Shown: positions 1 to 40,478 of the stretch, in pieces
Layout of the letters: the number at the start of each line of letters is the position of its first letter
How positions within the stretch are numbered: position 1 is the first letter of the stretch
Source: a virus
DNA length: 40,478 nucleotides
IMG/VR virus record: IMGVR_UViG_3300023118_000015
Coordinates: 1-40,478 of that record
Reading direction: 5' to 3' (one strand)
The notes under the pieces: generated by a model
What the model saw: only the letters and a program-made list of their open reading frames with translations
The model's database searches: none
Told to the model about the DNA's origin: nothing
Translations under genes and position numbers: made by a program

Positions 1-13
1 AAAAGATACTGAG

Positions 14-35
14 GGCGCCCGTCCAACTGGGCGCC
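14..35 (-). terminator. Hairpin terminator at the end of the early operon
   Basis: A 7-bp perfect stem (GGCGCCC at 14-20, GGGCGCC at 29-35) with an 8-nt loop. On the minus strand it is followed by a T-containing tail (TCAGTATCTTTT). It lies just beyond the PrtN-family stop codon and so probably ends the leftward early transcript. Confidence 0.6.
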
Positions 36-51
36 GCATCAGAGAAGTGGC

Positions 52-327
52 TCAAAAGGCGCGTTTTATCCCGTTGAGCTGGTTATGTTCCTTAACTGCC
101 GCTGCGTGCTGCAGATCCAGGTATGCGGCCAGGTCGTTTAGGTGAATGCCCTTGGCCGACTTCTGGCTCCGTTCCAAGCGGGTGATGGGCAACTTGATCT
201 GACCGCTCATCACCTTGCGCTGGAACATGTCAGGCGTCAGATGTGTGAAGTAATCCCTGCACACCAACTCCAGCGGGATAATCGCCTGACCGTCGTATTG
301 GGCCATGAGAATGAAGGCTGTATTCAT
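52..327 (-). CDS. prtN: PrtN-family pyocin-activator-like regulator
   Basis: A 91-aa protein matching the PrtN family in length and in its N-terminal pattern (MNTAFILMAQYDG, then a VCRDYFTHLTPDMFQRKV block and a K-G-I-H-L-DLA-Y block). In Pseudomonas aeruginosa, PrtN activates pyocin genes after RecA inactivates PrtR. Here the gene ends a P2-like early operon, so it more likely controls or reports phage functions than pyocin genes. The ATG is preceded by an AAGGGG ribosome site. Family assignment is firm; its role in this phage is inferred. No PrtR partner is visible, since the local repressor is too short to carry a LexA-like protease domain. Confidence 0.8.
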   Translation of the reverse strand: MNTAFILMAQYDGQAIIPLELVCRDYFTHLTPDMFQRKVMSGQIKLPITRLERSQKSAKGIHLNDLAAYLDLQHAAAVKEHNQLNGIKRAF

Positions 328-336
328 GATGGCCCC

Positions 337-588
337 TTACATCCGAAACGATTGATGGATGAACGCCGGCGGCGCTTTGTGTTCTGCGGGTTTCGCGTCA
401 TTACCCTGGATCTCGCAAACGAACCGATGCCGCTTTCGGTTGGGCGCAGTCAGGGCCTCGGTAAGGCCAGGCACGACGGCGGTGCATTGCTCATAGGCGA
501 GAGGGCCATTCCAGCTATCAGCCTTCACCACTTGGCAATCCGTTCGGGTTGCATTTGCACATAGGTAAAGCAGAAGGAATACCGTCAT
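337..588 (-). CDS. Small hypothetical protein with hydrophobic N-terminus
   Basis: An 83-aa protein whose first 13 residues (MTVFLLLYLCANA) look like a signal peptide or short membrane anchor, followed by a polar body with three further cysteines. A strong GGGAGG ribosome site overlaps the stop codon of the upstream gene, which argues for real, coupled translation. I do not recognise a family. Its place between the 86-aa gene and prtN makes it an early-operon gene. Export with disulfides is only inferred from the leader and cysteines. Confidence 0.55.
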   Translation of the reverse strand: MTVFLLLYLCANATRTDCQVVKADSWNGPLAYEQCTAVVPGLTEALTAPNRKRHRFVCEIQGNDAKPAEHKAPPAFIHQSFRM

Positions 589-591
589 ACG

Positions 592-852
592 CTAACCTCC
601 CATGAGCATGCGCGTCAGTGCATTGGGCTGGCCGTCCGGTGTCAGCTTTTCGAGTGGTTGGGTGATGGTGCGACCTCTCGCGGTGCGCAAGGTGGCAACG
701 CCGCCACCGATCGCTTCAATCACGCCGGTATGAGCACTGAGACGGTATTCCCGACCACCGCCGCTCATTTCGACGTAGCTGACCTTGTCGCCGACAGCCA
801 GCGCGGTTGTGGTAGCCTCTGCGGTGCCGCCTTTGGGTTGATTCACTTGCAT
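592..852 (-). CDS. Small hypothetical phage protein, beta-rich
   Basis: An 86-aa protein starting MQVNQPKGG. This start is chosen over upstream ATGs because it carries an AGGAG ribosome site at good spacing. The centre (GDKVSYVEMSGGGREYRLSA, then TGVIEAIGGGVATLRT) has the alternating pattern of a small SH3- or KOW-like beta barrel; that is a reading of the pattern, not a family match. The start region is identical over 28 bases to that of the next upstream gene (1222), so the two initiation sites share an origin. Confidence 0.6.
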   Translation of the reverse strand: MQVNQPKGGTAEATTTALAVGDKVSYVEMSGGGREYRLSAHTGVIEAIGGGVATLRTARGRTITQPLEKLTPDGQPNALTRMLMGG

Positions 853-872
853 GGTGCTTCTCCTTTGGGTGG
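845..872. repeat. Direct repeat copy 1: duplicated ribosome-binding/start region
   Basis: Twenty-eight bases identical to 1215-1242. The block spans the AGGAG ribosome site, the ATG and the first codons of the minus-strand gene starting at 852. Confidence 0.9.
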
Positions 873-910
873 TCGGTGTCGAGGGGTTGCAGCCCCTCGG
901 CACCACCTTC

Positions 911-1222
911 TTACTGGCTTTCGCCGGTTGGGTTTTGCTTCCGCACCAGGTGCAGTAGCAGGTTTTCAAACTCAATAACCTCATCTGTTGCTGACTGCCA
1001 TTCCAGGACTGCTTGGATCTGTTCCCGGCTGCACTCAAGCACCAGAATTTCTTTGTCGCTCACTGCACGAACCTCGAGGATCGCGACCAGTCCAGCCGGG
1101 TCGTAGGCTTCTGCGTGAACGATATTCCCGGATTCGTTAAGCCAGTCCTTCAGCTCTTTCAGATGCCGAAGGCGGTTGGTTTCCCCCTCGCGGCCGTCAC
1201 CGGTGATGACTTGTACTTGCAT
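911..1222 (-). CDS. Hypothetical early phage protein
   Basis: A 103-aa acidic protein starting MQVQVITGDGREGE with an AGGAG ribosome site. It is predicted alpha/beta: a helical DWLNESG segment, a VAILEVRAVSDKEILVLECS beta stretch, then a charged helix. No family is recognised. It lies between the primase-helicase and the 86-aa gene in the early operon. The leader and first codons are a 28-base copy of those at 852, but the bodies of the two proteins are unrelated by eye. Confidence 0.6.
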   Translation of the reverse strand: MQVQVITGDGREGETNRLRHLKELKDWLNESGNIVHAEAYDPAGLVAILEVRAVSDKEILVLECSREQIQAVLEWQSATDEVIEFENLLLHLVRKQNPTGESQ

Positions 1223-1242
1223 GGTGCTTCTCCTTTGGGTGG
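1215..1242. repeat. Direct repeat copy 2: duplicated ribosome-binding/start region
   Basis: Identical over 28 bases to 845-872. It covers the ribosome site and start of the gene beginning at 1222. Confidence 0.9.
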
Positions 1243-1271
1243 CAGGCGTTGCAGCGTCTGCGGATGTTTGG

Positions 1272-4085
1272 TCAGGCTTGGAAGTGCCAGCACTTCACGA
1301 TGGGTTGTTTATTTATGACTGCGTTGCTGGTCTTGGCCTGGTGGGCACGAACCGCGCTATCCGTTGCTTTATTGGTGTCGATCAACTTCCGCGAGCGGGA
1401 GTCTTTCAGGCGCTCGCGCAGCTCGCTGACGTCGGCAATCTTTTGGCGATGCTCGGCCGCGCACTTCACAAAGTCGTTGAGGTTGATCGCGATGATGTTG
1501 TCTTTCTTGCTGTGGTTGACCACGGGACCGTCGGCGTCGAGGCCTTCCAGGTATTCGTACACTTCCCAGAATTCAGCCACTACCGGATGGTCGGAGCTGA
1601 TCGAGGACTGGCGCTCAATCGCCATGCGGATGATCTGCGTGCGGGTGTGGCTGATCTGCGGTTCGGTGAGCGGCACCACCATGCGCAGGCAGTCGAGCAG
1701 GGCGAGCAGTTGGGCATGGTTTTTGTTGATCCGCTCGACCCGGATGTACCCACGCAGCTTGTTGCCGCAGTGCTGACAATCGGCTTGCTCGTCCTGAAAC
1801 GGTGTCTCGCAGGCAAAGCAATGCGAATGCAGGTTGCGCAACTTCGTCTCGTAGCCAGGGATGCGCTGGGCGAACAGTTCCATCACTTCCAGCTCTTTGC
1901 GAACGGCTTGCAAGACAAAGTTGCTGAGCGTCGAGCCTTTCAGGGCATTGAGCCGATCTGCCGCCGCTCGGCTCTCTGGCGTTACGTTCGGGCGCACAAA
2001 GTGCAGTTTCACAATCCGGGTCATGATGGCTTCAGATGCGACCACAGGGGCGTTCTGGCTGATGGCGATCGTGCCGCGAAACGGCGGTTCGTAGGTTTCG
2101 TTGCCGGCGGTTTTGACGCCCTTCGTCGCGAGCGTACCGCCGCCGTAGTAGTCCTTGAGTTCATCCCATTCAAAGGTCTTGGCGTGGGCCTTGTCGTCCC
2201 CGCTGCGGTCCGACTCCAGCAGCACGATGGGCATGCCCGATACCTGGCCCATCAGGCGGCTGCGGCCGGCCTTGGTGGACTTGGATGGGTCGAACCCTTC
2301 GTATCCTTCCCGGCCTGCCAGTTTCCAGAGCAGGGTAAGCAACGTGGTTTTACCGGCCCCGGCCTCGCCTGTGGCTTCAAGGAACGGAAACGACTGGTAG
2401 CGGCTGCGGATCTGCTCGGCGAAAAGTGAACCAAACCAAAAGGTCAGCGCGACGATGCCCTGGGCGCCGAAGCACTGCCAGAGAAGTCCGAGCCACTGTT
2501 GATCATAGGTTTTACCGTCCTTCTCCAGATCGATCTTCACTCCCTTTTGTAGGGTCTTGAGCTTGAGTTTGCCCATCTCAAAAAACTCCTCCTCGTTAAT
2601 GTGGATCACCTGGCCTTCGCGGACGGCAACGTCGTTGAACACGTAGCATTGGTACTCCTTGCTGTAGCCCACGTAGTCGATGGTCTGTACGGTCTTGATG
2701 CCGAAAAGCTGGTCTTTCATGAGTTTGTCCAACTGTTGCCCGCTGCCCGTGAACACGGCCCCGGCACCCATGCCGAGAAGTCTTTTTTTGAATTCGCTGG
2801 CGGCAGCGACCTGGCCACCGGTGAAGGTGTTTTTCACTGAGCCTCCGTCGTGGGGGAAGTCGACGCGGAAGAAGTACCAGGACTCGTCGGTAATCTCGTT
2901 GCGCTGGAAATAGAGGGCTTTGGGGTAGCAGTTGGCGATTTCGACGACGCAGCCGGCCACGTTCAGCGCTTTCTCCCGCAGCTGCTTTTCGTTCAGTATC
3001 TGGGCTTCCTGGTCGTCGCTTTTCTCCAATGCCTGCTTGGCGCTGTTGTATTTCGCAAGGTCCAACTTCCACCAGTACAGGCGGGAGTCGAAGCAGAAGT
3101 GAAACTCCTCGCGCTCGCGCCACTGGTACATGAGCAACGCCTTGTCACTGGCACTATCTGCGATCAGCAGGGCGCCCTGGTGACGGGCTTCCTTCAGGTC
3201 TTTTTCAATGCGGTCTGCACGGGCTTTCTCGTCGTCGATAAATGCCCAGCGCTGGTGTAGATCGTTCCAGTCAACCTTGCGTGCATCTGGCTGCGTGACC
3301 TGGGCGGCTTCGCAGGTAAAGCCAAGTTCGCGGGCACGTTTAACCCAGGTGCGCGTGTATTTGTGGGCACCTGGCTCGTTGTCCAAAGCCCAAACCAACT
3401 TGGGAGTTTTGCCGCCGCGAGCGGTGATTAGGGTCTTCAGCGATTCTTCTGGAAAGGCATTTGACGATAGGGCCGCGACGGCGGAGATACCGTTTTGAAT
3501 GAGCGCGATGGAGTCGAAGATGCCTTCGACGATCCACAGTTCCTGCACCTCCAACAGGTCCAAGCAAGGTGGGCACCACCAATGCCCTCGGTAGCTTTTG
3601 AGGGGCTGGAACCGAGCCTTTTTCTTGCCGAATCGGGAAGGCTGATCAATCAATCGCTCCCAGTACCCGCCATGCTCAAGGGGAAAGCGGACGGTTGCGG
3701 AGCCGATATTCAGGTCGCGATCGAAGTAGCTCTCTTGGGTGTACCACCCCTCAAGCAACTCGACTTGGAAACCCCGCGCAAACGACAGATACGCTCTTGC
3801 GCTTGCGGCTGGCTCGTCGCGGGTAGCCGGCGCACGCTTGCTCCAGTCGTCGAACAGGTCCGGGTACAGCTCTTTGGTCGGCGCCATATACCGGCATTTT
3901 TCCTCGCGGCCGCAGCGTATGAACCATGGTTCATCGTGACGCGAGAACAGGCGTTTCTGATTGCACTGGGGGCAGGTACCCTTGCGCATGTAATGCGTGC
4001 CGGTCATGTGCTGAAGGCCGTAATCGGACTCCAGACGCTGAAGTACGTCAGCCCGTATCTTTTCTTCCATAGGCTTACGTATCAC
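1272..4085 (-). CDS. Phage primase-helicase (CHC2-like zinc finger, Toprim, P-loop)
   Basis: A 937-aa replication protein. It begins with a zinc finger (C38, C41, C58, C64). A Toprim domain follows with the VEG glutamate near E187 and an LDNE acidic motif near D235. A P-loop ATPase has Walker A GEAGAGKTT near 573-581 and a hydrophobic IVLLESD strand near 620-626. A second Cys4 ribbon (CFAC...CQHC) lies near the C-terminus. It should prime and unwind phage DNA. The GTG start at 4085 overlaps the upstream stop (GTGA) and has a GGAG site; the ATG five codons later has none. P2 itself replicates with the rolling-circle nuclease gpA, so this is a different replication module. Confidence 0.85.
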   Translation of the reverse strand: MIRKPMEEKIRADVLQRLESDYGLQHMTGTHYMRKGTCPQCNQKRLFSRHDEPWFIRCGREEKCRYMAPTKELYPDLFDDWSKRAPATRDEPAASARAYLSFARGFQVELLEGWYTQESYFDRDLNIGSATVRFPLEHGGYWERLIDQPSRFGKKKARFQPLKSYRGHWWCPPCLDLLEVQELWIVEGIFDSIALIQNGISAVAALSSNAFPEESLKTLITARGGKTPKLVWALDNEPGAHKYTRTWVKRARELGFTCEAAQVTQPDARKVDWNDLHQRWAFIDDEKARADRIEKDLKEARHQGALLIADSASDKALLMYQWREREEFHFCFDSRLYWWKLDLAKYNSAKQALEKSDDQEAQILNEKQLREKALNVAGCVVEIANCYPKALYFQRNEITDESWYFFRVDFPHDGGSVKNTFTGGQVAAASEFKKRLLGMGAGAVFTGSGQQLDKLMKDQLFGIKTVQTIDYVGYSKEYQCYVFNDVAVREGQVIHINEEEFFEMGKLKLKTLQKGVKIDLEKDGKTYDQQWLGLLWQCFGAQGIVALTFWFGSLFAEQIRSRYQSFPFLEATGEAGAGKTTLLTLLWKLAGREGYEGFDPSKSTKAGRSRLMGQVSGMPIVLLESDRSGDDKAHAKTFEWDELKDYYGGGTLATKGVKTAGNETYEPPFRGTIAISQNAPVVASEAIMTRIVKLHFVRPNVTPESRAAADRLNALKGSTLSNFVLQAVRKELEVMELFAQRIPGYETKLRNLHSHCFACETPFQDEQADCQHCGNKLRGYIRVERINKNHAQLLALLDCLRMVVPLTEPQISHTRTQIIRMAIERQSSISSDHPVVAEFWEVYEYLEGLDADGPVVNHSKKDNIIAINLNDFVKCAAEHRQKIADVSELRERLKDSRSRKLIDTNKATDSAVRAHQAKTSNAVINKQPIVKCWHFQA

Positions 4086-4327
4086 TGCGGACGCTCCGCA
4101 GTAGGTACAACGAGCTGTTTTTTCAGCTCGCTGCGCGTTTTGCAGATGCCAGCCAGGTACGGCAAGTCCTCAAGCACCTTTGGCGCCCGTTGACCGCTCG
4201 GCACGTTCCGGTAGCGGTCGGAGTACCAAATATCAGCCATGGTGACTTCGTACTGAGTGGTCAACCACAGCAGGTAGTGCTGCGCCTGCTGTTCGTCCAG
4301 CTCCAGTTTTATGGTGATTTTGCTCAT
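4082..4327 (-). CDS. Small hypothetical protein upstream of the primase
   Basis: An 81-aa protein (MSKITIKLELDEQQAQHYLLWL...) with an N-terminal beta strand, a helical middle and a basic C-terminus. Its TGA overlaps the primase GTG, so the two are translationally coupled. An in-frame GTG at 4336 is an alternative start; ATG 4327 with an upstream GGTGG is preferred. No family recognised. Coupling suggests an accessory replication role, which is inference from position only. Confidence 0.6.
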   Translation of the reverse strand: MSKITIKLELDEQQAQHYLLWLTTQYEVTMADIWYSDRYRNVPSGQRAPKVLEDLPYLAGICKTRSELKKQLVVPTAERPQ

Positions 4328-4398
4328 TTCGGCCACCAGTAAGTTGCAAATTTCCCCTACCCACGCGGTGCGGGCATCTATCAGGGATTGATTTTGGG

Positions 4399-4773
4399 TT
4401 AGTGCGGGAGGTTGCGGGTCAGCAGCAGCCGCGTAGGAAGCAAGCGTGCCGAGACGCGGTAGCGCTGGTTGGTGCAGTTGTCCAGCAGCAGAATGACCGG
4501 ACGGTATGGGCCGCTGTTGGGGTGAATGCCAAGCCAGGCGACCCGCTTGCAGGTCATGCTTTCGAACTCGGCGATGGCCAGTTCAGCAATGCGTTGCACC
4601 AGGTGCTGTGGTACTTCAAGCGACAGCGTCAGATACCGCGTGCAGTTGTCGAGCAACTGGCTGTCTCCGGCCAAGTGCTCGCAACGGTGGCGGTAGAGGT
4701 AGGCAACTGCGGCCTGTTGCATCGCGGCACGGTAGTCGCTGGTGGGGTTGGTAGTAATGGCGATGGTGTTCAT
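4399..4773 (-). CDS. Hypothetical early phage protein
   Basis: A 124-aa protein with a helical N-terminal half (residues ~14-70) and a beta-rich C-terminus ending in a basic, leucine-rich stretch. It overlaps the Ogr-like gene by ATGA, so it belongs to the same polycistronic message. Four cysteines are scattered without a clear zinc pattern. No family recognised. Confidence 0.6.
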   Translation of the reverse strand: MNTIAITTNPTSDYRAAMQQAAVAYLYRHRCEHLAGDSQLLDNCTRYLTLSLEVPQHLVQRIAELAIAEFESMTCKRVAWLGIHPNSGPYRPVILLLDNCTNQRYRVSARLLPTRLLLTRNLPH

Positions 4774-5063
4774 ACAGTTGCGGCCTCCATATCCAATTGA
4801 TCCAGCAGGTCGGGTTGATCGTTGGCGGTTTTCATTGCCTGGCGACGAATGACCACGTCCGCAACGGGCAGCTTTACAGCTGGGTTGGGCATGCCGCTAG
4901 GGCTCAGTTCGTGGGTCATCTGAAATTCAGCACGCACTGCCCAGCCGCACGCTTCGTTGGTGCATTGCATGTAGGTGATACGCAGGAAAATATGTTGGCC
5001 TTCGCTGGTACGGATGCGCATGCGGCCGTGGCAGTGGGGGCACACGAGTTTGTAGGTACTCAC
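4770..5063 (-). CDS. ogr: Ogr/Delta-family late transcription activator
   Basis: A 97-aa protein carrying the Ogr/Delta zinc finger C8-X2-C11-X22-C34-X4-C39 exactly. P2 Ogr and P4 Delta bind upstream of late promoters and recruit RNA polymerase. Matching palindromes stand at 15630, 20484 and 27579 in this prophage. The GTG start overlaps the stop of the CII gene by one base. Unlike P2, where ogr follows gene D, the gene sits here in the early operon. That order would make late expression a direct consequence of early transcription. Confidence 0.88.
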   Translation of the reverse strand: MSTYKLVCPHCHGRMRIRTSEGQHIFLRITYMQCTNEACGWAVRAEFQMTHELSPSGMPNPAVKLPVADVVIRRQAMKTANDQPDLLDQLDMEAATV

Positions 5064-5533
5064 TAGACAGCTCCCTGGCTGTAGAGCTGGATAGTTGCGA
5101 ACACCTCGGCGTAGCGGGCGGACATGTAAGTGATCAGGGCTGCGATGATCGCGTCGGCTTCACGCTTTTCGATAACACCGTCATCCAGGGCCGCAGACAT
5201 GATCTGGTCTACTTTGCCCCGTTGGGCCGAGGCCTTGAGAGAGCGGCTGTACAACTCCACGTTGTCCAGGTTCTCCGGCAGGCTCAACGGCACGAACATG
5301 CCGCCGTACATTGAGGCGATGTAATCAGCCAGGAACGTGGTGCCGGCGACTTGCTCCAGACGGTGGATGTGTTCGTCGGTCAGCGGGCGGCTGCCGGCGT
5401 TCTCGTAAGCCTGGTTGTCGAACTTCTTGAGCGGCATGCCGAGGTCAGCCGAGGCGTACGACCGACCGCCTGGATAGGCGCTTATGACGGCCATTACGAC
5501 GCTTTTTCTGCTGTCTAGAACTGGGCGTTTCAT
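5063..5533 (-). CDS. cII: Phage regulatory protein CII family
   Basis: A 156-aa protein resembling the phage CII family of P2/CP-type phages: it includes ALxxAYPGGRSYASADLGMPLKKFDNQAYE-like and PLTDEHIHRLEQVAGTTFLADYIA-like blocks, with a helical C-terminus. It probably acts in the lysis-lysogeny decision and early transcription. The ATG has an AAGGGG site about 10 bases upstream. It is the second gene of the leftward operon, between the Cro-like gene and ogr. Confidence 0.75.
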   Translation of the reverse strand: MKRPVLDSRKSVVMAVISAYPGGRSYASADLGMPLKKFDNQAYENAGSRPLTDEHIHRLEQVAGTTFLADYIASMYGGMFVPLSLPENLDNVELYSRSLKASAQRGKVDQIMSAALDDGVIEKREADAIIAALITYMSARYAEVFATIQLYSQGAV

Positions 5534-5562
5534 CTTCTGGTTTCCCCTTGGAGCCAGAGGCC

Positions 5563-5763
5563 CTAGTTTGTGATCTGGCCGTCTTTGATTCCGAGCAAAA
5601 CAGCCGCTCGATGCGCTTCACCACGACGGCCTTTCTTACGGCCGTTTAGCAGGTCGCTGACCAGATTTTTGTTCAAGCCATGTTGGCGGCTAAATTCGGC
5701 AATGCTTTTACCCTCGCGATCAAGAACCGCGCGGGCTTGCTCGGGGGTCTGTAGGGCATGCAT
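5563..5763 (-). CDS. Cro-like DNA-binding protein
   Basis: A 66-aa protein with a helix-turn-helix at about residues 19-42 (KSIAEFSRQHGLNKNLVSDLLNGRKKGRRGEAH), of the type seen in small phage DNA-binding proteins related to BcepMu gp16. It is the first gene leftward from the switch region and divergent from the repressor, which is the position of cro/cox-type regulators. It is too short for anything beyond DNA binding and dimerisation. Function as lytic-side repressor is inferred from position. Confidence 0.7.
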   Translation of the reverse strand: MHALQTPEQARAVLDREGKSIAEFSRQHGLNKNLVSDLLNGRKKGRRGEAHRAAVLLGIKDGQITN

Positions 5764-5800
5764 AGTGTTCGTCCGTGTTTAATCGTGTTCGACGACAAGG

Positions 5801-5846
5801 ATTCTTGGTCAGTTTTCTGGTCAAGTCAAATTATTTTGATCAAAAA
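5801..5846. promoter_or_regulatory. Switch-region operators between Cro-like gene and CI
   Basis: The divergent gap holds two direct TGGTCA repeats (5806-5811, 5818-5823; period 12) and a perfect 12-bp palindrome TTTTGATCAAAA (5834-5845) that abuts the repressor ATG. A TTGACT-like -35 on the minus strand and a TTGGTC -35 on the plus strand overlap these repeats. The layout is that of a bistable phage switch; operator identity is inferred. Confidence 0.6.
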
Positions 5847-5847
5847 A

Positions 5848-6198
5848 ATGCTCATATCTTTAGGGGTAGGCGAACGCCTGCGGGAAGAACGCGAGCGGCT
5901 GGGTAAAAACCAGACCGATTTTGGCGTGGCCGCAGGGGTGAGCCGTGGTACTCAAAAAGCTTACGAGCTTGAGTCCAGTTCTCCCGATGTGCGCTATCTC
6001 TCTGGGCTTCAAGAGCTTGGAGTAGATGTGCATTACATACTCACCGGCTCGCGCGGTGACGCGGATCTCAACAATTTGAACGATGTCGAGTCGGCAGTTT
6101 TGAGCAACATGCGGCGGATGTCAGAGGATGACCGCAATGTGCTTTTGCGGACGGCCGCAGCATTTGCCAGCGCGGCAAATCAGGCCGGGAGTAAGTAA
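5848..6198 (+). CDS. cI: Phage repressor CI-type, short XRE protein
   Basis: A 116-aa repressor with an XRE helix-turn-helix at residues ~6-60 (LREERERLGKNQTDFGVAAGVSRGTQKAYE) and a helical tail (EDDRNVLLRTAAAFASA) of the sort used for dimerisation. ATG 5848 directly follows the palindromic operator; the upstream in-frame ATG at 5758 lies inside the divergent gene. There is no LexA/CI autocleavage domain, so induction should not work by RecA-stimulated self-cleavage. This is like the P2 C repressor. It is followed by a terminator at 6240. Confidence 0.8.
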   Translation: MLISLGVGERLREERERLGKNQTDFGVAAGVSRGTQKAYELESSSPDVRYLSGLQELGVDVHYILTGSRGDADLNNLNDVESAVLSNMRRMSEDDRNVLLRTAAAFASAANQAGSK

Positions 6199-6239
6199 AA
6201 CCCATCAGCGAATTGCGGGTTTAGTCGCGGTTTGATACG

Positions 6240-6262
6240 CCGACCATGAAGGTCGGTTTTTT
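6240..6262 (+). terminator. Rho-independent terminator after cI
   Basis: A 6-bp stem CCGACC (6240-6245) / GGTCGG (6251-6256) with loop ATGAA and a run of six T. It separates the repressor from the conversion genes. The ATG at 6246 lies in the loop, which argues against it as the start of the next gene. Confidence 0.85.
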
Positions 6263-6287
6263 CGTTGAATCAAAAGGAGATGTTCGA

Positions 6288-7088
6288 ATGGCGCTAAAGC
6301 CTTGTAAATCTTGCAAGCACGTTGTGGATTCCACCGCTAGGGTCTGCCCGAGCTGCGGCGTAAAAAATCCAGGTGTTAGAGTTGTAGGGCAGGTATTCGG
6401 GCTTTTGATCCTCCTCGTCATCATCGCTGGCGCCGTCACGACGTGTTCAGGTGGCGGTAGGGATAAGCCTGCCGACAAGGCTCACGCGTTGGGGAAGCCC
6501 GTGCAAAGTTCCACTTTACCCTCCACGTATATCATCATAGAAGACGAGTTTCGCGAGGGGCGGCCTCGTAAAATTGAGGTCATGTTGCCCCGGCGGCTCA
6601 ATGACACCGAACTTGCTGAGGTGGCGAAAACAATTCGCGCTGATACCAAATTCAAAGCCGACAAAACTTTCATAGGGTTTCGTGTGGAGGGGCAGACCGA
6701 AAAAACATACTGGGCCAATGCTAACTTCGATCCAGATTACCGGACATCTCTTATCGGCTTGAGCGCGAAGGATTACGAAACCCTTCAAGCGTTAGATCTG
6801 AAGGCTTACCCAAACAGGATCGGCAGCTGGTTGCGTGACGGAGCGCTGGGGCACGTAATGGTCTTGTACAAGCAGAAAGATAAGTATGCGATTGATTCTG
6901 TCTTTCCCACTGGTGGCAAAAATACGGAGCTCTATGATGGCAAAAAACTGCCTGATGGCGGGTTGCGACTTGACGATCCCGAAAGCGACTTCAATGAGCA
7001 TTACGTTGTCGATGCCAAGGGCAGCCTGCAAGGCTGGGGTGAGAGCGGTATTTACATGATGCTGCCCCCATTCAAACCAGCGCAGTGA
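6288..7088 (+). CDS. Zinc-ribbon, single-TM hypothetical protein (conversion gene)
   Basis: A 266-aa protein starting MALKPCKSCKHVV, with an AGGAG site before ATG 6288. Residues 6-23 form a zinc ribbon (CKSC...CPSC). Residues ~33-52 are one transmembrane helix (VFGLLILLVIIAGAVTTC). The remaining ~210 residues form a soluble domain on the far side of the membrane with no family I recognise. It lies between cI and gene D on the strand of the repressor, where P2-like phages carry lysogenic conversion genes. A role at the envelope, such as superinfection exclusion, is possible but inferred. Confidence 0.65.
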   Translation: MALKPCKSCKHVVDSTARVCPSCGVKNPGVRVVGQVFGLLILLVIIAGAVTTCSGGGRDKPADKAHALGKPVQSSTLPSTYIIIEDEFREGRPRKIEVMLPRRLNDTELAEVAKTIRADTKFKADKTFIGFRVEGQTEKTYWANANFDPDYRTSLIGLSAKDYETLQALDLKAYPNRIGSWLRDGALGHVMVLYKQKDKYAIDSVFPTGGKNTELYDGKKLPDGGLRLDDPESDFNEHYVVDAKGSLQGWGESGIYMMLPPFKPAQ

Positions 7089-7221
7089 CGTAACAAAACA
7101 CATAATTTATTTGCTTGCTGTCGATGACACACCAAAACGTGGTGGAAATTAGCTGTTCCTCGGGGCTTTCGAGGTGCCTTGTCGGTGCCGGGGCTCGGTT
7201 GCGTGTGAAAGGAGTATTCGC

Positions 7222-7389
7222 ATGAAAGAGAACAGCGGTTTGTCGGAAGCGCAGATGACACTTTTAGATATGAATTGTCTCAGCGATCAAGAAGTGAAGC
7301 TGTTAAGAATGTTCAGAGTTGTCAACGTCCAGAAACGCGTCGATATATTAAGGATAATTGAGGTATTTATGTTGGGCGCTGAGCAATAG
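7222..7389 (+). CDS. 55-aa helical peptide resembling a repressor C-terminal tail
   Basis: Starts MKENSGLSEAQ with an AAAGGAG site before ATG 7222. The body (LSDQEVKLLRMFRVVNVQKRVDILRIIEVFM) matches the helix-turn-helix-free tail common at the C-terminus of XRE phage repressors (LSxxExxLLxxYRxLxxxxRxxILxxxE), but no DNA-binding domain precedes it. It could dimerise with such a repressor. It is followed by a GC-rich hairpin (7397-7417). Function is unknown. Confidence 0.55.
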   Translation: MKENSGLSEAQMTLLDMNCLSDQEVKLLRMFRVVNVQKRVDILRIIEVFMLGAEQ

Positions 7390-7396
7390 TCTTGTG

Positions 7397-7417
7397 ACCC
7401 CGGGCAAGGCCTGGGGT
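7397..7417 (+). terminator. Possible terminator hairpin after the 55-aa gene
   Basis: ACCCC (7397-7401) pairs with GGGGT (7413-7417), and the interior GGC/GCC extends the stem. The T tail is poor, so it may be only an attenuating structure. Confidence 0.4.
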
Positions 7418-7454
7418 TATACCGTTTGGCTGCTTCATAATGCAGGGAGATAAT

Positions 7455-8849
7455 GTGAATAGCGAAGTGGATGTGTGGGCTGATGACTTCATGGGCCGTA
7501 AACCAAGCAGTGATTTTTTGACTAAGTACATTTTAGCCAATGATCACGTAAAAGTCCTCAATGTGAATTCGCCGTGGGGAGCAGGAAAAACATTTTTCTT
7601 AACGCGTTGGAAAGAAGAGTTGAGTAAGTCACACGTGTGTGTGATGTTTAACGCTTGGGAGACGGACTATTCCGCTGAACCTTTGTTAGCGTTAATAACA
7701 TGTATCGAACAGCAGACCAAAGATAAACTTGATATTACTTCATCTGCGACGGGGCGTCATGTTGTTAATACCGGTTCAAAAATTCTGAAAAAAGCGGCGC
7801 CGCTGATAGCGAAAGGATTGGTGAAGAAATTCGTCGGGGTGGAAATAGATGACCTATTTGGAAAAGATACCGGGGACGATACTGCAGATGCAGCTAAGGA
7901 TCTTGTATCATCGTTAATTGAAGATCAGGCGAAGACAGCGCAACATGTAGATGAATTCAAAAAAGCGATAGTGGAACGGCTAAGTAGCTCTGCCCAAAAT
8001 GACGGGCTTTCAAGTCCTGCGTTTATATTTATTGATGAGCTTGATAGGTGTCGTCCGACCTACGCGATAGAGCTATTAGAACGTATCAAACACTTTTTCG
8101 AACTGGATGATTGCCGTTTTATAATTGCTTCGGACTCAAAGCAGCTAGCGCATTCAATTCGCGCTGTATACGGTCAGGGATTCGCTTCGGAAAGATATTT
8201 AAACAGATTTTTCGATGCGGAATTTAGTTTAGATAACAGCAATCCATTTGAATTGGTTCATCGAATTCTACCAGAAATCGACTCCCTTGTTTTGGGTGTT
8301 AATGTTTCCGGGGAACTGCCCAATCACCATTTTCAGCGTGGTGATGTAAAACCTATTAAAAGAAGTACAATTATTAGTCCTATAAAGGGGTTTACGGAAA
8401 ATTCAATTTTTCTAGTTGGGATGTGTAGGTATTTCAATGTTGAGTTGAGGGAGCTTAATAATTATGCTAAGCAAATAAAAAGTGCTGCAGATACAGTTGG
8501 TGAGAAAGTGCACTTTTTTTGGTTGGCATATTTGGTTTTCTTTAAGTCTGTTAGCGGCGAATCTTATCAAGATTTGTGGGTGCCTGAGAAATGGGCAGCG
8601 GCAATCGATGAGTTCGAATCAGTCGGTGCCAAAGATGTAACGTTCTCATTTACCACAAATATGGCGACTGTAAAGGATTTTGCATCTTTTTACTTGACAA
8701 TTTTACACGCTGATCGTGAGAGGCTGCGGGCGATGTCAAGTAATCTAAGTTCGTGGAAGAGTACGATTTATTTTGATTTGATTAATGGGGAAATTGAAAA
8801 GTTAAGAACTTATAGAGGTGTTGTTGAGTTGGCGCATCGCCTAGTTTAA
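7455..8849 (+). CDS. KAP-family P-loop NTPase (prophage-encoded)
   Basis: A 464-aa protein from GTG 7455, chosen for its GGGAG site five bases upstream; an ATG at 7440 has none. Walker A is SPWGAGKTF (39-47), the KAP signature FNAWETDY lies at 65-72, and Walker B is IFIDELDRCRP (191-201). The downstream YGQGFASERYLNRFFD block is also typical. KAP NTPases include PifA, the F-plasmid exclusion protein against T7. The gene is markedly AT-richer than the structural genes and sits between cI and D as a moron. Phage exclusion is the most likely role, but this is inferred. No predicted TM insertion is obvious, unlike some KAP proteins. Confidence 0.8.
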   Translation: MNSEVDVWADDFMGRKPSSDFLTKYILANDHVKVLNVNSPWGAGKTFFLTRWKEELSKSHVCVMFNAWETDYSAEPLLALITCIEQQTKDKLDITSSATGRHVVNTGSKILKKAAPLIAKGLVKKFVGVEIDDLFGKDTGDDTADAAKDLVSSLIEDQAKTAQHVDEFKKAIVERLSSSAQNDGLSSPAFIFIDELDRCRPTYAIELLERIKHFFELDDCRFIIASDSKQLAHSIRAVYGQGFASERYLNRFFDAEFSLDNSNPFELVHRILPEIDSLVLGVNVSGELPNHHFQRGDVKPIKRSTIISPIKGFTENSIFLVGMCRYFNVELRELNNYAKQIKSAADTVGEKVHFFWLAYLVFFKSVSGESYQDLWVPEKWAAAIDEFESVGAKDVTFSFTTNMATVKDFASFYLTILHADRERLRAMSSNLSSWKSTIYFDLINGEIEKLRTYRGVVELAHRLV

Positions 8850-8971
8850 GACGACTGTTAATTCTAAAAGATGCTGGTTGGATACACCGCTCTATTCATG
8901 AATATATTGGTGTGGCTGTTCAACTGCGGTCTAAAAATCGTAAGTGGTTGAGGGTTAGAGTAAAGGTGCGA

Positions 8972-10240
8972 TCACAAACGTTCGGTTCGCATCCTAACCC
9001 ACTCCCGATCTACCGCTCGCTTAGCAGTCTTGTCACTTGCATACAACCATCTTAACCGTCGCGGCTTCGCCTGATTTCCCGCCGTGATTGTTTTCTCCTT
9101 CCCGGTTTTTGGGTCGCGGTAGTACGCGATAATCCCCGTGTAATCGCCCTTGTTCTCTTCTGCCAGGTCTTCAACATTGTCCTCTGGCAACTTGCTCTCC
9201 AGCTCCAGGCTCACCGTATATCCGCCGCTGTCAGTGAGGCTGTGTTGCACATTCCCGCCGTACCAAATGATCTCGTCAATTTCCGCCTTCACGCCCTGGA
9301 GCGTGTACGTCAGCTCGGGGATCAGATCCGACCGCCCCATGGCCAGGGTGTAACTGAGCGTGGCGCTGCCGCGTTGCAGACGCCGGAATTCAGCGCGGGC
9401 AGCGCGCAGGGCTGACTTCTGATCGCTGTACGTGTGGCGCAGATCCTTGAGGTTGTCACCGCCGCCGGCAATGGCCTCCTGTTTCTTGGCGCTGTTCACG
9501 TCGTAGTAATAGGCACGCACGCCGTCGTAGCTGTCGCGGTCGGCCTGCAGGTAACGGTGCTGGTCACCGTCTGCGCGGGTGAGCGTGATGTGCGGCAGAT
9601 CCATGCCACTGGCGGTCTTGCCGCCACCCGCCGGCAAGCACAGCAGGCAACCGGCTTTCACGCTGACCACCGCGTCGAATTCTTCACCCAGTCGGCTGAT
9701 CAGGTTGGCGTCGGATTCGTTGGCCTGGTCCAGTTGCAGGATGGGCAGGCCGTCCAGCGCGCCAGCGATGGTGGCGGTTAGGCCGTTGCCAATGGCGATA
9801 TCGCCCAGGACGTCGCCGAGGGTTGTGTTGCTCCAGCTGCGTTCGCGTTTGGTTTTGAGGCCCTTGCGCAGGTCTGCCGATCGAGCGCGGATGCTGAGCA
9901 CGTCGGGCGCACCGCTATGTTCGGTTTCGTCGACGGTATAGGTGCCTTTGTCCACCAGGCCTGTGTCGCTCCAGCCCAACCACAACCGGACCACTGCACC
10001 CTTCGGCGGAATCGTCAGCAAGCCGTCATGGTCGCTGAGGGTGATGCTGAGTTGGTCGGCCTCGACGCCGCGGTTGTCGGTCAGCTCCAGGCTCATCAGC
10101 CTTGGGCTGATGATTTGTGCGATGTCCAATCCGTCGACGGCGAGCCGGAAGGCCGGTACCGGATAGGCAGCGTCACGGACGTAGCGCTCTGCAGTGTTGC
10201 GCAGATAGCCGGTGACCTTGGCAATTATAGGCTCGATCAC
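8972..10240 (-). CDS. D: Late control protein D (tail hub)
   Basis: A 422-aa protein of the P2 gpD family (N-terminal VPAFRLAVDGLDI...ISPRLMSLELTDN, central DESD and beta-rich hub blocks). gpD is the baseplate hub/tail protein homologous to T4 gp27-type hubs; with gpV it makes the central spike. Its ATG overlaps the U stop by ATGA. It is the last gene of the leftward F operon, as in P2. Confidence 0.9.
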   Translation of the reverse strand: MIEPIIAKVTGYLRNTAERYVRDAAYPVPAFRLAVDGLDIAQIISPRLMSLELTDNRGVEADQLSITLSDHDGLLTIPPKGAVVRLWLGWSDTGLVDKGTYTVDETEHSGAPDVLSIRARSADLRKGLKTKRERSWSNTTLGDVLGDIAIGNGLTATIAGALDGLPILQLDQANESDANLISRLGEEFDAVVSVKAGCLLCLPAGGGKTASGMDLPHITLTRADGDQHRYLQADRDSYDGVRAYYYDVNSAKKQEAIAGGGDNLKDLRHTYSDQKSALRAARAEFRRLQRGSATLSYTLAMGRSDLIPELTYTLQGVKAEIDEIIWYGGNVQHSLTDSGGYTVSLELESKLPEDNVEDLAEENKGDYTGIIAYYRDPKTGKEKTITAGNQAKPRRLRWLYASDKTAKRAVDREWVRMRTERL

Positions 10241-10677
10241 AGTAGGCCACGCAGGATGTTGACGCCGATGCTGGTGCCGGCGCCGAGCAGGTCGATACGG
10301 TCATCGTCGGTACGCTTAAGGCTCAGGGTGAACTCAATGCGTCGTGCCGTGCCGTCGGGGAAAAATATGGTCCTGGTTTCGCTGAGGCTTTCGATCACCC
10401 ACAGGCCGTAGATCCGCCCGGTGCCCTCGACCATGGGCCACGCCTTGCCGGTGTTTGCCATCAGGCGTAGCGAGTCGAGGCTGAGGGCTGTGCCGGCCAG
10501 TTCGGGGAAAAGGATGCCGGGGAGTGTGATGGCGTCTTCGCCACGGCCAACGAATTGCCGCGCAGGGGCGGCGCCGATGCGGTTGTTGCTGGCGTGGCGC
10601 CAATCGGTTTGGCGTTGCAGCTCCTGATAAGCGGCGGTGTGGAGGCTGAACACGAACATGCCGAGGGCCATCATCAT
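10237..10677 (-). CDS. U: Tail protein U (tail tube terminator)
   Basis: A 146-aa P2 gpU homologue (MFVFSLHTAAYQELQRQTDWRHASNNRIGAAPARQF). gpU caps the tail tube. Three consecutive in-frame ATG codons stand at the start (10677, 10674, 10671); the true first codon is not decided by the weak upstream ribosome site. It lies between T and D, overlapping D. Confidence 0.9.
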   Translation of the reverse strand: MMMALGMFVFSLHTAAYQELQRQTDWRHASNNRIGAAPARQFVGRGEDAITLPGILFPELAGTALSLDSLRLMANTGKAWPMVEGTGRIYGLWVIESLSETRTIFFPDGTARRIEFTLSLKRTDDDRIDLLGAGTSIGVNILRGLL

Positions 10678-10682
10678 GGTGG

Positions 10683-13304
10683 TTATTCCAGGTCGGAGAG
10701 TTTGCTGCGCTGACGCGCTTTCTTTTCGTTTTCGATGCGGGCAATCATGGCGCGCAGTGTCTTCTCAAGGCTTTGCATGTCCGTACCGGGGCCTACCGGG
10801 AAGTTGAATTCGTAGGTGTCGTGACTGTCGTAAACCACTGCCGGAGGCGCGACGCTGATCGGCGGCTTGGTGTCCACGGCAAACGCGGGCATAGCGCTTG
10901 CACCCAGCGCCAGGCTGCCCGCCGCTGTCATCTGCTTGCCCATAGTGGTCAGGGCGCCCAGAGGTCCTTTTTGCCCACCTTCCAGGCCCTGCGTCAGACC
11001 GGCCATGGTGAACCCGCCCAGCTCCGCGAACACACGCGAAGGGCTATGGATGCCGAGCTTTTCCTTGAACCAACCAATGCTGGAGTCGCCGATTGAGCCG
11101 ATGGCATTTTTGACAGCGCCGAGTCCAGCGGTCAGCCCGTTGACCAGGCCGTTGACGATCATGCCGCCGAACTCAGTAAAGCGGCTGGGCAGCTCAATGC
11201 CCAGGTAGCTCAGCACTCCGGCAAATGCCTGGTACAGCAGGCCGAGCGGGCTGAAGTTGACCAAAGTGGTGATGATGCCGCCAATTCCGCCGTCGAAACC
11301 CGCTTTGATCTCCGTCCAGGCGTTGGCGAAGTAGCTCTTCACCGCGTCCCAGTTCTTGTAGATCAGGTAGGCACCACCCGCCAATGCGGCGACAACGGCG
11401 GCAATGACCAGGACAATCGGGTTGGCCGATAGGCCCCATAACGCGATGCCGACGGTGCGAAGCGCAGTCACAAGCGGGCCGATCAGAATGCCGCCCAGCG
11501 TTCGCAGCACTGTGCCGAACACCTTGAAAATACCGATCACGCCGGGCAGGCGCAGGCCGAACATAGCCAGGCCGAACCGCAGGAACAGGAACGGTCCCAG
11601 GATACCGGCGAGTGTTAAGGCGAGCCCGCCGAAAGCAGCTGACAACACCACTACACTGGCTACGATCTTCAATAGGGTCGCGGTCAACGCGGGGTTGGCT
11701 TTGACCCATCCATTCACCTTGTCCAGCACGCCGCCGATGGCGTCCATGACGTCGACCATCGTGGCCCGCACCGATTCACCTGCGCCGCTTTTGGTGTTGA
11801 ACAACTTGTTTTGCAGCACCTGCCAGCGACCTTCGATCGCGTCGGCGCGGATATCCATTTCGCGCTGCATAGAGCCATTGGCGGCTGCGTCATTTACCAG
11901 ATCGAGCTGACGTTTCAGCTCGTCCAGGTTGTTGACCAGCTTGCCCGCGTCCTTGCCGAACTCTTTGCCGAAAATCCGCGTCGACACCTCTGTCTGCTGC
12001 TCAGGCGACAGTTTTTTGATGCGGTTGAGGACACCCATCAATGTGCCCATGGCGTCCTTGCTCATGCCGCTTTGGACGGCTTTTGAGTCAAGGCCAACCA
12101 TGGCCATGCCTTCCTGAAACTTCTTGCTCTGCATTGTGGCGATGGACAGTTCGCGAACCATAGCCCTGGAAGCGCTCGCGGCCACTTCTGGTGCAGAGCC
12201 GAGGGACAGAAAGGTACTGCCCAGCGCCGCTGCCTTGCGGTAGTCGAGCTTGTCGGCCACGTCGCTCATGCGGGTCAGCGTTTCAATGATTTCGCCGCCC
12301 TTGGACCGGGTGTTGTCGTCCAGGTAGTTGAGCGCGTCACCCAGTGCGGAGATGTTCTTGATCGGCACCTTGTACAGGCCGGCGATACGGCCCATGTCCT
12401 CACCGACCTGTTCCGCCGGCAGGTCGAAGGCCACAGCAGCGGTGGCCGACACCTTCGCCATGGTCAGTAGGTTTTCCTTACCCTGGATACCGGCCCGTGC
12501 CTGAGCTTCTACCAGGGCGGCGAACTCGGTGGTGGCGATGGGCATTTCGTTACTGGCCGCTTTGATCGCGTCAGCAAACTCGTAGTAGGTCGCGGTGAGC
12601 TTGCCGTTGTTGTCCCGTGCTCCGTCGACCTGCTTGGCGACACCCATCATGGCGCTTTCGAAATCGACGTATTCCTTCACCACTCCGATGATCGGGCGGC
12701 TGGCGGCGTACGCCACGCCCAGGCTCGAGCCGCCGGCCACCGCCGCGTTGCCCGCAAACTGTTTACCCTTGTCGTAGGCGCCACGGGTCTCTGCCATGCG
12801 TTTCTGGCGGGCGCTCAGGGCCGTGAGGCGTTTGGTTTGTTCGCTGATACTGGCGTTGGCAGCGCTCATCTGCTCGCGCAGCTGGCGTTCGTGGGTGCCC
12901 AGGTTTTTGGTGCTGATGCCGGCGTCGTAGAGTTTCGACCGCAGGCCCTGCAACTGCACGCTTTGTTGCTGGTGCTGCTGCTTGAGCTTGGTGGCTTCGC
13001 GTACCGCCGCCTGAAACTCTCGTGTCATGGCCCTGGTCGGCGCGCCGGTTGCGGCAAATTGCTGACTGAGGGCTTTTACTTTTTCGCGGGCGGCAGTGAG
13101 GGCTGCACTGGTCATTTCAGACGCGGCGCGTTGAGTTAGCCAGGCGCTGACGTCTTTCTGCTGGGTGTTGAGTTCCTTCAGGCGGTCGCGTGCAGCCTTG
13201 AGCGCACGGGCGGTCTCCAGGCTGCCATTGTTGATTTGCTTTAACGGGCGTGTGGCTTTGTCGATGGCGTCCAGCACCACCTGTAGCCGCAGATCATTTG
13301 CCAT
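10683..13304 (-). CDS. T: Tail tape measure protein T
   Basis: An 873-aa tape measure protein. It has a long helical coiled-coil N-terminal third (residues ~10-190), the TP901-type core (ESAMMGVAKQVDG...ATTEFAALVEAQARAG), hydrophobic segments around residues 540-660 that may enter the host membrane, and a basic C-terminus. Its length sets tail length and is close to that of P2 gpT (about 815 aa). ATG 13304 has a GGAG site and overlaps the end of E'. Confidence 0.92.
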   Translation of the reverse strand: MANDLRLQVVLDAIDKATRPLKQINNGSLETARALKAARDRLKELNTQQKDVSAWLTQRAASEMTSAALTAAREKVKALSQQFAATGAPTRAMTREFQAAVREATKLKQQHQQQSVQLQGLRSKLYDAGISTKNLGTHERQLREQMSAANASISEQTKRLTALSARQKRMAETRGAYDKGKQFAGNAAVAGGSSLGVAYAASRPIIGVVKEYVDFESAMMGVAKQVDGARDNNGKLTATYYEFADAIKAASNEMPIATTEFAALVEAQARAGIQGKENLLTMAKVSATAAVAFDLPAEQVGEDMGRIAGLYKVPIKNISALGDALNYLDDNTRSKGGEIIETLTRMSDVADKLDYRKAAALGSTFLSLGSAPEVAASASRAMVRELSIATMQSKKFQEGMAMVGLDSKAVQSGMSKDAMGTLMGVLNRIKKLSPEQQTEVSTRIFGKEFGKDAGKLVNNLDELKRQLDLVNDAAANGSMQREMDIRADAIEGRWQVLQNKLFNTKSGAGESVRATMVDVMDAIGGVLDKVNGWVKANPALTATLLKIVASVVVLSAAFGGLALTLAGILGPFLFLRFGLAMFGLRLPGVIGIFKVFGTVLRTLGGILIGPLVTALRTVGIALWGLSANPIVLVIAAVVAALAGGAYLIYKNWDAVKSYFANAWTEIKAGFDGGIGGIITTLVNFSPLGLLYQAFAGVLSYLGIELPSRFTEFGGMIVNGLVNGLTAGLGAVKNAIGSIGDSSIGWFKEKLGIHSPSRVFAELGGFTMAGLTQGLEGGQKGPLGALTTMGKQMTAAGSLALGASAMPAFAVDTKPPISVAPPAVVYDSHDTYEFNFPVGPGTDMQSLEKTLRAMIARIENEKKARQRSKLSDLE

Positions 13305-13413
13305 CGGTGGAACTCCGCACCCTGGCACGTTCGCGCCAGTCCATCAGCTCTTGCAGGCCCAACTGATCCATGTCAGCCGGTGCCCAGTGAAAAACCACGG
13401 CCAGGTCGGCCAT
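13294..13413 (-). CDS. E': Tail protein E' (GpE family), made by frameshift
   Basis: A 39-aa ORF from ATG 13413: MADLAVVFHWAPADMDQLGL, then QELMDWRERARVR. This is the classic GpE/E' pattern (AxxFHWxP...ELMxWRERAR). The open frame continues upstream without a stop to the slippery site at 13464-13470, so the main product is probably the E-E' fusion (about 154 aa). Its end overlaps the start of T by 11 bases. Confidence 0.85.
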   Translation of the reverse strand: MADLAVVFHWAPADMDQLGLQELMDWRERARVRSSTDGK

Positions 13414-13421
13414 GGCCTCTT

Positions 13422-13757
13422 CTACGCAACGAGGGATGCATCCGTCTTCGCCGATTTCTGTAGCAAAAAACCGGTGATTTTCGTGCTGAGTGCGACCAGG
13501 TCGGCCGGGTCCATCGACGTGACTTCGATGGCCGTGAGGGAAGGGGCGCTGATGCGAGGCACTACCTTGATCAAACTGTTGACGTCCATTTGCAGCAGAT
13601 CTGCCAGGCTCACGCCGCGCAGTTCGCCCGAGTTGGGCTTGCGCAGGGTAATGCTGTCGATGCTGGTTGTACCACGGCGGATCGGCGTGTCGAGGATGAC
13701 GGTGTTGTCGTCGGCCAGTGGTTTCACGTCGGGTTGTTCGGTAGCTGCGGTTTTCAT
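13422..13757 (-). CDS. E: Tail assembly protein E
   Basis: A 111-aa P2 gpE homologue (TVILDTPIRRGTTSIDSITLRKPNSGELRGVSLADLLQMDV). With the frameshifted E-E' form it acts as a tail assembly chaperone on the tape measure protein, like lambda gpG/gpGT. ATG 13757 has an AGGAG site. Ribosomes that do not shift stop 13 codons after the slippery site. Confidence 0.9.
   Translation of the reverse strand: MKTAATEQPDVKPLADDNTVILDTPIRRGTTSIDSITLRKPNSGELRGVSLADLLQMDVNSLIKVVPRISAPSLTAIEVTSMDPADLVALSTKITGFLLQKSAKTDASLVA
13464..13470 (-). promoter_or_regulatory. -1 ribosomal frameshift slippery site in E
   Basis: The minus strand reads GG T_TTT_TTG, a canonical X_XXY_YYZ heptamer in the E frame (codons GGT TTT TTG). 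A -1 slip continues through an open frame directly into E' (MADLAVV...). P2 uses the same kind of site for E+E'. Confidence 0.88.
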
Positions 13758-13804
13758 GGGTAAAGCTCCTGATAAGGGGGACGGTTAGCGATCGATGCCG
13801 GCGA

Positions 13805-14320
13805 TCAAAGGCCGATGGCGCTGCGCTGTTTCTCCAGCATGTCGACGCCGCCGACCTTCTCGATGAAATTCAGCAGGTCGATTTCGATGATGTCTTCGTT
13901 GTCGACGGTCAGCTTGTAGTAGCTGCAGGTGGTGGTGATGGAGTGCTCGGTGTCTTCACCAGGTGTGGCGTCACCCATTTCAATGGTTTCGTGACGGCCG
14001 CGAACGGTCACCTCTACGGCGCTGATTTCACCGGTGTCGTCCTGCTGGAAGGCACCCGCGAACCGCAGAGCTACACCCGCTGCGTTGACGGCGCCGAATT
14101 GCTTGAGCACGATCAGATCTAGGCCACCCAGCTTCCATTCCAGCTGGATACCGTCGTCGGACATGCCCAAGTCAGCCTTGACCGGGCCATTCATGCCGGC
14201 GGCACGCCAGGCTTCCATCTTGCGGCCCAGAGAGGGCAGGGTGACGGTTTTGACTTTGCCCTGATAGCTGCCGCCGTCGTTGAACAGGTTCATGTTTTTC
14301 AGTTTGTGAGGCATGGCCAT
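13805..14320 (-). CDS. FII: Major tail tube protein FII
   Basis: A 171-aa P2 gpFII homologue (MPHKLKNMNLFNDGGSYQGKVKTVTLPSLGRKMEAWRAAGM). It polymerises to the inner tail tube inside the FI sheath. It starts MAMPHKL, and an internal MPHKL start is possible. It follows FI as in P2. Confidence 0.93.
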   Translation of the reverse strand: MAMPHKLKNMNLFNDGGSYQGKVKTVTLPSLGRKMEAWRAAGMNGPVKADLGMSDDGIQLEWKLGGLDLIVLKQFGAVNAAGVALRFAGAFQQDDTGEISAVEVTVRGRHETIEMGDATPGEDTEHSITTTCSYYKLTVDNEDIIEIDLLNFIEKVGGVDMLEKQRSAIGL

Positions 14321-14377
14321 GGCGGGATTCTCCGGGGTTATGGCACAGGGTTGTCTCCCCTCGCGGGGAGGCCCGGT

Positions 14378-15553
14378 TTAAGCGTTGACGGCGGCGGCGA
14401 ACTGCATCAGGTAGCGATCGGTGATGCGCTGACGCAGGGTGAGGTCTTCCAGGGGCGGCACGGGGGTGTAGTCATAATCCAGGGTCAGCTTGCCTGCCTT
14501 GAGGGTGTCCTTGTCGTTGATGTCTTCCGGGTACCAGCAGCTGCCGCCGATCAGATAGCCCTGGTTGACCAGTTCGCGGAATTTGGCGTTGATCCCGTTG
14601 ATGATGTCTTTGACCAGGGAGGCGTGCATGGGCTTGTCCATGGCCCACATGTGCGCCTCGGCCATGGTGTCGGCGATGATCTGCGCGGTGCGGGTGTAGT
14701 TTTCGAACGCGAACAGCGGATCGTCGCTGCACGTGCGGCTGCCCCAGAAGCGGAAGCCACCCTCATTGATCAGAGTGGTGACCTCGTTGCTGTTGAGGTA
14801 GTTGGCGTCAGTGGCTGGGTTTTGCAGATCCCAGAAGACATCGGCGCTGATGCCGGTCACGCCGTTGACCGCGACGTTGGAGATGGTCTTGTGCCAGCCG
14901 ATGTCTTTGTCGATTAGCGCCCGCAGGCCCAGCGCACGGGCTACTGCCGACGCGGTGACGGTCGCGCTGGTGACCGTGTCCCAGTTCTGGAACTCCGGCC
15001 AGATCACCATGACTTCGCGGGCGCCGAAGTTTTCGCGATAGGCGACCACCTCTTCTTTGGTTTTGCAGTCCCATGCACTGACGTAGGCGAAGGCGCGCAG
15101 GTCTTTGGCGATCGATACCAGTGCGGCGGCCACCGGCTGACTGTCGAGGCCTGGCACTCCGAGAATGCGCGGCGTCATGCCTACTCGGGCCTTGGCGGCG
15201 AGCAGGGCTTTCATGCCGGTGTACTTGCCGTCGGCGGTGGTGGTGCCGATCAGGGCGGTGGTGGTAGCAGCTGCGTCTGCGCCTTCCTTGACCCGCACCA
15301 CGATGGTGTAGGGCTTGGTCTGGTCGGCGATGGCCTGCAGGCTCTTCGCCAGGGTGCCTTTGACGCCGGCTTTGGCGATGGCGGTCTGCACATTGGTCAG
15401 CAGGACAGGGGTGTCCAGCGGGAAAGCAAGCGGGTCCGCATCTTCAGCCGTACATACCAGGCCAATGACTGCGGTTGCGATGGTGCGAATGGGGCGAGTG
15501 CCGTCGTTGAGTTCGAGAACCCGCACGCCGTGGAGATAGTCTGAACCGGCCAT
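14378..15553 (-). CDS. FI: Contractile tail sheath protein FI
   Basis: A 391-aa P2 gpFI homologue (DYLHGVRVLELNDGTRPIRTI...VIGLVCTAEDAD; C-terminal RFWGSRTCSDDPLFAFENYTRTAQIIADTMAEAHMW). It forms the contractile sheath, so this is a myovirus rather than a siphovirus-type prophage. It is the first gene of the F operon, and an Ogr-like palindrome is centred 87 bp upstream of the ATG. Confidence 0.95.
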   Translation of the reverse strand: MAGSDYLHGVRVLELNDGTRPIRTIATAVIGLVCTAEDADPLAFPLDTPVLLTNVQTAIAKAGVKGTLAKSLQAIADQTKPYTIVVRVKEGADAAATTTALIGTTTADGKYTGMKALLAAKARVGMTPRILGVPGLDSQPVAAALVSIAKDLRAFAYVSAWDCKTKEEVVAYRENFGAREVMVIWPEFQNWDTVTSATVTASAVARALGLRALIDKDIGWHKTISNVAVNGVTGISADVFWDLQNPATDANYLNSNEVTTLINEGGFRFWGSRTCSDDPLFAFENYTRTAQIIADTMAEAHMWAMDKPMHASLVKDIINGINAKFRELVNQGYLIGGSCWYPEDINDKDTLKAGKLTLDYDYTPVPPLEDLTLRQRITDRYLMQFAAAVNA

Positions 15554-15629
15554 GGGTGGTTGCCTGCGCTGTGATGGAATGACAGTGCACAGGCTGCCGC
15601 GCGCGCGACAGATGGGCTAGCAGGTGAGT

Positions 15630-15650
15630 TTGTAGGTGACAACGCTACAA
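15630..15650. promoter_or_regulatory. Ogr-type activator palindrome, late promoter P_F
   Basis: A perfect palindrome TTGTAG-N9-CTACAA with the same spacing as at 27579 and 20484. It lies upstream of the FI operon, centred 87 bp from the ATG. P2 Ogr recognises a similar TGT/ACA dyad around -55. Confidence 0.8.
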
Positions 15651-15671
15651 GCGAAGTCACCCTCATCGTTG

Positions 15672-16100
15672 TTATTCAGCCTGTTGTGCGATCCAAGAGG
15701 GCGGCACGGGCCGATAGAGGCTATCTGGAAACTCTGACGCTTGCGGCCAATCGCGCAGCTCCTGCAAGTACACAAGCAGTTCCGCGAATTGTTCAGGTGA
15801 CAAGGATGTGTCGCCGCCAACTTCCTGCTGATCGCGGTGCCGTTCTCGCAACCAAAGGACTGAGGCCAACTCGCCGTCGCGCCATTTGCGCTCTAACTTC
15901 GCCAAGTCATCGGAGGTCGCTGGCAAACGCTCTGTAAGAGAAGGACCTCCATTTTCACCAGCGACAATTACCTTGCCTTCAGACTCCCCGGATATCAGCG
16001 CCGCACGTTCATCTTTGGTAATTTGAACTCGATCATCCGGAATAACCGAATGCAGATCTGAATCATAAAAACCGCCTGTAGATGCGCTATAGAAGATCAT
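15672..16100 (-). CDS. Tail fibre assembly chaperone
   Basis: A 142-aa protein with the typical N-terminus of phage tail assembly chaperones (MIFYSASTGGFYD...IPDDRVQITKDERAALISGESEGKVI) and a short helical C-terminus (ELLVYLQELRDWPQ). It corresponds to P2 gpG and helps fold or attach the adjacent fibre H. It lies 3 bases after the H stop. Base composition is more AT-rich than the baseplate genes, like the distal part of H. Confidence 0.85.
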   Translation of the reverse strand: MIFYSASTGGFYDSDLHSVIPDDRVQITKDERAALISGESEGKVIVAGENGGPSLTERLPATSDDLAKLERKWRDGELASVLWLRERHRDQQEVGGDTSLSPEQFAELLVYLQELRDWPQASEFPDSLYRPVPPSWIAQQAE

Positions 16101-16103
16101 GCG

Positions 16104-18002
16104 CTAGTACCCCACCGTGAGCCATCTGACGCTTTGCGCAGCGTCATCGTTAGCAATCGTGATTGTTTGAAGCGTTCTTGCGATCACATTGGTAGCTGAC
16201 TGAGTTGTACTCCCTGTGATTCGGTTAACGCTCCCCGTAACACCTTCCCAGAAGTTTGCAGTAGGAAAGGCGATCAACATTGTTGCAACTGCTGTGGAAT
16301 CTTGAGCCATCGAAATAACTCCCCACTGAATGATCAAACCACCCATCCAGCTCGGGAAAGCGATGTAGCCGGTGGGTGTCGGTGAGAACTGAAAGCCAAG
16401 GCGCAGCTTTTTAGGAGTAACCATGACTGCATCGTTTGCGCTGTCGAGCATTTGCGCGGGGGTGGCCACCTTTGCCGTGCCCTGGTTGATTTCCGTTGCT
16501 TGGGCTGCAAGGGGCAGCAGCGCCGCGATATCAATGTTTCCCTGATTGATTGGCGCGTTCCACGCCTTGATGCACCACATCACCGCCAAGTTGCGAGGGC
16601 GAGTTTCAGAGGCGGTTCTAACAACTTTCGAAGTATCAAACGCCACACTTGTTAAACGCGCGCCGCCGTTTGTAAAGTTGCCCGCCTCGCTTACAACGGT
16701 AAACGGTCCGCTCGGAGTAATCGAAGCCGAGTCGTTACGCACGCCGCCCACGTTGCCCACGATGTTCTGCAAAGCATCAAGCTGGTAACTACCAATCGCT
16801 CGCCCTGCGTCAACACCGCGCCCATGATCCCAGCCCCTTAGAAACTCCCCACGCGACTCGGGCAAACGGAAGTTCCCGGCTCCCTCGTCGCCCTTTTTGA
16901 ATGCCCCGCCCAGGAACGTGGCCAGGTCCGGATAAGCCGCCGCGCTTTTCACGCTACCGTCCAGCTCTAGAAAGCCCGGCGCCACCTTGTCCACGGGAAA
17001 ACCGATCATCGACCCGACAGGCAACGCCGAGGCCTGAGCGATCATCGCCGCGATTTCATCCTTGGTGTATGTGTCGGTGATCCCGTGACCCGCCAATGTG
17101 GTTGGTGTGGTACCGGCAATCACCCGGCCGTACTTGTCGACCGTCACCTTGGTGTATGCGCCCGCGCTGACACCCGTGCGTCCAGCTACCATTTCGAAGG
17201 CCAGCGCAGTGGTGCCCAGGACAATTGGAGCGTCTGTCACCAGCTGCCACACGCTATCGCCGGTGACCGTGCCCTTTTCAACACTGACAAACAGCCCAGG
17301 CGTCACCTCGACGCTGGTGTCAGCATCCTGCGCACGTTTCCAGGCGCCCGCTGCGGGGACAACGTAGATACCGTTTTCCTTGGCTTGAGCCTGATCCTTC
17401 ACTAGGACGCGGGCACCGGCCGGCAACAGCTCGCCGTCGATGGTCTGGATACCGCTCAGCGTGATATTTGCCGTAGTGGCCACCAGCACAGAGTGCTTGT
17501 AGTCCAGCTTTGATAGCGCCTCAACAATGACCGTGTCGACGTATTCGCGAGTCGCCAAGACAACGCTGGGGTCGATCTTCAGCTCAATGTTCGCCGTGCT
17601 GCTGACGATCAGGTTGATTCGAATCACCTGCGTCCGGCCAGAGCCTTGGTTGAGCAGCGGCTTGAACGTGGGCGCGCAGTTGGCGACCGCGACCATGTCG
17701 CCGTCCGCGTCGTACAGCGCAAGCTCCCGCACCCACCAGCCGCCGACGCTCTCGGGGATAATCTGCTCGGCAATGATCACGCTGGCATTGGCCGGGTCAA
17801 CCTTCACTTGGTTCAACGGTGCACGTCGGCGCTCGTTGATCAGTTTGGTTTGGGTGCGGCTGGGGATAGGGTCGGTGCCGTTGGCATCACCCACGGCCAT
17901 CTGGGCGAACGTCCAGGATGTGCCGAGGGCTGCGGCGTTCGCCTGCTTGGCTTCACCGACGGCGGTGAGGATCGCGAAGAACTGGCTGTTTTGGTCGGTC
18001 AT
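16104..18002 (-). CDS. H: Tail fibre protein H
   Basis: A 632-aa fibre. Residues ~1-160 are the P2 gpH-like baseplate-binding domain (QFFAILTAVGEAKQANAAALG... GGWWVRELALYDADGD). The middle has phage-fibre repeats. Residues ~335-520 hold a tail-collar domain (PVGSMIGFPVDKVAPGFLELDG... FRLPESRGEFLRGWD), and the C-terminal ~80 residues are a gp53-like receptor-binding tip (GGLIIQWGVI). The tip-coding DNA is AT-richer than the N-terminal part, as expected for an exchangeable host-range module. Confidence 0.9.
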   Translation of the reverse strand: MTDQNSQFFAILTAVGEAKQANAAALGTSWTFAQMAVGDANGTDPIPSRTQTKLINERRRAPLNQVKVDPANASVIIAEQIIPESVGGWWVRELALYDADGDMVAVANCAPTFKPLLNQGSGRTQVIRINLIVSSTANIELKIDPSVVLATREYVDTVIVEALSKLDYKHSVLVATTANITLSGIQTIDGELLPAGARVLVKDQAQAKENGIYVVPAAGAWKRAQDADTSVEVTPGLFVSVEKGTVTGDSVWQLVTDAPIVLGTTALAFEMVAGRTGVSAGAYTKVTVDKYGRVIAGTTPTTLAGHGITDTYTKDEIAAMIAQASALPVGSMIGFPVDKVAPGFLELDGSVKSAAAYPDLATFLGGAFKKGDEGAGNFRLPESRGEFLRGWDHGRGVDAGRAIGSYQLDALQNIVGNVGGVRNDSASITPSGPFTVVSEAGNFTNGGARLTSVAFDTSKVVRTASETRPRNLAVMWCIKAWNAPINQGNIDIAALLPLAAQATEINQGTAKVATPAQMLDSANDAVMVTPKKLRLGFQFSPTPTGYIAFPSWMGGLIIQWGVISMAQDSTAVATMLIAFPTANFWEGVTGSVNRITGSTTQSATNVIARTLQTITIANDDAAQSVRWLTVGY

Positions 18003-18616
18003 GAGTAGATGTCCATCGTGTCGATATGGTGTTCGCGGCCACCGATGCGGTACAAGCCGCTGACGTCGATATCGCGCTGGGTCGGTGGGTAAACGCTGAG
18101 TTCGTCGCCTTCGTACACGCAGGCCCCGATGAAAACGGTGCCAGTGCTTTCCAGGCTGATGGCCAGGCCGGTCAGTGGGCGGGTGAGCGGCTTGGCGTCA
18201 TCAATCAGCCAGGTAAGCTCCTGGTACATTTCTTCGGTGATGCCGGTGTCCAGCACTCCGACCTTCAACGCAAAGGTGCCGGGCACGCCTTCCGGTACGG
18301 TCTGCCACCATTCCATCACCTCAATCAGGTAGCCCAGGGGCTCGACCACGCGGCGCAGGGCGCCGATGGTGCCTTTGTGCGCGTGGATGTAGCGGGATGA
18401 TCGGATGGCTGCGCGCTTGGTAGCTTCGGTCCAGTTGCTGTCCCAGCGGTCGACGGAGAAGGCCCAGGCCAGGTAGGGCAGTGCCACGACCGGGCAGGTG
18501 TTCGGGTTGCAGAGCGTTCTCAGCGGGATCGGTACGCGCTGAATGTGCGCGAGGGCCTGAGCAGCCTGGCGCTCAAGAGACGTGGAGTTGTTCGGCAGTA
18601 GCTGCTGGGCGCCCAT
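17999..18616 (-). CDS. I: Baseplate/tail protein I
   Basis: A 205-aa P2 gpI homologue (LLPNNSTSLERQAAQALAHIQRVPIPLRTLCNPNTCPVVALPYLAWAFSVDRWD). gpI is a baseplate wedge component that links J to the fibres. It overlaps H by four bases (ATGA) and J by one. Confidence 0.93.
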   Translation of the reverse strand: MGAQQLLPNNSTSLERQAAQALAHIQRVPIPLRTLCNPNTCPVVALPYLAWAFSVDRWDSNWTEATKRAAIRSSRYIHAHKGTIGALRRVVEPLGYLIEVMEWWQTVPEGVPGTFALKVGVLDTGITEEMYQELTWLIDDAKPLTRPLTGLAISLESTGTVFIGACVYEGDELSVYPPTQRDIDVSGLYRIGGREHHIDTMDIYS

Positions 18617-19527
18617 TATTCAACGCCCCGCGTGATGGTCACACCGGTGCAGTAGGGCGCCTGTTCTTTGGTGGCGACGATATCGACCCAGTCTTCCAGC
18701 TCAACTTTGCGAACCCCTTCGACGAATAACGCGGCGTGCAGCGCTGATTCCGACACCTCCATTGCGAGGCGTCGACGTTGGTGGACGTATGCCAGCAGGC
18801 GCTGTTCGGCTGCCGCAAGGATTGGCTCTGACTCGGGGCCGTTAGTCAGCAGGTAGAGCTTGGCTTTAACCGCGTAACGGATGATCTCCGCGCCCTGGAC
18901 GGTGAGGCGGTCGGCAACGGGCCGGCGGTCATCGTCGCTCAGGTGTTTTTTGACGACGTTGACCAGGTCGGCAGACGCGCTGCCGTCGCCTAACAGCGCC
19001 TGCACGGTAACAACCGCCACGGCAGGTGATGGGCTTTCGGCCGTGGCATCGGCAACACGGCCGTCAGCGCCTCGGGCGTGGAATATGTAGCTCTGGCGCG
19101 GGCCGGCGGTGCTCAAGCCTTCCCAGGCCATTTGCGCCCGTTCGCGCAAGCTGTCGTCGCTTTCCATAATCCGCGCGAGGGGCGGGACTGCCATGGGCTT
19201 GGCTTCCTGAACCACCAGGCGCTGTACGTTGAAATTGCCAGCCAGTTGATCCAGGTCGGGGCCTTTGGCAAAGGCCAGCAGGTTCGCCATGGACGCCTCA
19301 TTCACTCTCTGACGCCAGATGGTTTCGCGGTAGGCGTTCTCCTGCAGCAGCTTTGCGAGGGGTTCCGATTCCATGTCGAGGCGCGCTGCAATCTGCTCCT
19401 GTTCCTCGATCGGCCACAGGCTGATCATGTAGGCCTTGCGCTCGGCCAGGATCAATTCGAAGTCGATCTGCTCGACGATCTGCGGCGCCGGGAGCTGGCT
19501 GAGGTCAATCGCGGCAAAGGAATTCAT
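18616..19527 (-). CDS. J: Baseplate assembly protein J
   Basis: A 303-aa P2 gpJ homologue of the T4 gp6-like wedge family (NSFAAIDLSQLPAPQIVEQIDFELILAERK... RVNEASMANLLAFAKGPDLDQLAGNFNVQRL). It forms the outer rim of the baseplate. It overlaps W by ATGA. Confidence 0.93.
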   Translation of the reverse strand: MNSFAAIDLSQLPAPQIVEQIDFELILAERKAYMISLWPIEEQEQIAARLDMESEPLAKLLQENAYRETIWRQRVNEASMANLLAFAKGPDLDQLAGNFNVQRLVVQEAKPMAVPPLARIMESDDSLRERAQMAWEGLSTAGPRQSYIFHARGADGRVADATAESPSPAVAVVTVQALLGDGSASADLVNVVKKHLSDDDRRPVADRLTVQGAEIIRYAVKAKLYLLTNGPESEPILAAAEQRLLAYVHQRRRLAMEVSESALHAALFVEGVRKVELEDWVDIVATKEQAPYCTGVTITRGVE

Positions 19528-19868
19528 ACGCTTCCCCCCAGTTGCAGTGGCAGGCTCAGGCTAAAGGGTTCATTGGTGTCGACGACGGAGCCCTCCAGAT
19601 CAAGCACGGACTGCCCTTGCAGGTTCGCACCGAGGAACTGCACGCGACTGAGGCTGATACGGGTCTCCCAACGCATCAACGCCATGACTGAGCCCGCGTA
19701 AACGCGCAGGCGCGTGGCGTCGTTGAAGGGATAGTCCACCAGCTCGGGCAGCAGGCTGCCGTATTCGCGGCGCATCACACGGGTGCCGATGCGGGTGGTA
19801 AGGATGTCCGTGATGCTCTGGCCGATGTGGTTCAGATCGCTGATGGTGGCGCCGGTTTCTCGGTTCAT
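19524..19868 (-). CDS. W: Baseplate protein W (gp25-like)
   Basis: A 114-aa protein of the T4 gp25/P2 gpW family (MNRETGATISDLNHIGQSITDILTTRIGTRVMRREYGSLLPELVDYP). The gp25 signature ends with the conserved GxLLxxLVDxP block. It is lysozyme-like in fold but acts structurally, nucleating the sheath on the baseplate. It overlaps V and J by four bases each. Confidence 0.94.
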   Translation of the reverse strand: MNRETGATISDLNHIGQSITDILTTRIGTRVMRREYGSLLPELVDYPFNDATRLRVYAGSVMALMRWETRISLSRVQFLGANLQGQSVLDLEGSVVDTNEPFSLSLPLQLGGSV

Positions 19869-20437
19869 TCTGGTTTCCCCGTCTTCGCGCTGCCCACCAG
19901 CACGCCGCCGTGTAGGTGCTTGACCAGGCTGATGGTGGCCGCGACCACGTCTTCGGAGACGGTCACCAGGCCGATCACGTTCTGATTGCCGGTTTGGTTG
20001 TAATCGCCCTGGTGATTGATGGGGCCGATGATGTTGATTCCGCCCTTGCTGACCAGGCTGGTGGTGCCGCTGTCGGGCAAGGTTGCGTTCAGGTGATGGG
20101 CGACGCTGTCGTACTCAATCACCGCGCCGTCGGCGTAGGTGCGACGGTGCAGGCCGGCGCGGTTACCGTTGGCTGGGATGTGGTCACTGAACAGGCCGGT
20201 TACTACGATGCCGTTGGCGAGCTGCCCGGATGGGCTGAAAAGAATCACCTGTTCGCCTTCGGTGGGTGGATCCCACTCTTGGTCAGCGCCGGCGCGCAGG
20301 GCGAGCCACGGCAGCCAGGTGGTGGTCAGCTTTCCGGTTTTTACCTGCACGCGCGGGGGCTCCATCTGCACGGCGGCGATGACGCCGAAGCGGATGAGGT
20401 TTTCGAGCATGCGGGAGAGGGCGGCGAAGTCGTTCAT
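19865..20437 (-). CDS. V: Baseplate spike protein V
   Basis: A 190-aa P2 gpV homologue: an OB-fold region (MEPPRVQVKTGKLTTTWLPWLALRAG...PTEGEQVILFSPSG) followed by a beta-helix tip (NATLPDSGTTSLVSKGGINIIGPINHQGDYNQTG). It forms the membrane-piercing spike. The start MNDFAALSRM at 20437 aligns with gpV; an in-frame ATG at 20461 extends it by eight residues. An Ogr-like palindrome is centred 57 bp upstream of the chosen ATG. Confidence 0.92.
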   Translation of the reverse strand: MNDFAALSRMLENLIRFGVIAAVQMEPPRVQVKTGKLTTTWLPWLALRAGADQEWDPPTEGEQVILFSPSGQLANGIVVTGLFSDHIPANGNRAGLHRRTYADGAVIEYDSVAHHLNATLPDSGTTSLVSKGGINIIGPINHQGDYNQTGNQNVIGLVTVSEDVVAATISLVKHLHGGVLVGSAKTGKPE

Positions 20438-20483
20438 GGCGTCGATGGTGGCGCCATGCATATTGGAGCGCAGCTTTAGCTAG

Positions 20484-20504
20484 TTGTATGAGGCCTAATT
20501 ACAG
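20484..20504. promoter_or_regulatory. Ogr-type activator palindrome, late promoter P_V
   Basis: TTGTAT-N9-TTACAG, the same length and phase as the two perfect copies. It stands between V and the 20531 moron, where P2 has its V promoter. The slight mismatches make it the weakest of the three. Confidence 0.65.
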
Positions 20505-20530
20505 TTTTTGCGGAATGGAACCTGTTAGGT

Positions 20531-20956
20531 TTAGCCTTTGAACGGGGTGTTCATTCTCGCTAAATAGTCTTTGTAGTACTGATTCAGATAATCATGGCCT
20601 TTATCGTTAGGCTCAATGGTGATGTTCTCTTTGTCTTTGACGAAAAGGAAATTAACCTCGTCCGCATAGTCAGAAGGGGCGAAATCAGCAAGAGGGATCT
20701 TTGCCGACTGACGTAATTCGACGCGAAGATTTGGGTCTGTAAAGGTAGATATGATGCTGTCTTTGTTTTGCCCAGGTACCCATTTCAACTCGGACCCGTG
20801 GCCGTTAAAAATTTCTACTTGCCAAAATAGTACTGACTTGTTCGGCTTCTCTTTCATATTCTGTACGTCCTTTGTAGTGGCTAATTGTTCATAGCTTCTA
20901 TGGTTCGACAGAAAATTAGAAATAGGTATTTTCAATGCTGAATCAGCGCGGGCCAA
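20531..20956 (-). CDS. AT-rich hypothetical gene between S and V (moron)
   Basis: An ORF of up to 141 aa. The full length requires a TTG start overlapping the end of S; ATG 20857 (108 aa, MKEKPNKSVLFWQVEIFNG) with an AAAGGA site is an alternative. The content is charged and soluble, with no signal peptide or TM helix. The AT content is clearly higher than in the flanking S and V genes. P2 has a non-essential gene (orf30) at the same point. No family recognised. It is downstream of lysis and tail genes, so it would be expressed late unless it has its own promoter. Confidence 0.6.
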   Translation of the reverse strand: MARADSALKIPISNFLSNHRSYEQLATTKDVQNMKEKPNKSVLFWQVEIFNGHGSELKWVPGQNKDSIISTFTDPNLRVELRQSAKIPLADFAPSDYADEVNFLFVKDKENITIEPNDKGHDYLNQYYKDYLARMNTPFKG

Positions 20957-21404
20957 GATGAACGAGTAGACCGTCCCGTATGAGGTCTAAATCTTTTTGT
21001 GAAAACCCCAGTACCTCACGTTGATCGTAACGTACGTCGGGTGCTGAACGCTCTGCACGATCCTTCAAGCCAAACTGATGCACCCTTGCAATTCGGGCGA
21101 TACGCCCGGTGAAACCAACGGTAATGGAGTTACTGTCACCACGGACTTTCAGATATGAGGCAGTTCGAATCTTCTTGAACATCGCCAGTTTTCGCCGAAT
21201 ACGGCCCTGCTTTCCACGCAGGTTCCGCTGCTTACGCGGCGCAAACTTGGTGCCGTCAGGGTTTTCCTGTGCCATCACGCGCTTCTGCTGACTGCGGCGC
21301 AGCTCCTGCCCAATGCTCCTAGCCAGTTTGCTGCGCTCCGCCGGTTCCAGCCGATCCAGTAGCCCCGCCGCCCAGGTCTCTAGGGCTTCCAGGTTATTCG
21401 CCAC
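20943..21404 (-). CDS. S: Tail completion protein S
   Basis: A 153-aa P2 gpS homologue starting at GTG 21404 (MANNLEALETWAAGLLDRLEPAERSKLARSIGQELRRSQQKRV). The GTG start is chosen because the GGAG site sits six bases upstream and the family begins here; an extended start at 21440 is less likely. gpS is needed for tail completion. It overlaps R by 11 bases. Confidence 0.9.
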   Translation of the reverse strand: MANNLEALETWAAGLLDRLEPAERSKLARSIGQELRRSQQKRVMAQENPDGTKFAPRKQRNLRGKQGRIRRKLAMFKKIRTASYLKVRGDSNSITVGFTGRIARIARVHQFGLKDRAERSAPDVRYDQREVLGFSQKDLDLIRDGLLVHLGPR

Positions 21405-21876
21405 TAGGCACTCTCCACTCACTGGTATTGCCTTGGGCACCAGGCTTCCAGTTCGGATCGAGGTAGCCCGCGACGTACTGCGGTTCGTTCGGATGCTTCA
21501 CGGTGGTGTTGCCCTGGTCATCTTCTCCTACCACAACCCGCTCTGTCAGCGGCAGGGTGATGCTGAGGTCCACCTTGTTCTTGTCCAGGATATCGGCTTC
21601 GAACTGTATGCCGTCTTTGACCTTGTCGAGGTTTTCCAGCAGCTCTGACTGGTTGACGCTCAGCCAACCCAGGATCGGCAAGATCACGCTGTCGGGGTGG
21701 CCGGCGAACTCTGTGAGGATGATCTGCAGGTCGAAGCTGTATTCAAACGAAAGGGTGTGGGCAGCAGTGCAGCGGACTTTGCCGTTGTCGATGAATATCA
21801 GCAGACGGTCGGGGTTGTTCTTGAACTCGGCGACGGTGGCCAGGAGGTGAAAGCGCAGGCTTTCCGGCTTGTTCAT
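21394..21876 (-). CDS. R: Tail completion protein R
   Basis: A 160-aa P2 gpR homologue (MNKPESLRFHLLATVAEFKNNPDRLLIFIDNGKV... SFEYSFDLQIILTEFAGHPDSVILPILGWL). It works with S at the head-proximal end of the tail. Its ATG overlaps the Rz1 stop (ATGA). Confidence 0.92.
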   Translation of the reverse strand: MNKPESLRFHLLATVAEFKNNPDRLLIFIDNGKVRCTAAHTLSFEYSFDLQIILTEFAGHPDSVILPILGWLSVNQSELLENLDKVKDGIQFEADILDKNKVDLSITLPLTERVVVGEDDQGNTTVKHPNEPQYVAGYLDPNWKPGAQGNTSEWRVPSGE

Positions 21877-22130
21877 GGGTTGGCCTGCTGGTGTTTGTAG
21901 ACCATGTCGACCTGCGCCGCGCAGTCAGCCCAGGCGGCTTCGGCGCGGTCTTCGTCGGTCAGGAGGTCACCGTTATTGAGCGGGCTTGTCGCCGGCAGGT
22001 GGCACGGCACCACGGTCGGACAGCCAGTCACGATAAGCGGCGGCGCCGGTGAGGACGGGGCGCTCGCGCAGCCGGCGAGCAGCGTCAGGCAAAGGCTGAT
22101 CAGCCCATTTCCGAAGGTCGTCATTTTCAC
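21873..22130 (-). CDS. lysC: Rz1-like outer-membrane spanin lipoprotein
   Basis: An 85-aa lipoprotein with a signal peptide ending in lipobox LLAGC (C21) and a proline-rich segment after it, as in Rz1/LysC. It starts at GTG 22130 with GGAG seven bases upstream. Its first half lies inside the Rz gene in another frame, the usual embedded spanin layout. With Rz it fuses inner and outer membranes at the last step of lysis. Confidence 0.88.
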   Translation of the reverse strand: MKMTTFGNGLISLCLTLLAGCASAPSSPAPPLIVTGCPTVVPCHLPATSPLNNGDLLTDEDRAEAAWADCAAQVDMVYKHQQANP

Positions 22131-22416
22131 GTTTCAGCTCCTCTATTGTTCGCTCGCGTTTGGCCAGACTTTGGCGCAACTGATCCTGTTGGGCGCGCAG
22201 GGTGCTCTGTGCATTTCGTTCCTGTTTCAGGCTGTCGGCGAGGGTATTGGCGGTTTTCAGGTTGCGGTCGGCGTCGTGGCGGGCGGTCTTGGCCGCATCT
22301 TGTGCCCGTTCGCTTTTGCCTTCAGCGATGTCGATGCGTGTTTCTTGGACCCAGATCAGCAGCGCCAGGGCGCCGAGCAGGGCGAGGCCATATAGGGCCT
22401 GGCGCAGGGTGCTCAC
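21973..22416 (-). CDS. lysB: Rz-like inner-membrane spanin
   Basis: A 147-aa protein with one N-terminal TM helix (residues ~6-23, LYGLALLGALALLIWVQ) and a long periplasmic coiled coil (~30-115), as in LysB/Rz. It overlaps Rz1 out of frame over its last third and the upstream 67-aa gene by ATGA. Confidence 0.9.
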   Translation of the reverse strand: MSTLRQALYGLALLGALALLIWVQETRIDIAEGKSERAQDAAKTARHDADRNLKTANTLADSLKQERNAQSTLRAQQDQLRQSLAKRERTIEELKRENDDLRKWADQPLPDAARRLRERPVLTGAAAYRDWLSDRGAVPPAGDKPAQ

Positions 22417-22616
22417 GCGCGGTACCAGCCGAGCTTGTTCATATCGGCGGTACCTAGCTGTTTGATCGGGCCGCGGACGATTACGGACCGTACGCCGTTC
22501 ATGATCTGGATGGCTTCGGCCAACAACTCCATATCGCTTTGTTCGGTTGACTCCGGTACGACCAGCAGGTCACCGTCCTTTACCCGCAGCTTTTGCAGCG
22601 CTTCGAAGTCGATCAT
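22413..22616 (-). CDS. Small hypothetical protein in the lysis cassette
   Basis: A 67-aa soluble protein (MIDFEALQKLRVKDGDLLVVPESTEQSD...). Both ends overlap neighbours by four bases (ATGA), the endolysin upstream and Rz downstream, so translation is coupled. The pattern LRVKDGDLLVVPESTxxxxxxxLAEAI recurs in Pseudomonas P2-like lysis cassettes, to my recollection. Function unknown. Confidence 0.7.
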   Translation of the reverse strand: MIDFEALQKLRVKDGDLLVVPESTEQSDMELLAEAIQIMNGVRSVIVRGPIKQLGTADMNKLGWYRA

Positions 22617-23455
22617 GCCGCCACCCCTTTGCCACACTCGCAGGCGGCGTGCCGCTCGTAGGCGCGCTGGAGCTTGGTGTCGTAGAGATTCCGCAAATAA
22701 TCTGGCCCGTTGTAGAGCCTGGCGAACTCGGCCCATTTGCGGCCCTTCAGCGCCTTGTGCAGCACCGGGTCGGTTTCAATAAAGCGTACGAAGGCGTCGA
22801 GCTGCTGCGATTCGCCGTCAGTCATTGCCGAGACGAAGGCCTGCACGCTGGCGTAGCCGAGGCGCTTCCAATGAAAGCCCATGATCTGGAACGCTCCCCA
22901 GGAAGTCGACTCCAGTGCGGCTGTGTCGTCGATCAGGCGGGCCATGGCTAGGCGCTGGTGTTCGGAGGTACCGCCGATGTATCCGCCGGGCTTCGGGTTG
23001 ACCAGGGCAGGGTTGGCGGTGGCGAGCTGGTCCGCGTGACGCTTGAGTTCGGCCGCGTCATCGCCGGCACGTGCCGTGGCGAGCTGGCGGTACATGATGT
23101 GCCGTTCGAACAGGATCACCGGCTTGCCGTTGTCGAGAAAGCCTTTGCCCTTGGATTCCACTTCATTGACCGCATAGATGCTCGCCAACGGAACCTCGAG
23201 GCGTTCGGCAGCGGCCACCAGGTCATTGTTGCGCAGCAGCTGCGTGCAGTCGCCACCGGCCAGGCTGATTTGGGTCTTTTCGCCGGCGGCGCCATCTACG
23301 ACCAGCCCGACTTTCAGCTGGTAAGCGCGAACAGCCGATTCAGTGTCGTCGCCGAACACACCATCCGGGTAGAGGTTGGCACCGTGCTTGTTGAGGTTCT
23401 TTTGCAGCATCAGCACTGCTTGCGAGCGGTCGCCGTGGCGAAGGGTGGTGGTCAT
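22613..23455 (-). CDS. Endolysin: peptidoglycan-binding domain plus N-acetylmuramidase
   Basis: A 280-aa lysin. Residues ~7-63 are a PG_binding_1 domain (RSQAVLMLQKNLNKHG...DGVFGDDTESAVRAYQ). Residues ~85-275 are an N-acetylmuramidase domain with the family block YAVNEVESKGKGF (candidate acid E98 or E100), LFERHIMYR and STSWGAFQIMG. It cleaves the glycan strand. No signal peptide or SAR segment is visible, so release needs the adjacent holin. Confidence 0.9.
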   Translation of the reverse strand: MTTTLRHGDRSQAVLMLQKNLNKHGANLYPDGVFGDDTESAVRAYQLKVGLVVDGAAGEKTQISLAGGDCTQLLRNNDLVAAAERLEVPLASIYAVNEVESKGKGFLDNGKPVILFERHIMYRQLATARAGDDAAELKRHADQLATANPALVNPKPGGYIGGTSEHQRLAMARLIDDTAALESTSWGAFQIMGFHWKRLGYASVQAFVSAMTDGESQQLDAFVRFIETDPVLHKALKGRKWAEFARLYNGPDYLRNLYDTKLQRAYERHAACECGKGVAA

Positions 23456-23730
23456 GCGCTAGGCCTCAACAGGGCGGCGACGTTGCCGCGTGAACGGAAA
23501 ATCAGTATGCAGAGCAACAAGATGGCAGCGGCCTGCCCGAGGCTGGTGGGCTGGCGCTCCAGCAGAATCTCCAGACCGCAGATGCACAACGTGGCGCCAA
23601 ACAGGCTTGCCAGCAGTGAGATGCTGCGCCGGTACCGCGCATCGCCTCGGGTGTAGCAGGCCAGGCGCAGGGCACTCAGCAGGTAGGCAATCGCCGCGAT
23701 CAACTGCACTGCCAATTCGATGTTTGGCAT
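23452..23730 (-). CDS. Phage holin, three TM segments
   Basis: A 92-aa protein with three hydrophobic segments (~6-24, ~38-56, ~63-78) separated by basic loops, the layout of small phage holins. It overlaps the endolysin by ATGA. It probably forms the lesion that frees the lysin. The adjacent upstream gene is also holin-like; one may be an antiholin. Confidence 0.75.
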   Translation of the reverse strand: MPNIELAVQLIAAIAYLLSALRLACYTRGDARYRRSISLLASLFGATLCICGLEILLERQPTSLGQAAAILLLCILIFRSRGNVAALLRPSA

Positions 23731-23731
23731 G

Positions 23732-24085
23732 TCAGGTGCCTCCTCTGATTCGACGCCAGATGTCCCAGATGTCCGCTTTTTCCACCCACACCATCAGCTT
23801 GATGCTGATCGGGATGACCACCAGTGCACAGACAAATGCACTGCCGCCGCTGGTGATAAACGGAATTGCCTGTAAGGCCATGGGCGCGAATAGGTAACCC
23901 ACGCCGGCCGACAGGAACAGTGAGCCCAGCCGCTGCCAGACTTTAAGGTCGCGCTTGGTACTGGTAACCAGCCAGGCGCCGAGGATGGCGCCGAATAGCG
24001 CCCCGTCGTCGATAACGGGCGTTACGGTGGACAGGCCCAAACCAATGAGCAGGCCAGTCACAACGCTGGAAGTCGGATCAGCCAT
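23732..24085 (-). CDS. Putative holin or holin-like membrane protein
   Basis: A 117-aa protein with three to four hydrophobic segments (~8-24, ~30-42, ~53-70, ~80-97) and a basic C-terminus. It resembles the second holin gene found before the lysis cassette in Pseudomonas P2-like phages. It ends one base before the second holin starts. Which gene is effector and which antagonist cannot be told from sequence. Confidence 0.7.
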   Translation of the reverse strand: MADPTSSVVTGLLIGLGLSTVTPVIDDGALFGAILGAWLVTSTKRDLKVWQRLGSLFLSAGVGYLFAPMALQAIPFITSGGSAFVCALVVIPISIKLMVWVEKADIWDIWRRIRGGT

Positions 24086-24112
24086 AGTGTGGTTTTCCTT
24101 GGGTGCAGGGGG

Positions 24113-24325
24113 TCAGTTCCATAGCTGCACCATCTGCCGTTGGGGCGCGCTGGTTTGGGCTTCGGGCATGTTGACGACAAGGCCTTGCGGCAGGATCGGG
24201 CCGTAGTCAGCCAGGCCGGGGTTGGCTTCCAGCACGGCCTCGGTGACGCCGGCGGTGCGACCGTAGAATCGCCAGCAAAGAGCGTCGACGGTGTCGTTCT
24301 GATTGGTGCGGACGGCGACGGGCAT
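24113..24325 (-). CDS. X: Tail protein X (LysM-like)
   Basis: A 70-aa P2 gpX homologue (VRTNQNDTVDALCWRFYGRTAGVTEAVLEANPGLADYGPILPQGLVVNMP), a LysM-like small tail protein. It follows L with a one-base overlap. Confidence 0.92.
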   Translation of the reverse strand: MPVAVRTNQNDTVDALCWRFYGRTAGVTEAVLEANPGLADYGPILPQGLVVNMPEAQTSAPQRQMVQLWN

Positions 24326-24786
24326 CAGATCAGCTCCACGGTGGTGCGGCTGATCCCAAGGAAGTCACGGACGGCCCAGCGCAGGTCGCGGCGATAGTCG
24401 TCGATGGTAGGGGTGGTTTCTTCGGCTTTGTCGCTGCCGGTATTGGTCGCGCTGTAGTCGCGGTACCGCTCGCAGACTTCGGCGCCGGTACCGGCCTCGA
24501 TTGCGCGTCGGTACAGGTGTTCCTGGACCGATACGTCATTGACCTTCTCGTCTGGCACGTCGGCCAACCTGGTATGGCCAGCTGCCAGTTGCGTGGCCTT
24601 CCAAGACTTCAGCTCTCGGTTGAGGTTGATGGCTACCGAGATAACGGCAGTCTCAAGGCGGGCCGGAGTGACGCTGTTATCGATGCGCAGGGTGGCGCGC
24701 AGCTGCTCAAGGTCGATCGAGGGCCAGAATGGGTCGGTGTTGATATGGCCGCCGGTGACTGGGCCGCTGGCTACAAATGCGCTCAT
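24325..24786 (-). CDS. L: Head completion protein L
   Basis: A 153-aa P2 gpL homologue (INTDPFWPSIDLEQLRATLRIDNSVTPARLETAVISVAINLNREL... YRRDLRWAVRDFLGI). It seals the packaged head at the portal. A 104-bp gap without recognisable features separates it from M. Confidence 0.92.
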   Translation of the reverse strand: MSAFVASGPVTGGHINTDPFWPSIDLEQLRATLRIDNSVTPARLETAVISVAINLNRELKSWKATQLAAGHTRLADVPDEKVNDVSVQEHLYRRAIEAGTGAEVCERYRDYSATNTGSDKAEETTPTIDDYRRDLRWAVRDFLGISRTTVELI

Positions 24787-24890
24787 GGAACGGCACTCAA
24801 AAATAGATCGCCGGTGGTCGGGGCTTCACGTTCAGGAGGAACGGCCTGGCCGATCCGCCCCGAGCCGGCGGGGTGCGTGGGGACGCTCGG

Positions 24891-25592
24891 TCAACTGCCA
24901 GTGGCAGCGTGTTTTTTCAGGAGGCGCTCGGCGCTGTCCAAATCCTTCTTGCCGCCGCAGCCGTCGTGCAGCTCTATCGCCCGCTTGAGCAGGTCGATAC
25001 CGGCCTGAATCTGTCCGGGCTGGCCTGGCTCCTCGGCGGTGATGCCATCCAATGTCGCGCGGCCGGTTGCGAGGTACAGCTTGGCGCGGGCCTGGTCGGG
25101 CATGTCTTCGGCGTCGGTCAGTTCGACGGTGCGGTGCAAGATGCTCAGGTCGAAACTGCCATTGGTCTTTTGCGCTTTCAGCGCGGCCGTGGCGATTTCT
25201 TCAGCCACCAGGCAACCGGTGGTGCGTTCGAAACGGTCCGGCATGATCAGCTTGTGTTTGAGCACGTAGTCGGCGATGTCCAGGGCGCCGCTGTAGTCCT
25301 CGACGTCAACGCGCCAGACCATGACGGTGGTCATGACGTCATCCTGGGCACCATTGCCTGCTGTAAGTACTCCCTCGACGTACGGGATGTACTCGGGCAA
25401 CAACTGTGCTTTGAGTGCAGCCTTGCCCTCGTTGGATTGGATGGCTTTCAGGCGCAAACGGTCTTGCAGCAGCTGGTTCAGCTGGTGCTCGTACGCTGTT
25501 GCACCGGCCATGGATTGCGGTGGCGCCGTTTTTGCTGCCTCCATGGCCGCGCGTGCGCGGCGCTGGTGGGCTTGGGCGATGCTAAGTGCCAT
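24891..25592 (-). CDS. M: Small terminase subunit M
   Basis: A 233-aa P2 gpM homologue starting MALSIAQAHQRRARAAMEAAK at 25592 with a GAGGG site four bases into the gap after N. It binds cos sites and loads DNA onto the P subunit. The C-terminus (GIDLLKRAIELHDGCGGKKDLDSAERLLKKH) is helical. Confidence 0.93.
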   Translation of the reverse strand: MALSIAQAHQRRARAAMEAAKTAPPQSMAGATAYEHQLNQLLQDRLRLKAIQSNEGKAALKAQLLPEYIPYVEGVLTAGNGAQDDVMTTVMVWRVDVEDYSGALDIADYVLKHKLIMPDRFERTTGCLVAEEIATAALKAQKTNGSFDLSILHRTVELTDAEDMPDQARAKLYLATGRATLDGITAEEPGQPGQIQAGIDLLKRAIELHDGCGGKKDLDSAERLLKKHAATGS

Positions 25593-25596
25593 GGGG

Positions 25597-26619
25597 TTAA
25601 CCCTCGCTGCCTGCGTCTTCAACCGGCTTGATGTTTTCCAGCAGGCAGCCCAGGCCGTATTCCTCGACCACATAAGCCTCGTTCGACGATTCGAAGTTGC
25701 TCACGCGGTTCCACTCCGGCTCTTCCTTGAGGTAACGGCGGCGCCCGCCGATCTGCCAGTACACCGACAGGTTGGCGAAGGTGGTGATGAGGATCGTGCC
25801 TTCGGGGATGTACGGCACCTCGTACAGCGGCAAACCACCGACGCGGCGTTGCGAGATGATCAGGTCGCTCGCCAGGGTGTTGGTCGCGTCCTGGTCTTTG
25901 TTGACCAAGGCCAGGAACTTGTCGTGGACCAGCTCGCGGCCGGTCAGCACCACCAAGCCAGGGTTGCGGCGGTACCAAGGGTCTAGCAACTGGATGGCGT
26001 CGTAGACCAGGGCGTCGATGTTCTTGAAGTCGCCGGTTTTGCCAATGGTGATCTTGCCGGCGGCAGCGCCTTCCTTCAGCACGCGGTCGGGTGCGTGGGT
26101 GCGGTACTGCTGGAGCCAGCCGATGTTGACGTCTTCCAACAGTGGGTGCGTGGTGCGATCGGTTTGCTCTGCGGCCGAAACGCCGTAGAAACCGATCTGG
26201 ATACGGTCGAGCGCCTGACGTTGGGCGATGGCGCTGGACAGGCGGGTTTGGAAGTCCGGGAACTTGGCCCAGGCGTCGAGCTGTTTGTAGCTGACGAAGG
26301 TGTCGAAGTCGGTTTGTTCGGCCTTGTACTTGTCGCTCGACAGAGTACCAATGCTGCGCGGCTCACGTTTTTTGACGTTGGTGTTGGTACGACTGGCAAC
26401 GGTGCCGCCCACGCCCAGTCCGACCTTTTCGCCTTCCTGTTCATCAACGCCGATGACGTTGACCTTGGTCAGGAACTCGCTCGACTCCTGAATCTTGGTT
26501 TCCAGGCGCTGCTGGATTGTTGGATCGACGCTGAATGTGGCGGTGGCCGATTCAACGCCGTTGAGCAGGGCGACCTGGCCGAGGTAGCCGGTGAAGAGTT
26601 TTCGAGTGTCGTTACGCAT
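25597..26619 (-). CDS. N: Major capsid protein N
   Basis: A 340-aa P2 gpN homologue (MRNDTRKLFTGYLGQVALLNGVESATATFSVDPTIQQRLETKIQESSEFL). It is an HK97-fold capsid protein. The first ~30 residues are likely removed by the O protease, as in P2. Confidence 0.95.
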   Translation of the reverse strand: MRNDTRKLFTGYLGQVALLNGVESATATFSVDPTIQQRLETKIQESSEFLTKVNVIGVDEQEGEKVGLGVGGTVASRTNTNVKKREPRSIGTLSSDKYKAEQTDFDTFVSYKQLDAWAKFPDFQTRLSSAIAQRQALDRIQIGFYGVSAAEQTDRTTHPLLEDVNIGWLQQYRTHAPDRVLKEGAAAGKITIGKTGDFKNIDALVYDAIQLLDPWYRRNPGLVVLTGRELVHDKFLALVNKDQDATNTLASDLIISQRRVGGLPLYEVPYIPEGTILITTFANLSVYWQIGGRRRYLKEEPEWNRVSNFESSNEAYVVEEYGLGCLLENIKPVEDAGSEG

Positions 26620-26659
26620 GGGTGTCTCCGATAGTGGGCTGGGCGGTGTAGGCCGCAGG

Positions 26660-27490
26660 TCAGAACTCAGCCAGGGCTTGTTTGCCGCCGCCGGTTACCG
26701 GTGGGCGCTGGTTTTGGGAATGGTCTTGGGTTTTGCCGAGGGTGGTTTTAAGCTCGTCCAGGTCTTTGCTGAGCTGCTCAACCTTGGTGTTCAGTTCGCC
26801 GGAGAATTTTTTCTCGGCAGCCAGCTGATCGGGCAGATCCTTGACGTGATCGGCAATCGCTTCGACGGCCTGGCCGATTTGGGCGAACTCGGCGTCGTCC
26901 TTCGCTTGTTTGCCGCCGAGCAGCGCCTGCACCTTGCTAAAGAGCTGGGCGCCGAGGCTGGGTTTTTCCTCGATTTCCTCAAACTGCAACTCGGTTTCCA
27001 CTGCCTCGGTGAACATCGACGTAGCGGAATAATGACGGTCTTTGAATGGGCTGGATTCTGGCTTCTGCGAGGAGAAAGACAGTACGTCGGTGCCCAGGCT
27101 GGCCGGTGAATCGGTCACTGCCAGGCCGACGATGTAGGCCTCGCCGGTGTCCGAGAAGCTGTCGTCGATTTCGATCGAGGTGTAAATCTTCTGCTTGGCC
27201 TTGTTCATGGCGATCAGATCGGGCGTCGGCTCGACCTGGGCGAACAGGGCCAGCTTCTTCTGGCCGTTGATTTCCACTTCTTCGGTCTTGACCGCGAGCA
27301 CGTCACCATAGGCTTTGAACGGGCTGTCTGGCATCACGCTACGGAAGTGCTCCAGCCAAATGCGGGCACCGTAGGTGGATGGGTTGAAGTTCTTCGCCGC
27401 CTGTTCCAGCCAGCTACGTTTGATGGTGCGCTTGTCCGAGGTAGCGCCCTCGACGGCGACACGGAACCAATTGCTGCGAAATTTCTTCAT
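26660..27490 (-). CDS. O: Capsid scaffold and maturation protease O
   Basis: A 276-aa P2 gpO homologue (MKKFRSNWFRVAVEGATSDKRTIKRSWLEQAAKNFNPSTYGARIWLEHFR). The N-terminal half is a serine protease with candidate catalytic His in WLEHFR and Ser in VTDSPASLGTD. The C-terminal half is helical scaffold. ATG 27490 has a GAGG site; a longer frame to 27568 is rejected. It is the first leftward late gene. Confidence 0.92.
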   Translation of the reverse strand: MKKFRSNWFRVAVEGATSDKRTIKRSWLEQAAKNFNPSTYGARIWLEHFRSVMPDSPFKAYGDVLAVKTEEVEINGQKKLALFAQVEPTPDLIAMNKAKQKIYTSIEIDDSFSDTGEAYIVGLAVTDSPASLGTDVLSFSSQKPESSPFKDRHYSATSMFTEAVETELQFEEIEEKPSLGAQLFSKVQALLGGKQAKDDAEFAQIGQAVEAIADHVKDLPDQLAAEKKFSGELNTKVEQLSKDLDELKTTLGKTQDHSQNQRPPVTGGGKQALAEF

Positions 27491-27578
27491 GCCGGGAATC
27501 CTCAATGCGTTGGGCGCTAAGTGCGTTGCAATGAGGGGCATGGTCGTGACGCGCGCGAGTTGCGGCAACGGGACGGGA

Positions 27579-27599
27579 TTGTAGAGAGCGGGACTACAA
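27579..27599. promoter_or_regulatory. Ogr-type activator palindrome between O and P
   Basis: A perfect palindrome TTGTAG-N9-CTACAA in the divergent gap between O (ATG 99 bp left of centre) and P (ATG 57 bp right). Being symmetrical, one site may serve both P_O and P_P, which are separate promoters in P2. Confidence 0.8.
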
Positions 27600-27645
27600 G
27601 GGGCGGCGCTACTGACTCGCAGGCATGGGCGGCAGCATCGCGGCC

Positions 27646-29403
27646 ATGACTACTACTGAACTGCTCCCAATCGATCCCCGACGCCAATCCAAGTTCCTGT
27701 ATTGGATGGGTTGGCGCATCTGCGAGATTGCCGAGGCTACGGGCGAAAAGGAAAAAACGCTACACAGCTGGAAGGCCCGCGACGAGTGGGACCGGGCGGA
27801 TACCGTCGAGCGCATCGGTGGGGCGCTGGAAGCGCGTCTGGTGCAGCTGATCCTCAAGGAAGGCAAGAGCGGCGGGGACTTCAAAGAGATCGACCTGCTG
27901 CACCGGCAGTTGGAGCGGCAGGCCCGCATCCAGCGCTTCCAGGGTGGCGGTACCGAGACCGAACTCAACCCCAACCTCGCCAAGCGCAACGAAGGGCCGA
28001 AGAAGAAGACGCCGAAAAACGACATCAACGAAGACCAGATCGAGCTACTGCGTGAAGCGTTTATCGATGGGTGTTTCGACTACCAGAAAGACTGGCACCG
28101 GGCGGGCAACCAGCGCACCCGCGTCATCCTCAAAAGCCGGCAGATCGGCGCCACTTATTACTTCGCCCGAGAGGCGTTTATTGATGCGCTGGAAACTGGG
28201 CGCAATCAGATTTTCCTGTCGGCGTCGAAGAATCAGGCCTACCTGTTCCGTGGTTACATCCAAACGTTTGCCCGCGAGGTCATCGGCGTCGAGCTGACTG
28301 GTGATCCCATCGTGCTGCCGAACGGCGCCGAACTGTTTTTTCTCGGTACCAACGCGCGCACGGCCCAGGGCTACCACGGCAATTTCTACTTTGACGAATT
28401 CTTCTGGACGTTCAAGTTTGAGGAGCTGAACAAGGTTGCCTCGGGTATGGCGATGCACAAAAAGTGGCGCAAAACCTACTTCTCGACGCCGTCGACCATG
28501 GCCCATGAGGCCTACACATTCTGGACGGGCGAGCGCTTCAACAAGGGCAAGCCGGCGGCTCAGCACACCAAAGTCGACGTATCCCATGGGGCGCTCCAGC
28601 AGGGCCGGTTCTGTGAAGACCGGTTATGGCGGCAGATCGTCACCATCCTTGATGCGGAGCAGGGTGGTTGCGACCTGTTCGACATTGAAGAACTGCGGCG
28701 GGAGTACAGCCCCGAAGCGTTCGCAAACCTGCTCATGTGCGAATTCGTCGACGACGGCGCGAGTATTTTCCCGCTGACGGTGTTGCAGCCCTGCATGGTC
28801 GACAGCTGGGTCGAGTGGGCCGAGGACTACAAGCCGTTTGCCATGCGGCCTTTCGGTGATCGCCAGGTGTGGGTGGGATATGACCCGGCGGAAACCGGCG
28901 ATTGCTCGGGCCTGGTGGTGGTCGCGCCGCCACTGGTGCCAGGGGGCAAGTTCCGGGTACTGGAGCGTCACCAGTTCCGAGGTATGGACTTCGCGGCGCA
29001 GGCGAGCGTGATCAAAGCCGTCTGCGATCGGTATTGGGTGACGTACATCGGGATTGACGTCACCGGTCTGGGTAGCGGCGTGGCGCAGCTGGTGCGCCAA
29101 TTCTTCCCCAATGTCACCACGTTCAGCTATTCGCCTGAGGTCAAGACCCGCCTGGTGCTGAAGGCCTACGACGTGATCCACCGGGGCCGGCTGGAGTTCG
29201 ACGCCGGCTGGACCGACATGGCGCAATCGCTGATGGCGATTCGGAAGACCATCACCGCAGGCGGTCGCCAATTCACCTACACCGCCGGCCGCAACGACAA
29301 CACAGGCCACGCCGACCTGGCGTGGGCGCTCTTTCACGCATTGCACAACGAACCGCTGGAGGGGCAGACCACTGCCAACACCGGGCGGATGGAGATTTTT
29401 TGA
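27646..29403 (+). CDS. P: Large terminase subunit P
   Basis: A 585-aa P2 gpP homologue. The N-terminus has a helix-turn-helix-like segment (ICEIAEATGEKEKTLHSWKARDEW). The ATPase has an unusual Walker A (KSRQIGATY, ~163-171) and Walker B NFYFDE (~246-251). The C-terminal nuclease begins near VGYDPAETGDCSG and continues through IGIDVTGLG. It cuts and packages DNA. ATG 27646 aligns with gpP; an in-frame ATG at 27625 is possible. Confidence 0.94.
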   Translation: MTTTELLPIDPRRQSKFLYWMGWRICEIAEATGEKEKTLHSWKARDEWDRADTVERIGGALEARLVQLILKEGKSGGDFKEIDLLHRQLERQARIQRFQGGGTETELNPNLAKRNEGPKKKTPKNDINEDQIELLREAFIDGCFDYQKDWHRAGNQRTRVILKSRQIGATYYFAREAFIDALETGRNQIFLSASKNQAYLFRGYIQTFAREVIGVELTGDPIVLPNGAELFFLGTNARTAQGYHGNFYFDEFFWTFKFEELNKVASGMAMHKKWRKTYFSTPSTMAHEAYTFWTGERFNKGKPAAQHTKVDVSHGALQQGRFCEDRLWRQIVTILDAEQGGCDLFDIEELRREYSPEAFANLLMCEFVDDGASIFPLTVLQPCMVDSWVEWAEDYKPFAMRPFGDRQVWVGYDPAETGDCSGLVVVAPPLVPGGKFRVLERHQFRGMDFAAQASVIKAVCDRYWVTYIGIDVTGLGSGVAQLVRQFFPNVTTFSYSPEVKTRLVLKAYDVIHRGRLEFDAGWTDMAQSLMAIRKTITAGGRQFTYTAGRNDNTGHADLAWALFHALHNEPLEGQTTANTGRMEIF

Positions 29404-30452
29404 TGTCGAACCGCCGCAGAAATACCAAGCAAGTGGCCCAGGCCTCCACGGTTGCAACGCAGGAGTTCATTCCTCGCAGTGATAGCAAGATGGAGGCGTT
29501 CAGCTTCGGTGATCCGTCACCAGTGTTGAGTGGCCGGGAGGTGTTTGACTATCTGGAGTGCTGGTTTAACGGGCGGTGGTACGAGCCGCCGCTATCGCTG
29601 GACGGTCTGGCGCGGTCTGTGGGTTCCAGCGTGCATCTGCATTCGGGGTTGATGTTCAAGCGCAACCTGCTGAGCAAAACCTTCATTCCCCACCGGCTGC
29701 TGTCGAGGGCCGCGTTCGAACAGTTCGCCCTGGACTTCCTGTGCCTGGGTAACGGCTATCTGGAAGGGCGGCGCTCGATGCTCGGCCCGGTGCGCGAGCT
29801 GGTACCGACGTTGGCGAAGTACATGCGTTCGGGCAAGGACGGGCGGCAGTTCATGGTCCAGGGCTGGAAAGAGGAGCATGAGTTTGAACCGGGCACCGTT
29901 TTTCATCTGCGGGAAGCGGATCTGCACCAGGAGGTGTACGGCTTGCCCGAGTGGATCAGCGCCTTGCAGTCGGCGTTGCTGAATGAGTCGGCCACGCTGT
30001 TCCGCCGCAAGTACTACGAGAACGGCAGTCACGCCGGCTTCATCCTCTATATGACCGACGCCGCGCAGAACGAAGCGGATGTCGATTCACTGCGCAAAGC
30101 GCTCAAGGATTCCAAGGGGCCAGGCAACTTCCGCAACCTGTTCGTGTACTCGCCTAACGGCAAAAAGGACGGGTTGCAGATCATCCCGGTCAGCGAAGTG
30201 ACGGCGAAGGACGAATTCAACTCGATCAAAAACCAGACCCGCGACGACGTGCTGGCCAGCTTGCGCATTCCGCCGCAGTTGATGGGGATCGTGCCGCAGA
30301 ACGCGGGTGGGTTTGGGTCGATCAGGGAGGCGGCGCAGATCTATGCCGCCAATGAACTGGAGCCGATTCAGGCGCGGATGGCGCAGGTGAATGAGTGGCT
30401 CGGGGAAGAGGTCGTGCGGTTCAAACCCTATGAAATTCCTGTAGGGGGTTGA
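29403..30452 (+). CDS. Q: Portal protein Q
   Basis: A 349-aa P2 gpQ homologue (EAFSFGDPSPVLSGREVFDYLECWFNGRWYEPPLSLDGLARS... QNAGGFGSIREAAQIYAANELEPIQARM). It is the dodecameric gate through which DNA is packaged. Its ATG overlaps the P stop by one base (TGATG). It is the last recognisable virion gene on the right. Confidence 0.95.
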   Translation: MSNRRRNTKQVAQASTVATQEFIPRSDSKMEAFSFGDPSPVLSGREVFDYLECWFNGRWYEPPLSLDGLARSVGSSVHLHSGLMFKRNLLSKTFIPHRLLSRAAFEQFALDFLCLGNGYLEGRRSMLGPVRELVPTLAKYMRSGKDGRQFMVQGWKEEHEFEPGTVFHLREADLHQEVYGLPEWISALQSALLNESATLFRRKYYENGSHAGFILYMTDAAQNEADVDSLRKALKDSKGPGNFRNLFVYSPNGKKDGLQIIPVSEVTAKDEFNSIKNQTRDDVLASLRIPPQLMGIVPQNAGGFGSIREAAQIYAANELEPIQARMAQVNEWLGEEVVRFKPYEIPVGG

Positions 30453-30599
30453 ACAGCATGTATCGGACAATTTTTATCTGTAATCGACAAGGCTCCCCGC
30501 GCAATTGGTGAACCACTGGAAGACTATATCTTAGAAAAAAAGGTGGAAGGTGGGTAGCACGCGTTGCAATAATCCGCGAAACCATAGGAGGTGGTAGCT

Positions 30600-30938
30600 A
30601 TGTCACTGGGAAATTTACAGCACCGGGTTAGAGAGTCAGCTCGTATTTTGGCAACTGGTAGAGGCGATATTAAGGATCGTTTAACCGTTGCCATGCTTGA
30701 TAAGTTTTTGCTCGCGAATGTTCCTGATGAGCCGGATCTTCCAGATTATTTCAGGCTTGAAATCGCAGGGATCATCTCTGAACTAACTGTTAAGAGTTGG
30801 AATGGAGAGGACCGATTGCGAGCTACTCTCTACCGCATGCGTCAAAAGACCGCGCAGACGTTCGCAGAGCGAATTTGGTGTTTGCATCATGAACTCGAGG
30901 AGTATCTTCGCAGCGGTTTCATACCTGTCCCCGATTAA
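30600..30938 (+). CDS. Hypothetical protein between Q and yedK
   Basis: A 112-aa, mostly helical soluble protein (MSLGNLQHRVRESARILATGRGDIKDRLTVAMLDKFLLANVPDEP...). A strong AGGAGG site precedes ATG 30600. Its 3' end overlaps the convergent yedK gene by 20 bases. No family recognised. It may be a prophage end gene or the first chromosomal gene after attR; the att site itself was not seen. Confidence 0.65.
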   Translation: MSLGNLQHRVRESARILATGRGDIKDRLTVAMLDKFLLANVPDEPDLPDYFRLEIAGIISELTVKSWNGEDRLRATLYRMRQKTAQTFAERIWCLHHELEEYLRSGFIPVPD

Positions 30939-31641
30939 TAAGTACGAGTTTTAGGGGCAGATCATTGGATCTAGTAATTAAATCCGCTCCCTTGTTCTTT
31001 ACGTTCCCTACGGCGTCGCTGACCTTGAACCATTCAAAGGCCTCGACCGGCTCGCCCTGGTGCAGCGCCATCTGCTCGGCACGCTCTTTTGGCGTTGCCG
31101 GGTCCAGCCATTCGCGGGCAAGGTCCGGCGTCAGTACCACGGGCCTTCGGTCGTGAATATCCACCATGCCGCCGGCACTGTCGGCGGTGATGATCACAAA
31201 TCCGTCATGCTCGCCTGGGCCTTCATCGGCATCTGGTAATTGGCCGATGGCCGCGCAGAAGATCGGCGCGCCGTCCCGCCTGCGGATCAGGTAGGGCTGT
31301 TTCTTCGGTCCACCTTCGTCCACCCACTCAAACCAATTATCGATAGGCGTGATCGCACGGTGTGGCCAGATCGCCCGAAAGAATGGGCCGTGAGCGACCT
31401 TCTCGACGCGTGCGTTGATAGGTGCGGAGCGGTCTTCCGCCCAATGCGGTCGCCATCCCCAACGAACTGGATCAGCGTGCAGCAATTCGCCTTGCAGGTG
31501 CAGCAATGCCACCTGGGTCGTCGGAGCAACGTTGTACCGCTCGATCGGTAGATCCCCCACTGAGTTTGCCAGGGCGTTGGGCATGCTCAGCGCCACAACG
31601 AAGTCATGGATTCCCCTGTACTGCGACAGCCTTCCGCACAT
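30919..31641 (-). CDS. yedK: SOS response-associated peptidase (YedK/HMCES, SRAP)
   Basis: A 240-aa SRAP-domain protein. Met removal exposes catalytic Cys2 (MCGRLSQY); the other active-site residues are visible as N76 (NARVE), E105 (NWFEW) and H163 (DIHDRRP). The family forms a thiazolidine crosslink with abasic sites in single-stranded DNA and shields them. Start 31641 carries an AAGGAGG site. It follows the coiled-coil gene, which lies behind a LexA box, so SOS induction of both is likely. Confidence 0.92.
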   Translation of the reverse strand: MCGRLSQYRGIHDFVVALSMPNALANSVGDLPIERYNVAPTTQVALLHLQGELLHADPVRWGWRPHWAEDRSAPINARVEKVAHGPFFRAIWPHRAITPIDNWFEWVDEGGPKKQPYLIRRRDGAPIFCAAIGQLPDADEGPGEHDGFVIITADSAGGMVDIHDRRPVVLTPDLAREWLDPATPKERAEQMALHQGEPVEAFEWFKVSDAVGNVKNKGADLITRSNDLPLKLVLINRGQV

Positions 31642-31666
31642 AGCCAAATCCTCCTTCCGTTTGATC

Positions 31667-32005
31667 TTAGACAATCGTGTTCGGTCGAGGTCTCATCTCG
31701 TTTACGATTCGCTTCAGGCCTTCGACCTCACGCTGACTTGCCCCCAGTGACGTCGTCAGCGTGTAGATCTGCTTTCGCATCTCAGCCGCTTCGCCGCCTC
31801 TCTGACGGAGGTATCCGGCGAACTCGGTGTTCTTCGCCTGGGTAGCCAGCAGCATCTGACTGATTCCGAAAACATCCTCCCGCGCTTTGCGCAGTTGCAC
31901 GTTCAGTTCCTGGATCTCGTTCTCCAGGAGGCGGCAGTGCTGCCGGTACATTTGCAATGGGGTGGGGAGGCCAAGCCAACCGTGGGTGTCTTCATCGTTG
32001 TTCAT
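31667..32005 (-). CDS. Coiled-coil hypothetical protein under LexA control
   Basis: A 112-aa protein, nearly all one helix with heptad-like spacing (LLENEIQELNVQLRKAREDVFGISQMLLATQAKNTEF and AEMRKQIYTLTTSLGASQREVEGLKRIV). A perfect LexA box lies 17 bases upstream of its ATG, and yedK follows 25 bases downstream, so the two form an SOS operon. No family recognised. A partner of YedK or of replication forks is inferred from the operon. Confidence 0.65.
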   Translation of the reverse strand: MNNDEDTHGWLGLPTPLQMYRQHCRLLENEIQELNVQLRKAREDVFGISQMLLATQAKNTEFAGYLRQRGGEAAEMRKQIYTLTTSLGASQREVEGLKRIVNEMRPRPNTIV

Positions 32006-32021
32006 GGGGGCGAATCCAATG

Positions 32022-32037
32022 CTGTATGCGCATACAG
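32022..32037 (-). promoter_or_regulatory. LexA (SOS) box
   Basis: CTGTATGCGCATACAG is a perfect 16-bp palindrome matching the gamma-proteobacterial LexA consensus CTG-N10-CAG. It sits just before the coiled-coil/yedK operon. Confidence 0.9.
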
Positions 32038-32040
32038 TAT

Positions 32041-32610
32041 TCGAGGTTTTCTCATGATGCGATTTGTGGCGACGAGCTGTAGGAGGGAGGGGGGCTTTAG
32101 GTCAGAAAAAGTCAGCTGGTATCGATGAAAGTTTTCCCTTCAGCAGCATGAAAAAGCCCAGTCCAACATAGCAATTGAAGGGTGTTACGGCAAGCCTAAG
32201 CGGCTGCGCGGGCCAATAAACACGGGGCTTCGTGGGCTGCGCGGTTGGCACCCATCGAGCTGACGACAGTTCGGGGAGTTGGCGCGCTACAAGGCGGGGT
32301 ACAGGCGTGCCACAAGGGGCAGTGACGTGCTTCAACCCCGGCGCGCGCCGTCGTCCCCCCACCTCGCCTGCGGGCTAAATAGGTAGTTTTTTCTGCGGCC
32401 CTGCGGACCACTCTCGGCGGCTCATGCTGGGCGCCTGCTTGGCGTTTTGGATAAGGTAAAAGCCTGCGGAACCCTGCGAGGGTGGGTGCTTTTCAACGAG
32501 CCCATAAGATCGAGCAGGCAGGCAGATTTGAGAGTCGGCTCGGGAAACGGGTTAGTTTTTTTTTGAAGGTGATGCGCTGAACTGGGAGGCCCGTATCTGT
32601 TGATCTTGAG
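32041..32610. other. Non-coding stretch, no recognised gene
   Basis: About 570 bases without a convincing coding frame. It contains several GC-rich imperfect hairpins and short reading frames without ribosome sites. It may hold the prophage attR or a decayed gene end, but nothing specific can be shown. Confidence 0.4.
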
Positions 32611-32611
32611 T

Positions 32612-32830
32612 GCTAACTTTGGAAGGTTAGTTATGGTTAGGATGAAGGTTAGTAATTATTAAGTTGCTGTTTTTAAAGGATTTATTTTATTTGATATTTA
32701 ACATCAATAAAGGTTAGTAAATAACCAGAAATAACCGAAAAGCTAACCTTTCCGATCACTCGCAAACCCACAGCCGGAAAGGTTTTCAAGGCCCTCAGCA
32801 AAAAGCTAACCCTCTTAACCTGTTTCCCGT
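32612..32830. repeat. Cluster of AAGGTTAG/CTAACC repeats
   Basis: AAGGTTAG occurs at 32623-32630, 32645-32652 and 32710-32717, with GGTTAG also at 32635-32640. Inverted copies are CTAACCTT at 32743-32750 and CTAACC at 32816-32821, with GCTAAC at 32612 and TTAACC at 32825. The surroundings are AT-rich. The spacing is irregular, more like recombinase arm sites or protein-binding iterons than a CRISPR. No ORF here is convincing. Confidence 0.6.
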
Positions 32831-33062
32831 GGGTCAACATGAAACCGTCAATCCCCACACGGAGAGGCACTTTGAAGCTGCGTGCTGAATGCGCAATAAT
32901 CACGTGCTTCTCCTTCACATGGCTGCACTCTCATCCATACAGCGTCAGATGTTGCGTTTGTAGCAGATGTTGGAATTGGAGCGACAGTCTCTGGCGATAG
33001 GACCTAGGACGCAATCTAGCTTTAGGGCTTTTGCTGGCCATGCGAGGGCTATTTCCAGAGGT

Positions 33063-33151
33063 GAGTGGTACGAAAGTGGTACGGCGCTTTCTGAGGTGCG
33101 CTGTAAGCGCTATCACTGTGAGGTTTGTAGGATTAGTGGTTAAATCCACTC
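33063..33151. repeat. Structured ~90-nt element, copy A
   Basis: Two TGGTAC boxes 11 bases apart (33066, 33077), then AATCCACT from 33143. The end sequences GAGTGG (33063-33068) and CCACTC (33146-33151) can pair. An inner GCGCTT/AAGCGC stem is visible. It lies left of the RloAB module and is the most diverged of the four copies. Confidence 0.6.
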
Positions 33152-33264
33152 ATGCAGGTTTTAATTCTATGCAAAGCTAGCAGAAAAATAGGTTTCTTCG
33201 AAAATTAGTATTTCAATCTTGTAGGAAATAGCAGCAAATTTGACTGAAGATGTATTTAAAATCA

Positions 33265-33295
33265 CTCATCATTATTTCACTTAAATAATGATGAG
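33265..33295 (-). terminator. Strong hairpin after rloB
   Basis: A perfect 13-bp stem (33265-33277 with 33283-33295) and a 5-nt loop, 16 bases beyond the RloB stop. The minus-strand tail is TGATTTTAAAT. It probably ends the rloAB message. Confidence 0.75.
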
Positions 33296-33311
33296 CAGTC
33301 TTGAGGCTTCT

Positions 33312-33950
33312 CTATGGCAGTTTCACTATTTTTTGGGGGGCAGATAAAGACTCAAATTTGTCGATCAATAAGTGAATTTCAGTACTAGGGTTTGGTGCGT
33401 TACTTTCTTGAGCATCCTTAAGTACTCTCGGGGACACCTCTCTCGCTTTCTGAAAAGGTTCGCCCAGCAGTTCATGAAAGTAACTGCGATCTTTCCCCTT
33501 GTCATAATCTGCAAGAAGTGGCTGGGCTTTGATCTCTTTTATTACGCATCCTCCGGGCGATAGACGTCCTGTGCGATTGAAAGGTTTTCGGCAATGACCA
33601 AAATGCAGAAGTATCCAAAACTCAAACGAGGGATACGACGGTACTATGGTTATTTTTTTGTGGGCTTTAGCCATGTTTAATGCCCGGTCGAAACATACAT
33701 GACTATCGCGATCAATTGCGCAATAAACTGCGTCATATTTTTTTTGGCGCTCAATGGCATGTGCAACGATGCCGCTCGGGTGCGTAACACCCGCGTGAGC
33801 CACATCTACCAATAAAGCTGCTCTAAAGTAGTCGGCCGCCTCTTGTAAGTACTGCTTGCCTGATTTAGTGTCCTCACAAAGAACCAGTATCTTTTTTTCT
33901 TCAGTATATTTCGGTTCTCCTCTAGCGAAGGAGCTAGCACTTCTGGCCAT
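33312..33950 (-). CDS. rloB: RloB-family protein (AbiLii-like, Toprim-type)
   Basis: A 212-aa protein with the RloB hallmarks: an early acidic motif ILVLCEDTKSGKQYL (E26), an IDRDSH motif (D80, D82) and SYPSFEFWILLHFGHC (E110). These acidic positions fit a Toprim-like nuclease site. Three bases separate it from the upstream RloA stop, so they are co-translated. RloA/RloB pairs correspond to the AbiL abortive-infection system of lactococci. Low GC and its setting between repeat elements support horizontal origin. Function as the effector of a phage defence pair is inferred. Confidence 0.85.
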   Translation of the reverse strand: MARSASSFARGEPKYTEEKKILVLCEDTKSGKQYLQEAADYFRAALLVDVAHAGVTHPSGIVAHAIERQKKYDAVYCAIDRDSHVCFDRALNMAKAHKKITIVPSYPSFEFWILLHFGHCRKPFNRTGRLSPGGCVIKEIKAQPLLADYDKGKDRSYFHELLGEPFQKAREVSPRVLKDAQESNAPNPSTEIHLLIDKFESLSAPQKIVKLP

Positions 33951-33953
33951 TGT

Positions 33954-35225
33954 TCAAACGTCCTTGGTTAATGGGAGGCCTCTGTAGCGACCAGCAAAAT
34001 AGCGTCGCTCTAAATCTTCGCCTTCTCGCCCTTCGAAGTCATGAACGGAAAAAAGCCTCGTGGCGGCATTTTTATCACGTTCGGTAATCCAGAACTGGTC
34101 TCGCCTTAAGATTCTTGACTTCATAAGGTGAGTGTCGTGAGTTGTGAATATTAACTGCGAGTGATGGGTGGATTTAATATGTCTTTTAATTATGTTGGCT
34201 ACAATTTGTGGGTGCAGGCTACTGTCGAGTTCGTCAATGAATAAGGTAAGGTTGTCATCCTTTTTACTTCCTCTTAGTGCGAGTGTTGCCCAAGGTAACC
34301 AGAAGCCAATTAAATTTTTAGTTCCTTCGGATTCCTCTGCGAAATCAAAATTAGCGTCCCCAAGAGCACTTTTATGAATTAGCGTCGTTTTGGTGTCGTT
34401 GTCAAATTCGTCAAAACCTTCTGCATCCAAGATAGTCTTGTTTAGAAGATCTTTATGGCTTTCGTCTTTGGCAGTAATAGATATAGATGATATTGGAATG
34501 TCTACTTCAGCCAAGAAATTTGACAGACTTTCAGCGGTATCCGGAATCATGGCGAGTACTTTTCGGCTAGCGCGAGACCATGTGTCCAAACTGTTCTGGT
34601 CAATGACGAGAAGTGAGTCATCAAACCAGGAAAATGGAATTTTGAGCTGTGTCATATCGTCGCTGCTATTCTGAGCGGCTTGCGCTAGATACAACGACCT
34701 TGGACTGGTGGTTTTTCGCCAAGCTTCGTGAACTTGCTCGCCACCTTCTAAAGTACTACCGAACTTATATGTTTCTTTCTCGTTTACCAGCTCTCGCTTA
34801 AAAAGAAGGCGTTCTTTCCCGCTTGGAAAAGCTGTCAATTCTTCAAAAACGATTCGATTGTTATTTGCACTCAATAAGTACTGGTAGCGCATACCCTTTT
34901 GAATGAAGTGATATTCAAAATTGCTAGGCTCCTCTTCCAGGTCTACGTCAAATCGAAAATAGTCTGCAGTTAACTTTTTATCAGGGCGGTGCGGTGCCTT
35001 AGAAAACACATCTCTAACAAAATCTATTGCCTTGAATAGAGAAGATTTACCTGACGCGTTAGGCCCATATATAGCTGCAACCTTAAGTAAATTTGGTAAT
35101 TTTTCACCTTTGACTCGAGGGGAAATGACATTTTCTCGTTTGCCTAGGCGTGGAGATGCCACCATTGAAAGCGTTTGCCGATCACGAAATGACTTGAAGT
35201 TTGAGACTGAAAATTCGATCAGCAT
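33954..35225 (-). CDS. rloA: RloA-family AAA/ABC-type ATPase (AbiLi-like)
   Basis: A 423-aa ATPase beginning MLIEFSVSNFKSFRDRQTLSM, typical of SMC/OLD-related AAA_15/AAA_21 proteins. Walker A is GPNASGKSS (54-62), Walker B LFIDELDSSLHP sits near residue 340, and a switch histidine occurs in FTTHDTHLM. Such ATPases sense phage or damaged DNA and control a partner effector, here RloB. The ATG has only a weak ribosome site. The gene is AT-rich compared with the phage genes. Confidence 0.87.
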   Translation of the reverse strand: MLIEFSVSNFKSFRDRQTLSMVASPRLGKRENVISPRVKGEKLPNLLKVAAIYGPNASGKSSLFKAIDFVRDVFSKAPHRPDKKLTADYFRFDVDLEEEPSNFEYHFIQKGMRYQYLLSANNNRIVFEELTAFPSGKERLLFKRELVNEKETYKFGSTLEGGEQVHEAWRKTTSPRSLYLAQAAQNSSDDMTQLKIPFSWFDDSLLVIDQNSLDTWSRASRKVLAMIPDTAESLSNFLAEVDIPISSISITAKDESHKDLLNKTILDAEGFDEFDNDTKTTLIHKSALGDANFDFAEESEGTKNLIGFWLPWATLALRGSKKDDNLTLFIDELDSSLHPQIVANIIKRHIKSTHHSQLIFTTHDTHLMKSRILRRDQFWITERDKNAATRLFSVHDFEGREGEDLERRYFAGRYRGLPLTKDV

Positions 35226-35620
35226 TCTGAAAATCCGTTGTAGCGAGGGGTAGAGATCTCACAGTAGGCCAAAAATCGCGCCTAGGTGCAATTTTTTTGC
35301 ATTTGGACCTCGCGGATGCTTCATGTGTTTTCGGCAGGGCATATCTCGACCTTCGCCAGATCGAGCACCTTTCAGCGGTCGAACGATGATCGCTATGTTC
35401 AGCCTACTCATTGCTTCCAGCCAATATCTGATAGTCAGTGGCCTATCCCTGCTGGTCGAAAAAGTTGTGTTTGACTCTAACTGATTTGAGCTGTGAGCTG
35501 GTGCCTCTCAAAAATCATTGACCTGTATTAGAGCGTTGTGCTGCACAGGCAGTCGCCGACAGGAACGAAATACATCGGGGTTGATGAGGTTAGCAAGAAA
35601 ATAGCGAGATTTTTATGCGA
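35226..35620. other. Non-coding stretch upstream of rloA
   Basis: About 395 bases with no supported gene. It presumably contains the rloA promoter near its left end. Short frames are present but none has a ribosome site or a recognisable product. Confidence 0.4.
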
Positions 35621-35710
35621 GGTGGCTGGTACGAAAATGGTACGGACGGTTAGCTATGGCGTCGTAATGCCCAGGGTGTTGAGCCTCGAGGTTTAGGCGC
35701 CCAATCCATC
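35621..35710. repeat. Structured ~90-nt element, copy B
   Basis: TGGTAC boxes at 35627 and 35638 (same 11-base period as copies A and D) and AATCCATC at 35703-35710. GGTGG (35621-35625) can pair with CCATC (35706-35710) with one G-U. The inner segment GGACGGTTAGC...ATGGCG aligns well with copies C and D. Confidence 0.65.
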
Positions 35711-35912
35711 ACACGGGGTGTGATCGTCCAATCTGACGAAAACTGCAGACTTTCGATGTGATTCACGGCGTCCTCTAACGGTTGGCCGTCCGTTTTGTCT
35801 TTGCCTTGGGCAATTCGCCTAGCGGTGACATGATTTCCATTGAATGTGCGTCTTGGGCAGATAGGCCGATCGCTTTTGTAGAGGTTTAGGGCAGATCTTA
35901 ACGCATGGTTAG

Positions 35913-36002
35913 GATGGCGATACATAAGTGGTAGAGACGGTTGGCAGTGGTGATGCACTGCCGGTGCTACAGTGCCTGTAGACTTAAGCGTTCAAATCCA
36001 TC
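35913..36002. repeat. Structured ~90-nt element, copy C
   Basis: GATGG (35913-35917) pairs with CCATC (35998-36002). Inside are a perfect 7-bp hairpin GGCAGTG/CACTGCC (35943-35949, 35956-35962) and a perfect 6-bp hairpin CTACAG/CTGTAG (35967-35972, 35976-35981). The end GTTCAAATCC is identical to a tRNA T-loop. It is the best structured copy, though its TGGTAC boxes have decayed to CGATAC and TGGTAG. Confidence 0.65.
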
Positions 36003-36078
36003 ACCGGTAAAATTTTTGATTTTTTGCCTAGCTAGCAACAATCGGTCTAGGCTTACAGCCTCCGGCTGAAAATTCTAG

Positions 36079-36109
36079 ATGTTGCCTGTTTCTTCTAACT
36101 CGGCAACAT
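36079..36109 (-). terminator. Hairpin downstream of the RelA/SpoT-domain gene
   Basis: An 8-bp perfect inverted repeat ATGTTGCC (36079-36086) / GGCAACAT (36102-36109) with a 15-nt loop, 30 bases beyond the stop codon at 36139. The minus-strand tail contains AATTTTC. A terminator role is likely but the loop is long. Confidence 0.5.
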
Positions 36110-36138
36110 GGATAAAACACTATTAATATAGGATTCGA

Positions 36139-37095
36139 TTACCTTGCCGAGTATCTAGTCCTTAAAAAATCGCTGACGTTTTCGCTTCCGAACTCGTTGC
36201 GAAGACCCTCTCTAGCAAGTCCCACATTCATAAAGTACTGACCTGATTGGCGATGGTGTTCTTTTGCTTTTTTTGCGTCTTCCAGCATTATAGATTTCAT
36301 GTGCTTATTCATGATGCGCTTTAGTTCGCCAGCTGTTTTAACACCAAAGTGATTTAGATCAGTCACAAGTTCGTCATACGGCTCGTTCTCGCGTTTAATA
36401 CGACCGGGAAAGATTTCTGAAAGAGCGGAGTCTAAAACCTCAACGTTTAGAGGTGTTTCAGAGTTCTCATACTTCATCTGGCCTTGCACATAAAATTCAC
36501 GATCTTCCAGAAGTCGATCAAATTCTAGATCCACTGTTTCTAAAAGCGCTGAAGCACGATTTATGGAGCGGCGTAGTGGAAGCGGTACACTCGCCTCGTG
36601 CTTATATTGGAGCTTATGAGAAGCTGCGGCCCAAATATGTTGCGCTAACGTTCTAACTTGAATTTCAACGCGTATACCTCCCAAATCGCCCCAGCTTGGT
36701 ATTTCTAGCCAAGTCTCCGGCACCTCAATTATGTAGTGTTGCGACTGATAGCCAAACTGAGTGTCGGCTAGTCTTAAGGAAGTATCCTCAGAGCTTTTTA
36801 TATTCAACGCATTACGAAGGAGGTTGTCGACGGCAATAAGGTCTCGCCGAAATAGCAAAATCAAACGAATTCCGATAAAGTCATCTAGGTCTTCAATATT
36901 GTCGAGAACAAGGGATTTTCTGCTTATTTTTTCTTCTATAGATGACCATTCTTTTACTCTCGCCTCGATGGGGACGCCCAGTGTCACTCCCTCTTTTTCA
37001 AGGAGGTGGTTCAGCTCAGTAGATAGTGCTGACTGTAAACGTTTTGCACGAGATTCGACTCGAATATATTTGAGTTTTAATTCCGAGAGATTCAA
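36139..37095 (-). CDS. Stand-alone RelA/SpoT-domain (p)ppGpp synthetase-like protein
   Basis: A 318-aa protein with an intact synthetase domain and no hydrolase domain. Visible motifs are EARVKEWSSIEEK (R46, K48), DDFIGIRL (71-78), the G-loop FGYQSQH (114-120) and VEIQVRTLAQHIWA (143-156). A charged ~130-residue C-terminal extension follows. The family includes housekeeping small alarmone synthetases and toxic toxSAS/CapRel proteins that pyrophosphorylate tRNA or make toxic alarmones. The setting in a defence-like island favours the latter. The TTG start has an AAGGA site. No TGS or ACT domain is present. Confidence 0.85.
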   Translation of the reverse strand: MNLSELKLKYIRVESRAKRLQSALSTELNHLLEKEGVTLGVPIEARVKEWSSIEEKISRKSLVLDNIEDLDDFIGIRLILLFRRDLIAVDNLLRNALNIKSSEDTSLRLADTQFGYQSQHYIIEVPETWLEIPSWGDLGGIRVEIQVRTLAQHIWAAASHKLQYKHEASVPLPLRRSINRASALLETVDLEFDRLLEDREFYVQGQMKYENSETPLNVEVLDSALSEIFPGRIKRENEPYDELVTDLNHFGVKTAGELKRIMNKHMKSIMLEDAKKAKEHHRQSGQYFMNVGLAREGLRNEFGSENVSDFLRTRYSAR

Positions 37096-37354
37096 GTGAA
37101 TATGTCCTTTTTATGTTTTTATCTTTTGCCTTTGAGGCAGTCTTTAATGTGCATCAGTTAAAAGTTGAAAAATCCAGCAAGCCACGCTGAAATCTTACAT
37201 GCCAATAGATGCTGTTAATATGCCTCGCTGTCGATTGCGACAAGTTTTTTGAAGCAGCAGCAATTTCAATACTTCGTTCATACTAATGATCGTGACCGGT
37301 AGCATCCGAAGACCCTAGATTGGTGGGTAATCCTATGCGACTGTCAACTGCCAT
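37096..37354. other. AT-rich gap upstream of the RelA/SpoT-domain gene
   Basis: About 260 bases with no supported ORF. It should contain the promoter of the RelA/SpoT-domain gene. No obvious antitoxin frame of useful length was seen. Confidence 0.4.
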
Positions 37355-37570
37355 TTAAGTGGGGGGCTGCCGTATGAGTAGAGCCAGGCCTTGTTTGATA
37401 TGGCCTGCGTTTTCACCAATTGTGTGAAGTGCCCCCCGAACATTGTCACCAACCTCTAAAGAATTTTGCTTCTCAGCCCAAAGAGTCAGCTCCATTACTG
37501 CCGCTTCGAGGGCGAGTTGATTTTGATAAAGCCGTTCCAGCACGTCCGGTAATGAGTATTCGCTTGCCAT
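37355..37570 (-). CDS. Small helical hypothetical protein
   Basis: A 71-aa protein (MASEYSLPDVLERLYQNQLALEAAVMELTLWAEKQNSLEVGDNVRGALHTIGENAGHIKQGLALL), predicted as two to three amphipathic helices. It resembles small proteins of unknown function common in Pseudomonas. It lies upstream of the RelA/SpoT-domain gene on the same strand, about 260 bases away, and immediately downstream of element D. An antitoxin role is conceivable from position, but nothing in the sequence proves it. Confidence 0.6.
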   Translation of the reverse strand: MASEYSLPDVLERLYQNQLALEAAVMELTLWAEKQNSLEVGDNVRGALHTIGENAGHIKQGLALLIRQPPT

Positions 37571-37662
37571 GGTTTGCGGCTCGTTTCAAAAAAATCAAGC
37601 ATAGCAGCGGTATTCCCCTGATTTGCGAAAATCAGCAAAAAACGAGTGTGGGTGGGAGTATT

Positions 37663-37749
37663 GGTGGTACGAAAGTGGTACAGACGGGTCGCAATGGTGC
37701 TGTAACCCACGTTTTGTAGGAGCGGTGGGATTAGTCGTACCAATCCATC
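37663..37749. repeat. Structured ~90-nt element, copy D
   Basis: TGGTAC boxes at 37665 and 37676, AATCCATC at 37742-37749, and end pairing GGTGG (37663-37667) with CCATC (37745-37749). The inner CAGACGGGTCGCAATGGTG aligns with copies B and C. It bounds the RelA/SpoT-domain segment on the right. Confidence 0.65.
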
Positions 37750-38011
37750 ATCGGGGCGACGGAGAAGCGGCGGGAGAGTGACTTCGGTGAGGCGCTGATC
37801 AGGGGCATTGGACAATCTGAGTGGGTAGGGCGGAATGCGTGAGTTTATCAGGAATGGGCGTGCAGGTTTTGTGCTCAGGCTGAGAGGGTTCTTCTGTCCA
37901 TAATGCGACTGCGGCCTTGGCGTTCGACGTTGACGAACCCGGCGAGTGAAGGGGGAAGCATGCGTGCTGTTTTCAGCAAAAAATTACCGTGAAAAAAGGC
38001 AGGCACGGTGC
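37750..38011. other. Non-coding stretch right of element D
   Basis: No supported gene. It is the transition from the accessory island to chromosomal DNA, and no clear direct repeat or att core was found in it. Confidence 0.35.
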
Positions 38012-38034
38012 AATAATGGCTTAGGGCCATTATT
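38012..38034 (+). terminator. AT-rich hairpin before a tiny membrane ORF
   Basis: AATAATGG (38012-38019) pairs with CCATTATT (38027-38034), followed by a short T stretch. It may be a terminator or part of the leader of the 30-aa ORF at 38057. Confidence 0.4.
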
Positions 38035-38056
38035 TTACTTTATAAAAGTATCCTTG

Positions 38057-38149
38057 ATGAAAACAACATTTTCCGCGAAATTGTTTATTGTTTTTATTGC
38101 TTCCCTGCTGGTCTGCGTTGTTTATTTCCTGGTTGAAGAGTTCCTGTAG
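38057..38149 (+). CDS. Possible 30-aa single-TM peptide
   Basis: MKTTFSAKLFIVFIASLLVC followed by VVYFLVEEFL: a basic N-terminus and one continuous hydrophobic helix with two acidic residues near the end. This is a convincing membrane microprotein pattern, but the ribosome site is weak. It ends 11 bases before the convergent wzz stop. It could equally be chance in an AT-rich stretch. Confidence 0.35.
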   Translation: MKTTFSAKLFIVFIASLLVCVVYFLVEEFL

Positions 38150-38160
38150 CGTTACGACGC

Positions 38161-38817
38161 TCAGTTCGACTGTTTGTATTGTCGAATGAAGAACCTGCCG
38201 AGCACAAAGACACTCCCTAGCACCAGTCCTAAAAAGGCGCCGAGAAAGGCAAACTTTTTAGTGCTCTTGGTGGAGGACGTTTTTATTTCATCAAGGGCGT
38301 TAAAGGCTTTTAGCGTATTGCCTGCGGCCAGGGCCGGCAGGTTAAGTGCTATCGACTCGGCGTTGGCCGTTTCCATCGCGGACTTCAACTGGGCAGACGC
38401 CAGTGCTGCTGTCGTAGCGGTGGTTGAGGCGACATAGAGTACAGGCTCATTACCTCCCGACTTAGGGGGGGTGTCTTTCAAGGCAATGGAGTTGGCAGCC
38501 ATCACGCCCATCGCAGAATAGAAAATATCATTCTGTATCGTGCTGTACAGCTTGGTTTCCAATGACAGCGGGCTGGCCTTCGCGGGCGCGTCCTTTTCAT
38601 TGATTTCTTTATATAAGCTGTAGAGGGAAGGTTTAGTGATGTAAGTGCTGGCAGTCCATTGTTCAGGCGACGTGACAGAGAGAGCCAAAGAAGCAACTGT
38701 ACCCAACACCGTGGTTGCAATAATCGTGGTCTTGCTAGTCCACAGTGCCTGAATAAGCGGTATCAGATCTATCTCATCATGGTTGGAACGGTCGTTTGAA
38801 TTCGTAGGGCTGCTCAC
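38161..38817 (-). CDS. wzz: Wzz-type polysaccharide chain-length regulator
   Basis: A 218-aa inner-membrane protein: cytoplasmic N-terminus with DEIDLIPLIQALWTSK, TM1 (~32-52), a helical periplasmic domain, and TM2 (~190-211) rich in glycine and ending in a basic tail. This is the Wzz/polysaccharide co-polymerase layout, though the protein is short for the family (often 300+). GTG 38817 is chosen for its AAAGGA site and the typical MSSPTNS...DEIDL start. It stands alone here, without other O-antigen genes. Confidence 0.8.
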   Translation of the reverse strand: MSSPTNSNDRSNHDEIDLIPLIQALWTSKTTIIATTVLGTVASLALSVTSPEQWTASTYITKPSLYSLYKEINEKDAPAKASPLSLETKLYSTIQNDIFYSAMGVMAANSIALKDTPPKSGGNEPVLYVASTTATTAALASAQLKSAMETANAESIALNLPALAAGNTLKAFNALDEIKTSSTKSTKKFAFLGAFLGLVLGSVFVLGRFFIRQYKQSN

Positions 38818-39007
38818 GAAAAATTCCTTTATTTGCGTTTTCAAATTGTAGAGAAAAAAACACAATGCGCCCACGTAAAAGTACGCGTCGTATTAGATGC
38901 GAATAGTTCTTGTCTGTTAAGCTCGGCGGACTCTAATAGCGTCGCGCCGACTCAGTACACTTGCCGTAGGATCATTTCTACGACGCATTCGTTCATCTAC
39001 CAACGGT

Positions 39008-40195
39008 TCAATGTCCGCCTCGCATCCTTCGTGCGATGAGATAAACACCGAGACCCACCAAAGCCGTTACCGCACCGATATAGCCGGTACTCGTCCAGCC
39101 ATAACCTGCGGTAATCGCCATCCCACCAAACCACGGCCCCAACGCGTTCGCCAGGTTGAACGCCGCGTGGTTCGACGCTGCCGCCAGGCTTGGCGCTTCA
39201 TGGGCGATGTCCATCAGGCGGATTTGCAGCGGTGCGGCCAGGGCCACCATGGTGCCGACCAGGCCCATGCTCAGCAGCACGCCCCACAGCGACGATGCCG
39301 CGAAGGGGAAGAACAGCAGCACGGCCATCGACCACACCAGGATCAAGCCCACTGCACGGAACTGCATGCGGTCAAACAGCTTGCCGCCGGCAATGTTGCC
39401 GATGATCCCGCCCACGCCAAACGCCGCCAGGCCGAAGGGAATCCACTGGGGTGACACTTTGGTCACTTCGAGCATGGTCGGGGCCAGGTAGCTGAACACG
39501 CAGAACATCCCGGCAAACCCGATCGCGCCAATCGACAGCGCCATCCACACCTGCGGTTTGGTGAATGCGCGCAGTTCCTTGCGCGGGTCGCTGCGTTGTT
39601 CGTCGTGGCGATGGGGCACGAACTGCCAGACCAGCGCGATGGTGCACAGGGCGATGAGGCTGACCAGTGCGAAGGCCGAGCGCCAGCCCAGGTGCTGGCC
39701 GAGGAAGGTGGCGATGGGGTTGCCGAGCAGCATGGCCAGGGTCAAGCCCATCATCACGCGGGCCACGGCGCCAGCGCGTTTGTCGTTGGGCACCATGCTC
39801 GAGGCGACCACGGCGGCAATCCCGAAGTAGGCGCCATGGGGCAGGCCGCTGATGAAGCGGAAGGCCACCAGCGAGCCAAAGGTCGGGGTGAAGGCCGTGG
39901 CGAGGTTGCCCAGGGCGTACAGGCCCATCAACAGCAACAACATGTGTTTGCGCAGCAGCTTGGCGCCGAGGATGGCCAGCAGCGGGGCGCCGACCATCAC
40001 GCCGAGGGCGTAGGCGCTGATGGCGTGGCCGACCTGCGGTTCGCTTAACCCCAGGTTCTGGGCGATGTCGGGCATCAGGCCCATGATGGCAAATTCGCCG
40101 GTGCCGATCGCGAAGGCGCCCACGGCCATGGCAGCTTCCATTTTGGCGGCGCTGCGCGCGGGCAGCACGTGCCCGGGTGTTTGCTGGATAGTCAT
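39008..40195 (-). CDS. MFS transporter, DHA1/AraJ-like exporter
   Basis: A 395-aa protein with 12 predicted TM helices. It has the MFS DHA1 pattern FAIGTGEFAIMGLMPDIAQNLGLSEPQVGHAISAYALGVMVGAPLL and the loop 2-3 motif GAKLLRKHMLLL. This is typical of drug or sugar exporters of the AraJ/YdhP type. ATG 40195 has a weak GAG site; a longer start at 40222 is less likely. GC-rich host codon use. The substrate cannot be read from sequence. Confidence 0.88.
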   Translation of the reverse strand: MTIQQTPGHVLPARSAAKMEAAMAVGAFAIGTGEFAIMGLMPDIAQNLGLSEPQVGHAISAYALGVMVGAPLLAILGAKLLRKHMLLLLMGLYALGNLATAFTPTFGSLVAFRFISGLPHGAYFGIAAVVASSMVPNDKRAGAVARVMMGLTLAMLLGNPIATFLGQHLGWRSAFALVSLIALCTIALVWQFVPHRHDEQRSDPRKELRAFTKPQVWMALSIGAIGFAGMFCVFSYLAPTMLEVTKVSPQWIPFGLAAFGVGGIIGNIAGGKLFDRMQFRAVGLILVWSMAVLLFFPFAASSLWGVLLSMGLVGTMVALAAPLQIRLMDIAHEAPSLAAASNHAAFNLANALGPWFGGMAITAGYGWTSTGYIGAVTALVGLGVYLIARRMRGGH

Positions 40196-40371
40196 GGGTA
40201 ACTCTATTTGGAAGGATTGCACGAAGGACAGTCGCCGATGCTACGCAAGCAACGACGAAGGTGTCTAGAACAGCCATTTGCACGAGAGTTCCAGGCCTGT
40301 GACCTCAGGTCGCGCCTGCCACCCTTGACATCGACGCGGCAAAACCTGGGATTTAGAGCTGTCAATTGGCC

Positions 40372-40393
40372 AAACAGCGCATATTGGCTGTTT
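40372..40393. promoter_or_regulatory. Palindromic operator upstream of the MFS gene
   Basis: AAACAGC (40372-40378) and GCTGTTT (40387-40393) form a 7-bp inverted repeat with an 8-bp spacer. It is typical of a dimeric regulator site and could control the MFS gene or a divergent gene just beyond the window. Confidence 0.55.
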
Positions 40394-40478
40394 GCCGTGA
40401 TATTCTGCGCGCCGTCTTGGTCTAGTCTTTCTCTGGTACGTACACCCGTATACGTCCCAGCGATTGGCTGTCGCCCAG

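What the first reader, a model, noticed from the sequence alone, without database searches (positions are those of the whole stretch)
33063..37749. Four diverged ~90-nt structured elements bracket the defence modules
Copies at 33063-33151, 35621-35710, 35913-36002 and 37663-37749 share a geometry: a TGGTAC (or decayed) box, a second one 11 bases later in A, B and D, then 65-66 bases to AATCC followed by ATC or ACT. In each, bases at the 5' end can pair with the 3' end, and the pair differs in step (GAGTGG/CCACTC, GGTGG/CCATC, GATGG/CCATC), which suggests structural constraint. Copy C folds into two perfect inner hairpins and ends in a tRNA-like T-loop string. RloAB lies between A and B, and the RelA/SpoT gene between C and D. 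This fits serial insertion of cargo at a repeated, tRNA-derived or structured recombination site, with the recombinase elsewhere. It could also be a family of structured RNAs.
Basis: partly seen in the sequence, partly recalled or inferred. Interest (0 to 1): 0.8.

Follow-up and report, generated by a model that had tools for sequence, protein, structure and literature searches.

The report
Stacked prophage attachment sites flanking defence genes
The four repeats are DNA docking sites for the enzyme that splices a virus into a bacterial chromosome; the last one marks the virus's present edge, and three older, decaying ones separate anti-virus gene modules that piled up beside it.

Summary
In detail: exactly four copies, same strand, same geometry. 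They are not RNAs and not tRNA-derived. They are attachment-site halves of tyrosine integrases that insert into the 5' end of dusA. D (37665-37750) is the attR of this P2-like prophage: its core, CCAATCCATCA, is the antisense of dusA codons, and the displaced dusA start (MPLISASPKSLSRRFSVAPMMDW) follows it. The TGGTAC boxes behave as integrase arm-type sites: of 20 paired dusA elements, 15 show boxes at both ends, and in all 15 the class at the right end (TGGTAC or TTGCTAC) matches the left end beside int, 8 of 8 and 7 of 7. Among relatives of the window's excisionase, 28 of 30 readable left ends carry the TGGTAC palindrome. A, B and C lack dusA DNA behind them and bound integrase-less modules: AbiL-like RloAB (A-B) and a RelA/SpoT gene plus a small conserved gene (C-D). 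Stacks with a PARIS gene, or beside an ApeA-like gene, occur in other Pseudomonas or viral contigs. Best reading: CIME-like accretion of defence modules at dusA. Not excluded: trans-mobilised integrase-less cassettes. I saw no description of the boxes or stacks in what I searched and read.

The parts
33066..33151 (+). Copy A: arm boxes TGGTAC 33066-33071 and 33077-33082, spacer, decayed core TAAATCCACTC 33141-33151; relict attachment site (inferred)
   Evidence: Jackknifed profile 41.6 bits; coordinates checked
35627..35711 (+). Copy B: boxes 35627-35632 and 35638-35643, core CCAATCCATCA 35701-35711; relict attachment site (inferred)
   Evidence: 41.4 bits
35918..36003 (+). Copy C: decayed boxes CGATAC 35918-35923 and TGGTAG 35929-35934, core CAAATCCATCA 35993-36003; relict attachment site (inferred)
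   Evidence: 30.4 bits
37665..37750 (+). Copy D: boxes 37665-37670 and 37676-37681, core CCAATCCATCA 37740-37750; present attR of the prophage
   Evidence: 61.6 bits; displaced dusA start follows directly
37740..37808 (-). Displaced 5' end of the host dusA gene (MPLISASPKSLSRRFSVAPMMDW, then a stop after two more codons)
   Evidence: Translations; same arrangement behind many other copies
33152..35711 (.). Module A-B: RloAB / AbiL-like defence pair, no integrase seen
   Evidence: Bounded by the cores of A and B; genes
33312..33950 (-). RloB / AbiLii-like protein, 212 aa
   Evidence: PF13707 E 1.5e-25; PADLOC AbiLii E 7.9e-18
33954..35225 (-). RloA / AbiLi-like ATPase, 423 aa
   Evidence: PADLOC AbiLi E 9.3e-83; PF13304
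35712..36003 (.). 292-bp B-C interval, holding copy C; no gene was identified in it
   Evidence: ORF list shows one 102-aa frame (35650-35958, -) across it, not searched
36004..37750 (.). Module C-D: RelA/SpoT-domain gene plus small conserved gene, no integrase seen
   Evidence: Bounded by the cores of C and D
36139..37095 (-). RelA/SpoT-domain protein, 318 aa, matches candidate defence family PDC-S33
   Evidence: PF04607 E 1.6e-19; PDC-S33 E 7.6e-14; 66% identical homologue in the right-end region of another prophage, L085
37355..37570 (-). Small conserved gene (71 aa) just inside attR
   Evidence: Translation; relatives in many fetched loci, with both arm classes
52..327 (-). Excisionase at the left end of the prophage; int should lie just beyond the window
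   Evidence: phrog_1300 E 2.5e-31; relatives carry int and TGGTAC arms beyond it
27625..30452 (+). P2-like terminase and portal genes that precede the cargo region
   Evidence: PHROGs and Pfam

Best explanation
Each copy is the right-arm half of an attachment site of a dusA-specific tyrosine integrase: two direct-repeat arm-type boxes, a spacer of about 58 bp, and an 11-bp core that is the antisense of dusA codons. Shown: D is followed by the displaced start of dusA, so it is the attR of this P2-like prophage; the boxes come in classes that match between the two ends of the same element. Inferred: A, B and C are earlier attachment sites at the same core that were buried when further DNA was added, and have decayed since. 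The AbiL-like and RelA/SpoT modules between them carry no integrase, so they are CIME-like remnants (elements that lost int but kept att) that accreted at dusA and may now travel with the prophage. Binding of Int to the boxes and any present mobility of the modules were not tested.
For: Displaced dusA start behind D and behind 33 of the 65 copies outside the window in 55 loci. Class match of arm boxes: of 20 paired dusA elements, 15 show boxes at both ends, 8 of 8 TGGTAC and 7 of 7 TTGCTAC matched, none crossed (chance of so clean a split, worked out by hand, 1 in 6435). Left ends mostly carry the boxes as a palindrome such as TTGGTACAATGTACCAA before int; of 80 loci related to the window's excisionase, 30 reach far enough to be read, 28 have the TGGTAC palindrome and the other two have TGGTAC boxes not arranged as a palindrome. 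Fixed spacing. Seven stacks at or beside dusA including the window; no integrase match between copies in L085, L089, L093, L094 and none among the three long genes tested in the window; the outermost copy scores highest in 6 of 7. Defence cargo: AbiL, PDC-S33, AriAB/PARIS in L093 (E 7.4e-142), ApeA-like left of the inner copy in L019.
Against: In L011 the inner copy scores higher than the outer. 5 of the 20 paired elements could not be scored at the left end: G052 and G059 (TGGTAC at the right end) and G054 and G056 (TTGCTAC) show no boxes there, and G040's left core was not found. Pairs were made for 20 of the 25 genomes with two or more dusA-start matches; G070's two ends lie on different contigs. 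One displaced end (G023) has no recognised boxes, one (G071) only a single TTGCTAC, one (G024) other boxes. Class A and B integrases differ little overall (69% between, 74% within A, 92% within B). The spacer holds more inverted repeat than shuffles (4.85 against 4.43, sd 0.09), which this reading does not explain. The window's own int and left arm are not in the record. A, B and C have no dusA DNA behind them, so their origin as former attR sites is inferred; A's core is badly decayed. Cargo tested at L086 and L092 is not recognised as defence, nor are two proteins of L085, one of L093 and one of L011.
Confidence: 0.87

Rival explanations
1. The modules are true non-autonomous cassettes: each has a right end (boxes plus core) and its own left end, is cut out as a circle and reinserted by the prophage's class A DusA integrase acting in trans, somewhat like integron cassettes.
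For: A second conserved sequence L (CCGAAAAGGCTGATGTTTTTCGCTC...) follows the core directly in 16 copies, each supported by leave-one-out, among them the inner copy of 4 of 7 dusA stacks (L019, L085, L089, L033/L093). All 7 matches to the 45-base L pattern (up to 3 mismatches) in 199 genomes lie directly after a copy of the element. A 776-bp block, one gene plus the element plus part of L, is 96% identical in two genomes at places whose flanks do not align. In the window the DNA after A and after C shares 35 bp (1 of 1000 single-base shuffles; three pairs were tried).
Against: In the window L itself is not supported after any copy when the window is left out of the model. No excised circle or clean empty site was seen. 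No exact arm box lies within 170 bp behind most L-type copies. Inner copies look decayed rather than maintained in 6 of 7 stacks.
Confidence: 0.2
2. A family of structured RNAs whose stems are conserved through compensatory changes.
For: Copy A folds better than its shuffles (z -2.48). Spacers hold longer inverted repeats than shuffles (mean 4.85 against 4.43). 5' and 3' ends pair slightly better than swapped partners (4 of 300).
Against: Consensus fold of 35 copies: 4 pairs, none covarying. B, C and D do not fold clearly better than shuffles. Spacer folding z averages -0.61 over 95 copies. The conserved parts, boxes and core, are explained by integrase and dusA.
Confidence: 0.02
3. For A-C no site-specific step was involved: the copies served only as short homologous stretches at which phages exchanged their right ends by general recombination.
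For: A RelA/SpoT homologue (66%) occurs in the same right-end region of another prophage without a copy directly beside it (L085), so modules are shuffled there by some means.
Against: The copies of the seven dusA stacks all lie in one orientation; the element followed by L also occurs outside dusA.
Confidence: 0.12

Closest known systems
dusA-specific integrases with their islands and prophages (Farrugia et al. 2015, PMC4482086; abstract, sections 14-16 and passages seen)
   Same: Target in the 5' end of dusA, host start displaced and replaced by the element's own, a P2-like prophage among them (Pf-5 Prophage 03), cargo variable
   Different: The parts seen describe 21-bp attL/attR repeats; they do not mention TGGTAC arm boxes, arm classes or stacked internal sites
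CIMEs and tandem accretion (definition seen in passages of PMC5704250)
   Same: Elements that lost integration genes but kept att sites, stacked at one target by site-specific integration
   Different: Described there for ICEs and IMEs; here inside the right end of a P2-like prophage with anti-phage genes. A complete attL/attR pair for each module is not shown
Tandem dusA elements in Vibrio (IEVpaBan1a/1b, passages of PMC8409611)
   Same: Two elements in tandem at dusA; abortive-infection genes in some dusA elements
   Different: Both tandem elements there encode integrases
Defence hotspots of P2-like prophages (recalled, not looked up)
   Same: Defence cargo at a fixed place near the packaging genes
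   Different: Here the module edges carry attachment-site copies
Integron gene cassettes (recalled)
   Same: Same-orientation array of modules each ending in a recombination site
   Different: No IntI; the site is of phage arm-plus-core type; mobility not shown

Membership tests
dusA-specific integrative elements | Insertion within the 5' end of dusA with the host start displaced | tested here: met
   D followed by the dusA start on the minus strand
dusA-specific integrative elements | DusA-type integrase at the other end | tested here: inconclusive
   Window stops at the excisionase; relatives of that excisionase are followed by int with TGGTAC arms
dusA-specific integrative elements | Core repeat at both ends | tested here: inconclusive
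   attL lies outside the record; in relatives an intact-dusA core was found at the left end in 19 of 20
CIME / accretion | Module has no integrase of its own | tested here: met
   Window genes tested between A and D; L085, L089, L093, L094
CIME / accretion | Module keeps attL and attR | tested here: inconclusive
   Core at both edges (A's decayed), right-arm boxes only; no left-arm box within 170 bp behind A, B or C
CIME / accretion | Mobilised in cis with a neighbouring element | not testable with these tools
   Needs excision assays
Structured RNA family | Compensatory base-pair changes | tested here: not met
   0 covarying pairs in 35 copies; weak outer pairing signal
tRNA or tRNA-derived site | tRNA detectable or tRNA gene as target | tested here: not met
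   ARAGORN 0 genes; Rfam none at threshold; target is dusA
Integron-like trans-mobilised cassette | Conserved module left end | tested here: inconclusive
   L in 16 other copies, not in the window; A and C share 35 bp
AbiL / RloAB defence | AbiLi-type ATPase with AbiLii/RloB partner side by side | tested here: met
   PADLOC and Pfam

The most novel reading that the evidence does not exclude
P2-like Pseudomonas prophages carry an integron-like array: integrase-less cassettes, several with defence genes, each ending in a class A arm-plus-core site, are cut out and inserted in trans by DusA integrases at the prophage edge and at other chromosomal places.
Probability: 0.18. Interest if true: 0.78.

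Novelty: new variant of a known kind. Interest (0 to 1): 0.46.

Why it matters
It suggests a concrete route by which prophages collect anti-phage genes: each insertion at dusA leaves a readable att copy, so the order of acquisition could be read from the stack. The arm-box classes give a simple sequence rule for pairing integrases with their islands and for finding the right edges of dusA elements. If modules move in trans, defence genes would have a cassette system of their own.

Tried and rejected
RNA reading: single folds, Rfam at gathering and at E up to 5 (two chance microRNA matches), consensus folding, pairing statistics: not supported. tRNA: none. One copy each against plasmids (A) and phages (D): no match. 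An early L match behind C (E 5e-6) was circular because C was in the model; it vanished in the jackknife and leave-one-out and is not used. L as a repeated chromosomal target without the element: not seen, 7 of 7 matches in 199 genomes follow a copy. Empty-site search for two non-dusA copies: it showed a variable chromosomal region but no clean empty site. Of 52 stretches with the exact double-box pattern, 21 were dropped as unrelated after reading their flanks: 17 Mesorhizobium, L036, L045, L010 and L018; exact duplicates L025, L040, L051 were left out of the alignment.

Full report
What was checked. The window is a 40,478-base virus record. Its genes are those of a P2-like prophage (terminase and portal), from an excisionase at the left edge to chromosome-like genes (Wzz, MFS transporter) at the right. 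A profile built from 81 copies outside the window finds four and only four copies in it, far above shuffles.

The family. The exact double-box pattern gave 17 stretches in viral contigs and 35 in genomes; 31 of these 52 loci hold the full element (15 viral contigs and 16 loci titled Pseudomonas) and 21 are unrelated. A sequence-only model hits 53 of 199 Pseudomonas genomes (the stricter filters used there lose weak matches).

What the 3' motif is. Behind D and behind many other copies the opposite strand reads (R)RFSVAPMMDW, the start of DusA, and soon stops. Intact dusA genes in L028, L093, L094 and L103 continue MMDWTDRHCRF. So the core CCAATCCATCA is the antisense of dusA codons, and D is an attR with the displaced host start behind it. 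This is the insertion mode described for dusA integrases by Farrugia et al. 2015 (PMC4482086; abstract, sections 14-16 and passages seen), who list a P2-like prophage of Pseudomonas protegens Pf-5. The name DusA rests on my recognition of the protein's start and on this paper; no family search was run on dusA.

What the boxes are. A pattern for the dusA start that does not include the boxes matched 59 of 59 genomes, 25 of them at two or more places. I fetched 17 places not yet in hand; 15 were displaced ends and 2 were intact dusA. Of the 15, three have TGGTAC boxes (class A), nine have TTGCTTA/TTGCTAC boxes at similar spacing (class B), G071 has a single TTGCTAC, G024 has other boxes and G023 none that I recognise. 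I then paired the two ends of 20 elements, from 20 of the 25 genomes (some right ends came and had been found through class A boxes; G070's ends lie on different contigs). In 15 of 20 the left end shows boxes too, mostly as a palindrome before int, and the class always agrees with the right end: 8 A, 7 B, none crossed; four left ends had no boxes and one left core was not found. TTGCTAC is one change from TGGTAC, so the one-mismatch class A counts printed for class B right ends are not independent; the exact forms are distinct. Int sequences are A-A 74%, B-B 92%, A-B 69% identical on average (14 integrases), so arm class shows only weakly in overall identity. For the window's own lineage, 80 viral loci with a related excisionase (87-99% identical) were examined: 30 reach far enough, 28 of them with the class A palindrome (23 distinct stretches) and two with TGGTAC boxes not in palindrome; four of the 28 (L272, L292, L306, L310) are the contigs whose right-end elements were found earlier (L017, L003, L007, L011). 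That Int binds the boxes is inferred from this and from general knowledge of phage arm-type sites (recalled).

A, B and C. They have the same boxes and core but no dusA start behind them. They edge modules in which no integrase was seen: AbiL-like RloAB between A and B, and a RelA/SpoT gene (candidate family PDC-S33) plus a small conserved gene between C and D. Stacks at or beside dusA were also seen in L011, L019, L085, L089, L093 (same place as L033) and L094. L093 has an AriAB (PARIS) gene where the window has the RelA/SpoT gene; L019 has an ApeA-like gene just left of its inner copy. L019 also holds two copies of the small gene, one left of the ApeA-like gene and one left of the outer copy, as if each element had brought its own. 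In 6 of 7 stacks the outermost copy scores highest (L011 is the exception), as expected if only the outer site is still in use. Of the 55 fetched genome loci, 47 have one copy and 8 have two or three; they were partly chosen for having several, so this is not a frequency.

The second sequence, L. In 16 non-redundant copies outside the window the core is followed by a conserved sequence L, each supported by leave-one-out. It was found only next to the element (7 of 7 pattern matches in 199 genomes), at inner positions of four dusA stacks and at places away from dusA. In the window L is not supported; A and C share another 35-bp stretch. This keeps the cassette reading open. Cargo at non-dusA copies is not recognised as defence where tested (L086 and L092), except a RelA/SpoT gene beside a copy in L087 (PDC-S33), a copy followed by a dusA start.

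Function. Best reading: successive site-specific insertions at the dusA core, loss of integrase genes from older elements, and burial of their att sites inside the growing right end of the prophage, the accretion process described for CIMEs (passages of PMC5704250). Tandem dusA elements are known in Vibrio (passages of PMC8409611). The benefit would be the defence genes; their activity was not tested. Results that this reading does not explain: longer inverted repeats in the spacer than in shuffles and a slight end-to-end pairing signal.

Literature. Searches for dusA with integrase or defence terms, tandem attachment sites with hotspots, arm-type with dusA, CIME accretion, tycheposons, and arm-binding with defence systems listed no title or abstract start that describes these boxes or stacks. 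Only listings were seen for all but three papers, and only open-licence papers are held, so this is weak evidence of absence.

Noticed in passing
L088, L090, L092, L096, L098, L101, L109, L117, L124 and others: Element plus second conserved sequence L, dispersed in Pseudomonas away from dusA; in some copies GGCCGATTGCCGCC-like inverted ends flank it. L170 and L171 share 185 bp of it, and one 776-bp block with a TPR-like gene (name from reading it) is 96% identical in two genomes.
   Followed up: partly
L202-L209 and L214 (displaced dusA ends of G062, G049, G020, G055, G026, G044, G056, G054, G031): A second arm class, TTGCTTAGAAATTGCTAC-like, with TTGCTACAATGTAGCAA-like boxes before int in seven of them; G024 (L210) shows other boxes, TGCACACTGAGTGCACAC.
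   Followed up: partly
window 37355-37570, - strand; L085, L012, L089, L016, L019, L202, L205, L206 and others: A small gene (71 aa) just inside attR recurs in elements of both arm classes (tblastn); function unknown, a part in recombination or its control would be worth testing.
   Followed up: partly
window 5758-8849, + strand: Repressor-like gene followed by two genes on the strand opposite to the neighbouring phage genes; the last (469 aa) resembles the Qat ATPase QatA below the family cut-off: a possible further defence locus.
   Followed up: no
window 30919-31674, - strand; L007, L004, L040: An SRAP (SOS-associated) gene lies in the same right-end region; in L007, L004 and L040 it is followed by genes that read as LexA/UmuD-like and DinB/UmuC-like (clusters, names from reading).
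   Followed up: no
L021-L024, L026, L029-L031, L035, L037, L042, L046-L050, L054: In 17 Mesorhizobium loci the same double-box pattern begins an unrelated stretch that is strongly conserved between genomes; unexplained.
   Followed up: no
L008: A PD-T7-3 defence gene (E 5.2e-168) next to a copy of the element, with a tyrosine integrase that has an Arm-DNA-bind_2 domain nearby.
   Followed up: no
L164-L171 (G105, G032, G114, G116, G074, G082, G211, G190): A variable chromosomal region whose flanking genes (a 416-428 aa gene, a small MFKITPNPP-type gene, a 340-370 aa hydrolase-like gene) recur in different combinations in the eight genomes; the element lies there in G211 and G190 only.
   Followed up: partly

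Follow-up and report, generated by a model that had tools for sequence, protein, structure and literature searches.

What does a prophage gain from a lone alarmone synthetase? Phage RelA/SpoT defence effectors are known mainly in two forms, one that works with a separate antitoxin and one in which the enzyme is fused to a tail, as in CapRel. The gene called rel here fits neither form. It is found in a 40,478-nucleotide stretch of viral DNA (the window), and it belongs to a family carried by many unrelated phages and marked by a conserved tail that is particular to it. The reading to which we lean, while giving it somewhat less than an even chance, is that rel is a one-gene, prophage-borne alarmone synthetase used in abortive defence, with its helical domain as a built-in regulator or sensor. 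Core, tail and full-length protein can each be tested on their own, which brings the question within direct reach. The features of the locus are listed in Table 1.

Table 1. Features of rel and the surrounding island (positions in the window)
Feature	Position	Strand	Basis
rel, orphan RelA/SpoT-type synthetase, 318 aa, TTG start	36139..37095	-	ORF, Pfam, family alignments
Synthetase (SYNTH) domain, residues 1-202	36490..37095	-	Pfam, profile and structure alignments
C-terminal helical domain (predicted), residues 203-318, six helices	36142..36489	-	AlphaFold, family alignments
Ribosome-binding region AAAAAGGACATATTCAC, directly before TTG	37096..37112	-	read directly
71-aa ORF (phrog_12397), adjoins att site, outside the rel system	37355..37570	-	profile match, genome survey
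dusA-type att site, upstream of rel, overlaps interrupted dusA 5' end	37663..37775	-	nhmmer, E 4e-18
dusA start cut short, reads ...SRRFSVAPMMDWYD*	37734-37802	-	read from sequence
dusA-type att remnant, just downstream of rel	35919..36008	-	nhmmer, E 1.8e-6
dusA-type att element	35712-35625		nhmmer
AAA ATPase (PADLOC AbiLi) of AbiL-like pair	33954-35225		
RloB protein (PADLOC AbiLii) of AbiL-like pair	33312-33950		
dusA-type att element	33152-33063		nhmmer

The catalytic core and its nearest kin

The TTG start of rel is preceded by a Shine-Dalgarno-like AAGGA, and a promoter scan gave matches at chance level only. An earlier note on this DNA, made from the sequence, held that the synthetase motifs are intact and that the enzyme is an orphan without a hydrolase. 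Both points stand. Pfam RelA_SpoT matches residues 46-167 with 70.7 bits (cut-off 27), and the motifs RVKEWSSIEEK, DDFIGIR, FGYQSQH, EIQVRT and HKLQYK can be recognized. Residues R46, K48, D72, R77, G115-Y116, S118, H120, E144, Q146 and R148 are invariant in 48 homologues, and so are H160, Y164 and K165. A search for a hydrolase domain (HD_4) across the window found none. With a SYNTH domain, the catalytic residues and no hydrolase, the protein is a RelA/SpoT-type small alarmone synthetase, and its motif residues indicate that the gene is catalytically intact. An AlphaFold model of the full protein, built with the 48 homologues, has a mean pLDDT of 92.9. The dN/dS ratio is about 0.05 for residues 1-202 against the 78%-identical relative L012. 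No ratio was obtained for the tail, where dS is saturated.

Which known enzymes does this core resemble? It is nearer to RelQ/RelP than to CapRel. The profile match is E ~1e-32 for RelQ/RelP versus 5e-7 for CapRel, and the structural Z is 17-18 for RelQ/RelP, 13-14 for bifunctional Rel and CapRel (CapRel itself 13.2) and 7.8 for FaRel2. RelQ (YjbM) and RelP (YwaC) are chromosomal housekeeping genes of Firmicutes. Their products have the synthetase fold, the catalytic residues and the long C-terminal helix in common with the window Rel, in which this helix (residues 172-205) lies mostly within the SYNTH domain. RelQ also carries HxxLxYK (as HSLNYK) after its WA motif, as does the window Rel. 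However, RelQ and RelP end near residue 200-230, lack the 116-residue helical domain, and align structurally to the window Rel only up to residue ~205. The earlier note would have counted its proposal refuted had the extension aligned along its length with housekeeping small alarmone synthetases, and this did not occur. Nor is the protein a RelQ/YjbM equivalog, its score against NCBIfam NF053588 being 74.3 bits where the cut-off is 320.

CapRel-SJ46 is a phage-encoded RelA/SpoT defence protein for which the residues R79, R116 and Y155 and a C-terminal YXXY switch motif have been described (PMC9712102). Like the window Rel it is prophage-borne and joins a synthetase and a C-terminal domain in one polypeptide. 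Its sequence was taken from its own phage genome (L098:2944-4065). R46, R77 and Y116 of the window Rel pair with the three CapRel residues. However, the two cores are only 22% identical, over 119 residues only, and alignment of the family profile to CapRel-SJ46 stops at residue 208, covering the catalytic domain alone. One clue to the substrate is the HxxLxYK motif. Because it is found in RelQ and in the rel family and is missing in CapRel, a nucleotide acceptor is favoured over tRNA, short of proof.

The rel family is already catalogued in PADLOC as a candidate, since all 48 aligned members match PDC-S33 (best E 2.5e-22). The window protein matches this model (PDLC04999) with E 7.6e-14, covering only positions 63-177 of the 349 in the profile, which is the catalytic region. 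A search of the paper library used here found none on PDC-S33. The window Rel adds a member to a family that is catalogued but uncharacterised, and it may bring a new regulatory domain.

The C-terminal extension

The earlier note saw about 130 charged residues after EIQVRT. There is indeed an extension, but its size and character are different. The motif is followed by 169 residues, about 53 of them completing the synthetase fold, and the extension proper has 116. Because these 116 include 18 basic (K/R) and 18 acidic (D/E) residues, which is not unusual, the description "charged tail" undersells them. Structure prediction, which the note had proposed, gave six helices at pLDDT 89.4 when the tail was modelled alone by AlphaFold. 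In other words, the extension is predicted to be an ordered helical domain.

This domain is kept in 25 of 26 close family members, the exception being L062, which is shortened. Within the family, at 41% identity or more, the kept motifs are LNVD, P230, E238-x-Y240, L243, H/N290-x-G292-L293-x-R295 and EFG at 301-303. The tail diverges in distant members, though G292 and R295 are still common. Family alignments show it travelling together with the catalytic domain.

Searches of the tail against solved structures stayed at noise level, both with Foldseek (best E 0.97) and with VIA-align (best Z 4.3), and Pfam returned single chance matches only. An AAA+ ATPase fold (scattered weak structural matches) and a death-effector domain (a weak match, E 0.11, among PDB sequences) were also considered, and both were dropped as noise. 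The tail is without a detectable known counterpart, and a missing match is not proof of a new fold.

The earlier note had brought up CapRel-type toxins in connection with this tail, and such a kinship is not supported. An hhalign comparison with the CapRel-SJ46 tail gave a probability of 0.3% (E 0.18), and YXXY is absent from the C-terminal regions of all 26 close members. The CapRel tail is known for a pseudo-zinc-finger fold with beta strands; the window tail is predicted to be all-helical, which may set the two apart. Membership of the CapRel group was rejected because the tail is unrelated in sequence and has no YXXY.

Relatives, neighbours and the dusA island

About 25 relatives that keep the extension alongside the catalytic domain (41-76% identity) are spread over phages, prophages and bacterial genomes. 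By protein and profile searches, close full-length relatives turned up in many viral contigs and in bacteria such as Pseudomonas, Massilia and Polaromonas. Identity to the window Rel is 78% for L012, 66% for L013, 65% for L014 and 54% for L002. Viral contigs carry about 20 relatives at 41-78% identity and about 30 more distant ones. Matches at 1e-25 or better were found in 12 of 399 Pseudomonas genomes, and close ones in 4 of the 399. Distant relatives reside on a 3.5-kb Klebsiella plasmid and in a Mycobacterium abscessus prophage. Others are carried alone, in a filamentous Vibrio phage (L025:4986-5996) and, beside terminase genes, in a Bacteroides phage-plasmid (L026:5016-6089). A separate curiosity is a single long frame in a Ruminococcus MAG (L010:4170-7112), an unusual fused alarmone enzyme. 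Read by eye, it has a RelA/SpoT synthetase that comes after an apparent HD-hydrolase-like stretch and before a long repeat-like region ending in a RyR-like motif.

Does rel have a partner? No close neighbour family recurs in 25 neighbourhoods outside one shared phage backbone, which bears out the earlier remark that no adjacent antitoxin is obvious. The recurring close neighbours (an integrase, a 230-aa gene, an HNH gene and a terminase) are confined to four phages with that one backbone. The conserved adjacent antitoxin gene of a bicistronic toxSAS is not found. The relatives have ordinary phage or host genes next to them, among these integrases, terminases and portal genes. PADLOC model matches among the neighbours were few of 48 (PDC-S15, IetA-like), and no enrichment of defence genes is claimed. 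rel exceeds its own locus in AT content at every one of the 24 loci compared; in L012, for example, the G+C content is 0.42 for rel versus 0.53 for the locus. Such a pattern fits an accessory unit made up of one gene.

In the window, rel is located in a small accessory island where a Pseudomonas prophage has integrated at dusA, a gene whose 5' end one integrase family is known to target (PMC4482086). An nhmmer profile of the att site, built from other phages only, detected four degenerate dusA-type att elements in the window, which span 33063-37775. rel and the 71-aa gene lie between the elements at 37775-37663 and 36008-35919 (Table 1), and an AbiL-like pair lies between the other two. The phrog_12397 gene sits just inside dusA-type att sites. 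Two att copies are present in the corresponding region of G175 (L105), G238 (L107) and G197 (L108), and in G247 the dusA frame is uninterrupted, 4.7 kb from the shared wzz flank. The simplest reading is that att-flanked cargo was gained serially at dusA.

Two further genes lie beside the structural genes. At their other end, in a low-GC stretch, a 469-aa protein (7440-8849) matches the PADLOC candidate PDC-S20 (E 3.5e-86) and has weaker similarity to PifA/QatA; here the prophage probably has another accessory slot for defence. The portal end is adjoined by a phage SRAP (SOS-response associated peptidase) gene at 30919-31674.

Possible functions

How might rel protect a lysogen? Rel would move pyrophosphate from ATP onto a free nucleotide, yielding (p)ppGpp or (p)ppApp. 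The helical domain might silence Rel in the lysogen, or it might sense an infecting phage and release the activity. Growth arrest would then block the incoming phage, as superinfection exclusion or abortive infection. We infer this role with CapRel and Phrann gp29/gp30 as analogues; for the latter, prophage defence by growth arrest has been proposed (PMC9262239). The synthetase of the Phrann pair, PhRel, is prophage-encoded like the window Rel. However, PhRel works with the separate partner gp30, whereas the window Rel has no partner gene, and PhRel was not among the tblastn matches of the window Rel in the phage collection (1e-5).

Several observations speak for defence, namely the intact, RelQ/RelP-like core, the helical domain conserved with it, the AT-rich lone gene without a regular partner, the phage accessory slots, the AbiL-like pair nearby, the PDC-S33 matches of all 48 members and the precedents of Phrann gp29/gp30 and CapRel-SJ46. 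Others count against it. Most genes next to the relatives are ordinary phage genes and few are defence genes, PDC-S33 is a candidate label matched only in the catalytic region, and the accessory-island context is that of one locus. A bolder proposal is that the six-helix domain is a new autoinhibitory, phage-sensing module. The widespread rel family would then be a second, independently evolved kind of single-polypeptide RelA/SpoT immunity protein, one that is alarmone-based rather than tRNA-modifying. We regard this as doubtful, but if the tail is a switch, alarmone-based immunity in a single protein would have had more than one origin.

What if rel has nothing to do with defence? It could serve in lysogenic conversion, with a product that makes (p)ppGpp constitutively or in response to growth and thereby adjusts the physiology of the host or the stability of the prophage. 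A RelQ/RelP-like core without an antitoxin would suit such a role, as would the many relatives set among ordinary phage genes, and host SpoT could degrade the alarmone product. However, the patchy spread of an AT-rich single gene (the 12 of 399 Pseudomonas genomes) and the island site near AbiL-like genes are more in keeping with defence or competition. On balance this explanation seems unlikely.

Perhaps, instead, Rel is a translation-blocking toxSAS like CapRel and FaRel2, which pyrophosphorylates the 3'-CCA ends of tRNA and has its C-terminal domain as a fused antitoxin. The size class, the layout and the prophage location are those of CapRel, and the alignment of R46, R77 and Y116 with CapRel R79, R116 and Y155 appears to point the same way. 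However, these three residues are equally common to RelQ, the core is closer to RelQ/RelP by profile and by structure, and the predicted all-helical tail shares neither sequence nor YXXY with that of CapRel. A tRNA-directed toxin is rather unlikely.

The earlier note suggested that either the extension or the 71-aa gene might act as antitoxin. The first suggestion survives, in that the conserved C-terminal domain could regulate. The second does not. A two-gene toxin-antitoxin system would agree with the position of the 71-aa gene, which adjoins rel on the same strand. However, 169 of 299 Pseudomonas genomes contain this gene, against 4 of 399 with a close rel gene, and the Pseudomonas phages VW-6S and phiAH14b have it with no rel match. 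Conversely, L012 and L014 have no 71-aa gene upstream of rel. In G197, where a related prophage located by the same MFS gene has a rel of 66% identity, two att repeats enclose the 71-aa gene but not rel. The occurrence of the two genes is unlinked, which refutes a conserved pair. The 71-aa gene is an att-linked phage gene and not an antitoxin, and a two-gene system is very hard to credit.

Equally far-fetched is the idea that rel is a decaying remnant without function, as the degenerate att remnants in the island and the shortened L062 might hint, given that the frame is open, all catalytic residues are present and the dN/dS of the core against L012 is so low.
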